Source of the DNA: Methanobrevibacter sp.
Lineage (GTDB): Archaea; Methanobacteriota; Methanobacteria; Methanobacteriales; Methanobacteriaceae
Reading direction: 5' to 3'
Length of the DNA stretch: 64,000 nt
Assembly (NCBI RefSeq): GCF_017447225.1
Contig: NZ_JAFSNZ010000015.1
Span: forward strand, 1-64,000
The position numbers and the translations under genes were made by a program. Below the pieces are notes generated by a model. The model was not told the origin of the DNA, did no database searches, and saw nothing but the letters and a program-made list of their open reading frames with translations. Shown one piece after another: positions 1 through 64,000 of this stretch. The first letter of the stretch is position 1, and the number at the start of each line of letters is the position of its first letter.

Positions 1-124
1 AAAAAATATTTTTTCACTGAACCCATAAGTCAATGGGAGATAGCTTGGTAAATCTTAATACACAGGTATTAACTGCCCAAGAATAATTTTACAAAAATGG
101 TACAAATATTAAGTAAAAGACTAA

Positions 125-565
125 TCATGAAATTATAATCTCTCCTGCTTTATAACATTCTGCCAGGTATTGCCTTGATTGATAATATAAATCGGAGTTA
201 AAGTTAAGTATTTTTTCAGCCAACCATGAGGAATATACTTCTCTTATTCCTTCAAAAACATCTTTTTCATCATAATTATCTTCAATAAGTCTTTCAAATA
301 CTTCTCCAATTTCCCAATAATCAGGGATGTTGTATTTGCATTTTGAAATATTGTCGAATTCACCAGTTGGAATGCTATTGCGAGTTATAAAATCATCAGC
401 TACTTTTTCAATTGGTTCACAATGAAACACATCTTCATAGTTATAAATTCTTTCTAAATCGTCACCTAAATATTTTATAACATCTTTCCTGTTATTTTTT
501 GTTTGTCTTGAGATGAACTCGATTAGGCTGCAGGTATAAAATAAGGAATTGTTATTTTTATCCAT
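125..565 (-). CDS. Putative antitoxin/partner of DUF3990 protein
   Basis: A 146-residue soluble protein with no signal peptide or membrane segment. It starts with ATG at 565, overlapping the end of the upstream DUF3990 gene by 8 nt, and a GAGGAAAG ribosome-binding site lies inside that gene's 3' end, so the two are translationally coupled. Its N-terminal pattern (YTCSLIEFISRQTKN, then RKDVIKYLG) is what I remember from small proteins encoded next to DUF3990 genes in gut bacteria, related to or resembling DUF3791. The inferred role is binding and silencing the neighbouring ADP-ribosyltransferase-like protein. Placing the putative antitoxin after the toxin is less usual but known in some TA families. 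The family assignment is from memory and the antitoxin role is inferred from gene order. Confidence 0.6.
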   Translation of the reverse strand: MDKNNNSLFYTCSLIEFISRQTKNNRKDVIKYLGDDLERIYNYEDVFHCEPIEKVADDFITRNSIPTGEFDNISKCKYNIPDYWEIGEVFERLIEDNYDEKDVFEGIREVYSSWLAEKILNFNSDLYYQSRQYLAECYKAGEIIIS

Positions 566-1013
566 AAACTTTCCTCGCTTCTTTGAATTTTATGGTTTCA
601 AGTGCTTTTTTGGTGTTAAAAGAAATTTGATGAGTCGGATATCTGAATTTAGCCAATGTCCAAAATGCCTCTCGGCTAATTTTTCCATCCTGAAATTCTT
701 GAATGTAATTGTAGATTGTATCGTCTGCCATTGGGCCTTCAACAATATCCCAATCATGAGGAGTTCCACTTCTACATGCGATTATGAAATCCAACCATTC
801 TTCAGTCATTTTTTCAAATTTTAGAATTTTCAGTGAGTCGTTCGGAACATATTCGAATACATTGACAATGCCATCACCAAATCTTGTTGCCCAACGGATT
901 GCTTGATCTTCCATAACAGTACAGTAAAATCCGAAATAAAAATCTTTATTGAATTTTTCTATTCTGATTTCAGGGGTTTCAACGATTACTGTGCTTCCAT
1001 GATAAATTTCCAT
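558..1013 (-). CDS. DUF3990 ADP-ribosyltransferase-like protein (putative toxin)
   Basis: I start this protein at the ATG at 1013 because a GGGGATTG ribosome-binding site lies just upstream; a TTG nine bases earlier is also possible. The 151-residue product has the DUF3990 signature: YHGS at residues 4-7, then DFYFGFYCT and QAIRWA within the first 45 residues. In this family the HG near the N-terminus and the GFY.T segment are thought to form an ADP-ribosyltransferase-like NAD site. The target is unknown. It overlaps the next gene by 8 nt and both are read leftward from the repeat-rich spacer before ALP1. A toxin role is inferred from the two-gene overlap and family context. The domain call itself is strong. 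Confidence 0.75.
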   Translation of the reverse strand: MEIYHGSTVIVETPEIRIEKFNKDFYFGFYCTVMEDQAIRWATRFGDGIVNVFEYVPNDSLKILKFEKMTEEWLDFIIACRSGTPHDWDIVEGPMADDTIYNYIQEFQDGKISREAFWTLAKFRYPTHQISFNTKKALETIKFKEARKVYG

Positions 1014-1119
1014 GAGTTTCAATCCCCATTATAATTTATTTTCAATAAAGATATCTGTTTTTATTACTTAATAACTTTTTAGATATTAAATTTCATTTAT
1101 TATAGTTCAAATTCATTTC

Positions 1120-1206
1120 CACAGTCACTTCGATAGGTTTATAAATATCAGGTTTTTGATCTATTTTCACAGTCAAATCGATAGGTATATAAATATCAGT
1201 TTATAG
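1120..1206. repeat. Tandem pair of dispersed intergenic repeat (TATA-like core)
   Basis: Two units start at 1120 and 1168, a 48-nt period. Each reads CACAGTCA, then TCGATAGG, then a TTTATAAATATCAG-like core. The same pair, about 70 bp, recurs at 10414-10479, and single copies lie at 10512-10550, 11474-11505 and 13115-13147. The core resembles an archaeal TATA box, so copies may act as promoters, but they also look like a mobile or recombining spacer. Here the pair lies between the DUF3990 cassette and ALP1. A perfect 14-bp palindrome (GTTTTAATTAAAAC, 1262-1275) follows within the remaining AT-rich spacer before 1323. Confidence 0.75.
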
Positions 1207-1322
1207 ACCCATAAACAACAGATAAACATTTTAAACAGACAAACAACATTTAATATTGTTCGTTTTAATTAAAACATTATTTTTAAAAAATATTTATCTC
1301 AAAAAAACTGGGAGCGCTACCA

Positions 1323-4300
1323 ATGAAGTACAGAAAAAGCATAATCGTAATAATGCTTGCTATTTTTATTTTTTCAATTGCAGCCGTAAGTGCAAGTGAT
1401 GTGAATGATACAGCAATAGCAAGTGAAGATACAGGACAGATGGAATTGTCTGCTAGTGACGAAATAACTGATACATTAAATGTAAACATTAATGAAGAAA
1501 AATTAACATTTGGAAATATATGGTATGTTAATTCAAGTGCAATAAATGGTGAGGGGACATTAGACAATCCCTTCAATAATTTAATGGATACAATAAGTGC
1601 AAGTAGCGACAACGACATCATCAGGATTGCATCCGGAACATATGCTGGTGAAAGCAATACCAACCTAATCATTGACAAGAATTTGACCTTTGAAAGATAT
1701 GGTGATGGTGAGGTGATTTTTAATGGAAGTGGCACTACAATTTGGGAAATTCAATCTAAAAGCATAAACATAACCGGACTTACATTTCAAAACGGACATG
1801 GTGGAAATGGAGGTGCACTTCTCTTCAAGTCAGAACTTATCAATTCCAACATAAATGCTAACTTCAATAATAACTATGCAAGTTTCGGTGGGGCAATCTA
1901 CTTTGCAGGGTCCCTGACAAATGTAAACATAACAGGAAATTTCACAAAAAACACTGCCAATGGTCACAGCTATGATATGGATGGTGGAGGAGCAATATGC
2001 TTTTTCAAAGAACTGAATCATGTAAACATAATAGGGAACTTCACAGACAATATAGCCCAAGACAATGCTGGAGCAAACTCCTTCAAATCTAAAATTACTA
2101 ATGTGAACATTTTCGGAAACTATAATAATAACACTGCAACTGGCCAGAACGGAGGGGCAAACTGGTTTAGTGCACTTGAAAACGTGACTATAACTGGTAA
2201 TTTCACCAACAATAAGGCATTAGGCAGTGGAGGAGCAAACTTCTTTTATGAACTACTGGAAAATGTGAACATAATCGGAAATTACATAAACAACACCGCA
2301 AGTGCTTCTAATGGAGGAGCTAACCGATTTAACGGAGAACTAAGAAATGTTGCAATAATTGGTGATTACTCATACAATAAGGCGAAATATGGAGGAGCAA
2401 ACTACTTTGATGGTAGGTTAAATAATGTTAACATAACTGGAAACTACTGCCACAATGAAGCTGGTGTAGAAGGTGGAGCGAACCGTTTAGGATACTCAGT
2501 CCTAGTGAATATAATTGGAAATTACACCAACAATACCGCAAAAGGTACAGGATTATGGAGCGGCGGCGGAGCAATCTATGTCCAGAATACTCCAGCTGAA
2601 CTTAACATTGAGGCAAACTTCTACAACAACACTGCAGTAAGTCAGGGTGCGGCAATTTGCTTCTATGATTCCATGAGCAATGTGGATGTGACTGGAAATT
2701 TAATAAACAACAATGGAAAATCAGTGATTTATTGTTATGGTACTTCAAACAGTATCATACATGACTCAATTTTTATAAACAATTCTAAAATAAACGTTGA
2801 CGGATCAGGCACTATTAAAATCGTTGACACATGGTTTGGAAACAATGCTACAAACTATAATATTCCTCCTTCTGAACAAAAGATTGACTTTGAAAACTGG
2901 CTGTTCTTAAATGCAACAGTTGATTCAAATATTGATGACGATTCAAAAATAAGCAATATAACCTTCAAATTATCTTCTTATAATGCCTCTGGTGTATCAG
3001 ACTACGACAATAATCTATTAAACCTTATCAATCTGACAATCACTGCAACCAATGGTAATATTGCAGGCACTGCGAGATTAGGTGAATCAGTTCAATTCAC
3101 ACCAACCAGTGGTGGAACCGCTACTGTGACTGCAACTGTGGAAAATGCTCGCCAAACAGTTGAAATCCCAGTAAAAGGAGACTTTGATTTATTACAGGAT
3201 TTAGTGAATAATGAATCTTTGTCTGTCATCAATCTGGAACGCAACTACACCTACAATCAATTCGACACAATAACTGATGGTGTAGTGATAAATAGAGCTA
3301 TAACAATCAACGGTAACGGTTATACTATCGATGCTAATGGAAAATCCCGTATTTTCAAAGTTACTGGTAATGATGTGGCTTTAGAAAACATCACTTTTGT
3401 AAATGGTAACACTACAAGTAGTGGTGGTGCGGTTTACTTTAGTCAATCTGGTAGGATTATAAATTGTAATTTTACTGACAACACTGCAACTGGAGATGGT
3501 GGTGCAGTTTACTTCTCTAATACTGGGACTGTGTCAAATTGTAATTTTACTAACAACACTGCAACAATATCTGGTGGTGCAGTTTTCTTCTTGAATACTG
3601 GTAATGTGACAAATTGTAATTTTATTAATAACACTGCTAATCAATCTGGTGGAGCAGTATATGTTGACGGGGCTTACAGTGATTCTAAAATCAACTCAAC
3701 ATTCATCAATAACCAAGCATATAATGGTGGAGCAATATACTTCAAAGGCGGAATCAACAATGTCTCAATCGGCGGTGTTTATAAAGACAATGTTGCTTTA
3801 AGAGGCGGTGGTGCAATATTTGTCCGTGGAAACTCCATGAACAATAACTTCACCGCTGAATTCACCGGCAACGAGGCAAGAGCCGCCAGTGGAGGAGCAA
3901 TATTCATTTACAATCAAGCTGACAACAACAGGTTTGAAGGCATTTACAGGGACAATTGGGCACTGTATGGTGGAGGAATCTTTTTCTACAACAAGGCAAA
4001 CAATAACGTATTCAACACTGAATTCATAAACAACACTGCAAAATCCTGTGGTGGTGCAATGTTTTTCCACAACACTACCGATGGGAATAACTTCACAGGA
4101 GATTTCACAAACAACCGTGCATTGGGTCAAGTCGATTCAGAAAACGGAAACGGTGGAGCAATAACCTTCAAGGACACATCATCCAACAGCTTATTCAACA
4201 GTGACTTTATAAACAACAATGCAAGCCTGAACGGTGGAGGCGTAAACTACCGCCACACTCCATACAACATCACATTCAACAGCAATTTCATAAACAACAC

Positions 4301-7300
4301 TTCCCCTAGAGGTGGAGGAGTGAATTTCTTTGAAACATTCGAGAATGTCGTATTCAATGGAGAGTTCATCGGCAACTCAGCAGATAATGGTGGTGCAATC
4401 GCTACTGTAGGTGGAATCATCATGGATGTTTCATTCAAGGACAATCATGCTGAAGATGAGGGTGGAGCAGTTTATTTCAAAGGATCCGCTGTGGTTGAGA
4501 ATTGTAATTTCACTAACAACACTGCAGACTATGGTGGTGCGGTTTACATTTTTGGCACTGGTGAAGTGAGGGATTGTGTTTTTATTAATAACACTGGTTT
4601 TGTATTTGCTGGCGCTTTAATGATGATTTACGGTACTGTGAGTGATTCCAGTTTCACCGGCAACACTGCACACATTGGTGGAGCTGTCAGAATCAATGGT
4701 GAAGCTACTGTGACAAGGTGTAATTTCACTGACAACACTGCAACATTGGAAGGTGGTGCGGTCTACTTAGGCTCCCCAGGTAATGTGGCATTCACCAATT
4801 TCATCGGCAACAAAGCAACCGGCGACGGTGTTGGGGGCGGAGCAGTCCTCTTATATGGGGGAGGCAATGTATCATATTCCAATTTCACCAATAACCATGT
4901 ATCCACTGATGGTGGAGCGGTTCACTTCTATGATAACGGTACTCTAAGCTATTGTAACTTCTATGATAATGAGGCTGGAGTTACTGGTGGTGCGGTTTAC
5001 TTCTATAATAATGGTACAGTTTCAAACTCTAATTTCATAGGCAATGAAGCGAATGGTGAGAAAAGTTCTGGTGGAGCAATTTGCTTTGATGAGGCAGGAA
5101 ATGTTATAAATTCTATTTTCACAGCCAACAAGGCTACTAGAACTGGGGGTGCAATATATGTTGGTGAAAAATCAACCAATAACAATTTCTCAGCCCAATT
5201 CTATAATAATCATGCAGGACAAAGCGGTGGAGCAATATTCTTCCGCAACTCAGTCGAAAACAATACTTTCGATGGCATTTTCAAGGACAACACTGCGAGC
5301 TACGGCGCAGGAATCTTTTTCTACAATAAGGCAAACGGCAATAAGATTGAAGGCGACTTCATAAACAACACTGCCAAATCATGCGGCGGTGCAATGTTTT
5401 TCTACAATACAACCGATAAGAACAACTTCTCAGGCAGTTTCATCAACAACAGCGCTTTAGGTCAACTTGATCCGACAGTTGGAAACGGTGGGGCAATAAC
5501 ATTCAAGAACGTTTCCACCAACTGTGTATTCACCTGTGACTTTATAAACAACACTGCCTCCCTTAACGGTGGTGCTGTAAACTACCGTGAAAATCCGTCA
5601 AACATCACATTCAACAGCAATTTCATAAACAACACTTCCCCTAGAGGTGGAGGAGTCAATTTCTTTGGAAACTTTGAAAATGTAATATTCAATGGTGAAT
5701 TTATTGGAAACTCAGCAAAATTTGGTGGTGCAATCGCCACAATCAATGGAATCATTAAGGGCGTTTCATTCAGGGACAATCATGCTGAAATGGGCGGGGC
5801 AATTTTCTTCGCCGAGTCCTGTGAAATCCGGGATTGTAATTTCACAGCCAACACTGCAGATTATGGTGGTGCAATTTACTTGGATATTGAATTTATCAAT
5901 ATAATGAACTGTAATTTCATTAACAACACTGCTTCTGCTTCTGGTGCGGCTGTCAATATTGAGACCGGTAATTTGACCGATTGTAATTTCATTAACAACA
6001 CTGCTTCTGCTTCTGGTGGTGCTGTCGTAATGACTTCAGGTAATGTGACAAATTGTAATTTCACCGGTAACACTGCATCTAAGTTGGGTGGTGCTGTCGT
6101 AATGGATTCAGGTAATGTGGCAAATTGTAATTTTACTAATAACAAAGCAACCGGCTCTAATAGTTGTGGTGGTGCAATTTTCTTTGCAAGTACTGGTAAT
6201 GTAACAAATTGTAATTTTGTTGATAATAAAGCAACTTCTTATGATGGTGGTGCTATTTACTTCAGTAGTTCTGGTACTGTTGAAAATTGTAATTTTACTA
6301 ACAACACCGCAACCAATGGTGATGGTGGTGCTATCTGGATGTATTCTGGTAGTGTTGAAAATTGTAATTTTACTAATAACTCTGCTTCTGAGGATGGTGG
6401 TGCAATTTACTTTGAGAATTCAGGTAATGTGACAAATTGTAATTTTACTAATAACTCCGTATCCGATTGGGGTGGTGCAATTTACATGTATTCAGGTAAT
6501 GTTGAAAATTGTAATTTTACTAATAACTCTGCTCGTTATGGTGGTGCTATCAGATTCAGTTCCACTGGTAATGTAACAAATTGTAATTTTACTGCCAACA
6601 CTGTAACCTATTATGGTGGTGCAGTTTACTTCTGGGGTGAGGGTAGTGTGGCAAATTGTAATTTCACTGGCAATAATGCGACTACTGGTTCTGCAATTTA
6701 CTTCTACTCAGATTGGGCTACTAAAACTGTTTCCGATTCTACTTTCTTAAACAATAGAGCAAATGCTGAAGCTTTAGATGTAGTTAAAAATGATAATAAT
6801 ATTACAATTACATTCACAGGCAGGAATAACCTTTTAAATGCAATTTATTCTAAATATGATGCGGAAGTTACTTTTACCAATGTGACCTATTGGGGAGCAA
6901 AGGGAATTACAACAGTCAGTGCTACATTGTCCGGATCCAATAAGGCAGCCGGTCAAAACATCACTGTCGGGGTAGTTGTTAATAACGAGCTTGTTTTAAG
7001 CGATGTTATGGTCACAAATGAGAGCGGTATGATTGTTTTGGATATAAGTGCTGGTGAAAACTATTACATCAGCCTTCGCCATGACACAGATTCATATTAT
7101 ACCGAAGCTGAAAAAACAATCTCAAACAACACTAAATTCAATGTGAATATCACATCCCAGACAACCCATAACAAGACTGTAAATATCACTGCAAAGTCCA
7201 ATATTTTCAGTGAGGTTATGGACGGTAAATTACTATTTATAGTCCCAAACAGTGATCCGATTACTGCAACTTATGCTGGTAACGGAACATGGTGGATTGT

Positions 7301-9674
7301 ATATACTTTTGATGATTATGCTGTTTATAAGGTCAATGCAACCTTTGAGGGATTGGATAATGTAACAGTCAATAATGGAACTATAACAATCAATAAAGCT
7401 GACTCTACATTAACTGTTGGAGATGTTGAATTCGATTACAATAGCTCCGGTTCTACAACTATTTCATTTACTGGTGCTAGTGGAGTTAATGCCAATGTTA
7501 TCGGTCAGCCTAATGCTAATGTTAATGTAGCTGGAAATACGATTACAGTTTCAGGATTAAACGCAGGAACATATACTTTAAGTGTTACTACAATAGCTGA
7601 TGCCGACCACAATAACGTGACTAAAACAAGTACAATAACCGTCAATAAAATTAATTCCACATTAACTGTTGGTGACATCACATTTGATTATAATAGTACT
7701 GGTTCTACAACTGTTTCATTTACTGGTGCTAGTGGAGTTAATGCCAGTGTTATCGGCCAGCCTAATGCTAATGTGGCTGTATCTGGAAATACCATTACGG
7801 TTTCAGGTCTAAACGCAGGAACATATACTTTAAGTGTTACTACAATAGCTGATTCTAATCACAATAACGTGACTAAAACAAGTACAATAACCGTCAATAA
7901 GATAAATTCCACATTAACTGTTGGTGACATCACATTTGATTATAATAGTGCTGGTTCTGGTTCATTATCCTATGATGGCGCTACAGGAGTTAACGCAACT
8001 GTTGTTGGTCAGCCTGATGCTGTTGTTAATGTTAAAGATGATGCAATCACTGTATCCAATTTAAATGCAGGTAATTATACTTTGACTGTTACTACAATAG
8101 CTGATATTAATCATAATAACGTGACAAAAACTGCAAAGATCACTGTTAACAAAGTTGATTCAACATTAACTGTTGGTGATATCGTATTTGATTATAACAG
8201 TTCAGGCTCAACTACAATTTCATTTGAAGGTGCTACTGGAGTTAATGCCAGTGTTGTCGGCCAGCCTGATGCTGTTGTTGATGTTAATAATGACTCAATT
8301 ACAGTATCTGCTTTGAATGCGGGCAATTACACTTTATGTGTCACTACAATTGTCGATGCTAATCATAATAATGTGACTAAAACGGCTAAAGTCACTGTCA
8401 ATAAGGCAACATCCGCAATCAATATCTCTTTGGACTCAGTTTATAAGGTTGGACAAAGTATTGAAATAATGTTAATTCCGGTTAACTCCACAGGAAACGT
8501 ATATCTAAGCATTAATGGTGTAAATTACACTGTTAATGACAATAAGGTGGCCATTCCTGATGGTCTTGCCAACGGCACATATGATGTTGTTGCAAAATTG
8601 GATGGTGACGCAAATTATCTTGAATCAGAAAACACGGCAACATTTGAAGTTGAAAATGATATTGAAGTAATTGTTTCTGATCTTGTCAAATACTATTCCA
8701 ATCCGGAAAGGCTTATCGTCAATGTTACCAAAAACGGTGAAGCGGTTTTAAATGCAAGTGTTATGATTACAATCAACGGTGTTACTTATAATAAAACGAC
8801 CGATGACGATGGTATCGCATCCCTTGCCATTAATTTATATGGAGGAAATTACTCAGCAGATGTGGAAGTTCCGGATTATGGAATTTCAAAGACAGTTGAC
8901 GTTATAGTAAAATCCAATATATATGCGGAAGATGTTGTTAAGGTATTCAGAAACGGCACTCAATATAATGCATTATTCCTTGACGGAAACGGCAACAACC
9001 TATCAAACACTAATGTTAGCTTTAACATTAATGGTATAATCTATAACCGCACTACCAATGCGTCCGGCTGGGCAACGCTTAACATAAACCTTGGAAAAGG
9101 ATCATATATTGTAACGGCAACCAACCCTATTACAGGATATATGAAATCAAACAACATCACGGTCATCTCCAAGCTCCAAACAAGCGATCTGACTAAATAC
9201 TTCAGAAACGATACTCAGTTTGTCGTTCGGGCAGTTGCAGATGACGGAAGCTATGCCGGTGCAGGCGAAACAGTCACATTCAACATCAACGGAGTGTTCT
9301 ACAACAGAACAACCAATGAAACAGGACATGCCAAATTAAACATTAACTTAAGACCTGGAGATTACATAATAACAAGTTATTATGATGGATGCTCTGAAGG
9401 AAATACTATTCATGTATTGCCGACGCTGACCGGAAATGATTTGAACATGACCTATGGCGACAAGTCCCAGTTCACCGTAAATCTTCTGGACGGCCAGGGA
9501 AATCCGTACGCAAACCAGAATATTACATTCAACATCAACGGAGTTTTCTACAACAGAACAACTGACGTGAATGGTGATGCGAAACTCAACATTAACCTGC
9601 AGGCAGGAGAGTATATAATCACTTCCAGCTATGGTGATGCCGTAATTTCAAATAAAATTACCATAACTTCATAA
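1323..9674 (+). CDS. Adhesin-like protein ALP1 (beta-helix plus Ig-like repeats)
   Basis: Exported surface protein of 2783 residues. Residues 1-24 form a signal peptide (basic start, hydrophobic core, AVSA before SD). Residues about 60-513 are right-handed beta-helix coils of the Chlamydia-PMP type (GGA(I/V/N), then NNTA). An Ig-like hinge covers about 520-619, and a second beta-helix about 620-1812 with many NCNFTNNTA coils. Ig-like domains follow, including four 84-residue repeats at 2028-2363, and a four-repeat C-terminal module at about 2447-2783 that ALP2 shares. There is no C-terminal membrane helix or sorting motif, so attachment is probably through the C-terminal module to pseudomurein or other wall polymer; that is inference. 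NxT sequons are extremely dense, which suggests N-glycosylation. The ATG has a GGGAG about 7 nt upstream. The ligand is unknown; related proteins in Methanobrevibacter are annotated as adhesin-like. Confidence 0.9.
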   Translation: MKYRKSIIVIMLAIFIFSIAAVSASDVNDTAIASEDTGQMELSASDEITDTLNVNINEEKLTFGNIWYVNSSAINGEGTLDNPFNNLMDTISASSDNDIIRIASGTYAGESNTNLIIDKNLTFERYGDGEVIFNGSGTTIWEIQSKSINITGLTFQNGHGGNGGALLFKSELINSNINANFNNNYASFGGAIYFAGSLTNVNITGNFTKNTANGHSYDMDGGGAICFFKELNHVNIIGNFTDNIAQDNAGANSFKSKITNVNIFGNYNNNTATGQNGGANWFSALENVTITGNFTNNKALGSGGANFFYELLENVNIIGNYINNTASASNGGANRFNGELRNVAIIGDYSYNKAKYGGANYFDGRLNNVNITGNYCHNEAGVEGGANRLGYSVLVNIIGNYTNNTAKGTGLWSGGGAIYVQNTPAELNIEANFYNNTAVSQGAAICFYDSMSNVDVTGNLINNNGKSVIYCYGTSNSIIHDSIFINNSKINVDGSGTIKIVDTWFGNNATNYNIPPSEQKIDFENWLFLNATVDSNIDDDSKISNITFKLSSYNASGVSDYDNNLLNLINLTITATNGNIAGTARLGESVQFTPTSGGTATVTATVENARQTVEIPVKGDFDLLQDLVNNESLSVINLERNYTYNQFDTITDGVVINRAITINGNGYTIDANGKSRIFKVTGNDVALENITFVNGNTTSSGGAVYFSQSGRIINCNFTDNTATGDGGAVYFSNTGTVSNCNFTNNTATISGGAVFFLNTGNVTNCNFINNTANQSGGAVYVDGAYSDSKINSTFINNQAYNGGAIYFKGGINNVSIGGVYKDNVALRGGGAIFVRGNSMNNNFTAEFTGNEARAASGGAIFIYNQADNNRFEGIYRDNWALYGGGIFFYNKANNNVFNTEFINNTAKSCGGAMFFHNTTDGNNFTGDFTNNRALGQVDSENGNGGAITFKDTSSNSLFNSDFINNNASLNGGGVNYRHTPYNITFNSNFINNTSPRGGGVNFFETFENVVFNGEFIGNSADNGGAIATVGGIIMDVSFKDNHAEDEGGAVYFKGSAVVENCNFTNNTADYGGAVYIFGTGEVRDCVFINNTGFVFAGALMMIYGTVSDSSFTGNTAHIGGAVRINGEATVTRCNFTDNTATLEGGAVYLGSPGNVAFTNFIGNKATGDGVGGGAVLLYGGGNVSYSNFTNNHVSTDGGAVHFYDNGTLSYCNFYDNEAGVTGGAVYFYNNGTVSNSNFIGNEANGEKSSGGAICFDEAGNVINSIFTANKATRTGGAIYVGEKSTNNNFSAQFYNNHAGQSGGAIFFRNSVENNTFDGIFKDNTASYGAGIFFYNKANGNKIEGDFINNTAKSCGGAMFFYNTTDKNNFSGSFINNSALGQLDPTVGNGGAITFKNVSTNCVFTCDFINNTASLNGGAVNYRENPSNITFNSNFINNTSPRGGGVNFFGNFENVIFNGEFIGNSAKFGGAIATINGIIKGVSFRDNHAEMGGAIFFAESCEIRDCNFTANTADYGGAIYLDIEFINIMNCNFINNTASASGAAVNIETGNLTDCNFINNTASASGGAVVMTSGNVTNCNFTGNTASKLGGAVVMDSGNVANCNFTNNKATGSNSCGGAIFFASTGNVTNCNFVDNKATSYDGGAIYFSSSGTVENCNFTNNTATNGDGGAIWMYSGSVENCNFTNNSASEDGGAIYFENSGNVTNCNFTNNSVSDWGGAIYMYSGNVENCNFTNNSARYGGAIRFSSTGNVTNCNFTANTVTYYGGAVYFWGEGSVANCNFTGNNATTGSAIYFYSDWATKTVSDSTFLNNRANAEALDVVKNDNNITITFTGRNNLLNAIYSKYDAEVTFTNVTYWGAKGITTVSATLSGSNKAAGQNITVGVVVNNELVLSDVMVTNESGMIVLDISAGENYYISLRHDTDSYYTEAEKTISNNTKFNVNITSQTTHNKTVNITAKSNIFSEVMDGKLLFIVPNSDPITATYAGNGTWWIVYTFDDYAVYKVNATFEGLDNVTVNNGTITINKADSTLTVGDVEFDYNSSGSTTISFTGASGVNANVIGQPNANVNVAGNTITVSGLNAGTYTLSVTTIADADHNNVTKTSTITVNKINSTLTVGDITFDYNSTGSTTVSFTGASGVNASVIGQPNANVAVSGNTITVSGLNAGTYTLSVTTIADSNHNNVTKTSTITVNKINSTLTVGDITFDYNSAGSGSLSYDGATGVNATVVGQPDAVVNVKDDAITVSNLNAGNYTLTVTTIADINHNNVTKTAKITVNKVDSTLTVGDIVFDYNSSGSTTISFEGATGVNASVVGQPDAVVDVNNDSITVSALNAGNYTLCVTTIVDANHNNVTKTAKVTVNKATSAINISLDSVYKVGQSIEIMLIPVNSTGNVYLSINGVNYTVNDNKVAIPDGLANGTYDVVAKLDGDANYLESENTATFEVENDIEVIVSDLVKYYSNPERLIVNVTKNGEAVLNASVMITINGVTYNKTTDDDGIASLAINLYGGNYSADVEVPDYGISKTVDVIVKSNIYAEDVVKVFRNGTQYNALFLDGNGNNLSNTNVSFNINGIIYNRTTNASGWATLNINLGKGSYIVTATNPITGYMKSNNITVISKLQTSDLTKYFRNDTQFVVRAVADDGSYAGAGETVTFNINGVFYNRTTNETGHAKLNINLRPGDYIITSYYDGCSEGNTIHVLPTLTGNDLNMTYGDKSQFTVNLLDGQGNPYANQNITFNINGVFYNRTTDVNGDAKLNINLQAGEYIITSSYGDAVISNKITITS
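7404..8411 (+). repeat. Four 252-bp tandem repeats encoding Ig-like domains in ALP1
   Basis: The codon for the S of STLTVGD recurs at 7404, 7656, 7908 and 8160, an exact 252-nt (84-codon) period. Copies 1 and 2 are close to identical in DNA over long stretches, while 3 and 4 have drifted, consistent with recent duplication or gene conversion of the first two. Each unit encodes one Ig-like beta-sandwich of the stalk. Copy number can be expected to vary between strains. Confidence 0.9.
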
Positions 9675-9707
9675 TGGGGATTTAATCTCCATTTTTATTC
9701 TTTTTTT
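9675..9707 (+). terminator. Terminator of ALP1
   Basis: A six-pair stem (TGGGGA with TCTCCA, one G-T pair) at 9675-9691 directly after the stop codon, followed by a T-rich run to 9707. Archaeal terminators rely mainly on the T tract; both elements are present. Confidence 0.6.
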
Positions 9708-9825
9708 ATCAATGTTAATTGTTATTTTCTGGTTAATATTATCTGTTGGGTTTTTGAATCTGATTTTGTTTTTAAATAGTTTTATCAGAAAATTTCATTT
9801 ACTATTCGGTTATTTTGGAAAAAAA

Positions 9826-10088
9826 CTATTGGTATATTTTTGAACAATCTTCAATACGTCCAATATAAATGCAATTGTTGTCTACTCTAAAACAGATCCT
9901 ATAATTTCCTTTTCTCGCTCTTTTGTATTTTGGATTTTTTTTACTTTTTTATAATTGCTGTCTTCAGGATTGTTTAATATTTCTTCTAATTTTTCACGAA
10001 TCAATTTGTAAGCTATTGGATTTTTCTTTTTATAGTATTTCAATTGTTTTAAAGCAGAACGTTTAAATTCAAGTTCCATATTAATCAT
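9826..10088 (-). pseudogene. RelE/ParE-type toxin, frameshifted
   Basis: The N-terminal half (ELEFKRSALKQLKYYKKKNP, then a KLEEILNNP helix) is typical of RelE/ParE mRNA-interferase toxins. The frame is lost at a run of eight A (plus-strand T run 9935-9942). With nine A the reading passes into another frame encoding RARKGNYRICFRV and ending IYIGRIEDCSKIYQ before a stop at 9826-9828. That is the expected RelE C-terminus, with the conserved arginine-rich strand and Y/F-RV motif, and the restored length of about 87 residues is normal. As written the product ends after 68 residues without the catalytic strand and should be inactive. The start may be 10088 or the ATG at 10079, just after the antitoxin stop. 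A homopolymer sequencing error is the main alternative. Confidence 0.75.
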
Positions 10089-10302
10089 CTATGTATGCAT
10101 CAAGTTCATCTAATGAAGAAAAGTGAACTCCTTCACCATTTGCAAATTCTTTATCTGCTTCAATTAAGTCTTTGATTCCTTGATATTCTTCATACTCATC
10201 TAATAATTTAGAGATAATATCATTGAAAGAATCATTTTTATATCCAATGTCTGCTAATCTTTCATGATTAATTAAACTGACTCTTATAGCTTTTGTTTCC
10301 AT
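10081..10302 (-). CDS. RelB/VapB-like antitoxin
   Basis: Start chosen at the ATG at 10302 because GGTGAT lies 4 nt upstream; the longer reading to 10320 would put this site inside the gene. The 73-residue product begins METKAIRVSL and continues with SFNDIISKLLDEYEE, a ribbon-helix-helix N-terminus like the archaeal VapB/DUF7557 antitoxins, with an acidic C-terminal tail likely to wrap the toxin. It is the first gene of the pair, and its stop abuts or overlaps the toxin start. It is intact although its toxin is frameshifted. A perfect palindrome 47 nt upstream is its probable operator. Confidence 0.75.
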   Translation of the reverse strand: METKAIRVSLINHERLADIGYKNDSFNDIISKLLDEYEEYQGIKDLIEADKEFANGEGVHFSSLDELDAYIDD

Positions 10303-10348
10303 TATATCACCTAATAACATATGTGTAATTTTAAGTATATGGTTTACA

Positions 10349-10367
10349 ATGTATACTTAGTATACAT
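10349..10367 (-). promoter_or_regulatory. Operator-like perfect palindrome upstream of the antitoxin
   Basis: ATGTATACTTAGTATACAT has two 9-bp arms around a single T. It ends 47 nt before the antitoxin ATG at 10302. Antitoxins with a ribbon-helix-helix domain usually repress their own promoter by binding such sites, so autoregulation is likely. Function is inferred from position and symmetry. Confidence 0.6.
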
Positions 10368-10413
10368 AATCAACAATATTGATTTAAAATCATCTATTTT
10401 TTGAATATGTTAA

Positions 10414-10597
10414 GTTTATAAATATTAGTTTTTAATCTATTTTCAAAATAAATCGGTAGGTTTATAAATATCAGTTTATTATCCTATGCTGTAATCATAA
10501 ATATGATTAGTTTTTCAGTCAAACTCGATATATTTATTAAATCAGTTTAAGTGGCATCTGTGTTTTTTCATCTAGTCGCAGTTTGAAAATATTTATC
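10414..10597 (+). repeat. Dispersed intergenic repeat module upstream of the zeta cassette
   Basis: This gene-free stretch carries three repeat elements. At 10414-10479 lies a tandem pair homologous to 1133-1206. At 10512-10550 lies a degenerate copy (TTTTTCAGTCAAACTCGATA). At 10543-10597 lies a segment containing CTAGTCGCAGTTTGAAAAT that is nearly identical to 13139-13194. The last segment ends 53 nt before the antitoxin start at 10650; its copy at 13194 ends 49 nt before the MNT gene. AAAATATTTAT within it could act as a TATA box. Confidence 0.75.
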
Positions 10598-10649
10598 ATT
10601 AATGAATTCGATATTTTATATTATAAATTAGTAATAAGGAGGATTTGTT

Positions 10650-10847
10650 TTGGTTGAAGAAAATGAATTGGATTCTACATATGGAATTTCTGATGAAGAA
10701 CTTACCGAAAGATTTAAAGCATCTATTAAGATTGATCAAGATATATGTAAGATTAAAGGACTTCCTATTGCTGGTTATGATGATGAGAATAAACGTGCTT
10801 ATTTAGAGTATCCTGATGGAAGGAGAGTTTATGTCTCAGAAAAATAG
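10650..10847 (+). CDS. Putative antitoxin of the zeta-type toxin
   Basis: A 65-residue acidic protein. The start is TTG at 10650, supported by a strong AAGGAGG ending 7 nt upstream; an internal ATG lacks such a site. The C-terminal half (GLPIAGYDDENKRAYLEYPD, then GRR) is a pattern I recall from small genes placed directly before zeta-toxin-like kinases in gut bacteria. It overlaps the downstream toxin start at 10831 by 17 nt, so translation is coupled. It should bind and block the kinase. It is intact although the kinase gene carries a stop codon. Confidence 0.65.
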   Translation: MVEENELDSTYGISDEELTERFKASIKIDQDICKIKGLPIAGYDDENKRAYLEYPDGRRVYVSEK

Positions 10848-11475
10848 GCTTCCTGAAGTTATGGTTTTCGCAGGGCCCAATGGCAGTGGTAAAACCACAA
10901 TAACACGTATGGCAAAAACTGCCGGTGTTTATATCAATGCGGACGATATTAGAAAATCAAGTTTATGCAGTGATTTGGAAGCTGCACAAAAAGCTGAAGA
11001 ACTTAGATAATCAATGCTTGAAAAATGTGAAGATTTCACATTTGAAACAGTGCTTTCTACAGATAGAAATCTGAAGTTACTTAAAAAAGCTAAAGAAAAA
11101 GGATATTTTCTAAGATGCATTTATGTCCTCACAGATGATTATGAAATAAATATCGCACGAGTAAGAATGAGACAATCCATGGGGGGTCATGGAGTTCCTG
11201 AAGATAAGATTAAATCAAGATATGAAAAGGCTCTTAATTTAATTCCAGAATTGATAGAAATTTGTGATATTGTCCATATTTATGACAATACTGTCTCTCC
11301 ATTTAGAATATTTAAGAAAAGAAAAGATGTGTATTATCACTGGGAAAATAACTATTGGAATTATTCAGATATTGAAAAGCTTACTGGAATAAGTAAATAT
11401 GAAGTGGTAAGTCTCTATTTTTATACAATTTTTTTTAATTATACCATAGGAAATATATCGGATGATATTCATTAA
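10831..11475 (+). pseudogene. Zeta-toxin-like P-loop kinase, interrupted by an in-frame stop
   Basis: Read from ATG 10831 (AAGGAGAG upstream), the first part carries Walker A GPNGSGKT at residues 15-22 and NADDI with the likely catalytic aspartate. A TAA at 11008-11010 ends it at 59 residues. The same frame continues without further stops to 11473 with FTFETVLSTDRN, an arginine-rich helix and RYEKALNLIPEL, all expected of the family, for about 214 codons in total. The stop lies where LR-E-SM would be expected, so a GAA to TAA change is the simplest explanation. Zeta toxins phosphorylate UDP-activated sugars in bacteria; the archaeal substrate is unknown. Re-initiation at ATG 11014 would give a product without a P-loop. 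Likely inactive. Confidence 0.8.
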
Positions 11476-11505
11476 ATCGATAGTTATATAAATATCAGTT
11501 TATAG
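11474..11505 (+). repeat. Dispersed intergenic repeat copy
   Basis: A single copy (AATCGATAGTTATATAAATA, then TCAGTTTATAG) beginning at the stop codon of the zeta reading frame. It belongs to the repeat family at 1120, 10414 and 13115. Confidence 0.7.
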
Positions 11506-11590
11506 GCTAATTTTCTACCACTATAATGTTTAACTTGTAAATTGGTTTTATGGTTTTCATATTAACCATGAATCAGTCTAATAAAATATT

Positions 11591-11619
11591 TTGTTAAGTA
11601 TTTATATATGTATTAACAA
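11591..11619 (+). promoter_or_regulatory. TATA box inside an inverted repeat, promoter of the ATPase
   Basis: TTGTTAA at 11591-11597 and TTAACAA at 11613-11619 flank GTATTTATATATGTA, a clear archaeal TATA box. Transcription would begin near 11630, about 30 nt before the start codon. A regulator bound to the arms would cover the TATA box and repress. The regulator is unknown; the ATPase itself or a linked DNA-binding protein is possible. Confidence 0.5.
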
Positions 11620-11661
11620 ATATTTTATTAACTAATATATTCTGAAAGGAGTTATTTGATT

Positions 11662-13113
11662 ATGGATGACAAAACACAATTAATTCTTAATTTCCTAAAT
11701 GAAAATATTTCTAATATGCCTCATGTCTTAAAGGATAAGTTAATTAACAATGATAGGAAATTAAACTGTAGATTCGAATTTGATGAAATCAGGAAAAGCA
11801 TTGATGATTTTATTGATGGAGATGAGTTAAATAGATTTATTGTGCTGCCGGGAATTAGGGGTGTTGGAAAGACAACCCTTCTTTACCAGACATATCACTA
11901 TCTGTTAAACGAAAAACACATATTGCCAGAACAGATAATTTACTTGTCATGTGATGACTTAAACAATCTTGTTGACTGCAATATAAGGGAAATCGTTGAC
12001 ATCTATCTAAACAATCAATTCAATACCAACTTAAGATTATTGGATAGAGAAATTTTCTTTTTAATATATGAATCACAATACGATAAAAACTGGGCAATGT
12101 CAGGTAAAATCATATATGACAGATCAGAAAAAATCTTCATGGTATTCACAGGTTCATCAGCACTGAATCTAGAATACAATGCAGATGCAGCAAGAAGAAT
12201 GTTTAAAAGAGTCATAACTCCCCTAAATTATAACGAACATGTGAAATTAAAATATAACTATTCCAATATCAATCTTGGAAATTCATTGGTTGACCTGATT
12301 TTAAACGGCAATAGTGAAGAAGCCATAAAATATGAAAACGAAGTCAATAGGAATTTAATCAATAATATTGAATATAGGTCTAATGATTGGGATGAATATT
12401 TAAGATATGGAGGATTTCCAATACTTGCACGTAAAATCGATTTCAGGAAACTCACAGCTAATATTGTGGATATGGTTGAAAAAGTTGTAAATACCGACAT
12501 GATTGCCATTAAAAACTTCACTTTTGAAAACCAGACAAATTCAAACAGGATACTGAGATATCTGGCACTGCAAAATGCGGGAGACCTCTCACAAAACAAT
12601 TTAGCAAAATATCTCAAAACTTCCCAGGCCAATGTAAAAAACATTTTAGACATACTGGAAAAAACACATCTGATATTTTCCATTGAAGCTTATGGAACAT
12701 CATCCAAACGCACTAAAAAAACAAAAAAATATTACTTTGCAACCAGCAGTATTAGAAATGCATTATCCATAAAATCCGGAAACACAATTAAAGACATAAA
12801 GCAATATGAAGGAATACTTTTAGAAAATTTAGTAGCATCAATATTATTCAATCTCACACAACGGGGGAATAATTATTTCACATTGTATTATGATGCCAAC
12901 AAAAAGAAGAATGTTGATTTTATATTGCAGCAGGACTTTAAAAATCCTGTGCCTATTGAAGTAGGTCGTGGCAAAAAGGATAAAAACCAAATTACTCATG
13001 CAATCAATAATTATGGCGCAGATTATGGAATTATTATCTCAAATACCACCAATAATATTGAAAAACATGACAATATCATATATATTCCTCCAAAGACATT
13101 TTCATTTTTATAG
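11662..13113 (+). CDS. Archaeal AAA ATPase with DUF4143-like C-terminus
   Basis: A 483-residue protein. The start is placed at ATG 11662, about 10 nt after AAAGGAG; a TTG at 11656 would add two residues. Residues 64-71 (GIRGVGKT) are a Walker A motif. FTGSSALNLEYNADAARR follows the core as in archaeal ATPases of this type. A winged helix follows (NLAKYLKTSQANVKNILDIL), and the C-terminus (NVDFIL, then PIEVGRG) resembles the restriction-nuclease-like fold of DUF4143 proteins. The Walker B position reads IFFLIYESQY at residues 131-140; relatives have an aspartate where Y136 stands, so ATP hydrolysis may be lost. Such ATPases are common, mobile and of unclear role. A repeat unit directly follows the stop. 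Confidence 0.8.
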   Translation: MDDKTQLILNFLNENISNMPHVLKDKLINNDRKLNCRFEFDEIRKSIDDFIDGDELNRFIVLPGIRGVGKTTLLYQTYHYLLNEKHILPEQIIYLSCDDLNNLVDCNIREIVDIYLNNQFNTNLRLLDREIFFLIYESQYDKNWAMSGKIIYDRSEKIFMVFTGSSALNLEYNADAARRMFKRVITPLNYNEHVKLKYNYSNINLGNSLVDLILNGNSEEAIKYENEVNRNLINNIEYRSNDWDEYLRYGGFPILARKIDFRKLTANIVDMVEKVVNTDMIAIKNFTFENQTNSNRILRYLALQNAGDLSQNNLAKYLKTSQANVKNILDILEKTHLIFSIEAYGTSSKRTKKTKKYYFATSSIRNALSIKSGNTIKDIKQYEGILLENLVASILFNLTQRGNNYFTLYYDANKKKNVDFILQQDFKNPVPIEVGRGKKDKNQITHAINNYGADYGIIISNTTNNIEKHDNIIYIPPKTFSFL

Positions 13114-13114
13114 T

Positions 13115-13194
13115 AAAATCGGTAGATATATAAATTATCAGTTTAAGTGTGCATCCGTGTTTTTTCATCTAGTCGCAGTTTGAAAATATTTATT
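13115..13194 (+). repeat. Dispersed intergenic repeat module upstream of the MNT gene
   Basis: Starting 2 nt after the ATPase stop, a TCGGTAGATATATAAATTAT-type copy of the dispersed repeat is joined to the segment CTAGTCGCAGTTTGAAAAT (13139-13194). The joined structure matches 10512-10597. The segment ends 49 nt before the MNT start codon. Confidence 0.75.
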
Positions 13195-13242
13195 GATGAA
13201 GTGTATATTTGTTATTATCTCATATAATCGTTGGTGATTGTA

Positions 13243-13557
13243 ATGCATAATGGAATTAAGATTGCTTATGAATTTGCTAATGCTATTGGATCTGAAGATA
13301 TCATACGCATAATATTATTTGGTTCTGTTGCTCGTCATGATGATAGCGAAGAATCTGATATAGATATTTTAATTGTCGCTTCATCAAGAGAAAAGATTAA
13401 TGATATTGTTGAGGATGAAGTTTTCAATATTAATGCTAAATTTCTTGAAGTTGTTTCAGCTCATATTATGGCTGAAGAATTTTATAATCGCACTAAATAT
13501 TATTCTTTTTTAACAAGTGTCCATGAAGAAGGTGTTTTACTTGTCGAAGGTTACTGA
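13243..13557 (+). CDS. MNT-type nucleotidyltransferase (orphan antitoxin-like)
   Basis: A 104-residue minimal nucleotidyltransferase. The start at ATG 13243 is preceded by GGTGAT. GSVAR at residues 27-31 and SDIDILIV with D39 and D41 form the metal-binding GS...DxD motif of the pol-beta fold. MntA-type proteins usually sit beside a HEPN RNase and silence it by adding AMP. No HEPN gene is adjacent: the next gene is a convergent tetR whose stop lies 1 nt away. The only HEPN-like protein in the window is 7 kb off at 20402. The catalytic residues look intact, so this may be an orphan antitoxin, or it may act in trans. Confidence 0.8.
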   Translation: MHNGIKIAYEFANAIGSEDIIRIILFGSVARHDDSEESDIDILIVASSREKINDIVEDEVFNINAKFLEVVSAHIMAEEFYNRTKYYSFLTSVHEEGVLLVEGY

Positions 13558-13558
13558 T

Positions 13559-14161
13559 TTATTGGTATTCGATGGCCTGCCAGGTCATTTCAAAGTTTTT
13601 CTCAAAAATGCGGTCAGTATCATCATTTGCGTAAATTAACCATAAACCTTGAACTCCCATATACAGGTTATGCAATAATTCCACTATGTTTTCAGTTGAG
13701 AAGTCACCTCTGATTTCATTTTGCCTTTTACCGGCTTCAACAAGATCGGTTAAAAATATTCTAATGTCATTTCCGGTTTGTGAAATTATCTCGTTAACCT
13801 CTTCATGAGCATATCCTGTTGCGGTTAAAAGAAGTATTACGTCCCCATAATTGATTTTTTCATCGATGCTTTCAATTTTCACACCTTTTATGTATTGATG
13901 TAAAATATAAAGCAAGGTATCATGGATTTTAGTCTTTGATGAACCCTCAAGGATGATTTTATCAAAATCGATTTTAATGTAATCCACCATATACTTTTTA
14001 AGAATCGCTTCAAATATATCTTTTTTATCTGAAAAATGATAATATATGCCGCCGGTTGCAAGTCCTGTAGCATTTCTAATTTCACTGATTGAAATATCAA
14101 TTGTACCTTTCTCCAATATTAATTTCAGCGTTTTTTCAACAATCATGTCTTTAGTGTTCAT
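13559..14161 (-). CDS. TetR-family regulator (distal of two)
   Basis: A 200-residue regulator. The N-terminal helix-turn-helix (residues about 25-48, ISEIRNATGLATGGIYYHFS) is characteristic of TetR, and the C-terminal two thirds should form the ligand-binding, dimerising helices. It is paralogous to the gene just upstream, 21 nt away; both are read leftward from one promoter region carrying two operator-like sites. The ligand is not evident. Its 3' end almost touches the convergent MNT gene. Confidence 0.85.
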   Translation of the reverse strand: MNTKDMIVEKTLKLILEKGTIDISISEIRNATGLATGGIYYHFSDKKDIFEAILKKYMVDYIKIDFDKIILEGSSKTKIHDTLLYILHQYIKGVKIESIDEKINYGDVILLLTATGYAHEEVNEIISQTGNDIRIFLTDLVEAGKRQNEIRGDFSTENIVELLHNLYMGVQGLWLIYANDDTDRIFEKNFEMTWQAIEYQ

Positions 14162-14182
14162 TTAACCACGTCATGTTTTTAA

Positions 14183-14791
14183 TTATTCTTTGAATCTTAT
14201 CTTTTCCCATTCCAATTCGAAACTGTCTTCAAAGGCGGAAATCATATCGTCAATTAAATATACGTCCCATCTGTACTGAATTCCTGTGTATATGAGAATT
14301 AATGACTCCGCAATGTCTTCGGCTGGGAGATCTTGCCGGATTTGTCTGTTTTTCTGACCTTCCTCAATAATTTCTGTGAAAAATTCCTTTAATTCATTCA
14401 GGGCAATATGTAAAGACTTAAGGTAATTTCCATAAGCAAAACCTTTTGCAGTCAAAATCAGTAATATGTATCTGTACTCTATTTCCTCATCAATTGATTC
14501 GATTTCGATTCCGGTTTCTTTCTGCTTGAAAATTTCGGCCATAACATCATGGATTTTCTCTTTTTCATTTCCATTTATCTGGCGGAGTTTGTCAATATCG
14601 AATTTGAAATAATCAATTAAATATCTTTCAATAATCTCATCATATATCTCTTCTTTAGTTGAAAAATAGTAATATATTCCGCCGATAGCAATTCCTGATG
14701 TGGCACTGATTTCTCTAATGGAAATTAGAGAGTTTTCCTTTTTAATCATTAATTTTAAAGTTTCTTCTAAAATTAATTTTTTAGTATCCAT
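14183..14791 (-). CDS. TetR-family regulator (proximal of two)
   Basis: A 202-residue TetR protein whose helix-turn-helix reads ISATSGIAIGGIYYYFSTKE at about residues 28-47. It shares its general sequence with the next gene in the operon (for example a YF/I..D.DKL segment after the HTH), so the two arose by duplication and may form homo- or heterodimers. It is divergent from the acetolactate decarboxylase gene; the 287-nt spacer holds two identical operator-like sites, one close to its own start. Confidence 0.85.
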   Translation of the reverse strand: MDTKKLILEETLKLMIKKENSLISIREISATSGIAIGGIYYYFSTKEEIYDEIIERYLIDYFKFDIDKLRQINGNEKEKIHDVMAEIFKQKETGIEIESIDEEIEYRYILLILTAKGFAYGNYLKSLHIALNELKEFFTEIIEEGQKNRQIRQDLPAEDIAESLILIYTGIQYRWDVYLIDDMISAFEDSFELEWEKIRFKE

Positions 14792-14832
14792 ACACTTAAA
14801 TTTTATGTTTCATGGTTATTAAATGATGTAGA

Positions 14833-14884
14833 GAACGAACGTTCTGTTAGTTGAAAATTGATAGGGGGAACGAACGTTCTGTTA
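14833..14884. promoter_or_regulatory. Two identical TetR operator-like sites
   Basis: GAACGAACGTTCTGTTA occurs exactly twice, at 14833-14849 and 14868-14884, 35 bp apart. Each contains the perfect palindrome GAACGTTC. The sites lie between the tetR pair and the divergent acetolactate decarboxylase gene; a TATA-like GTTATATATAA (14890-14900) follows the second. Two identical sites and two paralogous TetR genes suggest joint autoregulation and possibly control of the decarboxylase. Which regulator binds cannot be told. Confidence 0.75.
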
Positions 14885-15078
14885 TATGCGTTATATATAA
14901 TTTTATTCACAGTTTTAGTTTTTTAAGCAACGGAAACTTTATTAAACAACAAAAATGAAAATATATAGTAAGAAAAATATTGACTTACATGATAATATTG
15001 TTCTTGAAATTTCAATAGTTATATGATAATAATGAAATCTAAAAAGATTTGATTATAAAAAAGGAGGAAAATTTTTTT

Positions 15079-15879
15079 ATGAATAAAAAGATAGTATTTG
15101 CATTAATTATAGTGGGATTACTTGCTATTTCAGCAGTCAGTGCTCAAAACTCATTATTTTTAAGCAATAATGATGATTCAATGTATCAGGTCTCATTAAT
15201 GCAGGCTTTCATGCATGGAGAATATGATGGAGTAATCACAGTAGGTGATTTCAAATCACATGGGGACATAGGTCTCGGAACATTTGAAGGAGTAAATGGT
15301 GAGATGATAGTCTTGGACGGTGTTGTTTATCAGGCCGCATCTGACGGAAGCATCAATGTCATGTCAGATGATGAAAAAATACCATTCGGTACAATTACCA
15401 ACTTTGATGAAGACGCAAAAATAGACAACATCACTGCAAAGGACTTTGACGATTTAACCAGTCAATTGGACAATGAAATCACCAAATATGGTACAAACAA
15501 TATGTACGTAGTTAAAATCAAAGGTGATTTTTCAAATATCACTGTCAGAAGTGTCGAAAAGCAGGAAAAACCATACCAAGAATTCACTGATGTGGCTGCA
15601 GTGGACCAAAGGGTATTCAACCACACGGAACAGACCGGAACAATTGTGGCAGTGTATTTCCCGGATTACATGAATGAATTGAACATGCACGGCTGGCATC
15701 TTCACTTCCTGTCTGATGACAAGACAAAAGGAGGGCATGTCCTAAATTTAACTGGTTTCAAGGGATCCGGTCAAATTGATGAAATTCATGAGTTCAATAT
15801 GATACTTCCAACCGACGATTTATTTGCAAAAATGAATTTCACCGAAGACATGACCAGTAAAATCAGCAGTGTGGAATAA
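15079..15879 (+). CDS. budA: Exported alpha-acetolactate decarboxylase
   Basis: A 266-residue enzyme that would convert 2-acetolactate to acetoin and CO2. The start is ATG 15079, 11 nt after AAGGAGG. Residues 1-22 are a signal peptide ending AVSA, so the enzyme acts outside the cytoplasm. The fold markers are GLGTF and GEM with E75, VRSVEKQEKPY with R157, and the zinc ligands H207, H209 and H220 in HLHF and GGHVL, with the same spacing as in the Brevibacillus enzyme. The length matches the family. It is divergent from two tetR genes and ends in its own terminator, so it is monocistronic. Acetolactate decarboxylases are bacterial or fungal in origin as usually described, so transfer is likely. 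A ThDP enzyme of the acetolactate synthase type lies 1.2 kb downstream. Confidence 0.88.
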   Translation: MNKKIVFALIIVGLLAISAVSAQNSLFLSNNDDSMYQVSLMQAFMHGEYDGVITVGDFKSHGDIGLGTFEGVNGEMIVLDGVVYQAASDGSINVMSDDEKIPFGTITNFDEDAKIDNITAKDFDDLTSQLDNEITKYGTNNMYVVKIKGDFSNITVRSVEKQEKPYQEFTDVAAVDQRVFNHTEQTGTIVAVYFPDYMNELNMHGWHLHFLSDDKTKGGHVLNLTGFKGSGQIDEIHEFNMILPTDDLFAKMNFTEDMTSKISSVE

Positions 15880-15903
15880 TTCTTTTGAGTTATTCCTTTT
15901 TTA
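15873..15903 (+). terminator. Terminator of budA
   Basis: GGAATAA (15873-15879, including the stop codon) pairs with TTATTCC (15890-15896), followed by seven T. The hairpin overlaps the end of the coding sequence. Confidence 0.7.
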
Positions 15904-16057
15904 TATAAGAGGGTAAGTTTGTTGTAAATTATTGAAATGTCCATTTTTTTAGATAATTTTTTCTTATGTATATTATATTGAATGCTCTTTTATATGCTAT
16001 TATTCAATATATTGAATAGTATTCATATTTGTTCAATATGATTATTATGTAGAATAT

Positions 16058-16213
16058 GTTCGATTTCATGGAACATGTCCAATTGAATGGAATTATTATA
16101 TTTGTTCTATGGAATGATGTTTGTTCGATTTCATGGAACATGTCCAATTGAATGGAATTATTATATTTGTTCTATGGAATGATGTTTGTTCGATTTCATG
16201 GAACATGTCCAAT
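16058..16213. repeat. 65-bp tandem repeat, about 2.4 copies
   Basis: The segment starting GTTCGATTTCATGGAACAT recurs at 16058, 16123 and 16188, exactly 65 bp apart; the first two units look identical and the third stops after about 26 bp. The unit contains a near-palindromic GGAACATGTCC and a partial internal echo (TTGTTCTATGGAAT). It lies in the 480-nt gap between budA and the tautomerase gene, where no open reading frame is visible. Further TTGTTCAAT-like words flank it (about 16000-16060 and 16250). Confidence 0.9.
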
Positions 16214-16362
16214 AAGAAAAAACATTATGTGATTATATGGATAATCCCCTTTGTTCAATTTCATTGACTTATAATGTAATGGAAATTCCATTATAATGCG
16301 AAAAACACACATCGCATTATATGGTAAAGTATGGTGATTGTTAATTAATGGTAGTTAATTGA

Positions 16363-16548
16363 TTATTTATCACTTAACAGTTCTCCAGCCACTCCAATGC
16401 TTTCTTTTGGATAGGCTTGCACCAAAACGGTTATGGCATCTATTGGCAGGTCATATGCTTCAGCAACTGTTTCAGATACCTTTTTAACCATTTCTCTTTT
16501 TTTCTCAACACTAATTCCATCGTTTCCGGCAATTGTAATTACAGGCAT
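16363..16548 (-). CDS. 4-oxalocrotonate tautomerase-family enzyme
   Basis: A 61-residue protein whose Pro2 (MPVITIAG) would be the catalytic amino-terminal proline after methionine removal. It has the usual length of the 4-OT family, with the helix EKKREMVKKVSETVAEAY and the strand ITVLVQ. The start is preceded by GGAGGATTG. It catalyses keto-enol tautomerisation or a related reaction on a small substrate that cannot be told here. It is divergent from the dUTPase-family gene and likely monocistronic. Confidence 0.85.
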   Translation of the reverse strand: MPVITIAGNDGISVEKKREMVKKVSETVAEAYDLPIDAITVLVQAYPKESIGVAGELLSDK

Positions 16549-16616
16549 TTTTTCAATCCTCCAATTAATTATTTAACATATCTGATATAAAAATTAACTT
16601 AATAGGAGATGTTCTC

Positions 16617-17075
16617 ATGCTTGGTGAAAATGAACTTGTTAAGGTTTTTCCGGATTTTGCTGATTTGGTGCAGCCTTCCGGAATCGATTTGGAATTGGAT
16701 AAGATTTACAGACAGACATCTGCAGGGTCACTGATTGACAATGAAAAAAACCTGCCTGAATTGGAAGAGCTTGAAGGTCCTATTTATACCTTAAAGCCAC
16801 ATACAGCATATCTGGCAAGCATCAAAAGGAAAGTTAAAATCCCTAAAGGATACACTATGCTTTACCTTCCAAGATCAACCCTGTTAAGGTCATTCATATC
16901 AGTCCAGACTGCTGTGGGAGATCCGGGATTTTACGGAACGCTGATGTTTATGATTTACAATCACGGAGACTTTGAATACAAAATCAAGTCAGGCGACAGG
17001 ATTGCCCAGGCTGTAGTATTTGATGTTGAAGGCTCAGGCGAGTACGACGGCTCATATCAGGAGGAAGAGAAATGA
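16617..17075 (+). CDS. dUTPase/dCTP deaminase family protein
   Basis: A 152-residue trimeric-type nucleotide hydrolase. Visible motifs are QPSGIDLELD at residues 19-28, PRSTLLRS at about 84-91, DPGFYG at about 102-107 and the C-terminal GEYDGSYQ tail. The segment corresponding to the catalytic glutamate of true dCTP deaminases (usually TLE after the DPG motif) reads TLMFMIYN here, which favours dUTP hydrolysis or an atypical activity. It would control dUTP in DNA precursor synthesis. The start is supported by AGGAGATG. Its last 4 nt overlap the ThDP enzyme start (ATGA), so the two form an operon although the functions look unrelated. Confidence 0.75.
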   Translation: MLGENELVKVFPDFADLVQPSGIDLELDKIYRQTSAGSLIDNEKNLPELEELEGPIYTLKPHTAYLASIKRKVKIPKGYTMLYLPRSTLLRSFISVQTAVGDPGFYGTLMFMIYNHGDFEYKIKSGDRIAQAVVFDVEGSGEYDGSYQEEEK

Positions 17076-18607
17076 ACGTTGCCGAAAGACTTGTTGAAAT
17101 CCTTGAAGAAAACGGGATAACACATATTTTCGGAATTCCCGGCGAGCAGATAATGCCCATGTATAAGGCACTGGCAGATTCTGACATAACTCACGTACTT
17201 ACAAGGCACGAACAGGCCGCAGCCCATGCGGCAGATGCATTTACAAGAACATCCGATACAATTGGGGTGTGTATGGCAACTGCAGCGCCCGGAGCATTGA
17301 ATCTGGTCATGGCAACTGCAGCGGCATATAAGGACAACATCCCGATGCTTATCCTGACAGGCGACAATGATTTGGACAAAAGGGATAAGAACATGTTCCA
17401 GTCCCTGCCTTTAAGGGAAGTTTTCGCCAATGTCACATATGAAAATTACTCTCCTCTCAACGGTACTGAAGCAATATATGCCTTAAAGGCAGCATTATAT
17501 GGCCTTAAGAACAATCCTAAAGGACCGATTCACATCAACCTCTCAAGGGACGTGCTTTTAAGCGAGGATTTCCAGGACTTTGATTTGTGCTATCTGTGTG
17601 AAAGCGACATGTCCTCACTTGAATCAGCACAGGAATTAATCATGAAAGCTGAAAAGCCATTATTTGTTTTAGGTGCAGGTGCCATCCCACAGGCCGAAAA
17701 CATCAAGATGCTGGCTGAAATGTATCAGATTCCCGTAACGACCACTTACAATGCAAGGGGAATAATTGCGGAAGACGAACCGATTAATTTGGGGCTGGTC
17801 GGAATAAGAGGCACTCCAAGAGCCAGAAAAGCTATTGAAGAGTCTGACTGTATCATCGTACTGGGCTCAATTGCAAGCGAAAGAACATTTACCGAAATCG
17901 ATGAGGACAGATTTATTCACGTAAACATAAACAAAGACGTCCTTAAGGGCAAATACCAGATTCAGGGTGATGTTGAAGAGGTCATAATGACATTGGAGTT
18001 CAAAAAGGTTGACTGGATTGATGAACTCCTGGCAATTGACAATGAAATAACTGTCGAAGGCGTTGACGATGAGATGAAACCTCAGGCAGCCATAAAAAGG
18101 ATTCTTGAATGCTTCGATGACAATATAATCGTTGCAGATGCGGGATCACACACCACATGGACAACACTCTTCTATGATGCCAAAAAGCCAAATCATTTCC
18201 TGTTCCCGGCAGCAACAGCACCCATGGGATATAGTCTTCCCGCAGGAATCGGAGCATCAATTGCAACAGGCGAAAAAATCATTGTAATCAACGGCGACGG
18301 AGATTTCCAGATGAACCTCCAGGAGCTTGCAACGCTTAGGCAAAATAATCTTGACGTGATAGTCTTTATCCTCAACAATTCTGAATACGGAATCATCAGG
18401 CAATGGCAGGAGGATTTCTATGATATGGAGGCCTATCAGACTGACTTGGCAAATCCTGACTTTTTAAAACTCGCATCATCATACGGAATCGATGCGGTCA
18501 GGATAACGACACTCTTTGATTTGGAATACTTCCTTGAAAAGGATTTGAAAGGTCCTCTGGTCGTTGAAATCAAAGTAGATAAGGAAAATATTCCTCTTCC
18601 TGAGTGA
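17072..18607 (+). CDS. Acetolactate synthase-like ThDP-dependent enzyme
   Basis: A 511-residue member of the thiamine-diphosphate decarboxylase/synthase family. The N-terminal domain has the catalytic E47 in RHEQAAAHAADAF, a central cofactor-like domain follows, and the C-terminal domain has the ThDP/Mg motif GDG at 408-410 ending in NN. IlvB catalytic subunits are usually 550-600 residues; this one is shorter and has no IlvN regulatory gene beside it. It may therefore be a paralog with a different 2-oxoacid substrate rather than the biosynthetic enzyme. If it makes acetolactate, the exported decarboxylase at 15079 could consume it. It overlaps the upstream gene by 4 nt and is convergent with the gene at 18616. 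Confidence 0.75.
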   Translation: MNVAERLVEILEENGITHIFGIPGEQIMPMYKALADSDITHVLTRHEQAAAHAADAFTRTSDTIGVCMATAAPGALNLVMATAAAYKDNIPMLILTGDNDLDKRDKNMFQSLPLREVFANVTYENYSPLNGTEAIYALKAALYGLKNNPKGPIHINLSRDVLLSEDFQDFDLCYLCESDMSSLESAQELIMKAEKPLFVLGAGAIPQAENIKMLAEMYQIPVTTTYNARGIIAEDEPINLGLVGIRGTPRARKAIEESDCIIVLGSIASERTFTEIDEDRFIHVNINKDVLKGKYQIQGDVEEVIMTLEFKKVDWIDELLAIDNEITVEGVDDEMKPQAAIKRILECFDDNIIVADAGSHTTWTTLFYDAKKPNHFLFPAATAPMGYSLPAGIGASIATGEKIIVINGDGDFQMNLQELATLRQNNLDVIVFILNNSEYGIIRQWQEDFYDMEAYQTDLANPDFLKLASSYGIDAVRITTLFDLEYFLEKDLKGPLVVEIKVDKENIPLPE

Positions 18608-18615
18608 ATATTTTT

Positions 18616-18888
18616 CTATTTCATTATTTTTAAAACAAATTCTTCAACTGCTTTTTCGTTTATTTCCTCATCATTCAATGGACAGTAATGGTATTCGCCA
18701 CCCATTTTTAAAATAAAGCAGATTGGCTTTAAATCAACGGATGTTAACCTGTCAAACATTATTTTCTGGCTTTCGCAAAATGCAAAGTAAACTGTTTTGT
18801 CGGGACTTATTTCAACCGGCTTGAGGAGTATTTCATCAATTTCTTCTATTTCAAATATGTCATTTATCGCTTGTTTGAAGTTATCCAT
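18616..18888 (-). CDS. Conserved hypothetical protein, third gene of the GerW operon
   Basis: A 90-residue protein of unknown function. The start is ATG 18888, 6 nt after GAGGTG; a GTG at 18897 would add three residues. It has no membrane segment or signal peptide. The acidic N-terminus (INDIFEIEEIDEILL) and a central stretch with two cysteines are the only visible marks. It overlaps the DUF2953 gene by 8 nt and is the last gene of a three-gene leftward operon, so it probably works with that membrane protein. Confidence 0.65.
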   Translation of the reverse strand: MDNFKQAINDIFEIEEIDEILLKPVEISPDKTVYFAFCESQKIMFDRLTSVDLKPICFILKMGGEYHYCPLNDEEINEKAVEEFVLKIMK

Positions 18889-19456
18889 CCAAAACACCTC
18901 TGATTAATGCTCTGATGTGTCTTTTTGAGAGAAGTTTCGCTGTCGGCATTACAAGTTTCAAAATGCTGATGTCAATGTTTAAATGTCCCTTGAGGTTTAA
19001 AACTTCTCCTTTAAATGAAGGTTCGGCGCTCAAACGGGTATTCGGCAAAATTCCCATGACTATTGAAAATATGGCCCAGATGTAGCCGATATACTCTCCG
19101 GTTTTGGCGAAATTTGAAAAGCCGATAACAAGATGATTTTCCAGTATGTTGACGCTTACAGCATCCAGAACCTCATGCAGGTACTTTTTCAAATCACCAA
19201 GACATGGTCTGGCCAGTTCACGAAGTTTTTTGAAGTCCCATTCTTCGTCTTCTTCTTCATCAGAATCGTCATCATCATCGTCTGATTTCAAATCATAGGT
19301 ATAGATGGTTAATCTTTTAAAAATAAGTATCTTTACACATCCGTCGTATTCATTATCTATCTTAAGCCATTTAACCTGCAGTCTAATGCCAAAAAGTAGA
19401 ATAATAAAAATAAGTATGATGATTAATAGGATAATCATCAATAGGATGTTTAACAT
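18881..19456 (-). CDS. DUF2953 membrane-anchored protein (YtfI-like)
   Basis: A 191-residue protein with one N-terminal transmembrane helix (residues about 2-24) followed by LQVKWLKID and a run of acidic residues (DDDDDDSDEEEDEEWDF, about 62-78), then a basic/aliphatic C-terminal domain. The first strand pattern and length fit DUF2953, whose Bacillus member YtfI is encoded beside the GerW protein YtfJ. The same neighbour is present here, 12 nt upstream. The function in an archaeon that does not sporulate is unknown; an envelope role is plausible. It overlaps the next gene. Confidence 0.7.
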   Translation of the reverse strand: MLNILLMIILLIIILIFIILLFGIRLQVKWLKIDNEYDGCVKILIFKRLTIYTYDLKSDDDDDDSDEEEDEEWDFKKLRELARPCLGDLKKYLHEVLDAVSVNILENHLVIGFSNFAKTGEYIGYIWAIFSIVMGILPNTRLSAEPSFKGEVLNLKGHLNIDISILKLVMPTAKLLSKRHIRALIRGVLDG

Positions 19457-19468
19457 AAAATATAAGTC

Positions 19469-19891
19469 CTATTCTTCTGTTTCTTCATCGTATGTTGTAA
19501 ATTCAGGTTCAATAAATTCCTCTTCATTCACGTATTCGTCACTGTTCATTGAATCCATGTAGCCTTTAACCAGGTCTGTAATTATCAGTCCTAAGTCGGA
19601 TAAGGCTTTGTTGGTTTCTGTTCCTTTACTTAGGTCAAGTACGCGAACACCTTCAGCGTCATTTCCTTTTTTAGGAATCATTACCATTGAAATAGGTTCC
19701 ACACCTGCTGCTGCACCTGCAACATCATTTCCTTCATTTCCTAAAAGGCTTTCTCCGGCACCAAAGCCCACTCCCATTCTCATGACGGGAATGAGGATTT
19801 TATCTTCGGTTTCAATTGGTGAACCGATTACATTATCAACATTGATAAGTCTGCGTAATTCTTCAACAGTTGTTTTTATATTTTCAGCCAT
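19469..19891 (-). CDS. GerW/YtfJ-family protein
   Basis: A 140-residue protein matching the GerW (YtfJ) family: GSPIETEDKILIPVMRMGVG, a glycine-rich segment (GFGAGE, GAAAGVEP) and ISMVMIP. In Bacillus the homolog affects spore germination, but the family is widespread in non-sporulating archaea. There is no signal peptide, and the C-terminus is strongly acidic. I start at ATG 19891; GTG at 19900 is an alternative. It is first in a three-gene operon with DUF2953 and a small hypothetical gene. Function unknown. Confidence 0.8.
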   Translation of the reverse strand: MAENIKTTVEELRRLINVDNVIGSPIETEDKILIPVMRMGVGFGAGESLLGNEGNDVAGAAAGVEPISMVMIPKKGNDAEGVRVLDLSKGTETNKALSDLGLIITDLVKGYMDSMNSDEYVNEEEFIEPEFTTYDEETEE

Positions 19892-20082
19892 TATATTCAC
19901 ATCCTACAAATTAATATTAAGTTTGGATGTTGTGTTTTAAATATTTTGTTAAAAAATGAATTCATATATAAAGGGTTAATATTTTCACACAGTCGCACTT
20001 CAAATACATTAAAATATTTCATGAAACAAACTATGATGTAGGTAATATAGCTATATTTAACCAATTTTGAGAAGGTGATAAA

Positions 20083-20409
20083 ATGTATGAAGTAGCTAGT
20101 CTTGAAGAGATTATTGCTTGTCATGGTTTTGATCCTTATGTAGCTATTGAAAAGCATATCAATGAGGATATTATTCCAAAATTTGATTGTTTGGTTAGCT
20201 GTCACCGATCAAATCATGATGAGGAAGGAAACCCTGCAATAGAATTTTATGTCAGATATAATCGTAAATTGGATTTGGAAACAGAAGATAAACTTTTCTA
20301 TAAGATAACGGACGATTTATATGATTTTTGTGAAAAATCTAATTTCTCAGATGATGTCATGGCTTCCCTAGATTTGTTTGTAAATATTAGTGGTGAGTAC
20401 TATGTTTGA
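20083..20409 (+). CDS. Hypothetical partner of a HEPN protein
   Basis: A 108-residue acidic soluble protein starting at ATG 20083 after GAAGGTGA. I do not recognise the family. It has no nucleotidyltransferase GS...DxD signature. Its stop overlaps the start of the HEPN gene by 8 nt, a spacing typical of toxin-antitoxin pairs, and the upstream DNA carries AGTCGCACTTCAAAT about 90 nt before the start, similar to the CTAGTCGCAGTTTGAAAAT segment before two other TA-type genes. A role as antitoxin is therefore plausible but unproven. Confidence 0.6.
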   Translation: MYEVASLEEIIACHGFDPYVAIEKHINEDIIPKFDCLVSCHRSNHDEEGNPAIEFYVRYNRKLDLETEDKLFYKITDDLYDFCEKSNFSDDVMASLDLFVNISGEYYV

Positions 20410-20842
20410 TTCTTTTGAGGAGTTTCATCCATTGGATTTTCTACATTTGGCAGAAGAATTGTCTTCAATGGAAAACAAATTCAACTCATCAGAATCTGCT
20501 GTAAAAAGGAATATCTATGGTCGAATATATTATGCAGTATTCCTTTGTGTTAGAGAATTCTTAATAAATAATACCAATTATGTTTCATGGAAGCATGGTG
20601 AGCATTCACGAATGCCCCGATATATTAAAAATAATGGTCCATTTACAATTTCATTAAACCGTAAGATATCCAGAGATTTGAAAGCATTGAAAAAATTAAG
20701 GCATCAATCAGATTATTATCTCAAAAAACCTAATAAATATTCGAAAGAGTATCAAAATTGGGTTTTCGAGGATATTGAATATGCTTTTTCCATTGCCAAC
20801 AATATTATTAAAGCTTTCAATAATCTTGGAAAAGTAAGTTAA
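20402..20842 (+). CDS. HEPN-domain-like protein
   Basis: A 146-residue helical protein. The start is ATG 20402, 4-5 nt after GGTGAG located inside the upstream gene. RIYYAVFLCVREFL resembles the first HEPN helices and LKKLRHQSDYYLKK the C-terminal LR..ADY segment common in HEPN proteins. The classical Rx4-6H RNase motif is not clearly present, so nuclease activity is uncertain. With the overlapping gene upstream it forms a two-gene cassette, probably a toxin-antitoxin or nucleotide-signalling pair. Confidence 0.65.
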   Translation: MFDSFEEFHPLDFLHLAEELSSMENKFNSSESAVKRNIYGRIYYAVFLCVREFLINNTNYVSWKHGEHSRMPRYIKNNGPFTISLNRKISRDLKALKKLRHQSDYYLKKPNKYSKEYQNWVFEDIEYAFSIANNIIKAFNNLGKVS

Positions 20843-20863
20843 GGGGAATTAATAATTCCTCTT
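20841..20863. terminator. Hairpin between convergent HEPN and aminotransferase genes
   Basis: AAGGGGAATT (20841-20850) pairs with AATTCCTCTT (20854-20863) around a 3-nt loop, with one G-T pair. It begins at the HEPN stop codon. On the minus strand a T-rich stretch at 20880-20864 precedes it, so it can serve as a shared terminator. Confidence 0.6.
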
Positions 20864-20890
20864 ATAAATAAAAAAAAGAAAGGGTTAGAA

Positions 20891-22033
20891 TCATAAGTAT
20901 GATTCTGTAATTGATGCAACACCTGCACCAGCGTCTTCAATTGCACCTAAACCTTTTAAGGTCATTCCAATAGCTGCAAAGGTTTGTACTAATTCTTTGT
21001 AGGAAATGCATCCCATGTGGCCTATTCTGAAGACATTTCCTTTTAAATGGTCCTGTCCTCCAGCTAATTCTACACCATATTTGTCACGGGTGGTTCCTCT
21101 GAATTCAGCATCGGTAACGCCTTCAGGCATTTTGACTGCAGTTACGGTTGCAGATGATACTGCTTCGTCTGCGAATAATTCTAAGCCTAATGCTTTTACA
21201 GCTGCGACACTTGCTTTTGCTGCTTTGTGGTGACGTGCAACCCTGTTTTCCAGTCCTTCTTCCATAACTATTTTTAAAGCTTCGTTCATTGCATAGGTTA
21301 ATGAAACTGATGGAGTGTAAGGAGTTTCAGGTGGGGTTTTGTCTCCGCTTTTTCTTGCAGCTTTCAAGTCTAAGTAGAAAGTGTTGGTTTCAACATTGTC
21401 AACTGCTTTCCATGCGTCGTCGCTTAATGTGATTGCTGCCATTCCAGGAGGTGCAGCTAAACATTTTTGTGATCCGGTTACACAAACGTCGATTCCGAAT
21501 TTTTCAACGTCAACGTAGTCTCCACCAAGGGAGGATACGGTATCTACAATGTATAATGCATCGTAGTTTTTCATGACTTTACCGATTTCTTCGATAGGGG
21601 CTGCCACACCGGTGGAAGTCTCATTGTGTACAACGGTAATTGCTTTGATGTCTTCGTTTTCATCAAGAGCTTCTGCAATTTGTTTTGGTGTTACTGCGGT
21701 TCCCCATTCGACAGCAAGTTCCTGGGTTTCGATTCCATGGGTATTTGCTATTTTCATGAAACGTTCACCGAATTTTCCACCAACAACATTCAACATTTTT
21801 TCACCAGGTGCTACGGTATTTGCAACAGCGGTTTCCATTGCGGCAGTACCTGATCCTGTTAATAAATAAGATTTATTTGGGGTTTGGAAAACTTTACTCA
21901 TTAATTCTGTAGTTTCAGTCAAGATTTCTCCATATTTTGCTCCTCTGTGATTTACAACAGCTTTTGACATAGCAGCTAAAACTCTAGGGTCTACTGTTGT
22001 CGGACCTGGAAGCATTAATAAAATATCATCCAT
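20891..22033 (-). CDS. Class V aminotransferase (serine/alanine-glyoxylate type)
   Basis: A 380-residue PLP enzyme. LLMLPGPTTVDPRVL at the N-terminus, GSGTAAMETA, D164 in YIVDTVSS and the PLP lysine K190 in TGSQKCLAAPPG identify the class V family. Length is normal. In methanogens a member of this family (Methanocaldococcus MJ0959) has been reported as a broad aspartate/phosphoserine aminotransferase, so a role in serine synthesis is plausible; alanine-glyoxylate activity is the other usual annotation. GAGG lies just before the ATG. Transcribed alone, divergent from the membrane protein at 22199. Confidence 0.85.
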   Translation of the reverse strand: MDDILLMLPGPTTVDPRVLAAMSKAVVNHRGAKYGEILTETTELMSKVFQTPNKSYLLTGSGTAAMETAVANTVAPGEKMLNVVGGKFGERFMKIANTHGIETQELAVEWGTAVTPKQIAEALDENEDIKAITVVHNETSTGVAAPIEEIGKVMKNYDALYIVDTVSSLGGDYVDVEKFGIDVCVTGSQKCLAAPPGMAAITLSDDAWKAVDNVETNTFYLDLKAARKSGDKTPPETPYTPSVSLTYAMNEALKIVMEEGLENRVARHHKAAKASVAAVKALGLELFADEAVSSATVTAVKMPEGVTDAEFRGTTRDKYGVELAGGQDHLKGNVFRIGHMGCISYKELVQTFAAIGMTLKGLGAIEDAGAGVASITESYL

Positions 22034-22198
22034 TGATTTTCCTCCATTAAATAAAAAAGATTTAGCATTTCTAAACCTAATTAAATGTTTGATTTTTATA
22101 CTTTTTAAATATTATAGTCGGCAATTTTGCTTCCGTTTTTAATGTACATTTTTGTGCTAATATCTCTTTATATAGTTGAAAAATTCAAATAAATAAGT

Positions 22199-22867
22199 AT
22201 GGAGTTCAGCGGTGAGGAATTAACATTAAAACGCATTTTTAACTACGTTTTTGGTTTATTTTTAATCACTTTAGGTGTTGCATTTTCCATAAAGTCCGAT
22301 TTGGGTTCAGCTCCTGTAAGCTCAATACCCTATGCGATGAGCCTTATCTGGGCAATAGAAATCGGTGTTGCAACATTCATATTTCATGCCTTCCTGGTTT
22401 TAATAGAACTGATACTTTTAAGAAGGGACTTCAAGCCAAAGCACTTCCTTCAGGTTTTTGTTGGGGTTTTATTTGGGGCATTTACAAGCTTTTCCGTTTC
22501 TCTGATGAATTTCATACCTCCCGCAGGCAATTTCCTGATTGCGCTAGCAATGTCAGTATTGTCAATATTTTTCATAGCGTTAGGATTATTTTTCTATGTT
22601 CCGACAAATATCATTCCATTGTCTGTTGAGGGAGTCACTCAGGCAATAGCTATCGTTTCCAAAAGGCCGTTTTCAAGAATAAAGGTTTATCTTGACATCA
22701 CTATTGTAAGCTCCGCATTAATTTTGAGCTATGTGTTTTTGGGAAACCTGGGAAGCGTGGGCATAGGAACCGTTTTGGGAGCATTATTCGTGGGAACGAC
22801 AGTCAAGTATATTCATAAAATCAACGAAAGAATTACCGGAAATAATGTCGACATGAAAAAAATGTAG
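22199..22867 (+). CDS. YczE/YyaS-family membrane protein, copy 1
   Basis: A 222-residue polytopic protein with about five to six transmembrane segments. The opening (RIFNYVFGLFLITLGVAFSI, then KSDLGSAPVSSIPYAMS) is typical of YczE/YitT-like integral membrane proteins of unknown substrate. No ribosome-binding site is seen; TTTATATA at 22167-22174 lies about 30 nt before the ATG, so the mRNA is probably leaderless. The next gene is a paralog, 32 nt away with its own TATA box. Confidence 0.75.
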   Translation: MEFSGEELTLKRIFNYVFGLFLITLGVAFSIKSDLGSAPVSSIPYAMSLIWAIEIGVATFIFHAFLVLIELILLRRDFKPKHFLQVFVGVLFGAFTSFSVSLMNFIPPAGNFLIALAMSVLSIFFIALGLFFYVPTNIIPLSVEGVTQAIAIVSKRPFSRIKVYLDITIVSSALILSYVFLGNLGSVGIGTVLGALFVGTTVKYIHKINERITGNNVDMKKM

Positions 22868-22899
22868 ATTTAAATATATTAATCTATATAAAATTATTG

Positions 22900-23547
22900 A
22901 TGATTAAAAGAATTTGCCTTTTTGTTTTCGGACTGTTCATAATGTCTCTGGGGGTTGCCTTTTCCATTAAGTCAACTTTCGGAACGACTCCAATAAGCTC
23001 AATTTCATATTCCCTTGCTTTATGCGCAGGCATTGACATAGGAATTGCAACAGTAATATTCAATGCGGCTCTGGTATTCATTCAGATGATTGTTCTAAGG
23101 TCCAGTTTCAGGCCTAAAAGGCTTTTACAGTTCATTAACTGCTTTCTCTTTGGATATTTTACGGACGTTGCACTCTTTATTGTCTATTCATTGAACATTC
23201 CGGATAATCTGATTGTTAATGTTGTCCTGATATTTGTCAGCATATTTCTGATAGCTCTGGGCATCTTCATATACATGCCGGCCGATATTGCGCCGTTGCC
23301 TGGAGAGGGATGTGTTGAATCAGTGGCTTTGGTTACCGATTGGAGGTTTTCATCAATCAAGATTGCATTTGACACCACAATGGTCGCCATAGCTTTGCTG
23401 ATGTGTGTTTTCTTCTATACTAATCCATTTGCAAGCGTAAATATAGGAACGGTCATTTCTGCATTCCTTGTGGGTTTCACATTAAGGCAAATTGCAAAAT
23501 TATATAATTATATAACTGGCAAAGATATTAATATCGTAAATAACTGA
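22900..23547 (+). CDS. YczE/YyaS-family membrane protein, copy 2
   Basis: A 215-residue polytopic membrane protein paralogous to its neighbour (FGLFIMSLGVAFSIKSTFG against FGLFLITLGVAFSIKSDLG). The duplication is old: the two share motifs but have drifted throughout. The start is ATG 22900; TAAATATATTA at 22871-22881 lies about 25 nt before it and no ribosome-binding site is visible, so this too looks leaderless. It is followed 9 nt later by mptE and may be cotranscribed with it. Substrate unknown. Confidence 0.75.
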   Translation: MIKRICLFVFGLFIMSLGVAFSIKSTFGTTPISSISYSLALCAGIDIGIATVIFNAALVFIQMIVLRSSFRPKRLLQFINCFLFGYFTDVALFIVYSLNIPDNLIVNVVLIFVSIFLIALGIFIYMPADIAPLPGEGCVESVALVTDWRFSSIKIAFDTTMVAIALLMCVFFYTNPFASVNIGTVISAFLVGFTLRQIAKLYNYITGKDINIVNN

Positions 23548-23556
23548 GGTAAGAAC

Positions 23557-24276
23557 ATGGAATTTGGTGAGTGGAGTATATATTATAAGGAAATTCTTGA
23601 TGACTTTGGATTTTCCCGTGAAGATGATGAAAAATGTGCCCAAGTATTTGATGAGATTTTATCACAGGAGGGCTGTTTAACACTCGAAGATTTAAGTAAA
23701 ATTGTAGGTTTTTCAGACAAGTTCATTCTTTTCGGTGCAGGCCCATCACTTAAACAGCACATCCAGCAGCTGAAGGAAAGCCATGACCTTAAAGAGTACG
23801 TTCTGGTGGCTGCTGACGGTGCTACAACCGCATTAATCGAAGAAAGAATCGCTCCGGACATTGTCGTAACTGATCTCGACGGAAACCTTGACGATATCCT
23901 CATTGCAGATTTGAGGGGAGCAAACATAGTCGTTCATGCCCACGGGGACAATATGGACAAAATCGTTAAGATACCTTCATTTTTCACAAATGTTCTTGGA
24001 ACAACCCAGGCACAGCCGGTAGGCAACCTCTATAATTTCGGAGGTTTTACCGACGGCGACAGGGCGCTGTTTTTAACAGTGGCTTTGGGAGCATCTGAAG
24101 TCACCCTTGCCGGAATGGATTTCGGAGATATCGTAACCAAATATTCAAGGCCGAACATGCCGGATATTGTCGGACCTGCAGATGAAATCAAGCGCAAAAA
24201 ATTGCAGTACGCCGAAAAGCTTACAAACTGGGTAATTGAAAACGAGAATGTCAGAATAATCAACCTGAAAGAATAG
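23557..24276 (+). CDS. mptE: 6-hydroxymethyl-7,8-dihydropterin pyrophosphokinase
   Basis: A 239-residue cytosolic enzyme of the DUF115/MptE family. Visible motifs are ILFGAGPSL at about 58-66, ADGATTALIEE, DIVVTDLDGNLDD and GGFTDGDRA. It transfers pyrophosphate from ATP to 6-hydroxymethyl-7,8-dihydropterin, the archaeal route to tetrahydromethanopterin, the C1 carrier of methanogenesis. The start is supported by GAGGT 7 nt upstream. It follows the second YczE-like gene closely and precedes cdc6. Confidence 0.9.
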   Translation: MEFGEWSIYYKEILDDFGFSREDDEKCAQVFDEILSQEGCLTLEDLSKIVGFSDKFILFGAGPSLKQHIQQLKESHDLKEYVLVAADGATTALIEERIAPDIVVTDLDGNLDDILIADLRGANIVVHAHGDNMDKIVKIPSFFTNVLGTTQAQPVGNLYNFGGFTDGDRALFLTVALGASEVTLAGMDFGDIVTKYSRPNMPDIVGPADEIKRKKLQYAEKLTNWVIENENVRIINLKE

Positions 24277-24308
24277 TTTTTTTAATAGTTAAATACAAAT
24301 TAGATACT

Positions 24309-25418
24309 ATGGGAATTGAAGATATTTTAATGCATGATGAAAGTCTTTTTCAAAACATAAATGCTTTTGATCCTGATTACCTGCCTCCTAACTATAACTA
24401 CAGGGACAGGCAGATGGAAGCTATGGCAATGGCAATAAGGCCTGCAATGCGTGGAGGCCAGCCTTCAAATGCAGTGGTGCTAGGTTCACCTGCAACAGGT
24501 AAAACTACTGCCATAAAAAAGGTATATGAGCTTGTTGAAAAGAATACTGAAAAGGTAGTCTGCGTTTATGTCAACTGCCAGCTGCACACCACACGTTTCG
24601 GAATAATATCCCAGGTGCACAAAAAGATTTTCGGATTCCTGCCTCCTGAAACGGGTGTTCCATTTGCAAGAATATATGAAAAGATTATGCTGGAACTTCA
24701 AAGAAATGGCCAGTCATTAATCATAGCATTTGACGATGTCAATTACCTGTTCCAGAGCAACAATGCCAATAAATTATTCTATGATATATTAAGGGCATAT
24801 GAGGAATATCCTGGAGTAAAAACAGCTATTTTTGCAATATTGTCTGATCTGGAATTCAAATATGCTTTCGACAAGAACGTAAATACTGTCTTCATCCCAC
24901 AGGAAATAACATTTCCACCTTATTCTTACTCAGAAATCGAAGATATCTTAAGAGACAGGGTCAATGCAGGATTCTATCCTAACGTACTTGGTGATGACGT
25001 TTTGGAAGAGGTTGCATCATACACCTATGAAAACGGTGATTTGAGAACCGGAATCAACCTTTTGAGAACATGTGGAAACATCGCAGAAGCCGATGCATCC
25101 CGTGAAATAACAGTGGAACATTTCAACAAGGCAACTGACTCCATGGTTTCAGTAAACACCGCACAGATAATAGATTCACTCACTGATATTGAAAGAAGCC
25201 TGATTCAGCTGATTATTGACAGCGAAGAAAATATTCTTGCAGGCACGTTGGGTGAAGCATTCCGTGAAAAAGAAAAAGTAAGTTATTCCTCATTCAAAAG
25301 GACTTTAGACAAATTGGAATTCATGAGGTTAATTGATACAAGATATACAGGATCAGGTTCACGAGGAAACTCACGTGAAGTTGTCCTTCGCTTTAACCCT
25401 GATGATTTTGACATCTGA
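24309..25418 (+). CDS. cdc6: Orc1/Cdc6 replication initiator
   Basis: A 369-residue AAA+ initiator and helicase loader. Walker A GSPATGKT spans residues 59-66 and Walker B IIAFDDVN carries D143 and D144. The sensor and lid region follows, and a winged helix occupies the last 90 residues or so (SSFKRTLDKLEFMRLIDTRY). Length is normal. It binds origin repeats in archaea. No cluster of origin-recognition boxes is visible next to it, so it may be the paralog not linked to the origin. A TATA-like stretch lies 20-28 nt before the ATG without a ribosome-binding site, suggesting a leaderless message. Confidence 0.92.
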   Translation: MGIEDILMHDESLFQNINAFDPDYLPPNYNYRDRQMEAMAMAIRPAMRGGQPSNAVVLGSPATGKTTAIKKVYELVEKNTEKVVCVYVNCQLHTTRFGIISQVHKKIFGFLPPETGVPFARIYEKIMLELQRNGQSLIIAFDDVNYLFQSNNANKLFYDILRAYEEYPGVKTAIFAILSDLEFKYAFDKNVNTVFIPQEITFPPYSYSEIEDILRDRVNAGFYPNVLGDDVLEEVASYTYENGDLRTGINLLRTCGNIAEADASREITVEHFNKATDSMVSVNTAQIIDSLTDIERSLIQLIIDSEENILAGTLGEAFREKEKVSYSSFKRTLDKLEFMRLIDTRYTGSGSRGNSREVVLRFNPDDFDI

Positions 25419-25538
25419 ACCTGCATATCTTTGACGGAAGTTAGTTTTGTATTCAAAATTAGATTAATTGCAATGATAACGCCTTTTGCATTGATAGCTT
25501 TAAGGGTTTGGTATTAATCTAATTATACTTATGTCCCA

Positions 25539-25718
25539 TTAAATCATATATGGGTTTTGTGCTGTCGCAACGGAGAGCACAGATAAAAGTAACACTAAAA
25601 ATACAGCGAGCGTTACCATGCAAACTTGAATATCAATATTAGAATATGCAATTTCGTCTATAATTGAAGTTTTTTTTCTTAAATCTGCTCTTTTTGTAGT
25701 ATTTGCATTTTTAAACAT
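25539..25718 (-). CDS. Small single-span membrane protein, 59 aa
   Basis: A short reading frame in an otherwise empty 390-nt gap. The start ATG is at 25718 and TAA at 25541-25539. A basic, polar N-terminus (residues 1-20, KRADLRKK) is followed by a hydrophobic span (about 33-52, VTLAVFLVLLLSVLSVA) and a short tail, so it should insert with the N-terminus inside. A TATA-like CTTATATATGG lies on the minus strand about 40-50 nt upstream, divergent from the archease gene. Codon use and start context look genuine. Family unknown. Confidence 0.6.
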   Translation of the reverse strand: MFKNANTTKRADLRKKTSIIDEIAYSNIDIQVCMVTLAVFLVLLLSVLSVATAQNPYMI

Positions 25719-25810
25719 AATATCACATCACTATATTTAAGTTGTTTGGTATCCATATATAAGCAAAGAGCTAGAGAGCATTTGAACAGTATTATTTTGA
25801 AGGTAAAATC

Positions 25811-26224
25811 ATGAAAAAATTTGAATATTTTGACGTTACAGCAGACATAGGCTTTTATGCATACGGCAATACATTAAATGAGGCCTTTGAAAATGCAGGT
25901 CTTGCAATATTTAACATAATATCAAATACAGATAATATTGAACCATCCAAATCAATAACTTTTGAAATAAAATCAGAAGACCACGTCGCTCTTTTATACG
26001 ACTATCTGGAGGAATTATTGTTCTACCACGAGATTGAATTCATGTTATTCAGCGAATTTGAAGTTCAAATCACGGAGGATTATTCTTTAAAGGCAGTTAT
26101 CAAAGGTGAAGAGATTGACTGGGACAAACATGAGCGAAACTGTGAAATCAAGGCAATCACGTTCCATCAGATGGAAGTCAACGTCACAGACACTGTTCAG
26201 CTAAAGGCCATAGTCGACTTATAA
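25811..26224 (+). CDS. Archease (RtcB activator)
   Basis: A 137-residue protein with the archease pattern: FEYFDVTADIGFYAYG at the N-terminus with the conserved aspartate of TADIG, LLYDYLEELLFYHE in the middle and KAITFHQMEV near the C-terminus. Archease helps the RNA ligase RtcB turn over by promoting its guanylation during tRNA splicing and RNA repair. rtcB lies 2 kb downstream on the same strand, with two small genes and two decayed ones between. AAGGTAAAATC precedes the ATG. Confidence 0.9.
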   Translation: MKKFEYFDVTADIGFYAYGNTLNEAFENAGLAIFNIISNTDNIEPSKSITFEIKSEDHVALLYDYLEELLFYHEIEFMLFSEFEVQITEDYSLKAVIKGEEIDWDKHERNCEIKAITFHQMEVNVTDTVQLKAIVDL

Positions 26225-26256
26225 TTATAAATAAAATATGAATCAAACAATATATT

Positions 26257-26577
26257 ATGAAAAGAATTAGAACAACATCCAGAAGATTTGAACAGATATT
26301 AGGCATTTTCGGTTCATTTTTAAGCATTATTTCTGGATCATTCATACTCTTCATTGAAAGTGGAGGACTTCAGGGAAACTCATTCATCGCACTGATATCA
26401 ATAGCAGGTGCGCTTTTGGGATTTCTGGCTTCTTTTTATATCAATAAGGATGCTGAAGCTGCAGGTGTCGGATTTATCATAGCGGCCATATTGGTATTGA
26501 TTGGAACTCCGCACTTGGGAATCTTCGGATCCATACTGATTTTGATTGCTGGAATGTCCGCATTATTTAGAAAGTGA
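26257..26577 (+). CDS. Small polytopic membrane protein (DUF4064-like)
   Basis: A 106-residue protein with about four hydrophobic spans in a compact pattern, a basic N-terminus (KRIRTTSRRFEQILGIFGSF) and LIGTPHLGIFGSILILIAG near the end. This is the usual look of DUF4064 proteins; function unknown. ATTATAAATA at 26224-26233 lies about 27 nt before the ATG and no ribosome-binding site is present, so the transcript is likely leaderless. The next gene starts a few bases after its stop. Confidence 0.65.
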   Translation: MKRIRTTSRRFEQILGIFGSFLSIISGSFILFIESGGLQGNSFIALISIAGALLGFLASFYINKDAEAAGVGFIIAAILVLIGTPHLGIFGSILILIAGMSALFRK

Positions 26578-26582
26578 TTTTC

Positions 26583-27011
26583 ATGATTAACAGGAAAATA
26601 TTATTCATATTTTCAATGATTTTTCTGATGGCTGTTTCAAGTGTATATGCAGAGGATGATAACGTTAAGATTACAGTTAATAACCGTACTTTTGACGTTG
26701 AATTGGAGAATAACTCTGCCACAGCAGAATTGGTTAAGAAATTAAGTGAAAGCAATATCACAATTGACGCCAAAGACTATGGCAATTTTGAAAAGGTCGG
26801 TGATTTGGGTTTCTCACTTCCGACAAGTGATGAAAGCATCGAAACTTCTCCTGGAGACATTGTATTGTATCAGTCCAATCAGATTTCACTTTTCTATGAG
26901 TCCCATTCATGGGACTATACAAAAATAGGAAAAATCAAAAATGCAACCGCAGAAGAGCTTGCAGAAGTTCTGGGCTCAGGAGATGTGGAAATCGTTTTAA
27001 GCCTAAAATAA
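26583..27011 (+). CDS. Exported cyclophilin-like fold protein
   Basis: A 142-residue protein starting at ATG 26583, placed after GTGAT that overlaps the upstream stop. Residues 1-21 form a signal peptide (SSVYA before EDD). The rest (ITVNNRTFDVELENNSATAE, GDIVLYQSNQISLFYESHSW, then TKIGKI) matches small cyclophilin-like beta-barrel proteins that lack known isomerase activity. It is probably cotranscribed with the membrane protein before it. The ligand is unknown. Confidence 0.75.
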   Translation: MINRKILFIFSMIFLMAVSSVYAEDDNVKITVNNRTFDVELENNSATAELVKKLSESNITIDAKDYGNFEKVGDLGFSLPTSDESIETSPGDIVLYQSNQISLFYESHSWDYTKIGKIKNATAEELAEVLGSGDVEIVLSLK

Positions 27012-27183
27012 TTTTACACTTGAAGCAATTCTTTTAACACTTTATTTTATCAAAATCTCATTTTAAATTTGAATTTTCAATAAATGCTTATTTTTAATTT
27101 TATTTTATTTTTACAATAAATTAAAAAACTTTATATGTCATTAAAACAAAGTATTATTTAATTAATTTTTTGAGGTTATGACC

Positions 27184-28033
27184 ATGATTTCAAATGAAAA
27201 GCAAACCGTCACGCAGCTAACACAATATATTGCTTCATTATTTAAGGAAAACGACATCACTGTTCAAAAAATTATATACCAAATTAAAATGGATTTGGGC
27301 ACCAATCATCCGTTATATGATAAACTGCCTTACTACTGGTATTACTGCGGTCCCTACTGTGAATTAATTACAGAATAATTCAATGAGTTTGCTCCATCTT
27401 CCAAAGATTTATTTTCACTTTACAATGTCAAATTGGCCACTGAATATGAAATTATTGATGAATTTCCAGAATTGATTGATTTGGGCGGAAATTTGTTGGA
27501 TAAATGAAATTACATTTACGAGGACTTAACCGAAGACATCTATAAGAATTATGCCCCTCTTGATGTTATATATCCTTTCAAGTATGGCATTTTCAATCAA
27601 ACTGAAAACGATAATCTGATGATTTCTGGTGATGATTATGAAGCTATTCAGGCAATGCCAACTCAAATTAATTAATTTATATGAAATTAGGGAATTTACA
27701 ACAAGATCTATAGGATTGACTATAGAAATTGATCTTATAAATGATAGTGATAATATTGATGAATGTTGGCCTTTGTTAAAATCTCCAATTCGCAATTCAT
27801 GGTTCACATTTGCTAAAGGATTACGTTTATATGCTCATGATTCTTATTATGATGATTGTTTTGAAAAATGGGATTTAACTTTCAAATATTCTTTAGAAAA
27901 ACTAGAAAAAGAGATTATTGATTTGATGGATAATACTTTTGATTATATTAATCATCATGATGATTACGAATATACAGATTCTCAAAGAAGAATACTCGAC
28001 AGTACTGTTGGAGCATACTTGAAGGGGAAATAA
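27184..28033 (+). pseudogene. Decayed gene of unknown family
   Basis: One ancestral reading frame of roughly 280 codons can be pieced together. Frame 1 runs from ATG 27184 (after TTGAGGTT) through a TAA at 27376-27378 and a TGA near 27505. It then shifts at about 27640-27670 into the frame that runs open to 28033. Both sides keep a coherent acidic, helix-rich composition, and the start has a TATA box (CTTTATATG, 27129-27137). The first segment (KIIYQIKMDLG, then YYWYYCGPYCELI) faintly recalls YGPYS-type winged-helix proteins, but I cannot name the family. Two nonsense changes plus a frameshift argue for true decay rather than sequencing error. Confidence 0.7.
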
Positions 28034-28034
28034 T

Positions 28035-28227
28035 ATGGATGATTTGAAATTTCATTGGAAGATAATGTGAAATTCTTCTAGACAGTTTCAAATGCGCCAA
28101 ATCCTTGAAGGAGATTGTTTCATTCATTACAATGGACGATGACATTTTGGATTGCCGCAAAAGCATATCTGAACTTTTCAATTACAAGGTATATGTTTCT
28201 AATCCTAAAGATTATCTGAACAATTAA
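28035..28227 (+). pseudogene. Remnant of a small gene downstream of the decayed gene
   Basis: An ATG at 28035 opens MDDL and then meets a TGA; the following bases in shifted frames give EISLEDNVKF and, after another shift near 28080, LDSFKCAKSLKEIVSFITMD and so on to NPKDYLNN and TAA at 28225-28227. At least two small indels are needed to join the pieces. It immediately follows the other decayed gene, so the pair may be a lost two-gene cassette. Family unknown. Confidence 0.5.
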
Positions 28228-28285
28228 GGTAAATTATTTAATCAATTAGCCTAATATATTAAAACATACTAAACTCGTGATTTTT

Positions 28286-29734
28286 ATGACTATCAAAGAT
28301 GAAATTAAAAAAGTTAGGGATAATGTTTATGAAGTTCCTGGAAGCTACAACAAGAAAATGAGGGCTTCCGGAAGATTATATATTGCTGATGAAAGCTTTG
28401 AAGCACTTGAAGAAGGTGCAATACAGCAGATAGTTAATGTCGCATGCCTGCCTGGGGTACACAAGTACTCAATTGCAATGCCTGATGTCCATTTCGGATA
28501 CGGCTTTCCAATAGGTGGTGTTGCAGCATTCCGCTTAAGAAACGGTATTGTATCTCCTGGTGGTGTAGGTTTTGACATTAACTGTGGTGTAAGGCTAATC
28601 AAATCCAATCTGACTTTAGAGGACATTGAAGACCACATGGACGAACTTGTGGAAGCATTGTTCAAAAACATTCCGTCAGGTGTGGGATCTAAAGGAAAAG
28701 TCAGACTCAGCGAAGATGAAATCAACGACGTACTGGATTACGGTGCAGAATGGGCTGTTGAAAACGGCTACGGATGGAAAGAGGATTTGGAAGTTCTTGA
28801 GGAGAACGGAAGAATGACTGATGCAGATTCATCTGAAGTAAGTGACAAGGCCAAAAAAAGAGGAATTCCACAATTGGGTTCTTTAGGTTCAGGTAACCAT
28901 TTCCTTGAAATTCAGGTCGTCGATGAAATCTACAACGAGAAAGTTGCTGAAGTCTACGGATTGAAAAAAGGAATGATTGTTGTCATGGTTCATACAGGTT
29001 CCCGTGGATGCGGACACCAGGTATGTTCCGATTACTTAAGAATAATGGATAAGGCTTACCAGAATTATAAGATTGATATTGCAGACAGACAGCTTGCATG
29101 TGCTCCGCTAAATTCCAAAGAAGCATTAAGCTACCTGAAAGCAATGTATGCTGCAGCTAATTATGCATGGGCAAACAGACAGATGATTACCCACTGGATT
29201 CGTGAATCATTTGAGGAAGTACTTGGAAAAACCGCCCGTGACATGGATATGCAGATTGTTTATGATGTTGCCCACAACATTGCAAAAATGGAAACCCATA
29301 ACTTCAAGGGAAACGATGTCGAACTGCTTGTTCACAGAAAAGGAGCAACCCGTGCATTCGGTCCCGGCCGTGAGGAAGTTCCTGAAAAGTATCGTGAAGT
29401 CGGCCAGCCTGTACTTATTCCGGGAACCATGGGAACAGCTTCATACGTATTGCACGGAACCGATGTTGCAATGGAAGAGACCTTCGGTTCAACAGCGCAT
29501 GGTGCCGGAAGGATTCTTTCACGTTCACAGGCTAAAAAGGACTACAATCCTGATGATATTGTAAATAATATGGAAAGCAACGGAATTAAAATCAAGGCAA
29601 CATCCAAGCATGTAATTGCAGAAGAGGCACCTGGAGCATACAAGGATGTTGACAGCGTAGTTCGCGTATCCGACTCAACAGGAATCGCTAAACTTGTTGC
29701 AAAAGTAAAACCGTTAGCAGTTACTAAAGGATAG
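28286..29734 (+). CDS. rtcB: tRNA-splicing ligase RtcB
   Basis: A 482-residue RNA ligase joining 2',3'-cyclic phosphate (or 3'-phosphate) and 5'-OH ends with GTP and Mn(II). Metal ligands are visible: C100 in FDINCG, then histidines in [19 protein letters not shown] and YDVAHNIAK; the guanylated histidine is in STAHGAGR. No intein interrupts it. The start is ATG 28286 after GTGAT; a GTG at 28277 is the less likely alternative. It acts with the archease encoded at 25811 in tRNA intron splicing. The next gene begins 7 nt after its stop, so they are probably cotranscribed. Confidence 0.95.
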
Positions 29735-29741
29735 TTATAAG

Positions 29742-30497
29742 ATGATTGGAATTATTGGTGGAAGTGGAGTTTATGAAATAACCTCCAAAGCAGATAATGT
29801 GGAAAAAAAGATAGTCAGCACAGATTACGGTGATGTTGAAGTATCCATTCTGGATATTTTCGAAAAAAAAGTTGCATTCATCCCAAGGCACGCTTCAGGA
29901 CACAGTATTCCTCCACACAAAATCAATTTCAGAGCCAATATAGATGCACTTAAAAAGGTTGGCGTAACCCAAATCATAGCAACAAACTCCGTAGGGTCAA
30001 TGAATCTGGAAATGCCTCCCGGGTCATTTGTAATTCCGGATGACTTTTTGGATTTTTCTGAAAATAGGGATAAAACTTTCTATGAAAATAAGGTAGTGCA
30101 TATAGATGTAACAGAGCCATATTGCCCAACTTTGAAAGAAATTTTAAACGAATCCGGTGAAGTCATACTTGGAGGAACCTATGTCTGCACACAGGGGCCA
30201 AGGTTTGAAACCCCTGCTGAAATCAAAATGTTTAAGATGCTTGGAGGGGATTTGGTCGGAATGACAGGTCTGCCTGAAGTAACGCTGGCAAGAGAACGTG
30301 AAATGTGTTATAATTCAATCTGTATAGTTTCAAATTATGCATCAGGAATATCAGAAAGCGAACTGACCATAGATGAAGTGTTTGAAATGGTTGAAGCTCG
30401 CCAAAACGATTTACTGGAACTTATTTATAATTTCATTAAAAATGCGCAGGACAGTGACTGCGGATGCCATCATGCATTGGATGGTGCTGAAGTTTAA
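29742..30497 (+). CDS. mtnP: S-methyl-5'-thioadenosine/thioinosine phosphorylase
   Basis: A 251-residue purine nucleoside phosphorylase of the MTAP type. GGSGVYEI at residues 5-12, RHASGHSIPPHKINFRANI, TQGPRFETPAEIKMFK and GMTGLPEVTLAREREMCY are the phosphate- and purine-binding motifs. It cleaves methylthio-purine nucleosides made from S-adenosylmethionine. In methanogens related enzymes are reported to prefer methylthioinosine, so the exact substrate is open. A cysteine-histidine C-terminal tail (CGCHHA) is notable. It lies between rtcB and a flavodoxin-family gene in the same direction. Confidence 0.88.
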   Translation: MIGIIGGSGVYEITSKADNVEKKIVSTDYGDVEVSILDIFEKKVAFIPRHASGHSIPPHKINFRANIDALKKVGVTQIIATNSVGSMNLEMPPGSFVIPDDFLDFSENRDKTFYENKVVHIDVTEPYCPTLKEILNESGEVILGGTYVCTQGPRFETPAEIKMFKMLGGDLVGMTGLPEVTLAREREMCYNSICIVSNYASGISESELTIDEVFEMVEARQNDLLELIYNFIKNAQDSDCGCHHALDGAEV

Positions 30498-30509
30498 GGA
30501 GGCTTTATT

Positions 30510-31079
30510 ATGGCTAAGGTAATATTGTTATGTGGATCTCCAAGAAAGGACAGCAATACGCTTGACGTTTTGGAAGTCTGTGCCAAAGAAATCGAAAAAA
30601 ACGGTGTTGAAACAGAAATCATTTCCCTAAGGGGAAAGAAAATCCAGTCATGCGTAGCATGTCTTACATGCAGCGAAACAGGAAACTGCGCACTGAATGA
30701 TGGCTTGGATGAAATAATCGATAAGATTCGTGATGCTGACGGATTTATTCCTGCAGCGCCGGTTTATTTTGGAACCGCACGTGGGGATATCATGTCTGCC
30801 CTTCAAAGGATTGGTAAAGTATCAAGATCATATGATAAATTCCTTACCTGGAAAGTCGGTGGTCCTATTGCTGTTGGAAGACGTGGAGGTATGACATTAA
30901 CATTGCAGGAAATGACAATGTTTTTCCCAATCAATAACATGATTATTGCAGGAAGCACATACTGGAATATGGTTATTGCAGGAGAGGAAGGCACAGCATT
31001 TGAGGACACGGAAGGAATCGAAACAATAAAACTTTTCGGTGAAAATGTAGCAAAAATAATAAAGAAATTAGGTGATTAA
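30510..31079 (+). CDS. Flavodoxin-family NADPH-dependent FMN reductase-like protein
   Basis: A 189-residue protein with an N-terminal FMN-binding pattern (LLCGSPRKDSNT) and PVYFGTARGDI in the middle, typical of the iron-sulfur flavoprotein/FMN-reductase group. A cysteine cluster at about residues 48-60 (SCVACLTCSETGNC) has the close spacing seen in iron-sulfur flavoproteins of methanogens, so a 4Fe-4S centre is likely. It transfers electrons to an unknown acceptor. GGAGGC precedes the ATG. A NifX-like gene starts 1 nt after its stop. Confidence 0.85.
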   Translation: MAKVILLCGSPRKDSNTLDVLEVCAKEIEKNGVETEIISLRGKKIQSCVACLTCSETGNCALNDGLDEIIDKIRDADGFIPAAPVYFGTARGDIMSALQRIGKVSRSYDKFLTWKVGGPIAVGRRGGMTLTLQEMTMFFPINNMIIAGSTYWNMVIAGEEGTAFEDTEGIETIKLFGENVAKIIKKLGD

Positions 31080-31080
31080 A

Positions 31081-31404
31081 ATGAAAATAGCTGTTGTATC
31101 ATCAAATGGTGTTGATGTTGATTTGCATCTTGGAAAAGGTTATTCATTATATGTCTATGAATACGAAGACGATGATTTGACTTTTGTCGAACACAGGGAA
31201 GTGGACATTGACCTTGAAAGTCAGCATCAGGGAAGTAAAGTTATCAAAGCCTGCGAAGACTGTGATGTCATTATCGCAGCCCAGTTCGGATTCAAATCCA
31301 AAGTCACTGCAGACAAGTTAAACATCAAGCTTGTCAGTGATGAAGGATCTGTTGATGAAGTTTTAAAATCATACATTGACCATTATAACTTCATGAAAAA
31401 CTAA
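31081..31404 (+). CDS. NifX/NifB-like dinitrogenase cofactor-domain protein
   Basis: A 107-residue protein of the dinitrogenase iron-molybdenum cofactor family (MKIAVVSSNGVDVDLHLGKG, a YVYEYEDD strand, CEDCDVIIAAQFG, then GSVDEVL). It starts at ATG 31081, with GGTGATT inside the end of the previous gene. Such stand-alone domains in methanogens bind small metal or iron-sulfur cofactors; it does not imply nitrogen fixation. The close coupling to the flavodoxin-family gene suggests the two act together in metal-centre or electron chemistry. CTTGTC...GACAAG (31407-31422) after it forms a small hairpin. Confidence 0.8.
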   Translation: MKIAVVSSNGVDVDLHLGKGYSLYVYEYEDDDLTFVEHREVDIDLESQHQGSKVIKACEDCDVIIAAQFGFKSKVTADKLNIKLVSDEGSVDEVLKSYIDHYNFMKN

Positions 31405-31611
31405 TGCTTGTCTTATGACAAGTACGCCCCATTACCATGTCAGTTGGAGATTATTTACTGAAATTTGAATTCAATTATTAATTTTTTCATGTCTTAATTG
31501 ATTAATAGAAGTTCTAATTATTGCTTAAAAATATAAAATAATAATTATATGGTTTTTTAAACTGTTTAAATGTTAAATATGGCTAATTTATTGAATAAAT
31601 CATTATTCCTT

Positions 31612-31631
31612 TTGTTCAAATATTTGAACAA
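31612..31631 (+). promoter_or_regulatory. Perfect 20-bp palindrome upstream of the CPBP gene
   Basis: TTGTTCAAATATTTGAACAA is a perfect inverted repeat, followed directly by TTTTTATATATGG. A degenerate copy (TTGTTCATTCATTTGAATA, 31647-31665) and a half site (CATTCAAATATT) lie between it and the gene start at 31710. This is a likely operator for an unidentified regulator. The rest of the 305-nt gap is AT-rich with no gene. Confidence 0.6.
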
Positions 31632-31709
31632 GTTTTTATATATGGTTGTTCATTCATTTGAATATGGTGCCTATAGGTTTATTTATTTAAATCATTCAAA
31701 TATTATAAC

Positions 31710-32402
31710 ATGTCTGAAATAAGTTGGTTTGCTTTTGAAAATAAGGATTTGGATTTTCCGATTTATAAGAAAAACCCTCATGTTCCCAAATGGGGATGGA
31801 TTGTTTTATTCATTGCTCTGTTTGTAGGATTCCTATTCCAGATGGGATCTTCAATTTTCTCAGCAATATTGGCCTGTCTAATTCCGCTGATTCCACTTCT
31901 CTACTTTTTGAAATGGGATTATAAAGCAATATTTCAAAAGCCTAAGCTCAGCGAAGTAGGCCTTGCGGTAGCACTTTTCGTAGGATATATTGTCTATGCG
32001 CTTGTTATAGGCACTCTTTTGGAGGGTGTCGGCATAACTGGTGGGGATTTGGTGGATTCAGCCACATTAACTGTAATGTCTCTTCCTCCTTTAATATTCT
32101 CGCTGATGGGTGAGGAACTGATTAAGTTCATCCCATTCGTGTTCTTCTTAAGGTTATCCTTTAAATATTCAAACAAACGCTGATTCTCAGTTATATTGTC
32201 CATGCTTATTGTAATGGCATTTTTCGCTTCACTGCATTCATTTGACCTTAACACATTCATGTTTGCTTTGGTCGTACAGGGTTTAGGTTCAATATTTGAG
32301 TTTATAGGTTATATAAAAACCAAAAACATATTGATTTCATATATTACTCATCTGTGCACGGATGTGTTCATTTTTTCACTTGCAATAATGGGGGTTGCTT
32401 AA
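31710..32402 (+). pseudogene. CPBP-family intramembrane protease, interrupted by a stop
   Basis: A polytopic membrane protein of about 230 codons. The first part (157 residues, four or more membrane spans) ends with GEELIKFIPFVFFLR, carrying the glutamates of the first CPBP motif, and meets a TGA at 32181-32183. The same frame stays open to 32400 and holds the remaining motifs: FFASLHSF and ISYITHLCTD, each with the expected histidine. So the gene was intact until a single nonsense change. CPBP proteins (Abi/CAAX type) cleave prenylated or other membrane substrates and often serve self-immunity to peptides. Neither fragment alone has all catalytic residues. TTTATTTAAAT lies about 25 nt before the ATG, so the message is probably leaderless. 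Confidence 0.75.
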
Positions 32403-32403
32403 G

Positions 32404-32808
32404 ATGAAAAGAATAATGTTAATATTGATGATTTTAGCTATTTTATCAATTGGAATATCAGCAGGTTTCGCCAAAGATACTTTAAACAGCACTGATGATT
32501 TTACAGAAGCGATTAATCAGGCACAGTCAGAAAACAAAAATATTGTTTTAATATTTGACCAGGACAGCTGCGTCTACTGCGATATCCTAAAGGAAAACAC
32601 ATTGGCGGATGAAAAAGTCATTGATGAGCTTAATACTAATTACATCCTGGTGATTGTGAATGTCAACGAAGAGCCTGAGCTTGCTGCCAAGTATAATGTT
32701 TACGGAACACCTCTTACTGTGATTTTGGATTCCAATCAGAACCAGATTGGCAGAATTGAAGGCTATGTTGATGCGGATGAATTTCTGGAAATGCTTCAGG
32801 GGGTTTAG
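32404..32808 (+). CDS. Exported thioredoxin-fold protein
   Basis: A 134-residue protein with a signal peptide or uncleaved anchor (residues 1-23, ending GFAKD) and a thioredoxin-like domain: VLIFDQDSCVYCDIL with the CxxC pair, then VNVNEEPELAAKYNVYGTPL with the cis-proline motif. It acts outside the membrane as a disulfide reductant or thiol oxidoreductase. The CcdA gene starts immediately after its stop, which identifies the likely electron supply. It begins 1 nt after the CPBP reading frame, so all three genes share a transcript. Confidence 0.88.
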   Translation: MKRIMLILMILAILSIGISAGFAKDTLNSTDDFTEAINQAQSENKNIVLIFDQDSCVYCDILKENTLADEKVIDELNTNYILVIVNVNEEPELAAKYNVYGTPLTVILDSNQNQIGRIEGYVDADEFLEMLQGV

Positions 32809-33399
32809 ATGGAAGTATTTCCTCTGATTTCTTTTTTAACGGGAGTTATTTCAATATTGTCTCCCTGCATTCTTCCGATTTTGCCTATATTTATCGGATT
32901 CAATCTGAAATCCAGACCAAAGATGGAAATTGTTTCATTTACTTTAGGGCTTTTTTCAATATTTACACTAATCATATTTCTTACGGCATTTTTCACAGCA
33001 TTTGTATATAAATATATTATATATGTAAGATTGGCCTCAGCAATTATACTTCTATTTATTGGTATTTCAATGCTTTTGGACTTTTCATTTGATTTCATTA
33101 AAATATCTCCTAGAAATGATTACGGATCATTTGCTTTAGGTGTTTTGACCTCTGTTGCATGGGTTCCCTGCTACAGTGCCTATCTGATTTCGCTGATTTC
33201 ACTTCTACTTACAACAGCCGATCCGATTTTCATTTCTTTTAATATAATATTATACTGTCTGGGTTTTGGGCTGACAATTCTCGTCTTAAGTTTCGCATTG
33301 TCAAAAATCAACATCGAATCATTAATCAGCAGGACAAATTTCATTCCAAAGATTTTTGCCATATTAATAATTATAAGTGCACTCTATCTGATGTTATAA
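32809..33399 (+). CDS. ccdA: CcdA-type transmembrane electron carrier
   Basis: A 196-residue protein with about six membrane spans. The two conserved cysteines sit in SPCILPILP near residue 20 and WVPCYSAYL near residue 124, the paired positions that carry electrons across the membrane in CcdA/DsbD. The ATG directly abuts the preceding stop codon. With the exported thioredoxin it forms a complete reductant relay for extracytoplasmic thiols. Heme-protein maturation, the classical role, is unlikely in a methanogen without c-type cytochromes. Confidence 0.88.
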   Translation: MEVFPLISFLTGVISILSPCILPILPIFIGFNLKSRPKMEIVSFTLGLFSIFTLIIFLTAFFTAFVYKYIIYVRLASAIILLFIGISMLLDFSFDFIKISPRNDYGSFALGVLTSVAWVPCYSAYLISLISLLLTTADPIFISFNIILYCLGFGLTILVLSFALSKINIESLISRTNFIPKIFAILIIISALYLML

Positions 33400-33686
33400 T
33401 TTTCAACAATATTTATATACCATGAATAAAATAAGTAATAGTAACCTTTATGGGCGGGTTTTAATTAAATAAAACTTAATTACAAATTATTCTTTAAATA
33501 ACGTGAGAAGAACTCACAATAGTCGAATAAGAGATTATAGAGTTATAATCTGTTATAATTTCATTTTATAGATTATTTTATGTAAGATTACTGAAATACT
33601 CTATTTGAGGACTATTTTTCAAAATTAAATGGCGATTCGCTAAATATAATTATAAATATTTTAAAATAAAAAAAACGGTTGATATA
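33400..33686. other. Intergenic region before rps3ae
   Basis: AT-rich spacer of 287 nt without a reading frame of use. It holds GTGAGAAGAACTCAC near 33503-33517 as a small hairpin and a TATA-like TTATAAATATTTT at about 33651-33663, which is 25-35 nt before the rps3ae start and is its probable promoter. No tRNA or known RNA was recognised. Confidence 0.5.
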
Positions 33687-34268
33687 ATGGCAAAAGCAAA
33701 ATCAAGACGTAGAGTACGTGACACTTGGAAAGAAAAATCATGGTATACTATTAAAACACCATTAATGTTTGAAGAAAAAGAAATTGGGGAAACCCCAGCT
33801 AAAGACGCAGATCTCTTAATCGGAAGAGGAGTAGAAGTCACAATGAGAGAATTAACCGGTGACTTTTCAAAACAATACATCAAACTCAGATTTGAAATTG
33901 ATAATGTAGCTGGAGATGTTGCAACCACCAAATTTACCGGTCACAAAACCACTACTGATTACGTAAGAAGTATGATTAGAAGAGGAACATCCAGAATCGA
34001 TGCTTCCACTATTGTAAAAACTAAAGATGATCGCAGAATTAAACTTCATGTATTAGCAGTAACTATCAGAAGAGCTAAATCTTCCCAACAAAAATACATG
34101 AGACAAGTAATCGAAGAGTTACTTAAAGAAACTGCTGCTGAAAGGACTTATGAGGAATTAGTCAAATCATCTGTAAACGGTAAATTAGCTTCTGAAATTT
34201 ACCACACTGCTAAAAAAATCTACCCACTTAAAAGAGTGGAAATTATCAAAAGTAAAGTAATCAAATAG
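33687..34268 (+). CDS. rps3ae: Ribosomal protein S3Ae
   Basis: A 193-residue small-subunit protein found in archaea and eukaryotes, in the usual archaeal length range. MAKAKSRRRVRDTWKEKSWY and FKLRFEI-like strands, then SMIRRGTSRIDA, mark the family; the first 12 residues are strongly basic for rRNA contact. It is transcribed alone, with its own promoter and terminator. GGTTGAT precedes the ATG. Confidence 0.95.
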   Translation: MAKAKSRRRVRDTWKEKSWYTIKTPLMFEEKEIGETPAKDADLLIGRGVEVTMRELTGDFSKQYIKLRFEIDNVAGDVATTKFTGHKTTTDYVRSMIRRGTSRIDASTIVKTKDDRRIKLHVLAVTIRRAKSSQQKYMRQVIEELLKETAAERTYEELVKSSVNGKLASEIYHTAKKIYPLKRVEIIKSKVIK

Positions 34269-34280
34269 ATTACTTTTTTT
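34254..34280 (+). terminator. Terminator of rps3ae
   Basis: AAAGTAAT (34254-34261) pairs with ATTACTTT (34269-34276), a perfect 8-bp stem spanning the stop codon, followed by T residues to 34280 and another T-rich tract. Typical of an archaeal U-rich terminator. Confidence 0.7.
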
Positions 34281-34682
34281 ACTTCTTTTTTTATTTTCAA
34301 CGGAAATTAGTTTAATTTTCATTTTGTTAGTATTTTGTTTGTAATTTTTACATATTTTTATCCTTTATCCAAACATGTTCGTATGCTTTCGAATGATGTG
34401 GTAAAATATGGATATAAATGTTTATCAAATCTTGTTATTCTTTAAAAGAATTAATAATATTTTAATTTTAAAATAACTTATTTTTCAATGCTTTTTCATT
34501 TTTGTGTATTTTTTTTTCAAAAATAATCTTTATTTTTTTATTATTTTTTCATGGATTTTTTGATTGAAAAATATTCATTTTATTTAAATATAATTTATAT
34601 TATATTTATTTATTTTAACATAATTTTAAATATTTTTTAGAATATTTTATATTTTTATTATTTTTTTCATAATTTTAAAAAA
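34281..34682. other. AT-rich intergenic region before ALP2
   Basis: About 400 nt of extremely AT-rich DNA with long T and A runs, no credible reading frame and no recognised RNA. It probably contains transcription control for ALP2 or merely degenerate spacer. Confidence 0.5.
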
Positions 34683-34755
34683 ATAAAGTTTATATATATG
34701 TTTTGTCAAAAATAAATATCATTATACTATAAAAAAAATGATTGAGGTAGATTTT
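34683..34755 (+). promoter_or_regulatory. Promoter and leader of ALP2
   Basis: TTTATATATATG (34689-34700) is a strong TATA box; GTTTTGTCAAAAATAAAT follows. A leader with TTGAGGTAG then leads to the GTG start at 34756. The same arrangement and nearly the same bases precede ALP3 (55902-55976), with 67 and 69 nt from TATA to start codon. Confidence 0.7.
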
Positions 34756-37700
34756 GTGAAAAAGATATGGATAATCATTTTAGTATGCTTATTCGCATTA
34801 TTGACGCTTTCAGCGGTTTCAGCAAGTGGTGAAGCTGAAAATCAGAATCTTACTGCAAGTGCTGATGATATAAGCATATTGGAAATTAATTCAAATGATA
34901 TAATTTTGACTTCAATGGATGAAGTTGATAATGAAAGTGATGTGTTAGGTGATTCACTTTCAGATAATGATGATATATTAAGTGATGGGAATGGAGGTAC
35001 ATTCACGGATCTTAATAATATAATAAACGGAGATACTACTAAAACATCAATTACCCTTAAGGGAGACTATGTTTTTGATAGTGAAAAGGATGGTGCGGAC
35101 TTTAATGCAGGTATTACAATCAGCAGGTCATTGACTATAACTGCTGATGGTGATGTAAGCATTGACGGTAACAATCTGGTCAGAGCATTGCGCATTACTC
35201 CTGGAAATACTGTAACAATAACGGGAATTACATTTAAAAACTGTTACTCTCAAGCTGTAGGTCAAATCCCTGGTATGGGTGGTGCTATTTTCGGCCAAGG
35301 TGTTGTTCATATTGATAATTGTAGATTCATTGACAACACTGCTAATTATGCCAATGGTGGTGCAGTATGTTTAGCAGGTTATGCAAGCACAATCAACAAT
35401 TCATACTTTGAAGGCAACAAAGCTATAAAAAATCCGTCCAACTTGCAGAGTGGTGGTGCAGGTGCTGTATTTATAAATGCTAATAATACGACTATCAGTC
35501 ATTCTACTTTTATTAAGAATGTGGCTGGGTTGAACGGTGGTGCTATTGGTAGTAGTGGTAATCATCTTGAAAATGTAACTATTACTAATTGTACTATAAG
35601 CAACAACACTGCTGACGGTTCCGCTGGTGGTGTGGGTATGCAAAGTAAAAACTTCGTTATATCCAATTCTACTTTCAAATATAATGAAGCTAAAGGTTTA
35701 TATGAAGCTTATCCAGGTAATGGTGGTGGATTAGTAATGAGAGGTTGGGATAGTTATGCATATAACTGTACATTTATAGGAAACATTGCTAAACAGCATG
35801 GTGGTGCAGCATTTTCAACCAACACTTCATATGACCAATTAAATAATAATACTGGTTTTGAACTTTGTACATTCACTGATAATACTGCAGGTTTTAATGG
35901 TGGTGCAGTTGATTGGGCTAGTGGTGCTACATACGGTTATATTAGAAATAGTATTTTCACTGATAATACTGCAAATGGTAAAGGTGGTGCAGTACACTGG
36001 AGTGGTACTAATGGTATTATTGCTAATTCTAAGTTCATAAACAATAAAGCTACCGGTGCTAATAATGGTAATGAAGGTGATGGTGGTGCAGTTATATGGA
36101 CTGGTTCAAATGGTATTGCTAGAAACTGTACCTTTATCAATAACAATGCATCAAGACGTGGTGGAGCTGTTTATCTACAAGAAAGTGCAACAACAGGTAA
36201 TTGTACAAATACCACTTTTGATAACTGTACATTTGATGCTAACTTTGCAGGTACTAATGGTGGTGCTATTGATTGGCACGAAGGAGCTCATGATGGTAAT
36301 CTATTAAACTGTATATTTGAAAACAATATTGCTAAAGCAAATGGTGGTGCAGTATACTGGAGAGGACATGGTGGAGAAATCATAAATTCAAACTTCACCA
36401 ACAATACTGCTAAAGGTTTAGTTACTGGAGCTTATGGTAATACTGGTGATGGTGGTGCAATATTCTGGGCAGGATTAGATGGCGTTGTAGATAATTGTAG
36501 ATTTGTAGATAATCAAGCTATAAAAAATGTTAATAGTGATACCAGCGGTCGTGGTGGAGCAGTATATATCGGATCATGTAATCATGGAAACAGAAACATT
36601 ACTATTAAAAATTCATTCTTCAGTGAAAATAATGCAGGTACCAATGGTGGAGCTATCGACTGGTTCTCAGGCGCACATGATGGTATTGTACAGAACGTAA
36701 CTTTTGAAAGCAATATTGCTAACAGATCAGGTGGAGCTATCTTCTGGAATGGACACAACGGTACCATCAAGGATGCGAATTTCACCAACAACAGGGCTTT
36801 AGGTATTACCAATGCAACAAGTGTTTTAGGTACTGTTACCTATGGTGGTGACGGTGGTGCTGTAATGTGGTCCGGTGCTTTAGGTACTGTTGAAAACGCA
36901 AGGTTCATCAATAACACTGCAGCTAAACGTGGTGGGGCTGTATTTTTACAATCTGCCGAATCTGAACCATGTGAAAACACAACATTCAAGGATTCCTACT
37001 TTGAAAATAACCTCGCAGGTACAAATGGTGGTGCTATTGATTGGAATGATGGTGCTAAAAATGGTTTGGTTCAAAATGTAACATTTGTAAATAACACTGC
37101 AAAACGTAGTGGGGGCGCTATATTCTGGCATGGTCAAAACGGTACAATCAAACATTCAAAATTTGACAACAATAGGGCAACTGGTGAATATTGGGAATAT
37201 TCCTATGATTTAAACATGTCTGAAGGAGATGTTATTCTTTGTACGGCTTTACCTGAATTAAGTGAAGCTCAAATCGGTAAATTATATGCATTGAATCAAA
37301 GTATTTCTAATACTATAGCTCACTTTGAATCTTGGGTTGTTGAGGTAAATTCAACAGGAAGTAAAAATTGGAAGAAATTAGATGAAACCAATGTTCAAGT
37401 TTCTGAATCTATCATTTCTCCTGTAGATTGGGCAATAGACCAATACTATGGTGGAGATGGGGGTACTATCCTTTGGAGTGGTGATATAGGTTTGGTTGAA
37501 AACTGTACTTTCATAGACTCCAATTCCGCACGTCGTGGTGGTGGAGCATACATGACAGGTAGTGACTATGTAACATATAAGGATTGTTACTTTGAAAACT
37601 GTACTTCTGGTACCAACGGTGGAGGAGTAGACTGGCTGGCAGGTGCAAACTACGGAAAAATCTACAACTGTATATTTAACAATACTAGAGCTGCCCGTTC

Positions 37701-40700
37701 AGCAGGTGCAATTTACTACGACGGCTGGTATGGTGAAATGGAAAATATTACAGTTATAGGCACCAAATCATGGGGCGGATCTTTATCTAACAGCTCTGAT
37801 GGAAAAGTAAAATATGCAGGATGGGATTCTTCACACTGGGATACAAACACTACTGGTGGTGACGCCGGTGCTATCATGTATACAGGTTCATATATTACAG
37901 TTAAAAATGCCACTTTCATCAACTGTACTTCAGTCGGTCGTGGAGGTGCAGTCTTTTTACAGGATAACCATAATGTGACATTTGAATTATGTGTCTTTGA
38001 AAACAACTATGCAATGGGTGTTGCAAATAACACCTGGGAAAACTACACTCAGGAAAGAAATGAATCCAACGATGATACATCAGTTGATTATAAACTAACC
38101 GGTCACGGTGGTGCTGTAGCATTCGACGTAAACGCTAAAAACTGTAAAATCATTGATTCCAATTTCACAGCCAACCTTGCCCGCCGTAATGGTGGTGCTG
38201 TCAACTTTGATGAAGGATCTACAAACAACACTATCATAAACTGTAGCTTTGATAACAACACCGTATATGATGACGGTGGCGCAATTAACTTTGACCACGG
38301 TTCTGATTTCTGTTCAGTATACAATTCCACATTCTATAACAACACTGGTTTAGGTAGATTCGGTTCCACCACTAAAGGTGGTACAATCTGTCTTACAGGT
38401 TCAAACATTACTATTTCAGGATCTGAATTCATTTTAGGTGCAGCATATGCAAATGTGAGTGAAGGAGCAAAAATCTATCAGACTGATGGTGGAGCATTAT
38501 TCATTACAGGTAACTATGTAAATATCACTGATTCTTCATTTGACTCATGTTTCACTCCTAATTTCGCTGGAGCAATTAAAATTATCGGTAACTTCACTTT
38601 ACTTGACAACTGTACTTTCATAAACTGTACAGCTCCTAAATATGCCGGAGCGGTTTATGTGGAAGGTAATTCAGTTTTAATTAACAATTCCAATTTCTCT
38701 GCCTGTACTTCAGAGATTGCAGGTGCAATCTATATTGCAGGAAATCATTCCAATTTAATCAATTCATATGTCACTAACTGTTCCAGTTCAGTTTCCGCAG
38801 GTGGTGTGCAAATTTCAGGTAACAATGCGGACATTAACGGAACTAAATTTGTAAACTGTAATACTACAGGAACACATGGTGGAGCAATATGTATATCTGG
38901 AGATAATGTTACAGTAATAGATTCCAGTTTTGTAAATTCCAGTGCGCTTTACTGGAATAATGCTGCGGATGAAGGCGCTGAAGCCGGTGCTATGCATATA
39001 TCCGGTGATTATGCAAGAGTCATTAACTCAACTTTCACCAACAGCTATGCTACTGACGATGGTGGTGCACTATCCATTGAAGGTCATGACTGTAAATTAT
39101 ACAATTCCACTTTCACTTCAAGCATTGCAGGTGACGATGGTGGAGCAATCAACTGGCAAGGTAACAACGGTTACATTTATAATATAACATGTATTAATAA
39201 CAGAGGTATAAGTTCCACAGGTTCATCCAACGGTGGAACAATCATGATTACAGGTAATAATGTTACATTAACCGATTCCTCATTTGGCATGTCCTCCGCT
39301 AAAATTTCCGGAGGTACAATCTTTGCTACAGGAAATAATGTGACTATCGCAAATTCATCATTTGAAAAAACTAACGTCTGGCATAATATCTCATCCACAG
39401 GCAAAACTTATGCTAACGGTGGTGGAGCAATATACGTATTGGGTAACTACTCATCCATTGAATACTGTAATTTCACAATGTCCAACGGTCGTGAAGGTGG
39501 TGTCATTTATATCCAGGGACATGATGTGACCATTGACCACATTTCAACTGATAAAACGTACGCTCTTAACGGTGGAGCTATTTATGTTCAAGGTGCCAAC
39601 GCAACAATTTCAAATTCAAATATTACAAGAGGTAACTCTTCCTTAGCTCATGGTGGTGCAATATTAGTCAACGGGTCAAATACAAACATCAGCGCCTGTA
39701 ACATTACAATGTGTTTCGCAATAAGACATGGTGGTGCAATATTTGTAGATGGTATTAATGCCACAATTGAAAAGTCATTCTTCGCTAAAAACAATGCATC
39801 TGAGTGCGGAGGTACAATTTATATTCAAGGTAACAATGCAGATATCCTAACTTCCACTTTCATGCAATCTCATGCAGAAAATGATGGTGGAATTATTTAT
39901 GTTACCGGTGACGATGCACTGATTAATGCATCCTCATTAATGATGAGTTCAGCCAGTAAGAATGGTGGAGCTATTTATATCGGTGGTGAAAACACTGTCA
40001 TTGAAAACTCCAAATTTGATAAAAACAATGCTACCATATCCGGTGGTGCTATTTACATTACCGGTGACTTTACAAACATTACAAATTCAAATTTCACAAT
40101 TGACATTGCATTAACAGGTAACGGTGGAGCTATTTATGTCGGTGGTGATAACACTACCATTTCAGGTGCACGCTCAGACATCACTCAATCTGTAGCCGGT
40201 CAGGGTGGAGCTATTTACATCAGTGGTGAAAACACAACAGTTAAAGATGCAAATATGATGCATTCCCTTTCAGCAAAAGAGGGGGGAGCCATATATATTT
40301 ACGGATTATATGCAAAAATCATTGATTCCAACATATCCATGACGACATCACGCCTTGATGCTGGTGCGGTATATATCGAAAAGAACAATGCTACCATTTC
40401 CGGTTCACATTTCAGTATGACTAATGCAACCAAAAATGGTGGGGCAATTTACATTAAAGGTGATAATGCTAAAATTACCAATTCCTCTTTCAACTTAGGA
40501 AACTCACTCAATACTGGTACTAAACCTGCTGGTGGTGGAGCTATTTTCGCTACAGGTTCATATTCAACAGTATCCTATTGTAACTTTACAAATAACCATG
40601 TTATTGCAGATGGTGGAGCTATATTCTGGTATGGTGGTTCTGCTACCAAATATAATTCAGTTATCGGATGTATATTTACAAACAATAGTGCTGATGCGCT

Positions 40701-43700
40701 TTCCCAGGAATCTACTCGTGGTGGAGGTGCTATATACTGGTCTGAAGGTGGATCCAATGGTGTAGTGAGAGATAGTGAGTTTTATAATAATTCAGTTCAT
40801 TCCATTGCTAAAGCAGACGGAGGAGCTGTTTTATGGGATTTAAGTTACAACGGATTAATTGATAACTGTATCTTTGATGGAAATTATATAACTTCAACTT
40901 TTACAGGTTCCGGTGATAAGTGGGTTCAAGGCGGTTCTCTGTTTTTAAGAGCCAAATCCAGTTATAACATTACCAATTGTATATTTGCCAACTCTTCATC
41001 TTCCAGTGAAGCGGGAGCAGTATATCTGTCTGTAAGGGATTTCGTCAAAGGTTCCAAAATTTATGTAAACAATACTACATTCATAAATAACAAAGTTTTA
41101 GCTCAAGGACCTAATATAAATGGTGGAGGAGCTATTCAGGTTAAAGAATCAAGTGCTGTTTATTTCTCCAACGCTAAATTCATAAACAACACTGCAAACC
41201 AGGGTGGAGCTATATCTTATTTAAATGCCAGATCAGCTGACAATTACTTCTATAACTGTACTTTCATAGGAAATACTGCTACCAACATTGGTGGTGGAAT
41301 GTGGGCTACTTCATCTACCAATTATATCTATAACATGACATTCATCAACAACACTGCTGGAGAGTATGGTGGTGGATTGTATACTAACATCATTGCAGAT
41401 TACAGTAACTTAACATTCATAAACAACCATGCTAACAGATCAGGTGCACTATATCTGACGACAGCTACTTTAATTAATGATATGAACTTTATCAACAACA
41501 CTGCAATAGAAGGAGGTGCACTTTATCTTATAAGAAATGGTGTAACTGTTTCAGATAATAATTTCACAGGAAATGGTGCGTTATTCGGTGGAGCTATTTA
41601 TACTGCTAATGGAAACATATATATTAGAAATAACAACTTCACAAACAACACTGCTCAAGACGGTGGTGCTATATACGAGCCGATAACCAATAATGGTGTG
41701 GCAATATCCGATTCTGCATTTGATGGAAATACTGCCAATAACGGTGGTGCGATCTATTTAGGATCCAAAGGATATGATAACAGGTATGTTACTAACTGTA
41801 ACTTTACAAACAACACTGCTTCAATATATGGTGGTGCTATCTATGTTGCCAATCGGGATCAAAAAATTATCTCCTGTTATTTCGATGGAAACAATGCATC
41901 TGAAGGTGGTGCTATCTATGTTGTGGAAGATATAGTAAATATTGAGATTAAAGATTCAACATTCATGCGCTCCCATGCAGATAACGGTGGTGCAGTATAC
42001 AATGCAGGTTCATCCGGATATAACCTTAAAATCACTAACGACACGTTCATTAAAAACACTGCTGTTTATAACGGTGGTGCGGTTTTATATTATGCACAAA
42101 ATAATGTTGGCATTTACAGGGATTACAATAAATTTGACACGAGAGGAGTAATAACTGACGGAAGAACTGATGTTACCGGTGATGACAGATCAAAAACTCT
42201 TTTCATTGAAACTTCATTATTCGAAGACAATGAAGATTACATCTTACATATTAAGGCAGTTTCTGATTGGCTTTCTCCATTAATCACAATTACTTTGGAA
42301 AATCCACAAGATGTTTCCAGAAGGTCACTTAAGTTTGTGGTTAACTTGACTAATGCAACATCAGGTGAACTCATCGAACAAGTTGTTGTGGATTATGAAA
42401 ATTTCCTTGACCATTATAACTCTGAGTTACATGTACTGTATGTAACATTCCCTAATCTAATGATTGATGAATATTATAATATAACTGTAGGATATGTGGA
42501 TGAAAATTACATGTATAAGGAAAACCACACTCAAGAGCAAGCACATGGTAGTGAAATAGGACAGTTCCAACTTCTTCAGAAATTAATTGAAGAGGCTATT
42601 AGAAATGATGAATATGAACTTAGTTTAAACAGGTCTTTCATTTTCACTCCGTATTCTATTTATACTCCGGGTAAAATATTGGATAATCAATCCATTAATC
42701 TTACAAATATAGATAGGCCATTCAAGATTATAGGTAATGGTTGGACAATTAATGCATTAGGATACTGTAGAATATTCAATATCACGGCCAGCAACATTAC
42801 ACTTCAGAATTTAGAGTTGTCTGGTGGTAATGCCGGCGGCATATATAATGATAGTGTGAATATGGGTGGAGCAATATTCTGGTCAGGAGTCAACGGAACC
42901 TTAAATAGGGTAACTGTTTATAACAACACTGCTACTGTCGGTGGAGGAATATATTATAACTCATCAGCTTTAGACTGTAAAATCATAAATTCAACATTCG
43001 TAAATAACACTGCTGAAACTTATGGTGGTGCTATTGACTGTAACGCTTCCAGAATGGAACTTACGAATACTACTTTCGAATACAACCATGCAAACATTGG
43101 TGCGGCATTATGTAGGGAAGTTAATGCTACAAACGGTAGTGGTTACAATAACACATTCAGAGGCAATCATGCCGATTATGGCGGAGCGGCTCTTGCATGG
43201 ATTAATGCATCAAGCATCCATATCGATACATATTACTTCTATGAAAACTATGCTGGTTATAGTGGTGGAGCAATATATGTCGGTGAAGGCAGTGGAAACT
43301 GTGAAATCGTCAACTGTGTATTCGATGACAATTACGTGGATAACGTAACTGGAGGTCATGGTGGAGCTATCGAATGGTATGCTGAAAAAGGTTCAGTAAC
43401 AAATTCAAGCTTCTCCAGAAACTACGCTTATGATGGTGGTGCAATTTATGTGGGAAGTGATTCCGGTAAAATCAACATAACTAATTCAACATTCTCTGAA
43501 AACCATGCATTAAGCACTGGTGGTGCAGTAAGCTTAGAAGCATCTTCAGTCACTGTCAACGGATCCAATTTCTATGACAATTATGCTATTAACGGTGGAG
43601 CATTGCATGTTGGTGCTGAAGGTATCACAAACTATGTATATAATTCAATATTCGAGAGAAACAAAGCTAATGGTGGTATTGGTGGTGCTATTAATTGGAT

Positions 43701-46700
43701 TGCATCATCAGGAACTATTGTAAACTCTGAATTGACCAGCAACTGCGCAGATTATGGTGGTGGACTATACTTCGGTAACAAATCATCTGAAAGTGTAATT
43801 TCAAACTGTGTATTCACAGACAACCATGCTAAATACACTGGTGGTGCTATTGACTGTAACGCATCTAAAATGGTTTTAACAAATACTGTATTCGATGCAA
43901 ACTATGCGCAATATGGTGCTGCTTTATGTAGGGACGTTAACGCTAAAAACGGTTCCGGTTATAACAATACATTCAAGAACAATCATGCTTACGTTTCAGG
44001 TGCAGCTTTAGGATGGATGGGATCAATCGGAATCACTATTGTAAACTACACATTCATCAATAACTCTGCTGACGTTAGCGGTGGAGCAATTTATGTAAGT
44101 CCGGACAGTCACAACTGTTCAATTGAGAATTCCATATTTGAAAATAACTATGTAACCAATAAAACAGCTACTGGAGATAGTGAATTTGATTGGTTTGCAT
44201 GGGATGGAACTCATATGTATTATTATACTGCATTTGAATTCGACAATCCTGAATTGTTAAATAAAACAGATATGTATGAAGACCACACAGTATTCTATCA
44301 TAATAACCCATCTGTTTTAGATGAATTCTTAGGTAATGGTGGTGCAATTAATGTCCTTGCAGCAAATGCATCAATTAAAAACTCCAACTTTACAGGAAAC
44401 TTTGCCAGATTAGGTGGAGGAATCTATGTAGGTGCTGATTCAGGTAATACCCACATTACTAATGGAGTATTTAGAGAAAACGAAGCTTACTTGCGTGGTG
44501 GAGCAGTTAACTTACACGCTTCAGCGGTAAATGTAAATCAATCCAAATTCTATAATAATCTAGCTGTAAATGGTAGTGCATTGTATGTCGGTGGTATGGG
44601 AACCAACAATACAATATATTCATCAGTATTTGATGGAAACAATGCAACAAGCTATGGTGGTGCTATATATTGGATTGCATTTGCAGGAATAATTGATGAT
44701 TCAAAATTCACAAGAAACTCCGCTCTATATGGTGGAGGTATCTACTTCAATGGAAGGTCAGGTAATACCAATATTACCAATTCATCATTCAGTTTGAACA
44801 ATGCTACCAAAAACGGTGGAGCTATCGACTGTAATGCGTCAAACATCGGAATCTACAACCTTACATTCACTTCAAACTATGCTGGTGAGTATGGAGCTGC
44901 TTTATGCAGGGAAGTCGGTTCAACTGACGGTCACGGTAAAAACAATACATTCACTTCAAACCATGCCGGAATATCCGGTGCGGGTCTTGCATGGTTAGGA
45001 GTTAAAAATATTAACATCGATTATTACACCTTCATTGACAATACTGCTGATTATAGTGGTGCGGCAATCTATATTGGTGATGATAGTGATAACTGTATCA
45101 TTAATAACTCCAATTTCAAAGGAAACAACATAACTAACTCCACTGGAGGTCACGGTGGTGCTATTGATATTATAGGTAATGATGCAACTCTCATAAATTC
45201 CAATTTCACAAATAACCATGCGTTCTATGGTGGTGCAATATTTGCAAGTGAAACTTCAGGTAACACCAATATTTCAAATGTAATATTCACAAGTAATGGC
45301 GCTACATTAGATGGTGGTGCTGTACAGATTAGAGGATATGGAGTTTCTTTAAATGATACTAAATTCTACAGCAACACTGCAGTAAGATCAGGTGGTGCTA
45401 TTTATGTGGGAGGAACAGGTACTACTAACACTATTTATTATTCAGTATTTGAAGATAACCAAGCAGGGGATCATGGTGGAGCTATTGACTGGTTAGCTTC
45501 TGCGGGAGTATTTAAATATTCCAATTTCACAAGAAACTCTGCTGTATATGGTGGTGCTATTTACCTAAATGGTGTTTCAAGTAATAGTAACATATCCAAT
45601 ATAATATTTGAAGGTAATAGGGCTACTAAAAACGGTGGTGCTATTGACTGTAATGCCAGTATGATGGGTCTTTCAAACACTCAGTTCATATCCAATTACG
45701 CTGGTGAGTATGGTGCTGCTTTATGTAGGGAAGCCAATGCAACAGGAGGATATGGCGGAAACAACACATTCAATACAAACCATGCGGATATTGCCGGTGC
45801 GGCTCTTGCATGGTTGGGTGTTGATGGAATAAGAATTAACAATTACACATTCTATAACAACACTGCCAAATATAGTGGTGGAGCAATATATGTAAGCGAA
45901 GACAGTGTAAACTGTATGGTGTCAAATTCCTCATTCACTTTAAATTATGTAATTGATGTCCTATCTGGTAAGGGAGGAATTATTAACTGGCTTGGAGACA
46001 ATGGTACTATTTACAATTCCACATTCAGCCTTTCCTATGCAATAGAAGGTGGTGGATTGTACATCACTTCTGACAATATGAACATTACGAAATCCAACTT
46101 CTCATATCCGATTTCATTACTGCGTGGTGGATCAATTGTTGCTGACAATGCAAACAATGCTTCAATTACAGAGTGTATCTTTGATAACAGTGCGGCAATA
46201 GGTTATATCACTCCTGAAGATAAGGACTTTGGTCAAGGTGGATCAATATACTGGATTAATTCCGATAATCTTACAATATCCAACTCACAATTCAATAATA
46301 CGGAATCCCATGCTGAAGGTGCAATATATCTATTGAACTGTAATAATTCCAGAATATCTAATGTATTATTCAACAATTCACTTTCAATCAAAAACGGTGG
46401 TTCAATTTCATGGGTCAATTCCACCAACGCAACTGTTGATAACTGTACATTTATCAAATCTGAAGCGTTATACAATGGTGGAGCAATTTATCTGGTTGGT
46501 ATGAACGATACAATCATCAAAAATTCAACCTTTAACGCAACCATTGTTTCTAAAGCTAATGGTGGTGCAATTTATGTTGAAGGAAATGCCACTATTGCTA
46601 ACAGCTCATTTGTAGATTATAGTGCCTACTTGGATTATGGTGGTGCAATTTATGTTCACAATGGAAATTCCACTATTGCTAACAGCACATTTTATGGTGA

Positions 46701-49700
46701 AGATGCAATATGGGTTTACAGAAACGCTACTGTAAATATAACCAGAAACAATATGACTGGATTGTATCCAAATGAGGATATTCATTACATGGAAAGGGAA
46801 TATGACAACAAATATAATCCTGTTGACTATTCATTATGGAATGACGGTACAGTATATCTTGAAGACAATAACTTCGATTATGTGATATTCAACAATGGAA
46901 CTATCACTTCTCAAACATACACTTATATTCTTGATAATAAAACTATCAATGCAACATGGGCTCAAAATTTCACATTCTGGGCAACTATTAAGGACGATAC
47001 TGATAACAATACAATCATTTCAGTTCGTTCATTGAATACGACAAATGATGTATATCCTTATCCACAAACTCCGTACTATGATTTACCGTATAACGCAAAA
47101 AGTCTCAACGTATCCTTCCAGGGAATTTTCCACATCACTGGATTTGATACGGGATTAAAGAAAAATACTGTATATGATGGTACACTGTATGTTTTAGCAC
47201 CTACAGACATTAAAATAAATGTGACACAATATAACCAAGGCGAAAAGGTTGTAATTCAGGGAATCATTACAAAGAATAATGTTCCTTTCACAGGAAATGT
47301 GACATTCAAAGTTGGAGACGATACCTTTTCAAGAAAAGTTATTGACGGTATTGCAACTTTAGAGTTGTATAATCTTTCAGCAAATACATACAGTGTCACA
47401 GCATTATATCCTGGAGATACCAATCATTTCTCCTGTGAAAATTCAACATTTTTCATTGTTGGTTTACGTGACACATGGATTAAAATTGCAATAGATAATG
47501 TTCTTTATGGACAATTGCCTGTTGCGAACATTACAACCAATGGAAATGGTACAATTATTGTTTCATTAAACGGTAGGTCTGAGAGATATAATGTAGTAAA
47601 TGGTACGTATAAATTAAAATTCGACACTATATATGATCCTGGTATTTATTACATGTCAGTCATATACATAGAAGATGATTATTATGCATTCGAAACAAAT
47701 CAAACGAGTTTCAATATATATAAACTGAATACGACGATTAATGTGAATACAACGAATATCACGTTTGGAGAAAATGAAATAATTAATGTGACTGTAAATG
47801 AAAATGCGTCAGGTTTCATTTCATTACGTATTGGAACTCAAATTTACACTACGTATTTAAATAATGGATCCGCACAGTTCAATATAAGTGGACTGGCTAC
47901 TGGAACATACACTGCCAATGTAACCTATTATCCTAGTGATAATCACTTTAACAGAAATGTAACTACGGTCACGTTTAAAGTTAGTCCGACTAGCGATTAT
48001 ACATTGGACGTAAAAGTGGATGCCATTGAATTCGGACAGAATGCTACTGTCAGGGTACTTGTCCCTACAGACGCTAAAGGAAACGTAACGATTTATGTCG
48101 ATGGAATCAATAAAGGAACTGTAAATGTCACCAACAGTACTGCTACATTAGTGGTTCCTGGTTTAGCCGGTGGTCAGCATGTTGTAAATGTAACTTATAA
48201 CGGTGACTCCACATATGATGCTAAAGATAAAAATAATACTGTATTCATGGTCAATCCTACTAATAAATGGGATATGACTATTGATGCTGTTTACATGCCA
48301 TACGGTGAATATTCAACTATCTATGTGAGAACCTCTCCGTATAATCTGACTCGTGATAATGTGACAATCACTATCGACGGCATTGATTATGTTGTTCCTA
48401 TTGATGTTAACGGTAACGCTACTTTAAGATTGAATAACCTTTCAGGAGGTTCACATTCCGGATTTGTCAAATATCTCGGTGATGCAAACTATTCAGATTT
48501 AACCAAAAGGTTTGTTCCTTCAATTCCTAAGGCTACTCCTACTGTTACTTTAACAAGGGTTGGAAACAATATTATTGCTACTGTCAGCGGCAATGCAACA
48601 GGTACCGTAACATTCAATGTGAATAATGTAAAACATACAGTAGATCTTGATGGAAGAAATGCAACTTTAGTCAATAAATTGAATATCGGAACCAATTATG
48701 TCACTGCCACATATGATGGTGATGAAAATTATACGATTGCAGAAAACATAGGCACATATGAAGTTGACAAATTCAATATCACTGTTGAATTAGCAGATGT
48801 TTCAGATATTAAAGTAGACAGTCCTGTTACTTTCACTGCTACTTTGAATGACACTGTTACCGGTGATGTAATCTTCAATATCAATGGCGTTAACTACACT
48901 GCTCATGTTTCTGATGCTGATGTAGCCACTTACACTTACACTCCGGTAAATAACGCTACTTTAACTGTTGTTGCTACTTTTGCTGGCAATGATAAGTTCC
49001 ACAGCAATTCCTCTGCTTCAAAACAATACACTGTTGCTAGAGTATCATCCACTGTTGGTTTAAGTGACGTTACTATTGAGGTTGGTGAAACCGCTGTAAT
49101 TGAAATTAGTGTTACTGACGGTGCTACCGGCAGTGTTAATGTAACAGTTAATGGTGAAACTCAAACTGTTGGCTTGGTTGATTCTAAAGCTACTGTTTAT
49201 GTATTTGATTTAGTCAATGATACTTATCCTATTGTTGTCAAATATCTTGGTGATGACAAGTATGATGTTAGCGAAAATACTGATTATAATGTATATGTAA
49301 ATAAAGTTGAGGACTTTGATTTCACTGTTATTGTTTCTGACGCTAAAGTTGGAGAAAATACTACTGTAACTGTTATTGTTCCTGGTGATGCTGACGGTAC
49401 TGTTACTATTAACGGTAAATCCGAAGTGGTTCATGACGGTAAAGCAGTCATTGTTTTAGATAAAGAGGTTTCTGCTGGAGATAAATCAATTACTGTTACT
49501 TTATCTGGTGATTCCAAATATAATGACACCAGTAAAGGTTATACTTATACTGTTGATAAGGCTAATTCCAATGTTTCAATTGGTGTGGAAAGCATTTACA
49601 CTATCGGGGATGATGTGGTCATTATTTTAACTCCTGTTAACGGTACTGCTACTGTTACTATTAATGACAAATCTTACACTGTATCTGATAATAAAGTAAC

Positions 49701-52700
49701 ATTTAAGGCTAATGTGACTGGCAATTACAAAGTTGTTGCTACTGTTGCTGAGTCTGATAATTATTATGGATCTGGTGCTACTGCGGTCTTTGATATTGTT
49801 AAAGCTTCATCCGGATTAGAAATTGAGGTTAATGATGTTTATAAAGTTGGTGAAAAGATTGTTATTACTTTAAAACCTACCAATTCTACTGGTGAGGTCA
49901 CTGTTACTATTAATGGTAAAGCTTACACTGTATCTGATAATAAGGTTACTATTGAAAATGGTTTAGCTAACGGTACTTATACTATTGTTGCTAATTTGGC
50001 TGCAGATAGCAATTACGAAGCTGCTTATAACTCTACAACATTTAAAGTCATTAAAAATGATATTACAATCAGTGTCGACGATATTTCTGAAACAATTTAT
50101 GTTGATGGTCCTGTTACTATCACAGTTACTTTAAATGAGACTGTAACTGGTGATGTACTCTTCAATATTAATGGTGCTAATTACATTGTAAGTGTTTCAA
50201 ATGCTAATAAAGCAACTTACACATACACTCCAGTAAACAATGCTACTTTAACTGTTGTTGCAACATTCACTGGCAATGATAAGTATAACCGCAATAGTTC
50301 TGCTCAAAAACAATTTGATGTCAATAGAATCTCTACCGATATTAATGTGACTGTTAAAACTCCTGTAACTTATGGTGATGACGCTGTTATCACAATTGAG
50401 TTAAATGTCACAATCAATACTACAGTCAAATTAAGAATTGACGGAAATGAGCATGACGTTGCATTAGTTAACGGTAAAGGAGGATATAACGCTTCAGGAT
50501 TATCTAGCGGATCTCATGAAATTGCTGCAGTATTTGCTGGTGACGATAAGTATGTCGGTAGCAGTGAGTTAAAAACATTCGATATTGCTAATGCTACTTT
50601 AGTAGCTGATGTAAATGCATTGAATGTAACTGTTGAGGAAAATACTTCATTTGTCATTAGTGTTCCTGATGACTTTAAAGGAAATGTTTCAATTAAAGTT
50701 GGAGATAAAGTACTGTACAACGGAACTGTCAAATCACTGATTAATGCTGATAAATTATTATCTGGCAGTAAAACAGCTACAGCTGTATTCTATGGCGATA
50801 GCAATTATGACGAATTAACTTTAGACAATGTAGACTTCACTGTTTCAAGAGTCATTCCTGATATTACAGTAACTGTTGATGATGTAACTTATCCAAACAA
50901 AACAATTGCTGTCATTACTGTTGGAAATAAGGCTAATGGTACTGTAAATATTACAATTGGCACTCTTGTCTTTGAAGGAACTGTTACAAATGGTGCAGGT
51001 AGTGTTGATTTAACTGGCTTGTCTGCAGGTAGCAAAGTTGCAAATGTTGAATTCTTCACTGATGATGATTACAATGATAATGCAACTGCTGGTGCTAAAT
51101 TCACTGTAAACAAAGCAAATTCAACCATAGTTATTGATGTCGAGAAAGTCTATCTCTACAATGATACTATCATAATCAATTTAACCGCTACCGGTTCTGA
51201 CGGTGCTGTTAATGTAACTATCAACGGTAAAGTTTATCCTGTAAATGCTGATAAACAAATTGTAATTGAAGATATTGCTGCTGGTGAATACACAATTATT
51301 GCTAATTTGGCCGCTAATGAAAATTACGCTGCAGCTGTCAATTCAACAACATTTAAAGTTAAACCGGCTGAAACTAGCATTACTATTGACGTTGATTCAG
51401 TTTACAAAGTCGGTGATGACATTGTAGTTACTTTAAACCCAGTCAATTCAACTGATTTGACTGTTACAATCAACGGCAAAGAATATGATGTCGTTAACAA
51501 TAAAGTGACTATTACTGGTGGTCTTGAAGCTGGTGATTACATTGTTAATGCTGTTTTAGCAGGAAATGAAAACTACACAGGATTCAATGCATTCGCTTCA
51601 TTTAAGGTTGTTAAACTAAATTCAACTCTTGAATTGGAAGTGGATAACATTAATGTCGGTGATTCTGAAATCATAAACATTACTTTAGGCGACATTACGG
51701 CAGTGGTATTGGTTGATGTGAATAACAAAGGATATTATGTAAACATTACCAATGGACAAGGTCAATTGGTTCTTGATGATTTAGAAGCCGGAGAATATAA
51801 AGTTACTGTCAAATTCTCAGGTGATGAGACATATAATGCAAATGCTACTGACGGTTCATTCGTAGTATCAAAAGTTAAAGATTACGACTTTGACGTGGAT
51901 ATTGCTTACGGAGATAACGGTACTGTAATTCTTGATGTTACACTTCCTGATGATGCAACTGGTGAATTAAATATTACTGTTGATGGAAAATCAATGATTG
52001 TGCCTGTCACAAACGGAACAGTCAGTATTCCTGGTCTAGAACCTGGCAAACATGAAATTAATGTCACTTATCTTGGTGATAACAAGTATGACAAGAAATC
52101 TGATGCCGATACAGCAGATGTTCCAAAATGGGATAACTATTCATTACCTCTCATAACCGAGGACATTACCTATGGTGATGATGAAACAATCACTGTCATT
52201 GTTCCGGACGATGCAACAGGCAAAGTAAACATAACTGTTGACGGAAAACTAAACGAAGTTGAAATCAAAGATGGAAAAGCAGTCTTAACATTAGATAAAC
52301 TTTCTGCTGGTGAACATGTAGTCGATATTGCATATGAAAGTGCAAAATATGGATTGAAAACAAATGGCACAAAATTCAATGTGGACAAATCATCAGAATT
52401 TGAAATGGACGTTGAAGTTGATGATAATAATATCGTTGTTACACTTCCTGATGATGCAACCGGAAATCTGACTATTATGATTGATGGAGAAAAATACACT
52501 GTAGTTGACGTGACTGGTGCTTCTACAAGCGCAGCACTTCCTAAATTAGATCCTGGAAATCACACTATTGAAGTAATCTACTCTGGTGATGATAATTACA
52601 CTCAAGCATCTAATTACACAGTTGTAGAAACTCCAAGAATTGATGATTATTCAATGAATTTAACTTCTGAAGATATAATTGAAGGTCAAACTGAAGAAAT

Positions 52701-55700
52701 TACTATAGAATTGCCGGCTGATATTAATGGCATTGTTGCTGTTGACGTTGGTGGCATAGGATACTATGTAAACATTACAAACGGTCATGGCAAACTGCAT
52801 GTTGCAGGCCTAAGTGCCGGAAATTACATAGCTACTGTCAAATATCTTGGTGATAATAAATATGCAGATTTAACGAATTCAACTAAATTCACAGTTAAAG
52901 CTAAACAAAACCCGGACATTGATGTTGATATTAAAGATGGTTCTATTGAAATTACTCTTCCTGAAAATGCTACCGGTGAGGTAACTGTTGTTATTGACGG
53001 TGAAAATTACACCTTCTATAACATTACAGAAGACTCCAACAGAACTATTGTAGTCAATACAACTGGAATGCTTCCGGGCAACCACACTGTAGATGTAATT
53101 TACTCTGGTGATGACAACTACAGCAACAAAACCGTTTCAACTTCATTTGAAGTTCCTAAAGTTGATAATTATGACATAAATGTTTCCGCTGCTGTGGATG
53201 GCCGTGACGTAACTATTACTGTTGAGTTACCTGAAAACGCAACGGGTCTTGTACTGATTGATATTAATGGTGCAGGATATTATGCTAACGTTACTGATGG
53301 CAAAGCAACCTTAACAATAAAAGACATGGCTAATGGTGATTATGAAGCTGTTGTTACCTATTTGGGTGATGATTATTATGCTTCCAAATCCAATTCAACT
53401 GAATTCACTGTGGAAGCTAAAGTAACTCCGGTAATGAATGTTGATGTTGATGTTTTAGAAAATTCAACTGATGCGATTGTTAATGTTGAGCTACCTGAGG
53501 ATGCCACGGGTAATGTGACTGTTGTAGTTGACGGTAAAGTCTACAATGTCACTGATGTGGCCGGTGGATTGACAACCATTGAATTGAATGATTTAACTCC
53601 GGGCAATCATACTATTGAGGTAATCTATTCTGGTGATGAGGAATACACTCAAGCATCCAATTACACTGTTGCAGAAATTCCAAAAATCACGGATTATGAA
53701 TTCGACTTGTCTGCATTCGACATCAAATATGGAGACAATACAAACATTACAGTCAGATTGCCTGATGATGTAAACGGAGTTGTCTTAATTGATCTGGATG
53801 GAATCGGATATTATATCAACATTACAAACGGTATCGGATCATTAGAATTGCCAATTGATTTGGCTCCGGGTGAATATGATGTCACCGCAACATATAAAGG
53901 AAATGATAAATACGATTCCAAAGTTGTCACGGATTCATTTAAAGTAGTTAACAGTCAAACAAACATGACTGTTGAAGTTAAAGATGGCAAAGTCATTGTT
54001 GAATTACCTGAAGATGCAACAGGAAATGTAACAATTACTATTGATGGTAAAGATTACACTGCTCCTGTGGAAAACGGTAAAGCTGTATTGGATCTTCCTG
54101 AATTGGAACCTGGTGATTATGAAGTTGTCGCAAAATATCCTGGAGACGACAAATATGCTCCAGCTACAAATTCAACTTCATTCAATGTTCCTAAGATTTC
54201 AGATTATCCAATAGAAATCGCTAAAGACGATGATGAATTAGTGGTCACTCTTCCTGAGGATGCAACCGGTAATGTTACAGTCACCGTTGGCGGTAAGGAT
54301 TACACTGTTCCTATTAAGGATGGCAAAGCCATAGTGGATATTTCTGATTTGGAACCTGGTGATTATGATGCTGTTGTAAATTATGCTGGTGATGATAAGT
54401 ATAATCCTTCATCAAATTCAACTTCATTCAATGTTCCTAAGATTTCAGATTATCCTATTGATGTTGTTCAGGACGGCGATGAATTAGTTATCACAGTTCT
54501 TGAGGATGCAACAGGTAATGTTACAGTCAATATTGGTGGTAAGGATTACACTGTTCCTATTGAAAATGGTGTTGCCAAATTGGACATTTCTGACTTGCCT
54601 GCAGGTGATTATAATGCTAAAGTCACATATCCTGGAAATGACAAATATGCATCAAAAACAGTGAATGCAAATGTTTCTGTTACCCGCAGTCTTGTAATCA
54701 CTGCTCCGGATGTCATAAAGTATTACTCAGGTCCAGAAAGGTTTGTCATCTACACCAAGGACAATAATGGTAATAATGTGGATAATATCACTCTAACTAT
54801 TACTATTAACGGCGTTCCTTACACCAGAGTAAGCAGCAACGGCCAAGCATCACTTGCATTAAACCTCGGTTGTGGAAACTACACTGTCACTGTTGACTTT
54901 GCAGGTAATGAAGAATTCAAAGCTCAAACTGTTGAATCTCATGTTGAAGTTTTACACACAATCTATGCAAATGACGTATTGAAAGTTTATAGAAACGACA
55001 CCCAATACTGGGCTTTATTCCTAGACAGCCAAGGCAATCCTTTAGCTGATACTGAAGTGTCTTTCAACATCAATGGTGTCATCTATTATCGTATAACAAA
55101 CGGAACCGGTTGGGCTAGATTGAATATTAATCTTCAAGAAGGTAAATACATTTTAACTGCAACCAATCCTGTTACTGGTGAAATGAGATCAAATAATGTC
55201 ACTGTATTTAATTTATTCGAATCCAGTGATTTGGTCAAACATGATAGAAACGATTCTCAATTTGTCATCCGATTACGTGCGTCTGATGGAAATTGGGCTG
55301 GAGCTGGCGAAGAGGTGACTTTCAATATTAATGGTGTATTCTACACAAGATACAGTAACGAAACAGGACATGTGAAATTAAATATTAATCTCGCTCCTGG
55401 TGAGTATATTATCACTACATACTATAAAGATGCAAGTAAAGGAAATCAGGTCACTGTACTTCCTAGATTAATCACTTCTGATTTGGTAATGACTTATGGT
55501 GACGATTCAGTTTTCGTTGCTAAGACTTTAGATGAAAAAGGAGATATTGCTCCTCATCAGGAAGTCACACTTAACATCTACGGAATTATCTATAATCTCA
55601 CTACAGACAACAATGGTGAGGCCAAAATACACATTAACTTGCAAGCAGGCCAATATCTAATCACTTCCCAGTATCTGTTTGAAGTGCAGTCAAATACTGT

Positions 55701-55716
55701 AACAATTAGGGAATGA
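34756..55716 (+). CDS. Giant adhesin-like protein ALP2
   Basis: A 6986-residue exported protein from a 21-kb gene with no internal stop. I start at GTG 34756: GAGGTAG sits 8 nt upstream and the homologous ALP3 can only be read from the matching position; the ATG at 34738 would add six residues. Residues 1-23 are a signal peptide, then an acidic linker to about 75 (MDEVDNESDVLGD). Beta-helix 1 spans about 82-2458 with GGA(I/V)-type coils, then comes an Ig-like hinge to about 2648. Beta-helix 2 runs to about 4000. A stalk of some thirty Ig-like domains covers about 4150-6645, and the four-repeat C-terminal module 6646-6986. N-x-T sequons are abundant. No membrane anchor ends it, so wall binding probably resides in the C-terminal module. 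Stretched out, the stalk alone would exceed 100 nm. The ligand is unknown. Confidence 0.9.
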   Translation: MKKIWIIILVCLFALLTLSAVSASGEAENQNLTASADDISILEINSNDIILTSMDEVDNESDVLGDSLSDNDDILSDGNGGTFTDLNNIINGDTTKTSITLKGDYVFDSEKDGADFNAGITISRSLTITADGDVSIDGNNLVRALRITPGNTVTITGITFKNCYSQAVGQIPGMGGAIFGQGVVHIDNCRFIDNTANYANGGAVCLAGYASTINNSYFEGNKAIKNPSNLQSGGAGAVFINANNTTISHSTFIKNVAGLNGGAIGSSGNHLENVTITNCTISNNTADGSAGGVGMQSKNFVISNSTFKYNEAKGLYEAYPGNGGGLVMRGWDSYAYNCTFIGNIAKQHGGAAFSTNTSYDQLNNNTGFELCTFTDNTAGFNGGAVDWASGATYGYIRNSIFTDNTANGKGGAVHWSGTNGIIANSKFINNKATGANNGNEGDGGAVIWTGSNGIARNCTFINNNASRRGGAVYLQESATTGNCTNTTFDNCTFDANFAGTNGGAIDWHEGAHDGNLLNCIFENNIAKANGGAVYWRGHGGEIINSNFTNNTAKGLVTGAYGNTGDGGAIFWAGLDGVVDNCRFVDNQAIKNVNSDTSGRGGAVYIGSCNHGNRNITIKNSFFSENNAGTNGGAIDWFSGAHDGIVQNVTFESNIANRSGGAIFWNGHNGTIKDANFTNNRALGITNATSVLGTVTYGGDGGAVMWSGALGTVENARFINNTAAKRGGAVFLQSAESEPCENTTFKDSYFENNLAGTNGGAIDWNDGAKNGLVQNVTFVNNTAKRSGGAIFWHGQNGTIKHSKFDNNRATGEYWEYSYDLNMSEGDVILCTALPELSEAQIGKLYALNQSISNTIAHFESWVVEVNSTGSKNWKKLDETNVQVSESIISPVDWAIDQYYGGDGGTILWSGDIGLVENCTFIDSNSARRGGGAYMTGSDYVTYKDCYFENCTSGTNGGGVDWLAGANYGKIYNCIFNNTRAARSAGAIYYDGWYGEMENITVIGTKSWGGSLSNSSDGKVKYAGWDSSHWDTNTTGGDAGAIMYTGSYITVKNATFINCTSVGRGGAVFLQDNHNVTFELCVFENNYAMGVANNTWENYTQERNESNDDTSVDYKLTGHGGAVAFDVNAKNCKIIDSNFTANLARRNGGAVNFDEGSTNNTIINCSFDNNTVYDDGGAINFDHGSDFCSVYNSTFYNNTGLGRFGSTTKGGTICLTGSNITISGSEFILGAAYANVSEGAKIYQTDGGALFITGNYVNITDSSFDSCFTPNFAGAIKIIGNFTLLDNCTFINCTAPKYAGAVYVEGNSVLINNSNFSACTSEIAGAIYIAGNHSNLINSYVTNCSSSVSAGGVQISGNNADINGTKFVNCNTTGTHGGAICISGDNVTVIDSSFVNSSALYWNNAADEGAEAGAMHISGDYARVINSTFTNSYATDDGGALSIEGHDCKLYNSTFTSSIAGDDGGAINWQGNNGYIYNITCINNRGISSTGSSNGGTIMITGNNVTLTDSSFGMSSAKISGGTIFATGNNVTIANSSFEKTNVWHNISSTGKTYANGGGAIYVLGNYSSIEYCNFTMSNGREGGVIYIQGHDVTIDHISTDKTYALNGGAIYVQGANATISNSNITRGNSSLAHGGAILVNGSNTNISACNITMCFAIRHGGAIFVDGINATIEKSFFAKNNASECGGTIYIQGNNADILTSTFMQSHAENDGGIIYVTGDDALINASSLMMSSASKNGGAIYIGGENTVIENSKFDKNNATISGGAIYITGDFTNITNSNFTIDIALTGNGGAIYVGGDNTTISGARSDITQSVAGQGGAIYISGENTTVKDANMMHSLSAKEGGAIYIYGLYAKIIDSNISMTTSRLDAGAVYIEKNNATISGSHFSMTNATKNGGAIYIKGDNAKITNSSFNLGNSLNTGTKPAGGGAIFATGSYSTVSYCNFTNNHVIADGGAIFWYGGSATKYNSVIGCIFTNNSADALSQESTRGGGAIYWSEGGSNGVVRDSEFYNNSVHSIAKADGGAVLWDLSYNGLIDNCIFDGNYITSTFTGSGDKWVQGGSLFLRAKSSYNITNCIFANSSSSSEAGAVYLSVRDFVKGSKIYVNNTTFINNKVLAQGPNINGGGAIQVKESSAVYFSNAKFINNTANQGGAISYLNARSADNYFYNCTFIGNTATNIGGGMWATSSTNYIYNMTFINNTAGEYGGGLYTNIIADYSNLTFINNHANRSGALYLTTATLINDMNFINNTAIEGGALYLIRNGVTVSDNNFTGNGALFGGAIYTANGNIYIRNNNFTNNTAQDGGAIYEPITNNGVAISDSAFDGNTANNGGAIYLGSKGYDNRYVTNCNFTNNTASIYGGAIYVANRDQKIISCYFDGNNASEGGAIYVVEDIVNIEIKDSTFMRSHADNGGAVYNAGSSGYNLKITNDTFIKNTAVYNGGAVLYYAQNNVGIYRDYNKFDTRGVITDGRTDVTGDDRSKTLFIETSLFEDNEDYILHIKAVSDWLSPLITITLENPQDVSRRSLKFVVNLTNATSGELIEQVVVDYENFLDHYNSELHVLYVTFPNLMIDEYYNITVGYVDENYMYKENHTQEQAHGSEIGQFQLLQKLIEEAIRNDEYELSLNRSFIFTPYSIYTPGKILDNQSINLTNIDRPFKIIGNGWTINALGYCRIFNITASNITLQNLELSGGNAGGIYNDSVNMGGAIFWSGVNGTLNRVTVYNNTATVGGGIYYNSSALDCKIINSTFVNNTAETYGGAIDCNASRMELTNTTFEYNHANIGAALCREVNATNGSGYNNTFRGNHADYGGAALAWINASSIHIDTYYFYENYAGYSGGAIYVGEGSGNCEIVNCVFDDNYVDNVTGGHGGAIEWYAEKGSVTNSSFSRNYAYDGGAIYVGSDSGKINITNSTFSENHALSTGGAVSLEASSVTVNGSNFYDNYAINGGALHVGAEGITNYVYNSIFERNKANGGIGGAINWIASSGTIVNSELTSNCADYGGGLYFGNKSSESVISNCVFTDNHAKYTGGAIDCNASKMVLTNTVFDANYAQYGAALCRDVNAKNGSGYNNTFKNNHAYVSGAALGWMGSIGITIVNYTFINNSADVSGGAIYVSPDSHNCSIENSIFENNYVTNKTATGDSEFDWFAWDGTHMYYYTAFEFDNPELLNKTDMYEDHTVFYHNNPSVLDEFLGNGGAINVLAANASIKNSNFTGNFARLGGGIYVGADSGNTHITNGVFRENEAYLRGGAVNLHASAVNVNQSKFYNNLAVNGSALYVGGMGTNNTIYSSVFDGNNATSYGGAIYWIAFAGIIDDSKFTRNSALYGGGIYFNGRSGNTNITNSSFSLNNATKNGGAIDCNASNIGIYNLTFTSNYAGEYGAALCREVGSTDGHGKNNTFTSNHAGISGAGLAWLGVKNINIDYYTFIDNTADYSGAAIYIGDDSDNCIINNSNFKGNNITNSTGGHGGAIDIIGNDATLINSNFTNNHAFYGGAIFASETSGNTNISNVIFTSNGATLDGGAVQIRGYGVSLNDTKFYSNTAVRSGGAIYVGGTGTTNTIYYSVFEDNQAGDHGGAIDWLASAGVFKYSNFTRNSAVYGGAIYLNGVSSNSNISNIIFEGNRATKNGGAIDCNASMMGLSNTQFISNYAGEYGAALCREANATGGYGGNNTFNTNHADIAGAALAWLGVDGIRINNYTFYNNTAKYSGGAIYVSEDSVNCMVSNSSFTLNYVIDVLSGKGGIINWLGDNGTIYNSTFSLSYAIEGGGLYITSDNMNITKSNFSYPISLLRGGSIVADNANNASITECIFDNSAAIGYITPEDKDFGQGGSIYWINSDNLTISNSQFNNTESHAEGAIYLLNCNNSRISNVLFNNSLSIKNGGSISWVNSTNATVDNCTFIKSEALYNGGAIYLVGMNDTIIKNSTFNATIVSKANGGAIYVEGNATIANSSFVDYSAYLDYGGAIYVHNGNSTIANSTFYGEDAIWVYRNATVNITRNNMTGLYPNEDIHYMEREYDNKYNPVDYSLWNDGTVYLEDNNFDYVIFNNGTITSQTYTYILDNKTINATWAQNFTFWATIKDDTDNNTIISVRSLNTTNDVYPYPQTPYYDLPYNAKSLNVSFQGIFHITGFDTGLKKNTVYDGTLYVLAPTDIKINVTQYNQGEKVVIQGIITKNNVPFTGNVTFKVGDDTFSRKVIDGIATLELYNLSANTYSVTALYPGDTNHFSCENSTFFIVGLRDTWIKIAIDNVLYGQLPVANITTNGNGTIIVSLNGRSERYNVVNGTYKLKFDTIYDPGIYYMSVIYIEDDYYAFETNQTSFNIYKLNTTINVNTTNITFGENEIINVTVNENASGFISLRIGTQIYTTYLNNGSAQFNISGLATGTYTANVTYYPSDNHFNRNVTTVTFKVSPTSDYTLDVKVDAIEFGQNATVRVLVPTDAKGNVTIYVDGINKGTVNVTNSTATLVVPGLAGGQHVVNVTYNGDSTYDAKDKNNTVFMVNPTNKWDMTIDAVYMPYGEYSTIYVRTSPYNLTRDNVTITIDGIDYVVPIDVNGNATLRLNNLSGGSHSGFVKYLGDANYSDLTKRFVPSIPKATPTVTLTRVGNNIIATVSGNATGTVTFNVNNVKHTVDLDGRNATLVNKLNIGTNYVTATYDGDENYTIAENIGTYEVDKFNITVELADVSDIKVDSPVTFTATLNDTVTGDVIFNINGVNYTAHVSDADVATYTYTPVNNATLTVVATFAGNDKFHSNSSASKQYTVARVSSTVGLSDVTIEVGETAVIEISVTDGATGSVNVTVNGETQTVGLVDSKATVYVFDLVNDTYPIVVKYLGDDKYDVSENTDYNVYVNKVEDFDFTVIVSDAKVGENTTVTVIVPGDADGTVTINGKSEVVHDGKAVIVLDKEVSAGDKSITVTLSGDSKYNDTSKGYTYTVDKANSNVSIGVESIYTIGDDVVIILTPVNGTATVTINDKSYTVSDNKVTFKANVTGNYKVVATVAESDNYYGSGATAVFDIVKASSGLEIEVNDVYKVGEKIVITLKPTNSTGEVTVTINGKAYTVSDNKVTIENGLANGTYTIVANLAADSNYEAAYNSTTFKVIKNDITISVDDISETIYVDGPVTITVTLNETVTGDVLFNINGANYIVSVSNANKATYTYTPVNNATLTVVATFTGNDKYNRNSSAQKQFDVNRISTDINVTVKTPVTYGDDAVITIELNVTINTTVKLRIDGNEHDVALVNGKGGYNASGLSSGSHEIAAVFAGDDKYVGSSELKTFDIANATLVADVNALNVTVEENTSFVISVPDDFKGNVSIKVGDKVLYNGTVKSLINADKLLSGSKTATAVFYGDSNYDELTLDNVDFTVSRVIPDITVTVDDVTYPNKTIAVITVGNKANGTVNITIGTLVFEGTVTNGAGSVDLTGLSAGSKVANVEFFTDDDYNDNATAGAKFTVNKANSTIVIDVEKVYLYNDTIIINLTATGSDGAVNVTINGKVYPVNADKQIVIEDIAAGEYTIIANLAANENYAAAVNSTTFKVKPAETSITIDVDSVYKVGDDIVVTLNPVNSTDLTVTINGKEYDVVNNKVTITGGLEAGDYIVNAVLAGNENYTGFNAFASFKVVKLNSTLELEVDNINVGDSEIINITLGDITAVVLVDVNNKGYYVNITNGQGQLVLDDLEAGEYKVTVKFSGDETYNANATDGSFVVSKVKDYDFDVDIAYGDNGTVILDVTLPDDATGELNITVDGKSMIVPVTNGTVSIPGLEPGKHEINVTYLGDNKYDKKSDADTADVPKWDNYSLPLITEDITYGDDETITVIVPDDATGKVNITVDGKLNEVEIKDGKAVLTLDKLSAGEHVVDIAYESAKYGLKTNGTKFNVDKSSEFEMDVEVDDNNIVVTLPDDATGNLTIMIDGEKYTVVDVTGASTSAALPKLDPGNHTIEVIYSGDDNYTQASNYTVVETPRIDDYSMNLTSEDIIEGQTEEITIELPADINGIVAVDVGGIGYYVNITNGHGKLHVAGLSAGNYIATVKYLGDNKYADLTNSTKFTVKAKQNPDIDVDIKDGSIEITLPENATGEVTVVIDGENYTFYNITEDSNRTIVVNTTGMLPGNHTVDVIYSGDDNYSNKTVSTSFEVPKVDNYDINVSAAVDGRDVTITVELPENATGLVLIDINGAGYYANVTDGKATLTIKDMANGDYEAVVTYLGDDYYASKSNSTEFTVEAKVTPVMNVDVDVLENSTDAIVNVELPEDATGNVTVVVDGKVYNVTDVAGGLTTIELNDLTPGNHTIEVIYSGDEEYTQASNYTVAEIPKITDYEFDLSAFDIKYGDNTNITVRLPDDVNGVVLIDLDGIGYYINITNGIGSLELPIDLAPGEYDVTATYKGNDKYDSKVVTDSFKVVNSQTNMTVEVKDGKVIVELPEDATGNVTITIDGKDYTAPVENGKAVLDLPELEPGDYEVVAKYPGDDKYAPATNSTSFNVPKISDYPIEIAKDDDELVVTLPEDATGNVTVTVGGKDYTVPIKDGKAIVDISDLEPGDYDAVVNYAGDDKYNPSSNSTSFNVPKISDYPIDVVQDGDELVITVLEDATGNVTVNIGGKDYTVPIENGVAKLDISDLPAGDYNAKVTYPGNDKYASKTVNANVSVTRSLVITAPDVIKYYSGPERFVIYTKDNNGNNVDNITLTITINGVPYTRVSSNGQASLALNLGCGNYTVTVDFAGNEEFKAQTVESHVEVLHTIYANDVLKVYRNDTQYWALFLDSQGNPLADTEVSFNINGVIYYRITNGTGWARLNINLQEGKYILTATNPVTGEMRSNNVTVFNLFESSDLVKHDRNDSQFVIRLRASDGNWAGAGEEVTFNINGVFYTRYSNETGHVKLNINLAPGEYIITTYYKDASKGNQVTVLPRLITSDLVMTYGDDSVFVAKTLDEKGDIAPHQEVTLNIYGIIYNLTTDNNGEAKIHINLQAGQYLITSQYLFEVQSNTVTIRE
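53935..54672 (+). repeat. Three 246-bp tandem repeats in the ALP2 stalk
   Basis: The segment encoding FNVPKISDYP begins at 54181 and again at 54427, a 246-nt (82-codon) period, with a preceding diverged unit at 53935. Each encodes LPEDATGNVTV and GDYxxxVxYxGDDKY. The two later units share identical DNA at their boundaries, showing recent duplication within the Ig stalk. Confidence 0.8.
54691..55713 (+). repeat. C-terminal four-repeat module of ALP2
   Basis: Four diverged Ig-like repeats of about 80-88 residues, each with a core of FNINGV.Y.R.TN..G.A.LNINL..G.YI. They match the four C-terminal repeats of ALP1 (about 8660-9671) one by one and in the same order: repeat 1 has KYYS-PER, repeat 2 IYA.DV.KV.RN, repeat 3 GAGE.VTFNINGVFY, repeat 4 MTYGD.S. 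The module is the best candidate for a shared wall-attachment or export domain. Confidence 0.85.
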
Positions 55717-55740
55717 TTATTTCCCTTAATTTTTATTTTT
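55708..55740 (+). terminator. Terminator of ALP2
   Basis: AGGGAA (55708-55713) pairs with TTCCCT (55721-55726), the loop containing the TGA stop codon, followed by T-rich sequence. The hairpin uses the last codons of the gene. Confidence 0.65.
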
Positions 55741-55901
55741 TTTCAAATTCTAATTCTTGTAATTTTATTTTTACTTTTTGATTTTAGACTAAGTTCATTA
55801 AATTATTTTTATTCTAGCTATTGTTTATATTTTATTAAAATTATTATTAATTTGTTCATTATTTTTTATTTTTTCTATAAGTTCTTCTTTTATTTTTAAA
55901 A

Positions 55902-55976
55902 ATAAAATTTATATAATGGTTTTGTCAAAAATATATCTCACTATTTAAATTGAAAAAATGATTGAGGTAGATTTGT
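55902..55976 (+). promoter_or_regulatory. Promoter and leader of ALP3
   Basis: TTTATATAATGG (55908-55919) followed by TTTTGTCAAAAATAT and, before the start codon, ATTGAGGTAG. It is homologous to the ALP2 leader, so the two genes should respond to the same signals. The rest of the 260-nt spacer is AT-rich and empty. Confidence 0.7.
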
Positions 55977-58900
55977 TTGAAAAAGACATGTATGTTGGTT
56001 TTTACATGTTTATTAATCATCATTTCACTTTCAGCAGTTTCTGCTAGTGACACTATTGATAATCAGACATTAACGTCTGGCATTGATGGAATAAGCATGT
56101 TAGAAATTAATTCAAATGAAGTAATATTGACTTCAATGGATGAAGTTGATAATGAAAGTGATGTGTTAGGGGAATCACTTTCAAATGATAATGTATTAAG
56201 TGATGGGGATGGTGGTTCATTCAAGGATCTTAATGACTTAATAAACGGAGATGCTACTAAAACATCAATTACTCTTCAGGGGGATTATGTTTTTGATAGT
56301 TCAAAGGATGCTGATTATGTTAATGGTATTGTAATTGACAGACAATTGACAATTATTGGTAACGGATTCACTATTGACGCTTCAAATCAGGCGAGGATAT
56401 TCCAAGTTTCATCTTCAGTGCAGTTATCTAATATCACATTCAAAAATGCTAATGCATTAACTGGCAGTGGTGGTGCTATCTATATGGATGGAGCTTCAGA
56501 CTGTATTGTAAAAAATTGTACTTTCATAAATAACACAGCAGCTGCTGATGGTGGTGCAGTATTCATGCAGAATTCCAATGGTGACTTTAAAAACATAACA
56601 TTCACTTACTGTCACTTTGAAGGAAACAATGCGTCCGGTGATGGTGCTGCTGTCAAATTCCTTAAGGATGCATACAATTGTACAATCGAATACTCCAATT
56701 TCATAAACAACTATGCATTTGGAGATGGTGGTGCGGTATTCTTTAATGGTACTAACGGCACTATAAAATCAGTATACTTTAAGGACAACACTGCTGGAGA
56801 CGACGGTGGTGCTATATTCTGGCAAGGAACCTACGGTTCCATAGACACTGTAAAATTCATTAATAATAATGGTATAAGTCTTTTATATGGTAAACAGTCA
56901 AGTTCCAGAGGAGGAACAATCTGTCTTACAGGAGATAAAATTCTTCTTACTAATTCAAGTTTTAAAACAAGCTCTGTAACTACTGATGTGACTGATGTTT
57001 CCAAATTAAACGGTGGAGCAGTATTCGTTACAGGTAATGATGTAAATATTACTAAAACATCATTCGATGACTGTTATTCAATAAATACAGGTGGTGCTAT
57101 CCATATCATAGGTAACAATACTCTTATTTCCGGATGTAACTTCACAAATTGTGTCGCTGATGCGAATGGTGGTGTCATTTATGTAACCGGAAACAATGCA
57201 AATATCACACGTTCCAATTTCAGTAAAAGCCATGCTGCATTAGGTGGTGCAATTTATGTGAATGGTGAATCTGCTGATATAGGATACTGTAATTTTGATG
57301 AAAATTATGCAAATGGTGGAGGAGCTTTATTCTGGGCTGGACAAAGTTCCGGAGACGTCATACAATTTTCCAACTTCACCAAAAACAGAGCTATCTCCGG
57401 TGATGGTGGTGCAATATACTGGAGTAGTAACGGTAATTTGGGTTTGATTTTAAATTCCACATTTAAGGAAAATTATGCTTATGAAAGCGGTGGTGGAATT
57501 TACTGGACCAAAAGTTCTAACGGCACAGTCGAATACTCCACATTTATAGCTAATAGGGCAGAAGGTAATGGTGGAGCATTATTCTGGAATGGTGTGAACG
57601 GTACTGTTGAAAAATCCTTATTTGAAAATAATTATGCTGCAGGTTTACGTTCTCACCAAAATTACGCTGGTGGTGGAGCAATTTCCTGGAGTGCAGTAAA
57701 CGGACTTTTCGACAGATGTGATTTTATAAATAACACTTCCCCATACCATGCAGGTGTTGTATATGGTAAGGATGCTAAAAATCTTACAATAAACTATTGT
57801 AACATGATAAATAACAGTGCTTCTGAAGGTGCTGGCGGAGTTTTATATTTCGAAACAAGTGAAGGGGTTCACTTTTATAATTCCAATTTCACAAATAACT
57901 ATGCCCGCAGTGCCGGTGTTCTTCAGTTCAACTTAAAGTGTGACAATGCAGATATTATAAACTGTACATTCACAGATAATCATGCATTGGAATATGGTGC
58001 TGTCAGTTGGAATATTAACAATGGTTTAATCTATAATTCAACTTTTATTCACAATTATCTGTTTGATTTAGTAGGTTCAAAAGACCACCACGCAGGTGCT
58101 GTCAGTTTCGGCGGATCATATAATACTATTGATGAGTGCAGATTTATCAACAATACTATTGATGGATCTACTTTTGCAAATTCAAATGAATGTTTCGGTG
58201 CTGCTGTTTATTATTCAGCTTCCAATTCAAAAATAATCAACACTAATTTCACCGGAAACTACAATACTGGTATTGCTGGGGCTCTTTTCATCACTGTCGC
58301 ATATGCTGAAGCGCATGATTTGAGATTCATAAATAACACTGCAACTACTGGTGGTGCTATTACTCTTAGAAATAAAAATGGGGCTCCTGTTTTCACAGAC
58401 TTATACAATATGTACTTTGAAAACAATTCTGCTCAATATGGTGGTGCAATAAACTGTGAAGGTATTGCTGACTGTAGTGTATATAATGCTACTTTTGTAA
58501 CTAATCATGGATATGAAGGCGGAGCAATCAGATGGACAGGAACCAGAGGACATATTTATGACTGTAATTTCACGGATAATAAGGCCGATTTATCAAATTA
58601 TGGTTCATGGGCTATTGGTGGTACTATTCACTGGTCCGGAAGTGAAGGTATTTTAGAAGATATCAATATTAATAAAAGTTATTCAGTAAAATATGGCGGA
58701 TCAATCACTTGGACAGGTAATACAGGTACTTTGAAAAATATCAATATCACCAATTCCTCTGCAGGAACTAATGCGGGAGGATTGTATATTAAAGGTAGTT
58801 CGGTAACTCTTTCAAATTCCAATTTGGATAGTTGTTCAGCTACAATTAATTCAGGTGGTGTCGCAGGATCAATAATGGTTGATGGCGGTAGTTATGTAAC

Positions 58901-61900
58901 ATTAAACAATATCAATATTACTAACTCACATTCTAAAAGTAATGCAGGTGCTATTCAGTGGACAGGTAATTTCGGTACTCTGCAAAATGTTAATATCACT
59001 AATTCTTCTGCAGGAGTTAATGGTGGTGCAATATTAATATCAGGAACCATAACAAACACAATTACAAACTCCAATTTCACAAACACTTCAGCTAAAAACG
59101 GCGGTGCTATTTATATCACTGGTAACACTAATAATGGAAACAATCGTGTCACAGTAAGCAAATCATTATTCAACATGTCTAAAGCTAGTGCTGAAGGTGG
59201 AGCAATTTATTCAGAATCATACAATACCTTAATCGAGCTTTCAAACTTCACAGACTGTACTGCAGGCACCAATGGTGGTGCGATTGTAATCGCAAGAGCT
59301 AATCAGAATATCAACAATTGTACCTTTGATGGAAACAACGCTACCCAAAAAGGTGGTGCAATATACGTTAAACAGGTATTGGACATCACTATTAGTGATT
59401 CAACATTTACAAACTCTCATGCGTATGATGGTGGTGCTATTTACAACTTAGGTTCTTCAGGTGCTTCTTTAAAGATTTTAAACTCAACATTCATTAAAAA
59501 CATCGCAACCCACAACGGTGGTGCGGTTTATTATATTGTGGATAATGCAAATGCACGTACTAAAGTGACCTATAGGGACTTCAATAAGTTCGATGGTGAA
59601 GGAGTCATTAAGGATGGAAGAACTACACTCAACATGACAGCAAACGGCGCTACCTATGAAAATGTAATCTACACTTCCTTATTTGAAGATAATGAAGATT
59701 ACTTATTCAATGTAACAACTGTAGTTGATTCTGTTTCACCGATAGCTATTGTTACAATCTCCAATCCTAAGGATATTGATAAACAAAGTCTTAATATTGT
59801 AATTAAATTAACATCAGCAGACGATAACAGGACAATTACAATAACCAAATCAAATTATGCAAATTATTTCAATGTTGAAGACAATTCATTCAATGTAAAC
59901 TTCTATAATTTGACTCAGGAGACAACATACAAAGTAACTGTAGGATTTAAAGATAATTATTACATGTATAAGGAGAATGTCACAACAATCGATGTGGGTG
60001 ATTACACAACTAAAAAAGGAGACTTCGAAATCCTTCAGGATTTAATTGAAAAGGCTATTGGCGATGGTAAAAATTTCATTGACTTAACAAGAAACTACCA
60101 GTACACTCCTACATTGGATAAATACTGCATGAACATTACAGACTTGGCAGGCCTTGAAAACTTTACAATCAACGGTCACGGATATGTTATCGATGCATTG
60201 GACTTCTGTAGAATATTCAATATTACTGCAGATAATGTGAACATAAACAATGTCACTTTCATCAACGGTGATGCCAGCGGTTCAACTTCCGATGATATTA
60301 ATAAAGGTGGAGCATTATTCTGGGCTGGTAAAAACGGTGTTTTATCTGGTGTAGTATTCAGGGATAATGCTGCTGAGTATGGTGGAGGTCTTTACTTCAA
60401 TTCCACAGCAGATAACTGTAAAATAATCAATTGTCAGTTCTTCAATAATGATGCTGATGAAAACGGTGGTGCTATAGACTGTAATGCTACCCGTATGAAT
60501 CTGACAAATACATTATTCGAAGAAAATTATGCAAATGTCGGAGCAGCATTATGTAGGGAAGAAAGAGCAACCGGAGGTTTCGGTTACAACAACACATTCA
60601 ACTATAATCACGCGGTAACTGCAGGAGCTGCTCTTGCTTGGATCAAATCAGAAAGCATTACAATCGACAAATACACTTTCGTCGGGAACACCGCAGGATA
60701 TAGTGGTGGTGCAATTTATGTCGGTCAGGGCAGTGGAAACTGTACAGTAAAATTCTCCACTTTCATAGACAATTACATAACCAGTCAGGAAGATGGTCAT
60801 GGTGGAGCTATTGAATGGTATGCTGCTAACGGAACCGTCCTTAATTCAACTTTCAGAGGTAACTATGCACCTACTGGTGGAGCAATTTATGTTGGAAGTG
60901 AATCCGGTCAAATCAATATAACTCACTCAGGATTTTTAGCAAACTATGCTTATAAGCTCGGTGGAGCTATTGATATTGTCGGTTCATCAATTGCAATCAA
61001 CAATTCATACTTCAGAGAAAATTACGCACCTGACGGAGGAGCCATATTTGTCGGAGGTAAAGGTCATGATAATTTTGTTTATTTATCTTACTTTACTGGA
61101 AACAATGCAACCAGTGGTTGTGGTGGAGCTATTAGTTGGAATGCAACAACTGGTGTAATATATGACTCCAATTTCACAAACAACAATGCTTTGTATGGTG
61201 GTGCTATTTATATTGGAGGTACATCACCTAACAGTGAAATCAATAATGTAATTTTCAAAGGAAACAATGCAACATTCAATGGTGGTGCTATAGACTGGAA
61301 TGCAACCGGAGGAAGACTTTTCAATACAACATTCATAGAAAATTATGCTGGCCAATATGGTGCTGCATTATGTAGGGAAGCCAATGCTACTGGAGGTAGC
61401 GGTAAAAACAATACATTCATTGCAAATCATGCTGGTATCGGTGGAGCAGCTTTAGGTTGGATTGAATCTGCTAGAATCACAATTGATGATTATCATTTCT
61501 ACAACAACACTGCTGATGTTCATGGTGGAGCAATATATATCGGAAACAACAGTGACAACTGTACTATCAAGAATTCCATCTTTGAGGGCAATACTGTTCC
61601 TTTAAACGGTAACATTGAATTAGGTTTCGGTGGTGCTATTGTATGTATCGGTCACAATACCACTGTCATCAATTCCAATTTCACAAAAAATAAAGCAACC
61701 AATGGTGGTGCAATTTACGCTTCAGGTGCTTCAGGTAACACTAACATTACTGACGCAATATTCAAAGATAACTATGCAACATATACTGGTGGAGCTATTG
61801 CTTTAAGAGCTTCTGCAGTATCAGTAAACAATACCAAATTCTATAATAACACTGCAGCTGACGGTGGTGCATTATATGTTGGAGGTACAGGTATCACTAA

Positions 61901-64000
61901 CTTTGTCTACTTGTCAGACTTTGAAAATAACACTGCTACTAACGGTAATGGTGGTGCAATTAATTGGGTGGCTTCTGCAGGTGAAATCATCGAAAGTAAC
62001 TTCACCAACAACTCAGCAACCTATGGTGGAGCACTATATCTTGGTGGTAATGCAGCTAACAGCCGCATTGTTAATGTAACATTTGACAATAACTACGCAT
62101 CCAAAAACGGTGGTGCTATTGACTGTAACGCTAAAAACATGACTCTCTTGGATACTTTATTCATAAATAACGTTGCTGATGAGTATGGTGCTGCTTTATG
62201 CAGAGAATTCAACGCTACTGGAGGTAGTGGTAAAAACAACACATTCACTGCAAATCATGCAGGCATTGCCGGAGCAGCCTTGGCCTGGATGGATTCAGTC
62301 GGCATTAAAATTAATGATTATCACTTCTACAACAACACTGCAGGCCTGATGGGTGGTGCAATCTATGCTAATCCTGGAAGTGACAACTGTACTATTAATA
62401 ATTCAGTATTTAAAGGAAACAAAGTCCTTGATGTAGAAAATGGTCTTGGTGGTGCAATTGATTTTGCTTCAGCTAATGCTACATTATTAAATTCAAACTT
62501 CACAGAAAACACAGCCGCATTTGGTGGTGCATTGAATGTGGAAAGTAATGGCGGAAGCACCTATGTTAACAATTCAAGGTTTGAGGATAATAAGGCTTAT
62601 GTCCATGGTGGTGCTATACACCTTCAGGCTTCATCAGTAACATTAAACAATACGATATTCTATGAAAACGAAGCTAATAATGGTGGAGCACTCTTTGTCG
62701 GAGGAGCAGGTCTTACAAACTATGTTTATAATTCAAACTTTGAAAACAACACTGCAAACGACGGACATGGTGGAGCTATTAACTGGCTCGCTTCAGAAGG
62801 CCACATTATAGCATCCAATTTCACAGGAAACACTGCTGGTGTTGGTGGAGCAATATACCTTAATGGTAATTCAAGTAACAGCCGTATTGTTAATGTAACA
62901 TTCAGGCAAAACTCCGCTAAGCATAATGGTGGGGCTATTGACTGGAATGCTACCGGAGGTCAGCTGTACAATACCACATTCATAGGAAACACTGCAGAAT
63001 ACGGTGCAGCATTATGTAGGGAAAACAATGCAACCGGAGGATCAGGCAGAAACAACACATTCATTGCAAATCACGCATACAAATCCGGTGCAGCTCTTGC
63101 ATGGTTGGGTGCTAAAGGCATTTCCATCAATACTTATTACTTCTACAACAACACTGCAGATATAAGTGGTGCTGCAATATTTGTTGGTGATGATAGTGAC
63201 AACTGTAAAGTAATCAACTCCAAATTTGAGAACAACACTGTTTTCACTGGCCGTGGTGGAGACATTGATATTGTAGCTTCAAATGCAACTATTATCAATT
63301 CCACTTTCAAAAACAGTATATCCTTGCATGGTGGTTCAATTTACATTGGTGATGATTCTCACAATGATTCAATCATCAATTCATCATTCACATCCGCTCG
63401 TTCATTAAACGATGGTGGTGCTATCGAAGTGCATGGTGACAACTTCAATGTTTCCAATTCCAATTTCACAGCATCATTCAGTTTAAGTGAAGGTGCAGCT
63501 ATTGCAGGTTATGATATAGAAAATGTCACAATTGCAAATTCCATATTCAAATATGGTGTTGCAGCAGGTGCTCAGGATATTTATGGTAATTCTCATGGTG
63601 AAGGTGGAGCAATATACTTGGAAAACTCCAAAAACTTCAATGTAACTAATTCCACTTTCATTAAAAACGAGGCTCGTGCTCACGGTTCATCCATTTCAAC
63701 ACTCAACTGTAATGACACTAACATTTATAATGTGACATTCAAAGGTGAAACCGGAGGATATGGTGTTATTTCAATCGTGGATTCTTATAATGCTACTATC
63801 CAGCTTGCTTCATTCAACTACACAGGTTCCATTTATGAAGGTGGTGCAATATACATTAAGAACTCCAATGCAACAGTCAAAGATTCCTCATTCAATGACA
63901 CTAAAGCAGGATGGGGCTATGGTGGTGCAATCTATGTTGACGGTAATGCAACTATGGATAATCTAACATTCAAAAACTACATGGCTTCAAAAGAAATCGG
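55977..64000 (+). CDS. Adhesin-like protein ALP3, 3' end beyond window
   Basis: The reading frame opens at TTG 55977, six nt after GAGGTAG, and shows no stop at any point I checked up to base 64000, giving at least 2674 residues. An ATG at 55959 is out of frame and stops after about 30 codons, so TTG is the real start. Residues 1-23 form a signal peptide (SLSAVSA). The acidic linker repeats that of ALP2 almost word for word (LTSMDEVDNESDVLG). Beta-helix 1 covers about 118-1200, the Ig-like hinge about 1202-1395, and beta-helix 2 continues to the window edge. Cysteines (NCTF, DCNAT) and N-x-T sites recur once per coil. It is a tandem paralog of ALP2, so a stalk and C-terminal module are expected beyond the edge. 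Confidence 0.88.
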   Translation, partial: MKKTCMLVFTCLLIIISLSAVSASDTIDNQTLTSGIDGISMLEINSNEVILTSMDEVDNESDVLGESLSNDNVLSDGDGGSFKDLNDLINGDATKTSITLQGDYVFDSSKDADYVNGIVIDRQLTIIGNGFTIDASNQARIFQVSSSVQLSNITFKNANALTGSGGAIYMDGASDCIVKNCTFINNTAAADGGAVFMQNSNGDFKNITFTYCHFEGNNASGDGAAVKFLKDAYNCTIEYSNFINNYAFGDGGAVFFNGTNGTIKSVYFKDNTAGDDGGAIFWQGTYGSIDTVKFINNNGISLLYGKQSSSRGGTICLTGDKILLTNSSFKTSSVTTDVTDVSKLNGGAVFVTGNDVNITKTSFDDCYSINTGGAIHIIGNNTLISGCNFTNCVADANGGVIYVTGNNANITRSNFSKSHAALGGAIYVNGESADIGYCNFDENYANGGGALFWAGQSSGDVIQFSNFTKNRAISGDGGAIYWSSNGNLGLILNSTFKENYAYESGGGIYWTKSSNGTVEYSTFIANRAEGNGGALFWNGVNGTVEKSLFENNYAAGLRSHQNYAGGGAISWSAVNGLFDRCDFINNTSPYHAGVVYGKDAKNLTINYCNMINNSASEGAGGVLYFETSEGVHFYNSNFTNNYARSAGVLQFNLKCDNADIINCTFTDNHALEYGAVSWNINNGLIYNSTFIHNYLFDLVGSKDHHAGAVSFGGSYNTIDECRFINNTIDGSTFANSNECFGAAVYYSASNSKIINTNFTGNYNTGIAGALFITVAYAEAHDLRFINNTATTGGAITLRNKNGAPVFTDLYNMYFENNSAQYGGAINCEGIADCSVYNATFVTNHGYEGGAIRWTGTRGHIYDCNFTDNKADLSNYGSWAIGGTIHWSGSEGILEDININKSYSVKYGGSITWTGNTGTLKNINITNSSAGTNAGGLYIKGSSVTLSNSNLDSCSATINSGGVAGSIMVDGGSYVTLNNINITNSHSKSNAGAIQWTGNFGTLQNVNITNSSAGVNGGAILISGTITNTITNSNFTNTSAKNGGAIYITGNTNNGNNRVTVSKSLFNMSKASAEGGAIYSESYNTLIELSNFTDCTAGTNGGAIVIARANQNINNCTFDGNNATQKGGAIYVKQVLDITISDSTFTNSHAYDGGAIYNLGSSGASLKILNSTFIKNIATHNGGAVYYIVDNANARTKVTYRDFNKFDGEGVIKDGRTTLNMTANGATYENVIYTSLFEDNEDYLFNVTTVVDSVSPIAIVTISNPKDIDKQSLNIVIKLTSADDNRTITITKSNYANYFNVEDNSFNVNFYNLTQETTYKVTVGFKDNYYMYKENVTTIDVGDYTTKKGDFEILQDLIEKAIGDGKNFIDLTRNYQYTPTLDKYCMNITDLAGLENFTINGHGYVIDALDFCRIFNITADNVNINNVTFINGDASGSTSDDINKGGALFWAGKNGVLSGVVFRDNAAEYGGGLYFNSTADNCKIINCQFFNNDADENGGAIDCNATRMNLTNTLFEENYANVGAALCREERATGGFGYNNTFNYNHAVTAGAALAWIKSESITIDKYTFVGNTAGYSGGAIYVGQGSGNCTVKFSTFIDNYITSQEDGHGGAIEWYAANGTVLNSTFRGNYAPTGGAIYVGSESGQINITHSGFLANYAYKLGGAIDIVGSSIAINNSYFRENYAPDGGAIFVGGKGHDNFVYLSYFTGNNATSGCGGAISWNATTGVIYDSNFTNNNALYGGAIYIGGTSPNSEINNVIFKGNNATFNGGAIDWNATGGRLFNTTFIENYAGQYGAALCREANATGGSGKNNTFIANHAGIGGAALGWIESARITIDDYHFYNNTADVHGGAIYIGNNSDNCTIKNSIFEGNTVPLNGNIELGFGGAIVCIGHNTTVINSNFTKNKATNGGAIYASGASGNTNITDAIFKDNYATYTGGAIALRASAVSVNNTKFYNNTAADGGALYVGGTGITNFVYLSDFENNTATNGNGGAINWVASAGEIIESNFTNNSATYGGALYLGGNAANSRIVNVTFDNNYASKNGGAIDCNAKNMTLLDTLFINNVADEYGAALCREFNATGGSGKNNTFTANHAGIAGAALAWMDSVGIKINDYHFYNNTAGLMGGAIYANPGSDNCTINNSVFKGNKVLDVENGLGGAIDFASANATLLNSNFTENTAAFGGALNVESNGGSTYVNNSRFEDNKAYVHGGAIHLQASSVTLNNTIFYENEANNGGALFVGGAGLTNYVYNSNFENNTANDGHGGAINWLASEGHIIASNFTGNTAGVGGAIYLNGNSSNSRIVNVTFRQNSAKHNGGAIDWNATGGQLYNTTFIGNTAEYGAALCRENNATGGSGRNNTFIANHAYKSGAALAWLGAKGISINTYYFYNNTADISGAAIFVGDDSDNCKVINSKFENNTVFTGRGGDIDIVASNATIINSTFKNSISLHGGSIYIGDDSHNDSIINSSFTSARSLNDGGAIEVHGDNFNVSNSNFTASFSLSEGAAIAGYDIENVTIANSIFKYGVAAGAQDIYGNSHGEGGAIYLENSKNFNVTNSTFIKNEARAHGSSISTLNCNDTNIYNVTFKGETGGYGVISIVDSYNATIQLASFNYTGSIYEGGAIYIKNSNATVKDSSFNDTKAGWGYGGAIYVDGNATMDNLTFKNYMASKEI

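Follow-up and report, generated by a model that had tools for sequence, protein, structure and literature searches.

The repeat found ahead of several toxin-antitoxin (TA) genes in the window analysed here (64,000 nucleotides of a Methanobrevibacter sp. contig) combines two elements with different roles. Judging from comparison with related genomes, we consider it likely (probability about 0.78) that the first, element A, is the site-specific recombination site of a cassette system resembling integrons and dif modules, and that the second, element B, is a separate promoter/operator. The initial annotation had treated both as a single composite module that might be a common promoter, a recombination site or the trace of a mobile element. 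The first two of these options appear to apply, each to a different half: recombination to the GATAGGTTTATAAATATCAG core, given the swapping of its flanks, its same-direction arrays and its adjacency to a recombinase clade, and promotion to the CTAGTCGCAGTTTGAAAAT segment, which lies at a fixed distance before two antitoxin families.

All repeat copies that had been named are present in the window where they were placed, and the reported distances of 53 and 49 nt from the end of the composite to the start codons (10650 and 13243) are correct. Its two copies (10521–10616 and 13110–13210) each consist of A followed by B, at two cassettes, and are 84% identical overall, with 98% identity over the 43 nt that match best (10554–10596 and 13151–13193); this near-identity of the two B copies suggests a recent local exchange. 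However, when 66 further genomes of the genus were compared, the composite proved to be two separable elements that also occur apart, and these were modelled separately, B as R1 and A as R2. Allowing up to three mismatches, the 20-nt A core has five forward and no reverse matches in the 2,156,507 bases of the window's genome, all on the same contig, while a reversed-pattern control gave no forward and one reverse match; the A core copies are far above chance. The module is therefore dispersed within a 13-kb locus but not beyond it, since a genome-wide search, as the initial annotation had proposed, finds core A nowhere else in the 2.16-Mb genome, whereas B occurs elsewhere without A (C52:2156, C52:4821 and C19:20097). 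Scanning the window for Rfam families and tRNAs found none.

The locus begins with a TA-like pair on the reverse strand (125–1013), comprising a gene for a 146-aa partner (125–565) and a DUF3990 gene (558–1013, E = 1e-47), relatives of which lie between A sites in loci L175 and L184. A tandem doublet of A on the forward strand (1117–1209, units 1117–1159 and 1164–1209, 48 nt apart; R2 E = 2e-9 and 2e-13) is placed between this pair and a forward-strand gene for an adhesin-like protein of 2783 aa with Chlam_PMP/Beta_helix repeats (1323–9674). In relatives, too, the adhesin gene is the first gene past an A site, usually about 75–160 nt downstream. Four tandem 252-nt repeats are found within this first adhesin gene (7380–8435). 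Next comes a ParE cassette, with a degenerate, forward-strand A remnant at its left end (9772–9795, seen on visual comparison with the right flank of cluster R1 and below the model threshold) and a reverse-strand TA pair identified by comparison with relatives (9882–10302). This pair consists of a ParE/RelE-type toxin gene (9882–10088), which has lost its C-terminus by frameshift (an intact relative matches ParE_toxin at 6e-8), and a 73-aa antitoxin gene (10081–10302).

The remaining features are all on the forward strand. A second tandem doublet detected by the R2 model (10403–10484, units about 10403–10437 and 10440–10484, 46 nt apart, with the core of the second unit at 10450–10477) is followed by a third, degenerate A-like unit visible in the sequence (10513–10552), which is the left part of the composite described previously. 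Element B (10560–10627, R1 E = 1.3e-17), whose distance from the start codon is fixed in relatives, forms a promoter-like block of the zeta-antitoxin operon, made up of a 65-aa antitoxin gene (10650–10847), a conserved partner of zeta in relatives, and a zeta toxin gene (10831–11475) that is broken by an in-frame TAA at 11008–11010, although intact relatives exist (Zeta_toxin 8.8e-11). A further A (11466–11507, core 11474–11501, R2 E = 3.9e-10) lies directly past the zeta stop codon, ahead of a cassette with an AAA_14-DUF4143 ATPase gene (11662–13113; DUF4143 1.5e-23, AAA_14 4.4e-20), and another (13105–13149, R2 E = 1.8e-7) directly past the ATPase stop codon. The second B (13157–13219, R1 E = 1.1e-13) is the promoter-like block of an MNT nucleotidyltransferase antitoxin gene (13243–13557; Polbeta 2.1e-9, NTP_transf_2 3.7e-8) that has no HEPN partner. 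The weak version of the second segment noted at 19991, upstream of the 20083/20390 pair, does exist as AGTCGCACTTCAAAT (19985–20030), but it falls below the level at which the B model reports (E ≤ 0.01). With its in-frame stop in zeta, its frameshift in ParE, its MNT gene lacking HEPN and no recombinase adjacent to A, the window's array is decaying. The antitoxin genes that accompany the broken zeta and ParE toxin genes stay open.

The A core (AAATCGATAGGTTTATAAATATCAGTTTAT) reads AAATCGATAGGTWTATAAATATCAGTTTATNNGCC, with positions 14–30 best conserved. Of 67 genomes of the genus (rumen-type Methanobrevibacter), 39 contain A according to the R2 model at E ≤ 0.01 and 34 at E ≤ 1e-4; at the latter threshold it is found in none of 72 genomes from 16 other genera of the family. 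Sites number up to about ten per genome and occur in arrays, in which neighbouring copies are often 0.7–1.1 kb apart, while some copies form tandem doublets at 46–48 nt. In the loci that were fetched all 39 adjacent pairs lie on the same strand, as do all 33 that remain when tandem doublets are set aside (p = 2e-10). Most of the genomes compared are draft assemblies, but arrays are also carried by the complete genome of an isolate, G004, which has six sites, and so are not an effect of draft assembly alone. The sites bound cassettes of about 0.7–1.1 kb in relatives, containing ParE, zeta, MNT-HEPN, DUF3990, Fic or AAA-DUF4143 genes, and larger adhesin cassettes are bounded by A sites likewise; further cargo includes DUF2283, HVO_A0114, DUF3800 and the recombinase gene itself, and several cassette genes match candidate defence models in PADLOC. 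A second MNT-HepT pair is close to A in G011. A is over-represented near contig ends, with eight of 59 copies at most 350 nt away from one compared to 2.05 expected, and assemblies may break at A owing to differences between strains at this site. Neither an excised circle nor a within-species pair of empty and filled sites was seen among the genomes compared, and exact-pattern scans of viral contigs matched neither A nor B, leaving a viral vehicle unsupported.

The flanks of A have been exchanged within the core. Comparison of 88 distinct copies across species gave 43 pairs in which only the right flanks are alike, 17 in which only the left flanks are and none in which both are, although vertically inherited copies are under-counted here because exact duplicates of the core region were removed before comparison. 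In the right-alike pairs identity is at background through position 17 and close to 1.0 from position 18, and in the left-alike pairs it is high through position 30 and at background from position 31, which locates the crossover switch inside the invariant AATATCAGTTTAT; looser clustering of the copies in an earlier comparison placed the switch at the same position. In alignments inspected by eye, the start of the ParE cassette is found past four unrelated left flanks, the end of the zeta gene ahead of four unrelated right flanks and the end of the recombinase gene ahead of several. Exchange of flanks with a breakpoint in a short common core, a general feature of recombination sites, is thus present in A. 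It is also seen at a hotspot downstream of hcp-type and 109-aa genes, where the left flank is common to G012, G013/G014, G017, G028 and G059 into the A core and the DNA beyond differs (a DUF3990 cassette, a zeta cassette, an adhesin, a degenerate site or other DNA); in G008 the same two genes are followed by other sequence, with no A. The ParE cassettes of G023 and G036 are 98.3% identical compared to 83.1% for the hcp genes of the same genomes, and cassettes thus appear to travel between species.

The sites of dif modules are 28-bp Xer-type sequences of 11+6+11 bp with a partial dyad. In A two dyads stand out, centred at 14.5 and 22.5, with 6.0 and 6.8 of 11 pairs complementary compared to 2.1–4.9 of 11 at other centres; the predicted recombinase binding sites are thus not fixed. 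Tyrosine recombinases require matching site centres, and the dyad at 22.5 (AGGTWTATAAA-TATCAG-TTTATNNGCC) has a near-invariant centre, TATCAG, within the crossover window. We therefore favour this second dyad as the candidate geometry of the site. The alternative division of the core, AAATCGATAGG-TTTATA-AATATCAGTTT, was demoted, its TTTATA centre varying among recombined copies.

A candidate enzyme is encoded beside A. In five intact members, A lies about 40–130 nt past the stop codon of a gene for a 331-aa tyrosine recombinase (Phage_integrase 3.5e-35), which scores 273 bits against a cutoff of 220 with the XerA_Arch model and whose closest solved chains are XerC-like/XerA; broken or fragmentary recombinase copies also adjoin A. 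The A-adjacent recombinases form one clade (support 100/99), with a sixth member, L218, that has a degenerate A after its stop codon. Members or fragments of the clade are present in 10 of 34 A-bearing genomes and in none of 33 without A (p = 9e-4), an association that adjacency makes partly circular. Some 24 of the 34 A-bearing genomes, G004 included, have no member of the clade, which weakens the case for this enzyme, and most arrays therefore look orphan; such arrays may truly lack a recombinase, in the way that integron cassette clusters can, or else be served from elsewhere. The window's genome has no recombinase beside A and two relatives of the enzyme elsewhere, on C92 (77% identity) and C116 (62%). 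The C92 copy (C92:11368) belongs to a middle group of recombinases with 70–80% identity (L217, L220, L221 and L223–L229) that adjoin neither A nor HsdS, two of which sit ahead of genes resembling type IV restriction proteins. HsdS-like genes adjoin further, more distant paralogues of the tyrosine recombinase (loci L230–L237 and L256–L263) in gut bacteria and many genomes of Methanobrevibacter, which suggests shuffling of the specificity genes of type I restriction systems.

Element B (TGTTTTTTCATAAAGTCGCAGTTTGAAAATATTTATTATTAATGAA) contains a TATA-like AAAATATTTAT, which would leave a short leader, and a conserved upstream box (AGTCGCASTTTG). A clear ORF follows 61 of 75 distinct copies, and 59 of these 61 ORFs encode either MNT (43) or the small zeta partner (16), two unrelated antitoxin families. 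B copies are thus not scattered at random with respect to gene type, and the neighbours of A include both adhesin and TA genes. The distance from B to the start codon, counted from model position 36, is mostly 51–57 nt, and such a fixed position before the start codons of different genes is a promoter feature. Given this near-fixed distance before two antitoxin families, B is most likely a promoter/operator of the MNT and zeta-antitoxin operons, independent of A. It is also found in a few genomes of three other genera of the family. At L115 in the window's genome (G000:C52, 640–5668), two B-headed TA modules, an MNT pair and a zeta pair, each lie past copies of a repeated gene family of about 200 aa (MGLFDNLFKPK...).

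We propose that the XerA-like tyrosine recombinase whose gene ends just upstream of A would cut this site and join two copies of it. The crossover would fall in AATATCAGTTTAT, so that a recombined A would combine the left half of one parental site with the right half of the other. Recombination between two A sites in the same direction would release a circle carrying one or a few genes, and recombination of this putative circle with another A site would insert the cassette there. TA pairs, adhesin genes and candidate defence genes could thereby accumulate in arrays at several places in the chromosome, and their cassettes could be exchanged between species, while B, as the predicted promoter, would drive the MNT and zeta-antitoxin operons. 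The system may still be active.

It could be argued that A and B are both promoters only. Adhesin and TA genes would then be transcribed from A as an archaeal promoter (TATA-like TTTATAAATA) conserved through its function, and the apparent swapping would reflect nothing but unrelated genes that share it. The core does include a TATA-like sequence and A does lie upstream of many adhesin genes. However, zeta, ATPase and recombinase genes also have A directly past their stop codons, in some cases with a following gene on the opposite strand, and the window's adhesin gene has a TATA-like sequence of its own near its start; A is moreover absent from the 72 related genomes. The mosaic flanks, one near-identical for hundreds of bases and the other unrelated, with the switch inside the core, also argue against a mere shared promoter, and we regard this explanation as improbable.

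Rather than being recognised by a dedicated recombinase, A could be a short repeat that serves homologous or end-joining recombination of the ordinary kind, or it could mark one end of a non-autonomous transposable element. In favour of this, most A-bearing genomes, including that of the window, have no recombinase beside A, and tandem doublets and decay are common among its copies. The explanation nevertheless seems unlikely to us, since the invariant block of recombined sites is only about 13 nt, which is short for homologous recombination, neighbouring copies all point in the same direction and the recombinase genes that repeatedly have A at their 3' end all belong to one clade. It is very improbable that the system is a true integron, with A an attC-type site and the recombinase IntI. 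TA-rich cassette arrays, a recombinase alongside and a single crossover place in the site would all fit, and integrons have been reported in archaea (PMC9668308). Against this, attC sites form structured hairpins from a single strand, tens of nt long and with paired R and L boxes; A is about 28–46 nt long and only one of five copies folds as a single strand well below its shuffles (z = -3.8, compared to -1.3 to 0.1 for the others), and the recombinase scores 85.8 against a cutoff of 265 with the integrase model TIGR02249, with the match split into two stretches. Integron membership is ruled out by this model, and a role for A as the housekeeping dif by its copy number and position.

A site-specific recombination system at A, which we prefer to these explanations, shares features with several known systems. 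Dif modules are bounded by oppositely oriented sites, whereas all neighbouring A sites have the same direction. Acinetobacter plasmids and chromosomes carry dif (pdif) modules (PMC6449649) that are nevertheless similar in being small adaptive or TA modules bounded by short Xer-type sites (putative ones in the case of A), restricted to a genus, with several sites per genome and horizontal spread; the A system differs in its archaeal chromosomes, its adhesin cargo and the putatively dedicated recombinase clade beside its sites in place of the host XerC/XerD. Integrons, including those of archaea (PMC9668308), likewise have arrays of mostly one- or two-gene cassettes with same-direction sites and many TA genes, a tyrosine recombinase nearby and some arrays without one. 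The A system has this combination of same-direction cassette array and recombinase alongside, but neither an IntI-family integrase nor a structured attC, and it differs further in having several chromosomal platforms, no recognised attI and cassettes that apparently carry their own promoters. Archaeal XerA/dif resolution (PMC2958812) involves a XerA-type recombinase, and A may be compatible with its site of two 11-bp arms around a 6-bp centre; however, A occurs at many sites in gene arrays rather than at a single terminus site, and several paralogous recombinases lie near defence genes. The hsdS-adjacent tyrosine recombinases, which occur in many gut bacteria as well as in Methanobrevibacter, are of the same family as the A-adjacent clade (about 58–68% identity), but often have an HsdS-like motif within about 0.8 kb, where the A-adjacent clade has no hsdS nearby and A sites instead.

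On balance we lean, by a modest degree, towards the view that Methanobrevibacter evolved an integron-like system of its own, in which a member of a tyrosine recombinase family that occurs beside type I restriction genes came to act on a new short site, through which TA, defence and surface-adhesin cassettes are now captured and shuffled between species and between several chromosomal platforms. We found no description of cassette exchange at such sites in Methanobrevibacter in the open-licence literature that was searched. Archaeal parallels to integrons and dif modules are rare, and the A system would be one of separate origin. In Methanobrevibacter of the rumen and gut, large adhesin genes number in the dozens and TA genes are also numerous, and we know of no explanation so far for the turnover of either; a site that bounds both would provide one mechanism for their exchange. 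As adhesins are candidate targets in vaccine work for methane mitigation (PMC2812497), a mechanism that swaps them would matter for such vaccines.
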